Below are positions 1 to 21,952 of a stretch of 21,952 bases of DNA, piece after piece (position 1 is the first letter of the stretch; every line of letters begins with the position of its first letter). The notes beneath the pieces were generated by a model, which was not told where the DNA came from, did not search any database, and was given only the letters and a program-made list of their open reading frames with translations. The DNA lies in IMG/VR virus record IMGVR_UViG_3300023281_000840, positions 1 through 21,952 of that record; one strand, written 5' to 3'. Origin of the DNA: a virus. The position numbers and the translations under genes are program-made.

Positions 1-84
1 CTGACGATGTCGATGATGGAAGCTCTGGAGTCTGGGAAGGCATGGGAGCAGATGATATCCTCCGAACTGACGCGCAACACCTAG
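1..84 (+). CDS. C-terminal end of a gene cut by the left edge (hypothetical)
   Basis: A reading frame open from base 1 ends at TAG 82-84. Its last residues read MMEALESGKAWEQMISSEL followed by TRNT, a normal-looking helical and polar protein end. Only about 27 codons are in the window, so no family can be assigned. The 42-818 frame overlaps its last 43 bases. The two could be separate overlapping genes, or parts of one gene split by an indel. Coding status rests on amino-acid composition only. Confidence 0.4.
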   Translation: MTMSMMEALESGKAWEQMISSELTRNT

Positions 85-818
85 CCAACCTGGCTGGCGT
101 CAGCGCCGATGAGATACAACGTGAGCTTGGGATAATTTCCCGCACAGCAGCCAGCGAGATCTTGCGCAATGAAGCCCAGCTGGAAGAGTCGGCTCGAGCC
201 GATGGCACCCTTGTCCGTGGGCGCCCGCCCGAGACCGCATACGCCAAAAGGAAAGAGGCCCGTAAATGGCAGACAACTGGGCAGAAGCCAACCATCAACA
301 CCGATGGCACCCCATCTCGTTCTACTTCCTCCCTAACGGAGACCAGGATAAGGAAAGTCCCGCACTTTGGGCTTGCTCCGGTTGCACGAGTAGAGGGGAC
401 CGTTGCCTCGCCACGGGCGTCGACGAATGGATGGTGTCTGAAGGCCGTCGAGCCAGCGCGCGCGCTACTGAAGTCACCAGAAAGGACCATGAACTTCATG
501 AGCAACGAACCAACAACCTTTGATATGGCACGTAACCCGGAGATGGATATCTTCGATGAGATGAAGGCTGAAGGACAGGACACCCCCACGTCCCCAGGTG
601 TTCCATCAACAACAGTTCGTGGAGATCGCTGGTACGATATCGAAACAGCCTACGATGATCTTGCACACGCATACCCTGTCACTGCTACCCCGATATCGAT
701 CGGTCGCCAAAGCATCGCCCTTGTACGTGCCATCGTCGCCATGAACATTGCCTACGGCCTACCATTCTCAGACATGTGGGATGAAGCCCACCAGGTTGCC
801 AAGGAATGTTGTCCCTGA
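42..818 (+). CDS. Hypothetical protein frame, 258 codons, probably two coding segments
   Basis: This frame is open from upstream of ATG 42 to TGA 816-818 but reads as two different proteins. Codons 15-75 (for example ADEIQRELGIISR, and RGRPPETAYAKRKEAR) and codons from about 153 onward look coding. The middle (about 266-488) is rich in Arg, Ser and Pro and looks like a shadow of the overlapping frame at 266-523. The 3' segment probably starts at ATG 498 (MSNEPTTFDMARNP), with GAAAGGA at 480-486 and an 11-base spacer, giving a 106-residue product 498-818; ATG 489 is too close to that site. The 5' segment would then lack its own stop, unless an indel near 262 puts it in frame with TAA 263-265. 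No family is recognised. The gene ends 30 bases before a strong terminator. Confidence 0.45.
   Translation: MGADDILRTDAQHLANLAGVSADEIQRELGIISRTAASEILRNEAQLEESARADGTLVRGRPPETAYAKRKEARKWQTTGQKPTINTDGTPSRSTSSLTETRIRKVPHFGLAPVARVEGTVASPRASTNGWCLKAVEPARALLKSPERTMNFMSNEPTTFDMARNPEMDIFDEMKAEGQDTPTSPGVPSTTVRGDRWYDIETAYDDLAHAYPVTATPISIGRQSIALVRAIVAMNIAYGLPFSDMWDEAHQVAKECCP
266..523 (+). CDS. Small putative zinc-binding protein nested in the 42-818 frame
   Basis: An 85-residue frame starts at ATG 266, directly after TAA 263-265, with AAAGGAAAGAGG at 247-258 as a good ribosome binding site. The sequence has features typical of small phage zinc proteins: HQHRWHP near the N-terminus, then WACSGC about 25 residues later, aromatic residues around them, and a polar helical tail. 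Codon choice favours G or C in third positions, as in the clear genes of the window, which the other frame does not do here. The His/Cys arrangement suggests a zinc ribbon or knuckle, but no family is recognised. It conflicts with a continuous 42-818 gene; the two interpretations exclude each other over this stretch. Confidence 0.5.
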   Translation: MADNWAEANHQHRWHPISFYFLPNGDQDKESPALWACSGCTSRGDRCLATGVDEWMVSEGRRASARATEVTRKDHELHEQRTNNL

Positions 819-848
819 CCCGCCTAGGATCAACGCTAGGCCTCGAAA

Positions 849-872
849 GGCCCCGGACCTGTGTCCGGGGCC
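849..872. terminator. Bidirectional hairpin terminator between convergent gene sets
   Basis: A perfect 10-bp GC-rich stem (GGCCCCGGAC / GTCCGGGGCC) closes a 4-base loop at 859-862. It lies between the rightward gene ending at 818 and the leftward gene ending at 893, where a shared terminator is expected. Downstream of the stem is ACTTTGT on the plus strand and TTTCG on the minus strand, so the T tract is weak on both sides. A 9-bp inverted repeat, ATCAACGCT at 829-837 and AGCGTTGAT at 895-903, encloses the hairpin. Confidence 0.75.
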
Positions 873-892
873 ACTTTGTACCTTGCAAGGGC

Positions 893-1561
893 TCAGCGTT
901 GATATTGAGCCCCGGTTCTGTGCGTAGGCCGGTCGTCTGGAGAGTGGTGTTCACGAGCGTCTTCCAAAGCGCCTGCCTCTAGGGACATGGGCGTCGTGGA
1001 GTTGGGATCGTTCATAGGGTCACGTCGGACAGACGGTGGAGTGGTCGGCTCACCAGGACATGTGCCCTGCTTGACGGACCCATAAATCTGGGGTGTCGCA
1101 TCCAGGTCCACCGCTAGATATCCATCGCAGTCGCTGCATATCCCGATCCAAGTCTCTGGCTCAGTGTCGGGCTCTAGCATAGGCACGGCATGGCCGTTGG
1201 CTTTAGCGGCCACCAGGGCGGTAGCCGCCGCTTTGCGAGAACGTTTTGGGCGCTCCAATTTATACCGGCGGCGCTGGCCTTCAGGGCTCACATAGCAGGG
1301 CTTACACATGCCGGAGGTATTGTCCGACCTCAGCTTGCGCGGGCACATGGTGCAGGTGGCGGCCATCCTCAGCCGCTTACCATTGGCGCTCACATTGCAG
1401 GCATGACACACATCCGTGCGATTGTCACTGCGCAGTTGTTTGCTACATAGTGTGCAGAATGTGCGTGTCACAACCTTGCGACGACTACACGACCAACAGA
1501 CCCCGCCCTTCGCCCTAGGGCCTCGCATCTGGATTGGACATAGTTTGCACTTTTTGCTCAT
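893..1561 (-). CDS. Multi-zinc-ribbon protein with tandem CxxC...CxxC units
   Basis: This 222-residue protein is the last gene of the leftward operon. The N-terminal 90 residues hold three zinc-ribbon-like units: C5/C8 with C22/C25, C36/C39 with C52/C55, and C70/C73 with C86/C89. Units two and three have the same spacing and share LRSDN after the first pair, so they look like an internal duplication. A basic linker (KRSRKAAA) follows, then another CxxC at 142/145 and a low-complexity Pro/Thr/Asp tail. Repeated ribbons of this kind usually bind DNA, RNA or protein; which one cannot be told here. The start ATG overlaps the stop of the upstream gene (ATGA at 1558-1561), so translation is probably coupled. 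The stop lies close to the bidirectional terminator. No named family is recognised. Confidence 0.8.
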   Translation of the reverse strand: MSKKCKLCPIQMRGPRAKGGVCWSCSRRKVVTRTFCTLCSKQLRSDNRTDVCHACNVSANGKRLRMAATCTMCPRKLRSDNTSGMCKPCYVSPEGQRRRYKLERPKRSRKAAATALVAAKANGHAVPMLEPDTEPETWIGICSDCDGYLAVDLDATPQIYGSVKQGTCPGEPTTPPSVRRDPMNDPNSTTPMSLEAGALEDAREHHSPDDRPTHRTGAQYQR

Positions 1562-1770
1562 CGTACACGCACCGGCACTTGCCGTTGAGTGTTGCCACGA
1601 CGCTCGGCTCGATTCGGGATGTACTTATCCTCCTGAACCTCAGCGCGCGCGTTCTCATATTTCTGGCTGAGCCAACTAGATCGAGGTCCACCATGCTGTG
1701 ATGACTCGAGTTTGCGTAGGAATTGTGTTGCGTGTTTAGTCGCACGCCTGCGCTGTGCGTTCTTACCCAC
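1558..1770 (-). CDS. Small basic hypothetical protein
   Basis: A 70-residue basic, polar protein (starts MGKNAQRRRATKHATQ) with a C-terminal PNRAERRG stretch, a short motif I associate with small phage proteins of unknown role. It starts with GTG at 1768-1770. GAAAGGA (reverse complement of 1777-1783) sits 6 bases upstream, and the start shares one base with the TAG stop of the preceding gene. The stop overlaps the next start by four bases. The GTG start is preferred because of the ribosome binding site and the overlap; an overlapping alternative frame from 1745 is a shadow. Its function is unknown; the high Arg/Lys content suggests nucleic-acid contact, as inference only. Confidence 0.7.
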   Translation of the reverse strand: MGKNAQRRRATKHATQFLRKLESSQHGGPRSSWLSQKYENARAEVQEDKYIPNRAERRGNTQRQVPVRVR

Positions 1771-1943
1771 TAGCGATCCTTTCGGCCCTTGCGGGCGCGC
1801 TTTAATATGGCGTTAAGGATATGTTGGGTACGTCTGTCGCCATGCATGCGCTTGTCATGCTCACGTACTAGACGCTTGCGCTCGCGATCAGCAGCCTTCA
1901 GCCGTACGATCGCGCGGGCTTCGTGCTCTTCTCTGAGGGTCAT
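1770..1943 (-). CDS. Short highly charged helical protein, 57 residues
   Basis: The product begins MTLREEHEARAIVRLKAADR and ends KRARKGRKDR. It is almost entirely charged, alternating acidic and basic residues, and is likely one long helix or short coiled coil. ATG 1943 overlaps the stop of the upstream 27-residue gene (ATGA 1940-1943), and the TAG stop shares its G with the GTG start of the downstream gene. That tight coupling on both sides is the main argument that so short a frame is real. It has no recognisable family. Confidence 0.7.
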   Translation of the reverse strand: MTLREEHEARAIVRLKAADRERKRLVREHDKRMHGDRRTQHILNAILKRARKGRKDR

Positions 1944-2023
1944 CGGCCATCACCGTATGCCTTCCCGATATAGAACGCGAGCATGAACCCCATGAACATC
2001 ACGATCATGGCCTCTGGTGTCAT
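1940..2023 (-). CDS. 27-residue single-helix membrane peptide
   Basis: The peptide reads MTPEAMIVMFMGFMLAFYIG and then a short polar tail KAYGDGR. About 17 consecutive hydrophobic residues form one predicted membrane helix, with the charged tail probably cytoplasmic by the positive-inside rule. GGAGG sits just upstream of ATG 2023, and the gene is locked between neighbours by ATGA overlaps at both ends (2020-2023 and 1940-1943). Very small membrane peptides in phage early operons may act on host membrane proteins or in superinfection control, but nothing here specifies a target. It could alternatively be a short leader peptide serving only to couple translation. Confidence 0.6.
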   Translation of the reverse strand: MTPEAMIVMFMGFMLAFYIGKAYGDGR

Positions 2024-2241
2024 CGGTCCTCCAGGTGCTGCAGTAGGTTAAGGTCGTCCAGTAGCGCGATGATACGGTCAGACTTTTCATAGTACGGTGC
2101 AATCGGGTCTAGCAGGATAGTTTCGATGTCTTCCTGCAAGTCGTCTATCGGACTAAGATCGGGATCGGGATCGGGTGGCGCGAATGCTTCGTCGTACATC
2201 CTATCGATCGGGTCTAGACTGATGTTATCGTCCATTACCAT
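2020..2241 (-). CDS. Small acidic hypothetical protein
   Basis: A strongly acidic protein of about 73 residues (MVMDDNISLDPIDRMYDEAF at the start), with a Pro/Asp segment (APPDPDPDLSP) and a C-terminal amphipathic helix ending LNLLQHLEDR. Two starts are possible. ATG 2241 has AGGA nine bases upstream. ATG 2235 forms a TAATG overlap with the upstream stop and would give 71 residues. The stop overlaps the next start (ATGA). Small acidic phage proteins can be DNA mimics or inhibitors of host proteins, but nothing beyond composition supports that here. Confidence 0.7.
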   Translation of the reverse strand: MVMDDNISLDPIDRMYDEAFAPPDPDPDLSPIDDLQEDIETILLDPIAPYYEKSDRIIALLDDLNLLQHLEDR

Positions 2242-2516
2242 GTCGCTCGATCCTGCTGGCACGTCTGGCACCACTTGTAGTGACCCGGATCGCGCGGGTA
2301 GTGTGGCACCTGTCGCAGAGTAGTCTGATGCTCGCCGGCGATTACCCTACGAGCGTGCTTGCGCGCTGTGACTAGCGCCCTAGCGCGCGCGTTAGCCCAT
2401 GGGGGCAAACGGTGTCCAATGACGCGCCCACACTCGAGACATTCATAGCCTGCTTCAGAGACCAGTACAGGATCGGGATTTGCGCAGCATCGCTCCGCGT
2501 GTTCAGTAACGTTCAT
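2235..2516 (-). CDS. Small zinc-ribbon-like hypothetical protein
   Basis: A 93-residue protein starting MNVTEHAERCCANPDP. Two Cys pairs lie near the N-terminus (C10/C11 and C26/C29 in YECLECGRVIG), like a zinc ribbon. A second cluster lies near the C-terminus (H79, then WCQTC at 82-86). The middle is basic (ARKHARRVIA). The open frame extends upstream to 2567, but ATG 2516 is chosen because it overlaps the upstream stop by four bases (ATGA 2513-2516), the pattern used throughout this operon. No family is recognised; zinc binding is inferred from Cys/His spacing. Confidence 0.75.
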   Translation of the reverse strand: MNVTEHAERCCANPDPVLVSEAGYECLECGRVIGHRLPPWANARARALVTARKHARRVIAGEHQTTLRQVPHYPRDPGHYKWCQTCQQDRATW

Positions 2517-2719
2517 TCTGTCATATCCTTTAGTGGTAGCATGCCTGCCTTGGCGCGCTCGGTCCATGATTGCGGCCGTAGTTCGTTATCGGTGGTGCGC
2601 GCGTCCATGAGCCGCTGTGTCAGCGTTAATTGCACCCTAGTGTCGCGCGTACGTTTGGATCGATCCCAGGCATAACGCCTATCGTCGTCGCGTGGTCGTA
2701 CGTACGTACCGTGTGTCAT
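2513..2719 (-). CDS. Small basic hypothetical protein
   Basis: A 68-residue protein rich in Arg, Asp and Thr (starts MTHGTYVRPRDDDRRYAW). It has no cysteine pair, signal peptide or membrane segment. ATG 2719 overlaps the upstream stop (ATGA 2716-2719) and the stop overlaps the downstream start. The overlaps and its consistent place in the operon are the evidence for coding. Its function is unknown. Confidence 0.7.
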   Translation of the reverse strand: MTHGTYVRPRDDDRRYAWDRSKRTRDTRVQLTLTQRLMDARTTDNELRPQSWTERAKAGMLPLKDMTE

Positions 2720-3036
2720 GATACGACTTTGACCACGATACCGTCACGAACCTCGACCTGAGCGTACCATGTATGCGGCTTGGGATAGTGCGGTCCCTCG
2801 ATTGTTTCACGGCCATTAGTCTTGGGCGGGAATGGACCTGGTGAGAATACCATAACATTGTGACCTGCGTTGACTGCTTCTTTTAGCAGCTTCTTAGTCT
2901 TAAAGTTAGGGTCAACGTACATTACTTGTGCCTCTGCTACGGTGGTTCCATGGATGATACCACGGCCCTGGCATCGTCGTTGTGACGGCGCCAGAGTCGG
3001 TGTATGATCCCTTACGTTTGTGCCTCGATCGCGCAT
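2716..3036 (-). CDS. Conserved-looking small phage protein of unknown function
   Basis: Up to 106 residues. The convincing part starts near residue 28 (IIHGTTVAEAQVMYVDPNF). It includes KTKKLLKEAVNAG, VFSPGPFPPKTNG, and a C-terminal beta segment PKPHTWYAQVEVRDG. That pattern of a short helix, a Pro-rich loop and terminal strands is one I associate with small proteins of actinobacterial phages, without a known role. The annotated ATG 3036 overlaps the upstream gene by 25 bases, more than other junctions here. A later start is therefore possible, but no better in-frame ribosome binding site is obvious. The stop forms an ATGA overlap with the next gene. Confidence 0.75.
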   Translation of the reverse strand: MRDRGTNVRDHTPTLAPSQRRCQGRGIIHGTTVAEAQVMYVDPNFKTKKLLKEAVNAGHNVMVFSPGPFPPKTNGRETIEGPHYPKPHTWYAQVEVRDGIVVKVVS

Positions 3037-3686
3037 GTCATAGCCTCAGCAGCCCTACGCTTTTGCGTGCCGTGGACGGGGAATACGATTGTAGATTGGC
3101 GCTGTCTCGCGCATAGTCCACAATCAACACACTGTATACCATGAGTGACGTTAGGACACATCACAGCCTTAGTGCCGTGGAGATCATCGCCGTGCGTGAT
3201 ATCGCCCACGATCACGGTAGACCAACCCAGCGCGCGCGCATGCGCGACATCATCGGCAGTGTCGCACGACGCTTGGGGCCGCGCGGAGTCTATGAATAGC
3301 GCGGAGTCGATCGTACGCCATGCGTGCGTATACGATAGAATCTGGATGCCGCGGCTAGCGGCATCGTTTAGTGCCGATACATACGCTAGGTCAACGGCGC
3401 CGTTTACGTCTAGGTAATCACCGACTACGTTTGCGCGTATCATCGCGCCCGACTGCACTTTGTCGAGCGCCGAGCGTAGGCTAGCGTAGTCGCTCACCTC
3501 ATTTCCGCGCGCGGCATGGCCGAATGGTTTGGCTGATCCACCTGGTCCGTTGTTCTCACCGTAACATCCTGCATTCATGAGTGGGCAGGTGGGCGGGCAG
3601 GTATCTTGGGTTCGATACAGCGCAAGCGCCACGCGCCCGGTCTTACGGTTCGCGGACTTAGTGACTGTCAGCATGCGCGCAGTCAT
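3012..3686 (-). CDS. DUF7227/GP88-like conserved phage protein
   Basis: A 224-residue protein matching the pattern of a phage family of unknown function (DUF7227-like; also related in style to mycobacteriophage Gp88). Visible landmarks are N13-K15TG, the cysteine set C30, C34 and C41 in TCPPTCPLMNAGCYG, RANVVGDYLD at 84-93, ILSYTHAWR around 116-124, ASCDTADDVAHA around C141, a second cysteine set C177, C186, C189 and C192, and VFPVHG near 191-196. The two Cys clusters could hold zinc or an iron-sulfur cluster, which the sequence cannot decide. Length is as expected for the family. The start ATG overlaps the upstream stop by four bases. The biochemical role is unknown to me. Confidence 0.88.
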   Translation of the reverse strand: MTARMLTVTKSANRKTGRVALALYRTQDTCPPTCPLMNAGCYGENNGPGGSAKPFGHAARGNEVSDYASLRSALDKVQSGAMIRANVVGDYLDVNGAVDLAYVSALNDAASRGIQILSYTHAWRTIDSALFIDSARPQASCDTADDVAHARALGWSTVIVGDITHGDDLHGTKAVMCPNVTHGIQCVDCGLCARQRQSTIVFPVHGTQKRRAAEAMTCAIEAQT

Positions 3687-3991
3687 TCTGAAAAGTCCAC
3701 AGCGTACGTGTAGCCGCGTTCATCAGCCGACTCACCATAAAGGACCAGGCTAGGGACTTTGTTTGTCCACGGGCGTCCTGCATCGTTCACGCGCATACGC
3801 GCGGCGTAGTTCCACTTGTCTAGCGCTACTTGGTAGGCTCGCGCGTGGTTTTCCTCAGACGACAGTTCGGATAGATAGCCCAGCGTGGCCTTGATCTCCT
3901 GGCCATGGACTCGCGCAGCGATGCGCGACCCTTTGGTATCGGTTGGGCCAATATACTTTGTTGAGATCATGACAGTGTATCGTTTTTCCAT
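3683..3991 (-). CDS. Hypothetical protein, 102 residues
   Basis: A soluble mixed alpha/beta protein (MEKRYTVMISTKYIGPTDTK at the start, YTYAVDFSE at the end). Its middle helix is rich in Ala and aromatic residues (YQVALDKWNYAARM). It has no cysteine cluster. AAGAAAGGATCG lies upstream, with GAAAGGA at 3999-4005 and a 7-base spacer, one of the best ribosome binding sites in the window. It overlaps the DUF7227-like gene by four bases (ATGA 3683-3686), so the two are probably made together. No function can be inferred. Confidence 0.8.
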   Translation of the reverse strand: MEKRYTVMISTKYIGPTDTKGSRIAARVHGQEIKATLGYLSELSSEENHARAYQVALDKWNYAARMRVNDAGRPWTNKVPSLVLYGESADERGYTYAVDFSE

Positions 3992-4044
3992 TGTTCGATC
4001 CTTTCTTCGCTGTGCCTGCTGGCCCTAGCGTCGGTTGGGACTCT

Positions 4045-4314
4045 CTACGCTTCCGGGCAGTAACTGCGCCAATGCCGCAGCCATTCGGTGCCGGTCCAGA
4101 CACGCTCGATCCCGCAGTGGCGGCATGTCCGCGCCTTCACTGGCCCAAGAGTTAACGTCCGCTCGCCATCAGTGTTGCCGTCTGTGCGTTCGGAGACTGC
4201 ATCTGTCTTGGGACAATCAGGATGTCGAGGAGTTGTGTCGTCGCATCGACCCCAACCGTATAGCACATGTCGCCCGTTCCCTACAGGGTGGCGTTTACAA
4301 TTGTTCGTAGTCAT
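4045..4314 (-). CDS. Small Cys/His-rich putative zinc protein
   Basis: An 89-residue protein from ATG 4314. The frame is open up to 4386, but ATG 4314 is preferred: it is preceded by AAGAAAGG and CAGGAACC, and the whole initiation region is nearly identical to that of the upstream gene at 4740. Cysteines and histidines occur in two sets: C6, H9, C24, H31, C34 in the first third, and C64, C67, H81, C86 at the C-terminus (ARTCRHCGIERVW ... HWRSYC). The second set looks like a small zinc finger. The middle is Thr/Asp/Glu-rich and probably disordered. No family is recognised. Confidence 0.7.
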   Translation of the reverse strand: MTTNNCKRHPVGNGRHVLYGWGRCDDTTPRHPDCPKTDAVSERTDGNTDGERTLTLGPVKARTCRHCGIERVWTGTEWLRHWRSYCPEA

Positions 4315-4322
4315 GGTTCCTG
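4302..4322 (-). promoter_or_regulatory. Duplicated translation-initiation element, copy 2
   Basis: Read on the minus strand, the 21 bases from CAGGAACC through the ATG and the next ten bases match 4728-4748 at 20 of 21 positions. The only difference is A or G directly after the ATG. The element spans the ribosome binding region and the first codons (Met-Thr/Ala-Thr-Asn). The proteins diverge after that. Confidence 0.6.
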
Positions 4323-4431
4323 CCTTTCTTGAGTTGTTCCGCGATGGTACGCGGACCGTGGCATCGTTACGTAGTTGATCGTTCATCGGTGTGATCTCGC
4401 GCTTGCAGACCAGCCATGTGCTGCTGTCGCC

Positions 4432-4740
4432 TCACTCAACGTCTGGCCATCCTTCCGCTAGCTCACAACCCATGTAGCAGTCGTTGCATTGCTTGGCCTT
4501 GGGGTGCGTGTGGCCGCACCACCAGCAGGAGGCCAACGAGTCCCTCCCGCGCGTGTCGTCCCGAGCCTCTCGCGCTATCCCCTTGTCATCAACGACGATC
4601 GGTGGCGGCACCTCCCCGGCGTGGGCATACATCCGACGCCGTCGGTCGAGCCAGCCCTCACTGATGTAGCCGCCGTACCTGTCGGTGGTCTCGTCGAACG
4701 TCTGGCGCCCTGCGATACCCTTGGGTGTGTTCGTAGCCAT
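4432..4740 (-). CDS. First clear gene of the leftward operon: Cys-rich putative zinc protein
   Basis: A 102-residue protein from ATG 4740 (MATNTPKGIAGRQTF). AGGAGAACAGGA lies upstream; the longer open frame to 4809 has no ribosome binding site. The N-terminal half contains a charged segment (LDRRRRMYAH) and VPPPIVVDD. The C-terminus has a compact cluster C72, C75, H77, H79, C85, C88, C92 (CWWCGHTHPKAKQCNDCYMG) that could hold one or two zinc ions. It is the first confidently coding gene leftward from the divergent control region, so its promoter should lie in 4741-5000. I could not recognise a convincing -35/-10 pair. Function unknown. Confidence 0.75.
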   Translation of the reverse strand: MATNTPKGIAGRQTFDETTDRYGGYISEGWLDRRRRMYAHAGEVPPPIVVDDKGIAREARDDTRGRDSLASCWWCGHTHPKAKQCNDCYMGCELAEGWPDVE

Positions 4741-4748
4741 GGTTCCTG
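4728..4748 (-). promoter_or_regulatory. Duplicated translation-initiation element, copy 1
   Basis: This is the partner of 4302-4322. On the minus strand it reads CAGGAACC-ATG-GCTACGAACA, 20 of 21 bases identical to the other copy. It covers the ribosome binding region and start of the operon's first clear gene. It may mark a shared post-transcriptional control site, or a duplicated gene start. Confidence 0.6.
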
Positions 4749-4846
4749 TTCTCCTAGTGCGGCGGGTAGGCTGCAAGTCTAGTCCCGATACCATGCTAGA
4801 GTATGACAATCCGTTCTAATTGTGTTCTATTCGATAGGTAACCTTC

Positions 4847-4880
4847 GTCTAGATTGTTGTCTAGATTGTTGTTTAGATTA
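4847..4880. repeat. 12-bp tandem repeat, nearly three copies
   Basis: The units are GTCTAGATTGTT (4847-4858), an exact second copy (4859-4870), and a degenerate third copy GTTTAGATTA (4871-4880). Each contains TCTAGA or TTTAGA. The repeats lie about 110 bases upstream of the first leftward gene, where iterated regulator-binding sites or iterons would fit. Confidence 0.7.
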
Positions 4881-5014
4881 GGGTACCGCCGGCGACGGGG
4901 ACTGGGACGTCCAGGTACAGCCTGTCTCTTTCCCCATTGTCCACCTCGAAGGGTTGTCCCCACTCTCGGGCATATCGGTCTATCCATATGAGAAGAAACT
5001 ACTTGCGATTAATA

Positions 5015-5032
5015 CTATATCATATGATATAG
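5015..5032. promoter_or_regulatory. 18-bp perfect palindrome, candidate operator
   Basis: CTATATCATATGATATAG is an exact dyad with no spacer, centred between 5023 and 5024, in an AT-rich part of the divergent intergenic region. A two-fold site of this length is typical for a homodimeric HTH repressor. The AT-rich core could also overlap promoter -10 elements on either strand. No repressor gene is visible in the window, so the binding protein would lie elsewhere or be a host factor. Confidence 0.5.
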
Positions 5033-5399
5033 ATGACATGTCGGATAGTTTCGGAAAGGGTCCCAGGGGGTCGGGGAGCAAGGCATTATCAGTAGGGTCT
5101 AGCAGGGAGGAGACTCTAAAAATAACCCGGAACAAGGGTCTAATCACCATGCAAACGTATGCATACCCTAATTCTAAGGTCATTTGCCCTGAGAATGCCC
5201 CGATTTACCTCATACTATATAGAGGGAGAAATAAATCTGCCTAATCGCTCAGACCCAACTGACACCTAATACGCTTCGCATGAAGGATACAGAAACAAGC
5301 ACATCTGGTTCCTTACCACATGGTATCGTTTAAGGACAACTGTGCCCAATTCTATCAACAGTGTGCCCAGCACATGGCACGAGGGGTCTGGACGTCCCT

Positions 5400-5475
5400 G
5401 CACCTGTAGCTCACCTGGTAGAGCACGACCTTTGTAACGTCGGGGTAAGAGGTTCGAGTCCTCTCAGGTGCTCCA
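5400..5475 (+). tRNA. tRNA-Thr (anticodon TGT), with encoded CCA
   Basis: A full cloverleaf can be drawn. The acceptor stem is GCACCTG (5400-5406) with CAGGTGC (5465-5471), all 7 pairs. The D stem is GCTC/GAGC. The anticodon stem is CGACC (5426-5430) with CGTCG (5438-5442), and the loop TTTGTAA puts TGT at 5433-5435, reading ACA threonine codons. The variable loop is 5 bases. The T arm AGAGG-TTCGAGT-CCTCT is canonical. The discriminator is T and CCA is encoded at 5473-5475. The last anticodon-stem pair is a C-C mismatch (5430/5438). The G1-C72 and C2-G71 pairs fit known threonine tRNA identity elements of Escherichia coli. Confidence 0.93.
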
Positions 5476-5476
5476 C

Positions 5477-5644
5477 ATGAAACGACACGGATTTACGGCG
5501 GAACTCCCTCCCCGTGACTCTAACAGGTCCAACCCCAGGCTACCCGGTGAAGAACTGGGATTGTCTCCTGTGGGCAAACAGCAAATCAGGGAGATCTACG
5601 CAGCGGACATCGTCCTTTGGGAAGCCGCAGAGAAGTTGGAGTAG
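5477..5644 (+). CDS. Small hypothetical protein starting directly after the tRNA
   Basis: A 55-residue protein (MKRHGFTAELPPRDSNRS at the start; GKQQIREIYAADIVLWEAA near the end) with a charged, Pro-rich N-terminus and an amphipathic C-terminal helix. ATG 5477 begins one base after the tRNA CCA. The only ribosome binding site is AGGTG at 5466-5470, which is part of the tRNA acceptor stem. The stop TAG 5642-5644 lies 4 bases before the next gene. Codon composition and the continuous charged-helix pattern support coding. No family is recognised; it is the first gene of the rightward cluster. Confidence 0.7.
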   Translation: MKRHGFTAELPPRDSNRSNPRLPGEELGLSPVGKQQIREIYAADIVLWEAAEKLE

Positions 5645-5648
5645 CAGA

Positions 5649-6116
5649 ATGCCCCCAGGAAGAGGATACAAAGCCAAGCCAGGTGAGACGGGTCCGAACG
5701 CTCGCACGAGGCGTGTAACGAAGGTCGCTCAGGGAACGGGCGACAGCGGGATCTCCCGTGGGGCCGCACGCAGGTTGATTAAGTCCGGTGCCGCTAAGAC
5801 GGGTCCGACGAAGAAAACTCGTACGGTTTCCCGCATCGCCGCGGGGAAGGGCATCTCTCGACCTGCCGCAAACAAAATCAGAAAACAGCGCAAGGCCAGG
5901 GCTGGGAATAACCTGACTCGAGGCAAGTCTGGCAAGGCCAAGAACCCGAAGGCCATTGCAGCGATCATGAAGACCAAGACCAACACGAAAAAGACGGGCA
6001 CGCGCAAGACCCGCACCGTGTCGCGCATCGCGGCCAAGAAGGGTATCAGTCGCAAGGCTGCTAACAAGATCCGCCGACGTCGCAAGGCCGCTGGCACACT
6101 CAGGCTCAGCAAATGA
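5649..6116 (+). CDS. Very basic DNA-binding-type protein with three HTH-like repeats
   Basis: A 155-residue protein dominated by Lys, Arg, Ala, Gly and Thr. Three related segments lie at about 19-49, 57-83 and 120-147. The second and third share KTRTVSRIAA-x-KGISR-x-AANKIR; the first is more diverged (RVTKVAQG ... GISRGAARRLI). The unit resembles a minimal helix-turn-helix of the resolvase type (IA..-GIS-R..A...I). Basic, probably disordered linkers join the units. A role in condensing or organising phage DNA, or in transcription control, is plausible but inferred. ATG 5649 is chosen because GGAG lies 7 bases upstream; the open frame to 5514 overlaps the preceding gene. The stop overlaps the next start (ATGA 6113-6116). 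Confidence 0.85.
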   Translation: MPPGRGYKAKPGETGPNARTRRVTKVAQGTGDSGISRGAARRLIKSGAAKTGPTKKTRTVSRIAAGKGISRPAANKIRKQRKARAGNNLTRGKSGKAKNPKAIAAIMKTKTNTKKTGTRKTRTVSRIAAKKGISRKAANKIRRRRKAAGTLRLSK

Positions 6117-6379
6117 CATTAGTCCGACCGGCCGGGAGGCCCGAACCTCTGTCCCCTCTGGGGCGAAACTATCGAGGAGCGACAGGACCTCTCCGGCCAG
6201 GTCGGCCTACTAAGCAACCTACACGCATCGTGCACCGAGCGCCGCAAGCGTTCGCAGTACCCAGCACGATCTTGACTCCCGATATCCCAGCGGGCGTAAT
6301 GCTTGATGGGAATGTGGAACATTACAAATCTCCTAGACCCACAGGGAAGACCAAGTACAGAATGGATAGCGACACATGA
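6113..6379 (+). CDS. Small Pro/Arg-rich hypothetical protein
   Basis: An 88-residue basic protein rich in Pro, Arg, Gly and Thr (starts MTLVRPAGRPEPLSPLGRNY; ends RPTGKTKYRMDSDT), with no membrane segment or cysteine. A short ordered patch (STILTPDIPAGVMLDGNVEH) is followed by a basic tail. Both ends are coupled by ATGA overlaps, at 6113-6116 with the HTH-repeat gene and at 6376-6379 with the first beta-rich structural gene. That places it between a DNA-binding protein and virion genes. It could be a small virion component, but nothing in the sequence proves this. Confidence 0.75.
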   Translation: MTLVRPAGRPEPLSPLGRNYRGATGPLRPGRPTKQPTRIVHRAPQAFAVPSTILTPDIPAGVMLDGNVEHYKSPRPTGKTKYRMDSDT

Positions 6380-7110
6380 GTTACATCAACGTTCGGAAGC
6401 GCCTTGCACAAGTGATGTCCAGTCAGGGAGATGGCACTGGAGTCACGGACATGGGCGTAGATGGTAAAGCCATCACAGGTGCCACGACGGCTGCCCCCAC
6501 GGTCGTCACGGCCACTTCCCATGGATATGTTGACAACGACTATGTCTTCATTGACGGTGCGACTGGCACGACAGAAATCAACGGCGTTCGTCAAATTGCA
6601 GACGACGAGACTTCGACCTTCACCTTGCTTGATGAGAATGGCGATGCTGTCGGCTCTGCTGGCACATTCGGCGGGACCGTTGACAGTAACATCGCGTTGG
6701 TCTATAAGCCTGGCGCGACAGAAGTGGCACACGTTACTTCTGTTCATGCCACTGCTGCAGATGCTGCACACGTCGTAGATGGCCTACTCGGGGTTACTCG
6801 AGTTTCCAGTACCGGCATTGTGCTTGCGCTGTACGGATCATCTGGTCTTGTCAAGACGCTCGCGACCATTTACGGCTGGAGCGACTTTGGACTATACGGC
6901 ACGGTGGGCGGGCTTGGTCCTGTGGATACCAGCCTTTTTGATGTTGTTACTGGCACTGCCGTGATCGATTTCACAGGGTCGGTTGGCAAACTCGACGCCA
7001 CGGACATCATCGTGAATGGCAATGACAAGGAGTTCTTGATTGCCTACACGGACGAAGATCTAGCCGGACTCGCGAGCCTTCGCTTTGCCGTCCAGGGTTA
7101 CGTGGAATAG
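6376..7110 (+). CDS. Beta-rich phage structural protein with FCCH-like domain
   Basis: A 244-residue protein low in Cys and rich in Gly, Thr, Val and Asp, as in virion beta-sandwich proteins. Residues about 41-101 (PTVVTATSHGYVDND, VFIDGATGTTEING, then TFTLLDENG) match the small beta-barrel pattern called the ubiquitin-activating E1 FCCH-like domain, which recurs in phage tail and baseplate proteins. The C-terminal half alternates short strands and may be a second sandwich domain. ATG 6376 overlaps the upstream stop. It ends with TAG 7108-7110, and the frame then stays open for 50 more codons (see 7114-7266). It is likely a tail, spike or head-decoration component; which one cannot be told. 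Confidence 0.88.
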   Translation: MSYINVRKRLAQVMSSQGDGTGVTDMGVDGKAITGATTAAPTVVTATSHGYVDNDYVFIDGATGTTEINGVRQIADDETSTFTLLDENGDAVGSAGTFGGTVDSNIALVYKPGATEVAHVTSVHATAADAAHVVDGLLGVTRVSSTGIVLALYGSSGLVKTLATIYGWSDFGLYGTVGGLGPVDTSLFDVVTGTAVIDFTGSVGKLDATDIIVNGNDKEFLIAYTDEDLAGLASLRFAVQGYVE

Positions 7111-7113
7111 GAG

Positions 7114-7266
7114 TTGATCCATCTGCTAACTCATCGTCGTTATCCAGTCATCGGACGTTGTTCGTGTGGCGCCAAATTTCGAGCATGCTGTAAGCGGCAT
7201 GCCGGTCATAGCCGAAACTACTCTCTCCAGGCAGAAGAAAATTTCAAGATGAAGGACAAGACATGA
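7114..7266 (+). CDS. Small Cys-rich ORF directly after an in-frame TAG
   Basis: Up to 50 residues (LIHLLTHRRYPVIG, then RCSCGAKFRACCKRHAGH, then a charged tail ending KMKDKT). The CxC...CC..H cluster looks zinc-binding. The frame is the same as the preceding gene, so it follows TAG 7108-7110 directly. It ends at TGA 7264-7266, overlapping the next ATG by four bases, as at other real junctions. The start is uncertain: TTG 7114 has only weak GTGGA upstream, while CTG 7123 is 9 bases after TAGGAG. It is either a separate tiny gene or a C-terminal extension made by stop-codon readthrough. Confidence 0.5.
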   Translation: MIHLLTHRRYPVIGRCSCGAKFRACCKRHAGHSRNYSLQAEENFKMKDKT

Positions 7267-8081
7267 ACCTCCAGCGTTACTCTAACCTCCCCAAGTTCCT
7301 GCGGAATACGACCGTGGGAAAGGACCACCAGATCGAAATCCTGCGTGGCACCCCCTCGGGCGGTGTGACGGTCGAGGAAACCATTCGTTTTGGCCCTAAT
7401 GAAGTTCATGCGATCATCGGTCATGCCGATGGTTCGTATGACGATCTTGGCATTTCACAGAACCTCATTACTACTGTCGGCATCGACCTCGTCGCTGCCG
7501 CCCTTGGTGATGTCGGCCCTGCCCAGAACATTTCTACGGCTACGTCCGCGACAAGTCTAACTGATAGTGGCGAGTCTTGGACTACGGATGAGTTTAAGGG
7601 CTGGACTGTGATTGCAGAAGAGTCCACGAACCGTCCGGTTATCGGTAATATTGGTTCCAACACAGGCACCGTTCTTACCGTGGATGACTGGTGGGACCCG
7701 GATGACTCTGCCGCTGCGGCAGATCCTGGCGCTACATCGGATTACATCATCATCCCCACGTGCCGTCCCCGGTACATGGGCATTACGGCTGACGCGAGCG
7801 CTGCCGCCGCAGGTAGCACGGTGTTGACGTCGGAACAGACCGCGAATGGTCTGTCTCGTGCGCTGATTACGTACGCGCATACGCCCGCTGCAGCTACGCT
7901 GACACTTCAGAAGCAGTGGACTGCTACTGGTACCGTAGCCGACCTCCATCGTATTGGGTTGTTTACGGCAGCCGACACGACAGCCGCAGGCGTTCTCATC
8001 TTCGAGGCCGTGCTGAACGCTGATGCGTCCGTAGTGAATACAGACACCCTGACGGTGACCGATACCGTTACACTGTCCTAA
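7263..8081 (+). CDS. Beta-rich phage structural protein
   Basis: A 272-residue protein with a charged N-terminus (MNLQRYSNLPKFLRN) and an otherwise Ala/Thr/Asp-rich beta composition. Residues about 94-165 carry the pattern TSLTDSGESWT ... GWTVIAEES ... NTGTVLTVDDWWDPDD, a small module I associate with phage tail and adsorption proteins. The last 80 residues (ALITYAHTPAAATLTLQKQW ... LTVTDTVTLS) look like a C-terminal sandwich domain. It is coupled to the preceding Cys-rich ORF by ATGA. It is probably a virion surface or tail-fibre component, judged from composition and from neighbours of the same type. Confidence 0.87.
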   Translation: MNLQRYSNLPKFLRNTTVGKDHQIEILRGTPSGGVTVEETIRFGPNEVHAIIGHADGSYDDLGISQNLITTVGIDLVAAALGDVGPAQNISTATSATSLTDSGESWTTDEFKGWTVIAEESTNRPVIGNIGSNTGTVLTVDDWWDPDDSAAAADPGATSDYIIIPTCRPRYMGITADASAAAAGSTVLTSEQTANGLSRALITYAHTPAAATLTLQKQWTATGTVADLHRIGLFTAADTTAAGVLIFEAVLNADASVVNTDTLTVTDTVTLS

Positions 8082-8095
8082 TCTAGTAGATGAAT

Positions 8096-8129
8096 AGAGC
8101 GATGGCAGTCTTCGGGTTGCTGTCGCTCT
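8096..8129 (+). promoter_or_regulatory. 15-bp RNA hairpin with cUUCGg tetraloop
   Basis: In the 87-base gap between two structural genes, 8096-8110 pairs with 8115-8129 around a TTCG loop (8111-8114) closed by C-G. All 15 positions pair, four of them as G-T (G-U) wobbles. On the minus strand these would be A-C mismatches, so the fold is specific to rightward RNA. No T tract follows, so a classical terminator is unlikely. An mRNA processing, stabilising or expression-tuning element fits better. Confidence 0.7.
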
Positions 8130-8168
8130 CGGGACTGATGACGATAAGCACTGGAAAGAGGTGGCCTG

Positions 8169-8942
8169 ATGGCCGTTGCAGTCGCGTCCACAACTGAGGG
8201 CACGTTCAGCGCAACCAGCACGCCCACCATCACTGCGCCTACGGGTGTGGCGGTCGGTGACTTGCTCATCGCATGGCACGGCATTCCGAACCCGACTGTG
8301 ACGTTCACCCGCAGCGGCTGGACGGCCCTCGCATCCTCGCCCTCGTCGGACTCCGGGGCCGATACCGAGTCGGCCTGCATCTGGAAGATTGCCGACTCCG
8401 GCGATGCTGCGGCTGGCAGTTTCCAGTTCACCCTCGGTTCTTCCGCCACTGGCATTGTCCTGCTTATCCGTGTCACTGGCGCGGCGGATACTGCACCCAT
8501 CACGAACGACGCGGCAAACAGCCAAGACACGGCCAGCGCGACGCACACGACTTCGGCTATCACGCCGGACGAGAACGACTCACTATTGCTCGCCTACGTC
8601 AACTGCGATAACTCGGTAACGGGCGAGCAATGGACCGTCGATACGGGCGCAGGATGGGCACAAGAAGCGGACTACAGCGAAACCACGACGAACACCTGCT
8701 GTCTCGCGTCCAAGGTGCTCGCAACTCCGGCCAGCACGTCGCACACATTCACGTTCACTGGCAGCGACTTCAGCGCCATGTTCATCCTTGCTATCAAGCC
8801 CGCCGTTTCAGTGACGCTCACGGAGGTGAAGCCCGCTGACGATATCGCTACAAGTGGGTGGAATAGCACGCCATTGTGGTCAAAGGTCGATGAGGACAGC
8901 GGCTCACCTGACGCCACGGTCATCTCAGCGACGAGCGCCTGA
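8169..8942 (+). CDS. Beta-sandwich phage structural protein with truncated C-terminal module
   Basis: A 257-residue protein. Residues 1-210 form a jelly-roll-like domain of a type common in phage minor structural proteins (VASTTEGTFSATST, GVAVGDLLIAWHG, then SGWTALASSP, and a closing HTFTFTGSDFSAMFILAIKP). The last 45 residues (TEVKPADDIATSGWN, LWSKVDEDSGSPDAT) look like only the first part of a second module whose full copy starts the next protein. GGAAAGAGGTGG precedes ATG 8169. The stop overlaps the next start (TGATG 8940-8944). It probably forms part of a virion appendage with its neighbours. Confidence 0.88.
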   Translation: MAVAVASTTEGTFSATSTPTITAPTGVAVGDLLIAWHGIPNPTVTFTRSGWTALASSPSSDSGADTESACIWKIADSGDAAAGSFQFTLGSSATGIVLLIRVTGAADTAPITNDAANSQDTASATHTTSAITPDENDSLLLAYVNCDNSVTGEQWTVDTGAGWAQEADYSETTTNTCCLASKVLATPASTSHTFTFTGSDFSAMFILAIKPAVSVTLTEVKPADDIATSGWNSTPLWSKVDEDSGSPDATVISATSA

Positions 8943-9817
8943 TGGCCCAGAACGTATACCCCACCAGTGACGCTTCCAATACGTTCCTGTCTGGCGGCTT
9001 CGGGGACATCGACGAGGGCGCGACTCCGAGCGACTCTGACTTCGCGTACACGGCGGACAAACCCTCTAGCGAAACCCTAGAGGTCCACGTCGGCAACCCG
9101 ACCGACCCCGAAGTCAGCACCGGTCATATCGTTCGCTACCGATGGGCCACCGTAGACGGCGGCGTCCTGTCCGGTTCCGGCACGCCCGTCACCATCACTC
9201 CGACGCTGTATCAGGGCGCGGTGTTGCGTTCGTCGGGTACTCCAACTACGACGAACACTGCGACGTTCACCGACGCATCGTGGACCCTAAGCGGCGCAGA
9301 AGCCGACGCCATCGGTAGCGACTATTCAGACCTTCGCATCCGTTGGGTCGTTACTGGCGGCGCAGGCTCTGGTGCCAACCGTCGCGGCGGTGCTATCTCG
9401 TGGGCCGAGTTGGAAGTCCCGAACGCGCCCGTCCCGACCACCACGTCGGTTGCGCGGCTGGGCCTAGCGTCCGGCTCCGACCCCAGCGACAATACCAACC
9501 ACAGCATCAAGGTCCGCGCCCGCACCACGACCGGCAGCAATGGCGTCATCAACGCCGCGCTGTACGAGGGAGCCAGCAACCGTTCAGGCAACCTCGCCAG
9601 CAGCGCCTTATCGACCTCGCTGGCCGACATAGACCTGCCGATCGCAGAAGCGTCAGCCGCCAACATCACGAGCTATGCCGACCTCGAGATACGGCTGTGG
9701 GGCACCACCCCGAACGGGGCTCTGACGTTCGAGGTCGATTACGTGGTGTTCAGTTTGCCAGGAGTCGCTGGACCGCAACCTTATAAAGACCACTTTATTC
9801 AACTTTTGAGTCAGTAG
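8942..9817 (+). CDS. Phage structural protein with duplicated beta module
   Basis: A 291-residue Thr/Ser/Gly-rich beta protein. Residues 1-60 (NVYPTSDASNTFL ... FGDIDEGATPSDSDF) form an N-terminal module. Two similar modules follow at about 62-160 and 188-272. Both contain LY-[QE]-GA near the middle and SYADLEIRLW or SDYSDLRIRW near the end, so the protein probably contains an internal duplication. A hydrophilic C-terminal tail ends FIQLLSQ. No enzymatic motif is visible. It starts on the last base of the previous stop, so expression is coupled. Likely a virion appendage or receptor-contact component; inference from fold type and context. Confidence 0.88.
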   Translation: MAQNVYPTSDASNTFLSGGFGDIDEGATPSDSDFAYTADKPSSETLEVHVGNPTDPEVSTGHIVRYRWATVDGGVLSGSGTPVTITPTLYQGAVLRSSGTPTTTNTATFTDASWTLSGAEADAIGSDYSDLRIRWVVTGGAGSGANRRGGAISWAELEVPNAPVPTTTSVARLGLASGSDPSDNTNHSIKVRARTTTGSNGVINAALYEGASNRSGNLASSALSTSLADIDLPIAEASAANITSYADLEIRLWGTTPNGALTFEVDYVVFSLPGVAGPQPYKDHFIQLLSQ

Positions 9818-9826
9818 GAGATAACT

Positions 9827-10321
9827 ATGGCTGGTGTTTATACGGTTTCCATGGATAACGTGACTGTAATTGCGTCTGGCATTCTTGTGCATATTCACGC
9901 AGACTCGACGTACGGCGGTGGCGGCTCGCTGCTTGAGATCTTGCGTTGCGGGATTTCGCAACGTGCTACTGCTACGAGCGAGCAGGTCGGCGTGATCCTT
10001 GGGGAGAAGGCTGCGGTACAACCAACGCTTACATCTGTAACACCTGAGCCGCATGTTGTTAATGGTCCTGCTTCGGGCATTGTTGGCGGTACCGCAGGCG
10101 CTGAAGGCACGTGTGGAGTTGACGCGAGTGCTAATGGAGCTGGTACGCTCACAACAATCGTTGCGGACTCGTTTAATAATTTGAATGGTTATGTTTGGGT
10201 GCCCACTCCAGAAGAGCGCATCATCATCGGGCCGGATCAAGCCTTTGCTTTATCCCTTGATACCACACCTTCTGATCTTACTGCTTGGACCGCTTATGTA
10301 ACTTACCGCGAAATCGCATAG
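9827..10321 (+). CDS. Small phage structural protein, jelly-roll-like
   Basis: A 164-residue protein (MAGVYTVSMDNVTVIASGIL at the start) that continues with HIHADSTYGGGGSLLEILRCGISQ and ends TAWTAYVTYREIA. The pattern of a long N-terminal strand, a Gly loop, a helix and a final paired strand ending in YVTYREI is typical of small virion proteins that trimerise. AGGAG lies 7 bases upstream of ATG 9827. It sits directly before the large repeat protein, so it may be an adaptor or cap for it, but no motif proves that. Confidence 0.85.
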   Translation: MAGVYTVSMDNVTVIASGILVHIHADSTYGGGGSLLEILRCGISQRATATSEQVGVILGEKAAVQPTLTSVTPEPHVVNGPASGIVGGTAGAEGTCGVDASANGAGTLTTIVADSFNNLNGYVWVPTPEERIIIGPDQAFALSLDTTPSDLTAWTAYVTYREIA

Positions 10322-10341
10322 ACCGAAGGAGTCCGTAGTTT

Positions 10342-12477
10342 ATGGGCCTCTTCCGGCAACCACCGCACCAACCACAGCCGATACGGAAGGTCCCTACATC
10401 GGGGCCTGCCAATATCAGCCGTACGACTACCGATGGCATTGATTTCGCTGACAGTGCTTCTCGAGTCGGTACGTTTGTGCGCTCTGTGGCAGATGCCCTT
10501 GGTTTAGCTGATGTTGCTACTAGGACTGGTGCGTTTGTTCGTACGGCGACAGACGGAGTCTCGCTTTCTGATGTAGCGACCAGGGTTGCCGGTGCGATGA
10601 GGACTGCGACCGATGCTGTCGGTCTTGCAGATGTCGCCACTCGCACAGGTGCCTTTGCAAGAACTGTCGCAGATGCCATTAGTCTCTCTGATGTCGCGAC
10701 GAGGATATCAGACCTGTTGCGCACAGCGGCAGATACCTTGTCCCTGTCAGACGTGGCTACCCGTGCCGTAGCAACTGCTAGATCAGCAACAGATGCCATT
10801 AGTCTGAGCGATGTAGCAACCAGGTCTGTAGGGGCCATGCGGTCGGCTACTGATGCCATTAGTCTGAGCGATGTAGCAACGCGCGTCCTCGCAGCCCTTC
10901 GTACAGTTGCTGATGCCATTAGCTTGTCAGACGCAGCCGTCGCCATCAAGGGCGGTCTTACACGAACCGCTACTGATGCTATCAGCTATAGCGATGTTGC
11001 CACTCGGCAGGTTGCAGCGATACGTTCGGCCGTAGACAGCCTTAGTCTATCAGATGCAGCTGCTCGCGTTGGGGCATTTGTGCGAACAGCGGTTGATACC
11101 TTGAGCCTCTCAGATGTTGCGACCAGGGTTGTTGCATTTACCAGTACTGTGGCTGACACCCTGAACCTTTCAGATGCAGCTACTCGAGTATTCGCTGGTA
11201 CCCGCTCTGTTGCAGATAGCATCAGCCTTTCTGATGCGGCAACTCGCGCTGTAGGCGCTATGCGCTCTGCGGCTGACTCTATCAGCCTTTCCGATGCGGT
11301 GACCCGCGTTTTAGCGGCTCTACGTTCTGTGACTGACTCCATCAGTCTATCAGACGTGGCAGTTGGGGTCAAGAATGCCGGTGCTGATTATATCAGAACG
11401 GTTGCAGACGCCATCGGTCTAACTGATGTGGCCACTCGCACTGGTGTGTTTGTTCGATTTACTACAGCTGGTACTGAAGTACTGTCTGCCACTGGACGCA
11501 GCTCTTCGGCTAACTTTGGTAAGACGGCACCAGTTGGGGAATTTGCCGCACAGTCCTTTGTCCCGACAGCGGTCTCTACTCTTACTGAATTTTCATGTTG
11601 GATGTCGAAGAACAATTCTCCGACCGACGATGTCATTATCGAAATTCAGACAGATAATACGAATGAGCCGTCTGGTAGCGTTGTAGGCACCATTGAACAA
11701 TTCGATGGCTCAACATTAGGCGCTGGTGCCACTCGTACGTCCCTTCCGTCTATTGCCTTGGTTGGCGGTGTGAAGTATTGGGTCGTATGGCGTCGTAGTG
11801 GCGCATTAAATGATACTGACCATTATGTCGTTTATATGCAAACACCATCGACTTATGCAAGCGGTGTTGCTGCTCGATATATCAACAGTGCGTGGACGCT
11901 TCTAAGCGACTTGTATGATGTTGAGTTTTCGGCTACATTTATACAGGGTGATAGTATTAATTTCTCAGATGTGGCTACTAGGATACTTGGCAGCCTGAGA
12001 ACTGCCGCTGATACCCTAAGTCTCTCTGACGTAGCCACACGGGCGTTGGGCACATTAAGAACTGTCGCTGATGCGATTGGGCTGTCGGACGTGGCGACAA
12101 GAACAGGCACATTTGCCAGAACTGTCGCTGATGGCATTGATTTGTCAGAGTCCATTGCTACCGTCAAGGTGTTATCACGTACCGTTGCAGACACCCTTGG
12201 TCTATCAGATGCAGCTACTCGAGTTTTAGGGCTTGCCCGCACGACGACAGATGCGATTAGCCTCAGCGATGTAGCGACGAGGCTCGCTGGTTTCGTGAGA
12301 TCGACTACAGATGCCATTACGTTTACAGACGTCGCACTATTCCTTAAGACGGGCGTCTTCGCGGCACTTACGACGTTCGTGCATTCTGCCACTCGGCTGC
12401 TGACATTTACACATAGCGCCACCGAATTGGAGACTTTCGTAGAGGAAGTCACCGAAATCGAAACGACAGTGGAGTAA
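10342..12477 (+). CDS. Tandem-repeat fibre-like protein with a globular insert
   Basis: A 711-residue protein. After a Pro-rich N-terminus (residues 1-26) come 17 repeats of about 20 residues (27-371), consensus R-[ST]-x-x-D-x-[IL]-x-LSD-x-ATR with a variable hydrophobic tail. Repeat 9 has 21 residues and repeat 16 has 24. Residues 372-534 break the pattern with a beta-rich domain (AQSFVPTAVSTLTEFSCWM ... IEIQTDN ... VKYWVVWRR), resembling a carbohydrate- or surface-binding sandwich. One partial, five full and one partial repeat follow (535-671). The last 40 residues contain shorter HSAT-[RE]-L repeats and an acidic end. GGAG precedes ATG 10342. The regular repeats suggest an elongated fibre or solenoid on the virion, with the insert as a binding head; this is inferred. 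Confidence 0.93.
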   Translation: MGLFRQPPHQPQPIRKVPTSGPANISRTTTDGIDFADSASRVGTFVRSVADALGLADVATRTGAFVRTATDGVSLSDVATRVAGAMRTATDAVGLADVATRTGAFARTVADAISLSDVATRISDLLRTAADTLSLSDVATRAVATARSATDAISLSDVATRSVGAMRSATDAISLSDVATRVLAALRTVADAISLSDAAVAIKGGLTRTATDAISYSDVATRQVAAIRSAVDSLSLSDAAARVGAFVRTAVDTLSLSDVATRVVAFTSTVADTLNLSDAATRVFAGTRSVADSISLSDAATRAVGAMRSAADSISLSDAVTRVLAALRSVTDSISLSDVAVGVKNAGADYIRTVADAIGLTDVATRTGVFVRFTTAGTEVLSATGRSSSANFGKTAPVGEFAAQSFVPTAVSTLTEFSCWMSKNNSPTDDVIIEIQTDNTNEPSGSVVGTIEQFDGSTLGAGATRTSLPSIALVGGVKYWVVWRRSGALNDTDHYVVYMQTPSTYASGVAARYINSAWTLLSDLYDVEFSATFIQGDSINFSDVATRILGSLRTAADTLSLSDVATRALGTLRTVADAIGLSDVATRTGTFARTVADGIDLSESIATVKVLSRTVADTLGLSDAATRVLGLARTTTDAISLSDVATRLAGFVRSTTDAITFTDVALFLKTGVFAALTTFVHSATRLLTFTHSATELETFVEEVTEIETTVE
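10420..11454 (+). repeat. 17 tandem 60-bp coding repeats
   Basis: This DNA encodes the first block of 20-residue repeats. Codon usage has drifted, so most copies share only part of their bases. Copies 7 and 8 retain the same run GATGCCATTAGTCTGAGCGA, about 60 bases apart, which suggests recent copying. There are no spacers, so this is not a CRISPR array. Such tandem arrays can change copy number by recombination or slippage. Confidence 0.9.
11944..12354 (+). repeat. Second block of 60-bp coding repeats
   Basis: One partial, five full and one partial copy of the same 20-residue unit resume here after the 163-residue insert, in the same reading frame. The third full copy is degenerate (GIDLSESIATVKVLS), as are the ends of several copies at the block borders. 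Confidence 0.85.
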
Positions 12478-12480
12478 AAA

Positions 12481-12762
12481 ATGGCTAAAGAACCGAGCTT
12501 CGTGGTGGGGGCCACCGTCAAGTTGCGTATCGAATTGCGAGTAGATGACGTATTGACGAACCCTACAGGGATTACGCTCACGATTGAGGAGCCAGATGGC
12601 ACAGACCAGACGCCCTCTATCACAGCTGACTCTACTGGGAAGAAATCAGCAACCTTTGCACCAGACCAGACTGGCTATCACAAATGGCGTTGGGATGCCA
12701 CTGGGACTGCCGCTGGACGACAGGAGGGGCGGTTCTACGTGAATAGCTCCGCGATTACCTGA
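12481..12762 (+). CDS. Ig-like phage structural protein
   Basis: A 93-residue single-domain protein (MAKEPSFVVGATVKLRIELR) with the strand pattern of a small Ig-like sandwich: VGATVKLRIEL, LTNPTGITLTIEEPDGT, TADSTGKKSATFAP, GYHKWRWDATG, EGRFYVN. Phages commonly encode such single-domain proteins among their head-tail or tail genes, usually without a defined function. ATG 12481 is four bases after the fibre-gene stop, and the gene ends with a TGATG overlap with the next. It may decorate the virion or assist the repeat protein. Confidence 0.85.
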   Translation: MAKEPSFVVGATVKLRIELRVDDVLTNPTGITLTIEEPDGTDQTPSITADSTGKKSATFAPDQTGYHKWRWDATGTAAGRQEGRFYVNSSAIT

Positions 12763-13208
12763 TGCCTGCTAATAACAGAAATGATCGGTTCGCTGACGCT
12801 ACTCGAGGGCAGGCGATTGGGGCTGGCCTACAAAGCTCTACGAACCTTCCTGATACCTTCACCGGCAAGGACACTAGGCGCAATCTAAAGGAATTCAAGA
12901 AGTTTGGCATGCCGCAGAAGCTCTCTACCTTTGCGCGCAAGACCGATACTCAGATTGAAAACCTTGCTGCCAACGCCATTATCAGAAAGCATCTCAAGAG
13001 TGGAGATGTCACCAGGAAGAAATATACCACCAATATTAACTTCAAGCGGTTCAAGCGGAAAGAGATCCGACGCGCTCGTCGTGTAATGAATGCAGATAGC
13101 CCTAAGATGAGAGCACGAAAGAACACTCGTGCTGCGCGCCTGCATATCCGCAGAATTCGGGCCAATCGTAAAATCATGTCGGTCCCCTTGTTCCATCAGA
13201 ACGTATGA
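12762..13208 (+). CDS. Basic hypothetical protein before the terminase genes
   Basis: A 148-residue strongly basic protein. The first 50 residues are polar (MPANNRNDRFADATRGQAIG). The rest is predicted helical with many Lys and Arg (RKKYTTNINFKRFKRKEIRR, RARKNTRAARLHIRRIRANR). There is no cysteine cluster and no obvious homology to the HTH-repeat protein. It is coupled on both sides (TGATG at 12760-12764, ATGA at 13205-13208). Its composition and place next to packaging genes suggest DNA or RNA binding, for example in packaging or capsid interior. That is inference only. Confidence 0.78.
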   Translation: MPANNRNDRFADATRGQAIGAGLQSSTNLPDTFTGKDTRRNLKEFKKFGMPQKLSTFARKTDTQIENLAANAIIRKHLKSGDVTRKKYTTNINFKRFKRKEIRRARRVMNADSPKMRARKNTRAARLHIRRIRANRKIMSVPLFHQNV

Positions 13209-13714
13209 ATAAGATCACTAAATCTGGCTTCGGAACCCCAGGATACTGTAAACTCTGCAGCATCACTGATCCGCAAATCCAGGATGCGCTTGACAAGCGA
13301 GTAGGGTCTAAGGCCGATGGCAGGTACAACTATTCGCCCGCCAAACTAAACGATTGGTGTGCAGAGCGCGGAATTGAAACGTCGAACCGCCAGACGTACT
13401 ACAACCACCGAGAGCACGTGGCGCATCCCAAGGACCGTATGGTCACCGCTATTGCTAAACGAGAAGCTGAGCATGGCGTTCAACCTCAACAAGTAGACGA
13501 GAACCAGTTTCTCGACTCACTCATCGCTATGGGACAACGCAAGATAGAGGCAGACCCCGATAGCGTGTCTATTGGTGACGCCCTCAAGGCTGTCAGCATT
13601 AAAAAGTCCTCCGGCAAGATGGGCAATGCGCAAGCGGTGCTCGTCCAAATCATGACTGGTGGACCCACTGAACCGACCATTGTGGTCGAAGGAGAAGTAC
13701 AGGAAATCTCATGA
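13205..13714 (+). CDS. terS: Probable terminase small subunit (DNA-binding)
   Basis: A 169-residue protein. The N-terminal half has the pattern CKLCS (C15, C18), a helical stretch DPQIQDALDKR, a second helical part KLNDWCAERGIETSNRQTYY, and HREHVAHP with H68 and H71. This CxxC...HxxH layout around a helix-turn-helix is one I associate with phage proteins at the small-terminase position. The C-terminal half (SIGDALKAVSIKKSSGKM, then QAVLVQIMTGG) resembles the oligomerisation or tail region of such proteins. It lies about 1.2 kb upstream of the large terminase, in the same operon and strand. Small terminase subunits recognise the packaging site and regulate the motor. Assignment rests on pattern and position. 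Confidence 0.6.
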   Translation: MNKITKSGFGTPGYCKLCSITDPQIQDALDKRVGSKADGRYNYSPAKLNDWCAERGIETSNRQTYYNHREHVAHPKDRMVTAIAKREAEHGVQPQQVDENQFLDSLIAMGQRKIEADPDSVSIGDALKAVSIKKSSGKMGNAQAVLVQIMTGGPTEPTIVVEGEVQEIS

Positions 13715-14076
13715 GTGTCACAATCTACCGCGAGCTTTCTGATCCAGAGCTATCTCTCATAACTTGGCTGGAAGATCGGGATCAACTCTTTGTAGTTCAA
13801 GACCCTAGGGGTGTTGAACACATGTACGTGGACAACAGTACCCCTCGAGATAGTTTCGTTAGCGAGATGATCGTTGGCGGCCCCCTAGTTCCTTATGCTG
13901 GCTGCACTAAAGGCTTTGCATTGTTCAGTGATGAAGGCGATTTCATTGCCGAGTATTCCCGTATTGATGCTGCAGAACGTGCGGCTGCTAGCGTTCGCCC
14001 CGTCGTAACTGTGGAAGTCGATGACGATGACCAGGCTAAGGGCCTGAGCTGGAACAGCGTCGATCTTGATGGCTGA
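13711..14076 (+). CDS. Hypothetical protein, 121 residues
   Basis: An acidic soluble protein (MSVTIYRELSDPELSLITWL at the start) with alternating beta and helical segments (DQLFVVQDPRGVEHMYVDN; GFALFSDEGDFIAEYS) and an acidic C-terminus (VDDDDQAK). It has no metal cluster or membrane segment. The start overlaps the small-terminase-like stop (ATGA 13711-13714). Its stop lies 5 bases beyond the start of the next gene, so expression is coupled. No function can be inferred. Confidence 0.8.
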   Translation: MSVTIYRELSDPELSLITWLEDRDQLFVVQDPRGVEHMYVDNSTPRDSFVSEMIVGGPLVPYAGCTKGFALFSDEGDFIAEYSRIDAAERAAASVRPVVTVEVDDDDQAKGLSWNSVDLDG

Positions 14077-14494
14077 ACAGGAAGTCTATCTTCCTGACGA
14101 GAGGGTGCTCCCAGTACAGGAAGAGTTGTTCAGGAAGTATCCAGTCTTCTTGGACTGGGGCACTGATTTGTTAACGGTGCGACATGAGGCGAACAAGCTT
14201 AGACCGTACCAGGGCGCCCTCCCTGAAGGCCCACAGGGGCGCTCAGAGAAAACAATCATCCAATTCCTCATCGTAAGCGATTACCCGGCAACACGACCCA
14301 TCCAGCGCGCTGCTGGTATACGCCACGGTACCTCTGCCATCGTTTACGAAGACGCATGGGAAGAGGCAGAGAAGGAATTCGAGGGCGGCCATTATGTTGG
14401 TCAGGGCGCAGACGATCCGCTTGCAGTGATCTTTAATGGCCTAGCGTTCAAACACGCCGAGCAGATGATGAGCCTTGCTCAGATCATGAATTAA
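14069..14494 (+). CDS. Hypothetical protein, 141 residues
   Basis: A soluble protein (MAEQEVYLPDERVLPVQEEL) with a Pro-rich middle (LRPYQGALPEGPQGRS), a beta segment IIQFLIVSDYPATRPIQRAA, and a C-terminal helix with paired Met residues (FKHAEQMMSLAQIMN). The frame is open from a TTG at 14066, but ATG 14069 is the natural start and overlaps the upstream stop by 8 bases. It sits between the small terminase candidate and the HNH gene, a position where packaging or head-completion accessory genes are often found. No family is recognised. Confidence 0.78.
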   Translation: MAEQEVYLPDERVLPVQEELFRKYPVFLDWGTDLLTVRHEANKLRPYQGALPEGPQGRSEKTIIQFLIVSDYPATRPIQRAAGIRHGTSAIVYEDAWEEAEKEFEGGHYVGQGADDPLAVIFNGLAFKHAEQMMSLAQIMN

Positions 14495-14497
14495 GTT

Positions 14498-14680
14498 ATG
14501 GGTCGGTACGGAAGGCGGGAATGCCAAAAACTGAACGGGAAGATCAAGAGGCTATCTGTGGATCACAACCACGATACAGGAGAGGTTAGGGGCCTACTCT
14601 GCTCCGACTGTAACCGAGCCATTGGCCTACTCGGGGACGACGTTGAATGCGTCGAGGCTGCCGCCCGGTGGCTGTCATAG
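14498..14680 (+). CDS. Short endonuclease VII-like HNH protein, first zinc pair missing
   Basis: A 60-residue protein with the signature of the recombination endonuclease VII group: LSVDHNHDTGEVRGLLC, then SDCNRAIGLLGDDVE and a final helix AAARWL. D22, H23 and H25 form the catalytic-type VDHxH motif; C35 and C38 are the second zinc pair. Family members usually have an additional CxxC about 20 residues before the VDH motif. Here only C9 remains, and the start Met leaves no room for the pair. No good ribosome binding site precedes ATG 14498. Small HNH proteins beside terminase genes can take part in packaging cleavage; this one may be a reduced or decaying version. Confidence 0.75.
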   Translation: MGRYGRRECQKLNGKIKRLSVDHNHDTGEVRGLLCSDCNRAIGLLGDDVECVEAAARWLS

Positions 14681-14685
14681 CCCGC

Positions 14686-15039
14686 ATGGGAACTTTTGCT
14701 GGCGCGTCTGAGGCCTATGGCCTGCCCCTAAGTTTCATCCATCCTGTCGATAACGACTTCGCGTTGGCCAGGTTCAATTCGCTCCTGCTTGACCCACGTC
14801 TAGGGCTGACCGATCAACAGAAACGAGATATCCAAGCCGAGATCGACGACCTCGCTGGTCTTGGGAAGCTTGCACGGGAGAAAGCCATTGCCAACATCCT
14901 CAAAGAGGAAAGCAAAGCCACTACCGCAGCTCAGCCCCGCTTCACACAAAAGCAGCGTAGACGACGGGCCAGACGACGCGAAGCGGCGAAGCTCAGGCGC
15001 CTCGCAGCAGCCAGGCGCAAGCGACGAGCCAGTAGCTGA
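14686..15039 (+). CDS. Hypothetical protein with very basic C-terminus
   Basis: About 117 residues from ATG 14686 (MGTFAGASEAYGLPLSFIHP). The frame is open from 14647, and a GTG at 14668 with GAGG upstream is another possible start. Residues about 20-80 are helical (ARFNSLLLDPRLG, QQKRDIQAEIDDLAGLG, EKAIANILKEES). The last 30 residues are almost all Arg, Lys and Ala (KQRRRRARRREAAKLRRLAA). It overlaps the large terminase frame by about 150 bases, unusual for this compact but short-overlap genome. Codon composition favours this frame up to about 15000. It may be a DNA-binding packaging accessory, or the 5' part of a frameshifted terminase product. Confidence 0.65.
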   Translation: MGTFAGASEAYGLPLSFIHPVDNDFALARFNSLLLDPRLGLTDQQKRDIQAEIDDLAGLGKLAREKAIANILKEESKATTAAQPRFTQKQRRRRARRREAAKLRRLAAARRKRRASS

Positions 15040-16519
15040 TCTTCTCCGTCGTGGGGAGAACTTCGTAGTTTGGTGTGAGGAGATCCTGGGGATCAAACTG
15101 AACCCCGCACAGCACAGGATCGCCAGGTGCATCAATGGCGATGCTGACCATCATGTACGTGATTGGGCCTTTAAGACCCTAGTGGTTGTGGCCGCTAACC
15201 AGATCGGTAAAACTCTAATCCAGGCGTGCATGATCTTGTGGGCCATGAACTATAAGATCGGTGTTGATGACAGAAATCCTGAAGAGTGGTTAAACGCGAA
15301 TTACCTGTGGATACATCTTGGGCCAGTCCAGCAGCAAGCGTACCATGCCTTCAAGGACATGAACCAAATCCTAAAGAACGCTCACCCGGCGCAGAAGAAC
15401 TCAAGGCTCCCTGGTGGGTTATTCGAGAAGATCAAGATTGAACAATATTACGAAGGCGTACAGTGTTGGAACGGCGCACAAGTCATGTTCCGTACAGCAG
15501 AGAACAAGGGTGAGGCGGTTCTTGGTTACAAGGCTGCAGGCATCAGCGTCGATGAGGCTGCGTTCGTTCGAGGCTTGACCTCAGAGGTCAATGAGGTCCT
15601 AAAGATGCGCCTCGTTTCCACTGGCGGGCCGATCATGTTGTTCAGCACTCCGAATGGTATGAATGACTTCTTTGACGCAATGGACGCGATCAAGTCTGTA
15701 GACCACAGGGTTGAGGACATGATCTGGCACAATGGCGACTCACGACTCGTGTGGGCCACTATTGCTGATAACATCGGTTATGGCATCTCTGAGAAGGAAG
15801 CCAGCCGTATGGAACACGAGCTGAATGTCGCAACGAAGGAGCAGCAGCTCCGTGGAGCCTTTCTTGAGCCACTTGAAGCCTTCTTTGTTCCCCAAGCCAA
15901 GATCATCGAAGCCTTCGACAAGGCGCTACCGACCGAAGTTCGCCCAGTCCCCGGCCATCTTTACGCCATCTTCTGGGACCCCTCCCTGGCCTCAGACCCG
16001 ACCGCCGTCGTTGTCTTAGATGTCACATACAAACCCTGGATTGGCGTGTACTTTAGATGGTACGAACGACCGCTCGACATCACCGCTCTGACCGGAGCTA
16101 TCTTTCAATTACACGGAGACTACCATAACGCAAAATCGGACAACCGGCTGTCAACCCCATCTCACGGCGTCACTGGGTTCGATGCGACCTCGATGGGTGG
16201 AGCTGCCGTCAAAGGGCTACTGGCCCCTCTCAACCCAAAACGCCCAGTCAACTTTGGGGGAAATGCGCTCAAAACCCCAAGCCTTACCAACCTTCGAGAC
16301 TTACTTACCAAGGGCGACATCAAGCTACCAGGAGACTGGCTGCGACTGAGACAGGAACTCCTGAATTATAAGCTCAAGGATGAGTCGATCAAGCAAGATA
16401 CGGTGATGGCGCTCATGGGCTGTAGCATCGTGGCACGAAATATGACAATCGGCCGATCGGCTCAGAAGTTCGACGTCAGTGGGACCCGAGCACCGAAGAA
16501 ACAACTACGTTGGAATTGA
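14888..16519 (+). CDS. terL: Terminase large subunit (ATPase and nuclease)
   Basis: This is the motor that pumps DNA into the prohead at the portal and cuts the concatemer. Counting from an upstream TTG at 14861 (552 residues), AANQIGKT (111-118) is Walker A, GISVDEAAF (228-236) holds Walker B D231 and catalytic E232, and FSTPNG (261-266) is the coupling motif. The RNase H-like nuclease domain follows, with acidic residues D373 (FWDPS), D441 (GFDATS) and D513 (QDTVMAL). There is no in-frame ATG near the N-terminus. TTG 14888 has GGGAG 7 bases upstream and is preferred (543 residues). The first 50 residues are polar and overlap the preceding basic ORF. Both active sites look intact. The portal gene follows 8 bases after the stop. 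Confidence 0.95.
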   Translation: MPTSSKRKAKPLPQLSPASHKSSVDDGPDDAKRRSSGASQQPGASDEPVADLLRRGENFVVWCEEILGIKLNPAQHRIARCINGDADHHVRDWAFKTLVVVAANQIGKTLIQACMILWAMNYKIGVDDRNPEEWLNANYLWIHLGPVQQQAYHAFKDMNQILKNAHPAQKNSRLPGGLFEKIKIEQYYEGVQCWNGAQVMFRTAENKGEAVLGYKAAGISVDEAAFVRGLTSEVNEVLKMRLVSTGGPIMLFSTPNGMNDFFDAMDAIKSVDHRVEDMIWHNGDSRLVWATIADNIGYGISEKEASRMEHELNVATKEQQLRGAFLEPLEAFFVPQAKIIEAFDKALPTEVRPVPGHLYAIFWDPSLASDPTAVVVLDVTYKPWIGVYFRWYERPLDITALTGAIFQLHGDYHNAKSDNRLSTPSHGVTGFDATSMGGAAVKGLLAPLNPKRPVNFGGNALKTPSLTNLRDLLTKGDIKLPGDWLRLRQELLNYKLKDESIKQDTVMALMGCSIVARNMTIGRSAQKFDVSGTRAPKKQLRWN

Positions 16520-16527
16520 GGATTTAG

Positions 16528-18462
16528 ATGGCAGAACTTGATTTGGGCTCCTTGCTCAATGAGATCGCGACTTCAGACCGTATGGTCGCCGCGCAGGCTC
16601 GCGTCCGCTTCGAGTCATCTGAGTCCTACCAGGCCCGCATTGTCCAGAAAATGCAAGATCTGCATCATTTCTACCATCCCCAGGACGGTGACCATTGGCC
16701 TTCTGATAAGGCTAAGCGACCCGGCAAGGTGCACGTTACCGCAAACCTTGTCAAGGCCGCCGTGGACGTGGACTCCCGACTCCAGAGCGTCATGCCACGC
16801 ATTACGATCCCGACCGCCACACTTCCGCCTGCAACACGCCTGCGCGCAGAAGGCGCAGAAGCCATGGTTCTGCAATGGCTGGAAATGTCTGGCATTGATG
16901 TATGGCTGAATGTACTCTGCCAGACCAAGAGCTTGTATGGGAAGGGCATCCTCCGACCATACTGGGACGCAGAACTCGAGCGTCCTGACGTGACTGTGGT
17001 TGAAAATCCCGCGAACCTACGACTAGGTTACACAGACAGCGACTACACTAAGCTCGACTGGAGCATCTACGAGTACAGTATCAGCCAGCTCGAGGCAAAG
17101 ACTCGCTGGCCCGATATTGATATCCACGCTAGTCCCGACCCGACTGGACCGCCCCTCGTGCGTGTCGGCGGCGCAGACCACGCAGACCCACTCGACCAAC
17201 GAGTAGATGACTTCTACAAGCCGCGCTTCCGAGAATACAGTGAGTACGAACACAATCAACTCCGGGTATGGGATTACTGGTATCGCGGTGAAGGTGGAAC
17301 AGTTACTAACGCCATTCTTGCCAACGGCGTCATCGTAAATGGACCTCATGCCCACGATTATATTCCCGATATTCCGTATATCGTCATTGAGAATGACCAC
17401 GAGCCAGGTAATCCCGAAGGAGTTGCGACCGTTGAGCCGATCATTGATATCCAGGAAGAGTTTAATCGTCTTCTGTCCCATGGCCTCCAGCACATTGCAG
17501 ACGACGTTGATCCAGCATGGTTCCTAACTGGGCCGAGTGCCGATGCGGTACCACCGGGGCTGATCCCCAAGGCCGGGAAAGTTGTCGGTGCAGGAGAGAA
17601 CGACATCAGGTTGATCCCCAAGGGGGTCAATGTGTTCCCGATCAGCGAGATGCTTGGCGAACTGTGGAACGGCTTCCACCGCCTTACTGGGCTCCCGGAA
17701 ATCTTGTTCGGTCAAACACCGGGTGCGGATACATCGGGCCGCGCTGTTGCAATCCAGGTAGAGGCTGCTGCTAACCGCCTCGATCCTCGTCGCCGCCGAC
17801 TATACCAGGGCATCAAGGAACTCCTGATCTTCTGGGTCATCATGACGGAACATAAGAACCCGTCAGTTGATATCGGGGACAGTGAAGACGGCACACCACA
17901 GACAGCGAAGCTTGGCGATCTCGTCAAGGGCTTCAAGTCGTGGAAGATCGTCGCGCCTGAGATTACACCGAGAGACTCCTTCGAGGTCACTAACAACGAA
18001 TTGGCCAAGGTTCAAGGCAAGCTTACCAGCATCCGTGATGCTATGGACGCTACCGGCGTCGAGGCCCCTGAAGCCACGCTGGACGTTATTCGCAGCGAGC
18101 AAGCCGATATCGATCTTAACCCTGGCGCGGTGCAGGCGAAGGTTAGTATCTACCCGATCCTTCAACAAGTCCTCCAGCAACAGGCTGAGATGGGTCAGCA
18201 ACTCCAGCAGTTGACAGGACAGTCTGGTGGCCCACCGCAGTCGATCCTGGCGCAAAGCCAGTCCGCAGTAAACGGCCAACAGGTAGCCCTGCAGGCTCAG
18301 GGTCCGGCCGCACCACTGGAAGACCAGAACCTTCCGCCTACCGCCGCTGGCAGCCCGCCACCCCCAGGAGCGCCTGGTCCGGGTGGGGCGCAAACTCAGA
18401 CAACGTTGATCCGTGACGGTCAGGCCCTAAACCAGATCGCTACGAACACACCACTCGGATAG
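16528..18462 (+). CDS. Portal protein
   Basis: A 644-residue protein directly after the large terminase, at the canonical portal position. Family-like features are the N-terminal helical start with YHPQDGDHWPSD, NLVKAAVDVDSRLQSVMP, a mid-protein stem/wing region (IIDIQEEFNRLLSHGLQ; GELWNGFHRLTGLPEILFG), and SGRAVAIQVEAAANRL around residues 400-420 before a long helix DPRRRRLYQGIKELL. The last 100 residues are low complexity: Gln-rich (LQQVLQQQAEMGQQLQQL), then Pro/Gly-rich. Portals form the dodecameric ring at one capsid vertex, through which DNA enters and leaves. GAGGAT precedes ATG 16528. The disordered tail is longer than in minimal portals. Confidence 0.92.
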   Translation: MAELDLGSLLNEIATSDRMVAAQARVRFESSESYQARIVQKMQDLHHFYHPQDGDHWPSDKAKRPGKVHVTANLVKAAVDVDSRLQSVMPRITIPTATLPPATRLRAEGAEAMVLQWLEMSGIDVWLNVLCQTKSLYGKGILRPYWDAELERPDVTVVENPANLRLGYTDSDYTKLDWSIYEYSISQLEAKTRWPDIDIHASPDPTGPPLVRVGGADHADPLDQRVDDFYKPRFREYSEYEHNQLRVWDYWYRGEGGTVTNAILANGVIVNGPHAHDYIPDIPYIVIENDHEPGNPEGVATVEPIIDIQEEFNRLLSHGLQHIADDVDPAWFLTGPSADAVPPGLIPKAGKVVGAGENDIRLIPKGVNVFPISEMLGELWNGFHRLTGLPEILFGQTPGADTSGRAVAIQVEAAANRLDPRRRRLYQGIKELLIFWVIMTEHKNPSVDIGDSEDGTPQTAKLGDLVKGFKSWKIVAPEITPRDSFEVTNNELAKVQGKLTSIRDAMDATGVEAPEATLDVIRSEQADIDLNPGAVQAKVSIYPILQQVLQQQAEMGQQLQQLTGQSGGPPQSILAQSQSAVNGQQVALQAQGPAAPLEDQNLPPTAAGSPPPPGAPGPGGAQTQTTLIRDGQALNQIATNTPLG

Positions 18463-18471
18463 GGGAAGCAC

Positions 18472-21400
18472 ATGCCGCAACGTTTCGGACAGCGCACTGA
18501 CTCGAGTCAGAACTTCGCCTACCTCGCACGCAACAACGCCCTTGAGATTAGAGACCGTTCGCGTGCGGTTGATCGTGCTCGTGAAGAAGAGCAGGCTGCT
18601 AAAGATGCAGAGATGTTCACTCGTTACAACGAGGGTAAGATCAGTGGTCAGGCGATCCTGCAGTATATTAAATCCCGTGTTGCGGCCACGGGATACGACA
18701 AGGCGCAGCAGTCGAAGTGGAAGGCTGCCCTGGTCGAGTACACGAACAGCGTAGCGGACCAGAAGGCCGCTGCGGACTTTGAGAAGACTCAGAACCTTGG
18801 GGCCTACATTAACCACTGGCAGCAACGCCTGCGTGGGACCAAGCAAGGGACCCCTGAGCGCACTGAGATCCAGGCCCAGCTTCGCGAACTGAAGGATGCA
18901 CAAGACGCTAAGTCTGTACGTCGTCGTGCTATTGCCATCCAAAATAAGATCGCCTCTGGACAGGGGAACATTAAGGATCTGATCGACTTTTATCAGGGCG
19001 AGTTGGGCGATCTTCGTAATGGTTCTGCCTTAAAACTGAGCATTCGCGAACAGTTGGCGACATTAAAAACCCAGTGGCGTCAACAGCAATTCGATGTTGC
19101 AGAACAGAAGATCCGTACTGAACTCGGCGCTTCCCGCATTACCCCACAGCAGGCGGGGGAGCAACTCCGCAATTTGCTTGGTACGACGAACCTGGATGAT
19201 AGCAATCCGGCATTGTACCAACAGAAACTAGAGCAGGTACGCATCCTCAACGCTACGCCCGATCCTGCCGTACAGGCCAAGTTGACGTTGCTGCTGCAAA
19301 AAGGTAAGATCGGCAAGCAAGAGTACCTTGACAAGATGTACCGACTGGCCGACAAGATCGCGCCCTTTAGCAGCTCAGCCGCAGACCTTCTTCGCGCTAG
19401 CGCGCACGCTGATGTTCGGGACCTAGAGATCGCTCTGCCGGACCCTGGAGCATTAGGTCTTAAGGGTAGTGGAGTAGGCCATTCAGTCTTGTCAACTCAG
19501 ACTGGGATCAATCGAACTTTTAATCACACATATCAAATGGATGGCAGCCAGTTCAGTGCCAGCAATTGCACCATGGCCGCAGCTGCCATGCTCGCTCATA
19601 CGATGGGCACCAAGGGCCTCACTGGTGGCGAATTGCGTTTTGCATCAAAAGACCGCCTTGGCGGGACGACGCTCGTACAGGCCCAGTACGCACTCGAGAA
19701 AAAGGGCGTAACTGGCACTAATGCGCGTTATGAAAACCGCATTGAATTCGCTCAGTTCCAGCGCAACATTAAGCAGGGAGCACCTGCAGTCCTGTCAGGG
19801 TTCAACGGCAGTTTGCCTGGTGGCTCTAGCAGTAAGTACAATTCTTCAGGCGTCATTGGCGGCCATGCCATCTTCGTGGCGAAGTACAGCCCGCAAAAAG
19901 GGTTCTTCGTACTCGACCCCGCGAAGAGGAACGACAAGGGCCGTTGGTGGCCAGCCTCTGTGTTAGAAAAGTTCGGTTGGTCTGGCGTAGCTGGAGTCAA
20001 TTATCGCTATGGCCAGGCTTTGTTCGCTCCCCGCAACACTGTTGCCACGCGGTACAACGGGCTGACAACTGGTGGTACTGCCAAGACTCGCAGGAGCAAG
20101 GGCGGCAAGCGCGGTGGCGACAAGGCCGGTGGCACGATCCAGCATGTGTGGGTGGGCGCCCGTCCGTCTAATAGCGGCGACTCTGTACCAGAGACCTTTA
20201 TTGGTCAGTTTGCTCCAGGCTCACAACAGCCTGAAGTTACGGCCGCTGCCAAGATTGATGCTGAACGCAACGAAGAAACTCTGTCTAGTTCTGGGAATAC
20301 CATTCGGCTCGAGGATGCAGGCATTGCTGCTAGTATCGATACGATTGAAGAAGCTACTGACGAAATTGCCCGACGTAACCAAGTGTATGCTGAGACCTCC
20401 AGGGTACTTGAGAACTTTAGGGAAGCGTTGAACGCAGATCCCAGTGACGATGTGTGGACGGTTATGGTGGGCGCTGAAGAACAGCAACTCACGATGCAGG
20501 ACGTTACCAGCCTTGAACGGGAATTGATTTTCTTACTTGACGGTTCAGAGATTTTATCCGACGCTCTCGATGATATTCAGGGGATGGAAACCGCCCGTGC
20601 GTTGAAGGCCAAGGTCGTGAAAGACGGCAGTGGTGTCACGAATACGTCCTTTGAGTATGGGCTGAACGTTCTGACTAACAATCTGACCAGCGCCATGGCA
20701 AATTCTGGGTCAGATCCTGGTTCAGATTTAGACATTATTTCGGAGTTTTCTACTGACCTGCAAGAACATATTGCTGCCTACAATGCTGGTCCCATTGGCC
20801 CCGCGACTGAGGCCCAACAGGACGTGCAGGACATTGCCGTACCAGAGGGTGAGGCAGTAACGCAGGCCGATGCCTTAGTCCAAATCACCGAACTTTTATT
20901 GAATGGTGATATTACTCGTGAGCAACGGGTTCAGGATATTGGAATACTGGCAGAACAAGCTGGCATCTCATTGTCCGATGGCTGGGAAGTCGGCTCTAAT
21001 GGCGAGGATGGTCCCTTTAATCCAGGAGACAATTCTCTCGAGGCCATTATTAGTGGAGCAACCTTCACTGCTAACCAAAATCACATGGTAGAAAACGACG
21101 AAGGTGGATGGCTGTATGTCTCGTCTGGCGAGTGGGCTGGACAGATCGTGGCAGTGCCTTATCTCAACGGTCCACCGATCCCTGAACTAGACCCAGAGAC
21201 AGGTCAGGAAATTCCAATCCCACCACAATTTGCTGAACTCGACATGCAATACGCAGCGGAAATTTACAAGATAGATCTTACCGTAGCGAACAATCGATCC
21301 TCTAGTAATTTGCCAATGATTAAGGTAGATGTTGACGGCGAAGATGTCATCATGCGTGCCGTGCCGCGCACTGTTGCCTACCCTGGCATGACAGGTCTTT

Positions 21401-21952
21401 CTGTCGAAGACCCGGAAATCTATAAGGATTTGACTGGCCTAGACGCTCCCGACGGACCGTTCCTGTCTGGTACAGACATTGAAAATCTCATGACTCATGA
21501 TATCAAGAGTATGCTTGATAACCTTGTCAGCACTGGGGTCCTTGTAGAACACGAGTACATGGTGGACGTTATTACGACTCCAACCTGGATGAAGAATGGC
21601 GTACTACAACCTGGTCATACAGATGTGATCGATCCAGTTACGAAGGTACATCACCGCAATGCCCTACCAGGTATGCCTCCTATTTCTGGCAAGCCTCAAG
21701 TTGGTGGTATCGAGACTATCTTCGGTACGCAGTACGTTGGCACACAGATCAACATCCTGGGGCAACCAGAACCTAACTTGAATGAAGAAATGACATACGG
21801 CAATGAAGCCGGTCCGGGTCATGCGGCTTCGTTCGCTGGGAATATTTCCAGGGTATCCATGCAAGAGGACCTAGAGGCTGGGTTGCTAGGTGATAATTCG
21901 TTCCTGATCCGCGATGAGAACCTTGACGTTGTCAGGTACGAACCGTCCGACC
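18472..21952 (+). CDS. Giant virion protein with embedded papain/C39-like protease, 3' end outside window
   Basis: The frame opens at ATG 18472, nine bases after the portal stop, with GGGGAAG upstream, and stays open to the right edge (at least 1160 residues). Residues 1 to about 300 are charged and helical, coiled-coil-like (EEEQAAKDAEMFTRYNEG; QQQFDVAEQKIRTEL). Residues about 350-510 show a papain-fold peptidase layout: Q360 and C366 in SQFSASNCTMAAAAM, H465 in VIGGHAIFVAKY, D482 in GFFVLDPAK, as in C39-like peptidases. A Lys/Gly-rich linker (TRRSKGGKRGGDKAGG) follows near 535-550, then a long acidic, helical and beta-mixed region without recognised domains. It could be an internal (ejection) protein, a tail-tip or tape-measure-like protein, or a maturation polyprotein. 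The protease call is motif-based. Confidence 0.82.
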   Translation, partial: MPQRFGQRTDSSQNFAYLARNNALEIRDRSRAVDRAREEEQAAKDAEMFTRYNEGKISGQAILQYIKSRVAATGYDKAQQSKWKAALVEYTNSVADQKAAADFEKTQNLGAYINHWQQRLRGTKQGTPERTEIQAQLRELKDAQDAKSVRRRAIAIQNKIASGQGNIKDLIDFYQGELGDLRNGSALKLSIREQLATLKTQWRQQQFDVAEQKIRTELGASRITPQQAGEQLRNLLGTTNLDDSNPALYQQKLEQVRILNATPDPAVQAKLTLLLQKGKIGKQEYLDKMYRLADKIAPFSSSAADLLRASAHADVRDLEIALPDPGALGLKGSGVGHSVLSTQTGINRTFNHTYQMDGSQFSASNCTMAAAAMLAHTMGTKGLTGGELRFASKDRLGGTTLVQAQYALEKKGVTGTNARYENRIEFAQFQRNIKQGAPAVLSGFNGSLPGGSSSKYNSSGVIGGHAIFVAKYSPQKGFFVLDPAKRNDKGRWWPASVLEKFGWSGVAGVNYRYGQALFAPRNTVATRYNGLTTGGTAKTRRSKGGKRGGDKAGGTIQHVWVGARPSNSGDSVPETFIGQFAPGSQQPEVTAAAKIDAERNEETLSSSGNTIRLEDAGIAASIDTIEEATDEIARRNQVYAETSRVLENFREALNADPSDDVWTVMVGAEEQQLTMQDVTSLERELIFLLDGSEILSDALDDIQGMETARALKAKVVKDGSGVTNTSFEYGLNVLTNNLTSAMANSGSDPGSDLDIISEFSTDLQEHIAAYNAGPIGPATEAQQDVQDIAVPEGEAVTQADALVQITELLLNGDITREQRVQDIGILAEQAGISLSDGWEVGSNGEDGPFNPGDNSLEAIISGATFTANQNHMVENDEGGWLYVSSGEWAGQIVAVPYLNGPPIPELDPETGQEIPIPPQFAELDMQYAAEIYKIDLTVANNRSSSNLPMIKVDVDGEDVIMRAVPRTVAYPGMTGLSVEDPEIYKDLTGLDAPDGPFLSGTDIENLMTHDIKSMLDNLVSTGVLVEHEYMVDVITTPTWMKNGVLQPGHTDVIDPVTKVHHRNALPGMPPISGKPQVGGIETIFGTQYVGTQINILGQPEPNLNEEMTYGNEAGPGHAASFAGNISRVSMQEDLEAGLLGDNSFLIRDENLDVVRYEPSD

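Follow-up and report, generated by a model that had tools for sequence, protein, structure and literature searches.

A predicted papain-like cysteine peptidase as a plug-in module in an ejection-type protein of an uncultured podovirus-like phage

The window analyzed here comprises bases 1 to 21,952 of the virus record IMGVR_UViG_3300023281_000840, which has a length of 41,034 bases. It contains the genes for the large subunit of the terminase, the portal protein and most of a very large protein, designated X, which is followed in the record by the gene for a second giant protein, Y. The gene order terminase-portal-X-Y-scaffold-capsid is that of the window virus record and of two orthologous loci, L009/L011 and L010/L012. 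The features used below are as follows, with residue numbers referring to X of the window virus.

14861..16519, plus strand: terminase large subunit (PHROG 2, E = 3e-17; start codon uncertain)
16528..18462, plus strand: portal protein (PHROG 156, E = 7.7e-10; Pfam SPP1_portal, E = 6e-5, below the cut-off)
18472..21951, plus strand: protein X, directly 3' of the portal gene, 1160 codons up to the end of the window, where the frame is still open
18472..19239, plus strand: N-terminal region of X, residues 1-256, common to peptidase-less relatives (HMM)
19432..20031, plus strand: papain-like, C39_2-like peptidase domain, residues ~321-520 (PF13529, AlphaFold2 and Foldseek, alignment)
19534..19536, plus strand: Q355, invariant Gln in QxDG (three of three in the alignment), likely oxyanion-hole residue by inferred role
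19549..19551, plus strand: Q360, not conserved
19567..19569, plus strand: C366, predicted catalytic nucleophile, sole cysteine of X, invariant
19864..19866, plus strand: H465, predicted catalytic His in IGGHA (GH motif), invariant
19915..19917, plus strand: D482, predicted third catalytic residue in LDPA (DPA motif), invariant
20071..20133, plus strand: Lys/Gly-rich linker, about residues 534-554, window virus only and mostly a gap in both orthologues
22416-28304 of the record: protein Y, gene after X, 1,962 residues

Downstream of Y, a gene for a scaffold-like protein of 184 aa is followed by that for the major capsid protein of 315 aa (PHROG 1357, major head protein, E = 4e-37), and podoviruses, namely Pagevirus and Streptomyces Beephvirinae, are among its matches in annotated phages. 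Of the genes that follow the capsid gene, none was recognized as encoding a tape measure. The best reading of the window virus, which is uncultured, is that of a short-tailed, podovirus-like phage. Other parts of the window harbor a tRNA-Thr (TGT) gene (5400-5475, plus strand), a 200-aa open reading frame (ORF), a putative gene, that is very rich in Lys/Arg, has repeated TRTVSRIAA.KGISR..AN motifs and may encode a DNA-binding protein (5514-6116, plus strand), and a 711-aa ORF composed mostly of RTATDAISLSDVATR-type repeats (10342-12477, plus strand), which was without a match in a Pfam search and may encode a fibre- or surface-like repeat protein.

The gene for X is interrupted by an assembly gap of 10 N at positions 21953-21962 of the record, and the reading frame differs between the two sides of this gap. 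The run of N probably marks a scaffold join. On its far side, another ~150 aa can be read before a stop is reached immediately ahead of position 22416, and the true length of X is thus at least ~1310 aa. The orthologues at the same gene position have 1369 aa (L011:9044-13153) and 1333 aa (L012:9026-13027). X contains Gly-rich linkers. No membrane segments were predicted in X and mostly none in Y, and Pfam recognized the peptidase as the only domain of X.

A first-pass annotation of the DNA had placed a papain- or C39-like domain into the protein encoded after the portal gene, and the profile and fold searches bore this out. The Pfam model PF13529 (Peptidase_C39_2) covers residues 352-484 of X with positions 4-143 of its 143 (domain E = 1.2e-4) and matches all three orthologues independently, with a best E value of 9.4e-6. 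The window protein scores 23.1 bits with the isolated domain and 19.3 bits at full length, at a curated Pfam cut-off of 24 bits. The peptidase families C70 and C93, which had been named for such a profile search, gave no Pfam match. Peptidase C39 proper (PF03412, the leader peptidase of ABC transporters) was not matched in the window record and only weakly by one of the three members (E = 0.05). Pfam found no transporter domain together with the peptidase; a peptidoglycan-binding domain was not found either, and searches of the PDB by sequence yielded no meaningful match.

An alignment of the three carriers indicates that Q355, D357, N365, C366, H465 and D482 are invariant. The earlier proposal of Q360, C366, H465 and D482 as the catalytic set was correct for the last three residues but not for the first: Q360 is a Gly in L009 and a Glu in L010, and the invariant Gln is Q355 in the motif QxDGS.....NC, 11 residues before the Cys. 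The distance between Gln and Cys varies among C39_2-like enzymes. Q355 is likely to be the oxyanion-hole residue, and C366, H465 and D482, the latter two separated by 17 residues, form the predicted catalytic set. Whether Cys, His and Asp are conserved had been raised as a point on which the assignment might fail, and they are identical in all three proteins. These residues were placed as described in the region 19551-19926, but the domain is wider. Its identity to the window sequence is 49% in L009 and 40% in L010, compared to 37% and 33% for the region before the domain and 27% and 22% for the region after it.

A structural model of the domain was computed with AlphaFold2 from three sequences only and is of low confidence (pLDDT 54.8, pTM 0.64). 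Nevertheless, the order of its elements is that of papain: a helix bearing the Cys (model residues 42-57, with the Cys at 46), further helices and then strands adjoining the GH and DP motifs (H145 and D162 of the model). Papain-like proteins made up almost the entire set of the best 30 PDB matches in Foldseek, with a probability of 0.9-1.0 for most of the best 16. Phytochelatin synthase (2bu3) was the best of them, with the best PDB E value being 1.8e-3 and a TM score of 0.42; further matches were the C39 domain of ComA (3k8u/5xe9), the C39-like peptidase 3erv, staphopain, cathepsins, papain and the papain-like toxins 9l5u and 8ssk. The matches in a viral library were phage peptidases and “lysozymes”, LysA of mycobacteriophages, a hydrolase similar to phi29 gp13 and a tape-measure protein, and the phage matches with a named function were mostly lysins or peptidases. 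The PF13529 match in all three orthologues, the papain-like Foldseek matches and the residues that stayed invariant despite 22-27% identity of the C-terminal region indicate a resemblance beyond chance. That residues ~321-520 have the papain fold (clan CA) is nearly certain, and the domain is best described as a C39_2-like cysteine peptidase domain.

The same record encodes a second, free-standing papain-like protein of 281 aa (record 37300-38145; L002:1300-2145), with homologues at L003:15033-15812 and L028:1501-2358. LCRAA, H and IDPM are its conserved motifs, a long helix forms its C-terminal part, and its AlphaFold2 model (pLDDT 61) matches phytochelatin synthase with a probability of 1.00 and other papain-like enzymes weakly. 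A profile comparison of this protein with the peptidase domain of X was not significant.

Relatives of the window virus were reached via the capsid protein in the case of L009/L011 and L010/L012 and subsequently via a portal profile. Direct tblastn searches of 50,697 phage genomes with X or its peptidase domain produced no match, and neither did the peptidase domain, the portal protein and the terminase of the window when each was used singly to scan viral contigs, or a search of genome contigs with a profile of the peptidase domain. The portal profile found only two distant genome contigs, from Myxococcota metagenome-assembled genomes (MAGs) with 29-30% identity; both are without the peptidase domain and too distant for naming a host.

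Seven relatives possess a complete X of 843-1,017 aa that is N-terminally homologous but devoid of the peptidase domain. A profile of these seven proteins matched the N-terminal ~250 residues of the carriers (E = 5e-64 to 1.6e-33; residues 5-256 of the window protein, E = 1.6e-33) and also the C-terminal half of X from L010. At the site of the peptidase, five of the seven have a poly-Gly stretch (e.g., GSGGGGGGSA) and the other two shorter linkers; no Pfam domain was found in place of C39 in these X proteins, and the peptidase domain was not found elsewhere in the retrieved virus records. In the portal tree, the carriers form one side of a branch with a support of 100/99. When the tree was rooted with the two Myxococcota contigs, support for the carrier grouping fell to a poor 55/19, and the presence of the domain still required one change only. 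The peptidase is a plug-in domain that is present in one clade only. Since the outgroups are without it, gain is favored over loss, and the simplest scenario is that the domain was acquired once and then kept for long, with a direction that is not proven by the rooted tree.

The cysteine content of X and Y bears on the fate of these proteins. In each of the three carriers (X of 1160, 1369 and 1333 aa), the predicted nucleophile is the one and only Cys of X, and six of the seven X proteins without the peptidase are free of Cys. Y contains a single Cys in 17,419 aa across nine viruses, and that of the window virus is free of Cys. The ejection proteins of T7, P22, N4, K1E, Sf6 and P-SSP7 (L029-L034) contain only 2 Cys in a total of 12,802 aa, a roughly 40-fold depletion relative to the 92 Cys in 14,888 aa of the other virion proteins of the same six phages (Fisher p = 2e-22, from pooled counts that include related and thus not independent sequences). 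Other virion proteins of the window virus are also poor in Cys, about 4 in 2,512 aa, so that the contrast within this genome is weaker than that across phages. The near-Cys-free signature was derived in this analysis and is not a published criterion; X and Y display it. The virion RNA polymerase of N4 is likewise without Cys, which has been explained by its passage through the tail (PMC3915230).

The giant size of X and Y, their adjacency to the portal gene, the lack of a recognized tape measure and the lack of Cys together suggest that both are ejection proteins, and they are likely packaged in the head and ejected with the DNA. This is a likeness and not a family membership: X and Y did not match ejection-protein families in PHROG or Pfam, and no sequence homology to T7 gp14-16 or P22 gp7/20/16 was detected. 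A lone conserved Cys in an otherwise Cys-free, ejection-type protein argues for catalysis.

These observations can be combined into a scenario for the entry of the phage. X and Y would reside in the head and leave it together with the DNA, building an entry conduit. One clade would have gained the peptidase module in X, at the linker after the N-terminal helical region. Catalysis would be performed by C366, H465 and D482, with Q355 as the probable oxyanion residue, and the peptidase would most likely cleave wall peptides of the host where the phage enters, during formation of the conduit, with the lysozyme domain of T7 gp16 or K1E gp35 as a precedent for wall cutting. We assign a probability of about 50% to this reading as a whole, a DNA-entry protein that is ejected and uses its peptidase on wall peptides. 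Peptidoglycan as the substrate, taken by analogy, is about as likely as not. Wall-peptide cutting at entry had already been among the suggestions of the first-pass annotation; gene position and composition make it the favored role, but the substrate follows from analogy only. The viral fold matches to LysA, phage “lysozymes” and the phi29-gp13-like hydrolase were counted as support for a wall role.

Wall-hydrolase domains occur mosaically in ejection proteins (PMC8954989). T7 gp16 and K1E gp35 are, as X, giant podovirus proteins, Cys-free and equipped with a wall-hydrolase module in some relatives only, but this module is a transglycosylase or lysozyme and not a cysteine peptidase, their genes are located after the tail genes and not between portal and scaffold as those of X and Y, T7 gp16 has a membrane segment while none is predicted in X, and no sequence homology was shown. 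Virus-encoded C39-like domains associated with walls are the N5 domain of mycobacteriophage LysA (PMC3314691) and PeiR of the methanogen virus phi-mru, which hydrolyzes pseudomurein walls (PMC6189367); these are lysis enzymes, whereas X is a portal-linked, virion-type protein. With Peptidase_C39_2 (PF13529, clan CA papain fold) itself, the domain of X shares the order of Cys, His and Asp and the His-Asp spacing of 17, with a match over nearly the whole profile in all three orthologues, but its score is just under the cut-off, its Gln is 11 residues before the Cys, and it resides in a virion-type protein of more than 1,300 aa. A further known system for comparison is that of the Beephvirinae, Streptomyces podophages with a capsid protein homologous to that of the window virus: gp9 of Kumquat is a Cys-free protein of 1,644 aa encoded between the portal and major capsid genes, although similarity of its sequence to X or Y was not detectable and a peptidase domain was not found in it.

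Alternatively, the peptidase may be an effector that is ejected into the cytoplasm and cleaves host proteins there, such as defence proteins, RNA polymerase or chaperones, with its nucleophile being the single Cys allowed in an otherwise Cys-free ejected protein. Such a role has been proposed for the polyvalent proteins of phages. This main rival is less probable than the wall role, and the evidence for ejection applies to it equally. The module is clade specific, as host-targeting peptidases tend to be (PMC7824862), and the toxins 9l5u and 8ssk are among the fold matches. Y of L023 (L023:14940-19841) has at residues ~935-1009 a weak match to a GNAT acetyltransferase (E = 0.0014, below the cut-off), a typical polyvalent effector domain and possibly a plug-in enzyme module as well. 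Polyvalent proteins are, similar to X, very large, encoded near the portal gene, endowed with embedded enzymes and thought to be injected (Iyer et al. 2017, PMC5512222). However, their four listed peptidase superfamilies are zincin, assemblin-like, DD and LonC, with “papain” being absent (PMC5512222), and they carry several effector domains each instead of the one recognizable in X. Moreover, a linkage to effectors was not shown, and the predominance of lysins and peptidases among the named phage fold matches also speaks against an effector.

Self-processing, in which the domain would cut X or Y during assembly or ejection and release segments, is improbable. C39 peptidases cut after double glycines, which counts for this possibility in combination with the Gly-rich linkers of X. 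The Lys/Gly linker that had been proposed as the processing site, however, is missing in both orthologues, and the seven homologous X proteins manage without the domain. Slightly less probable still is that the domain is no peptidase but has another activity of the papain fold, that of an amidase, a transpeptidase or an acyl transferase; phytochelatin synthase as the best PDB fold match and the weak matches of two of the three members to PF05023 would agree with it, but C39_2 is the best Pfam match of the window domain and was matched by all three members, and the annotations of phage proteins with this fold are for the most part those of lysins or peptidases. A head-maturation protease, also considered in the first-pass annotation and compatible with the position of the X gene between portal and scaffold/capsid genes, was rejected as highly improbable, since the domain is absent from the seven relatives and not conserved with the head genes of the group, the scaffold-like gene is separate, as also downstream in L022 and L023, two of the seven relatives (in L022, the scaffold-like gene encodes 184 aa, and a gene for 305 aa occupies the place of the capsid gene), and the capsid protein aligns to its PHROG family from residue 4 on, leaving no room for a long pro-domain.

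Exchangeable modules that cut the cell wall are known from the ejection proteins of podoviruses, and those described in the papers cited here cleave glycans. By its sequence features, the domain in X represents a swappable enzyme module within an ejection-type virion protein, here a predicted cysteine peptidase, which would widen the range of tools brought in by a short-tailed phage. The domain of about 200 aa is a compact enzyme candidate for testing. A near-Cys-free composition may generally mark proteins that pass through the tail in a threaded form; it would then be a simple predictor of ejection for uncharacterized giant phage proteins and would rank the remaining cysteines of ejected proteins as functional.
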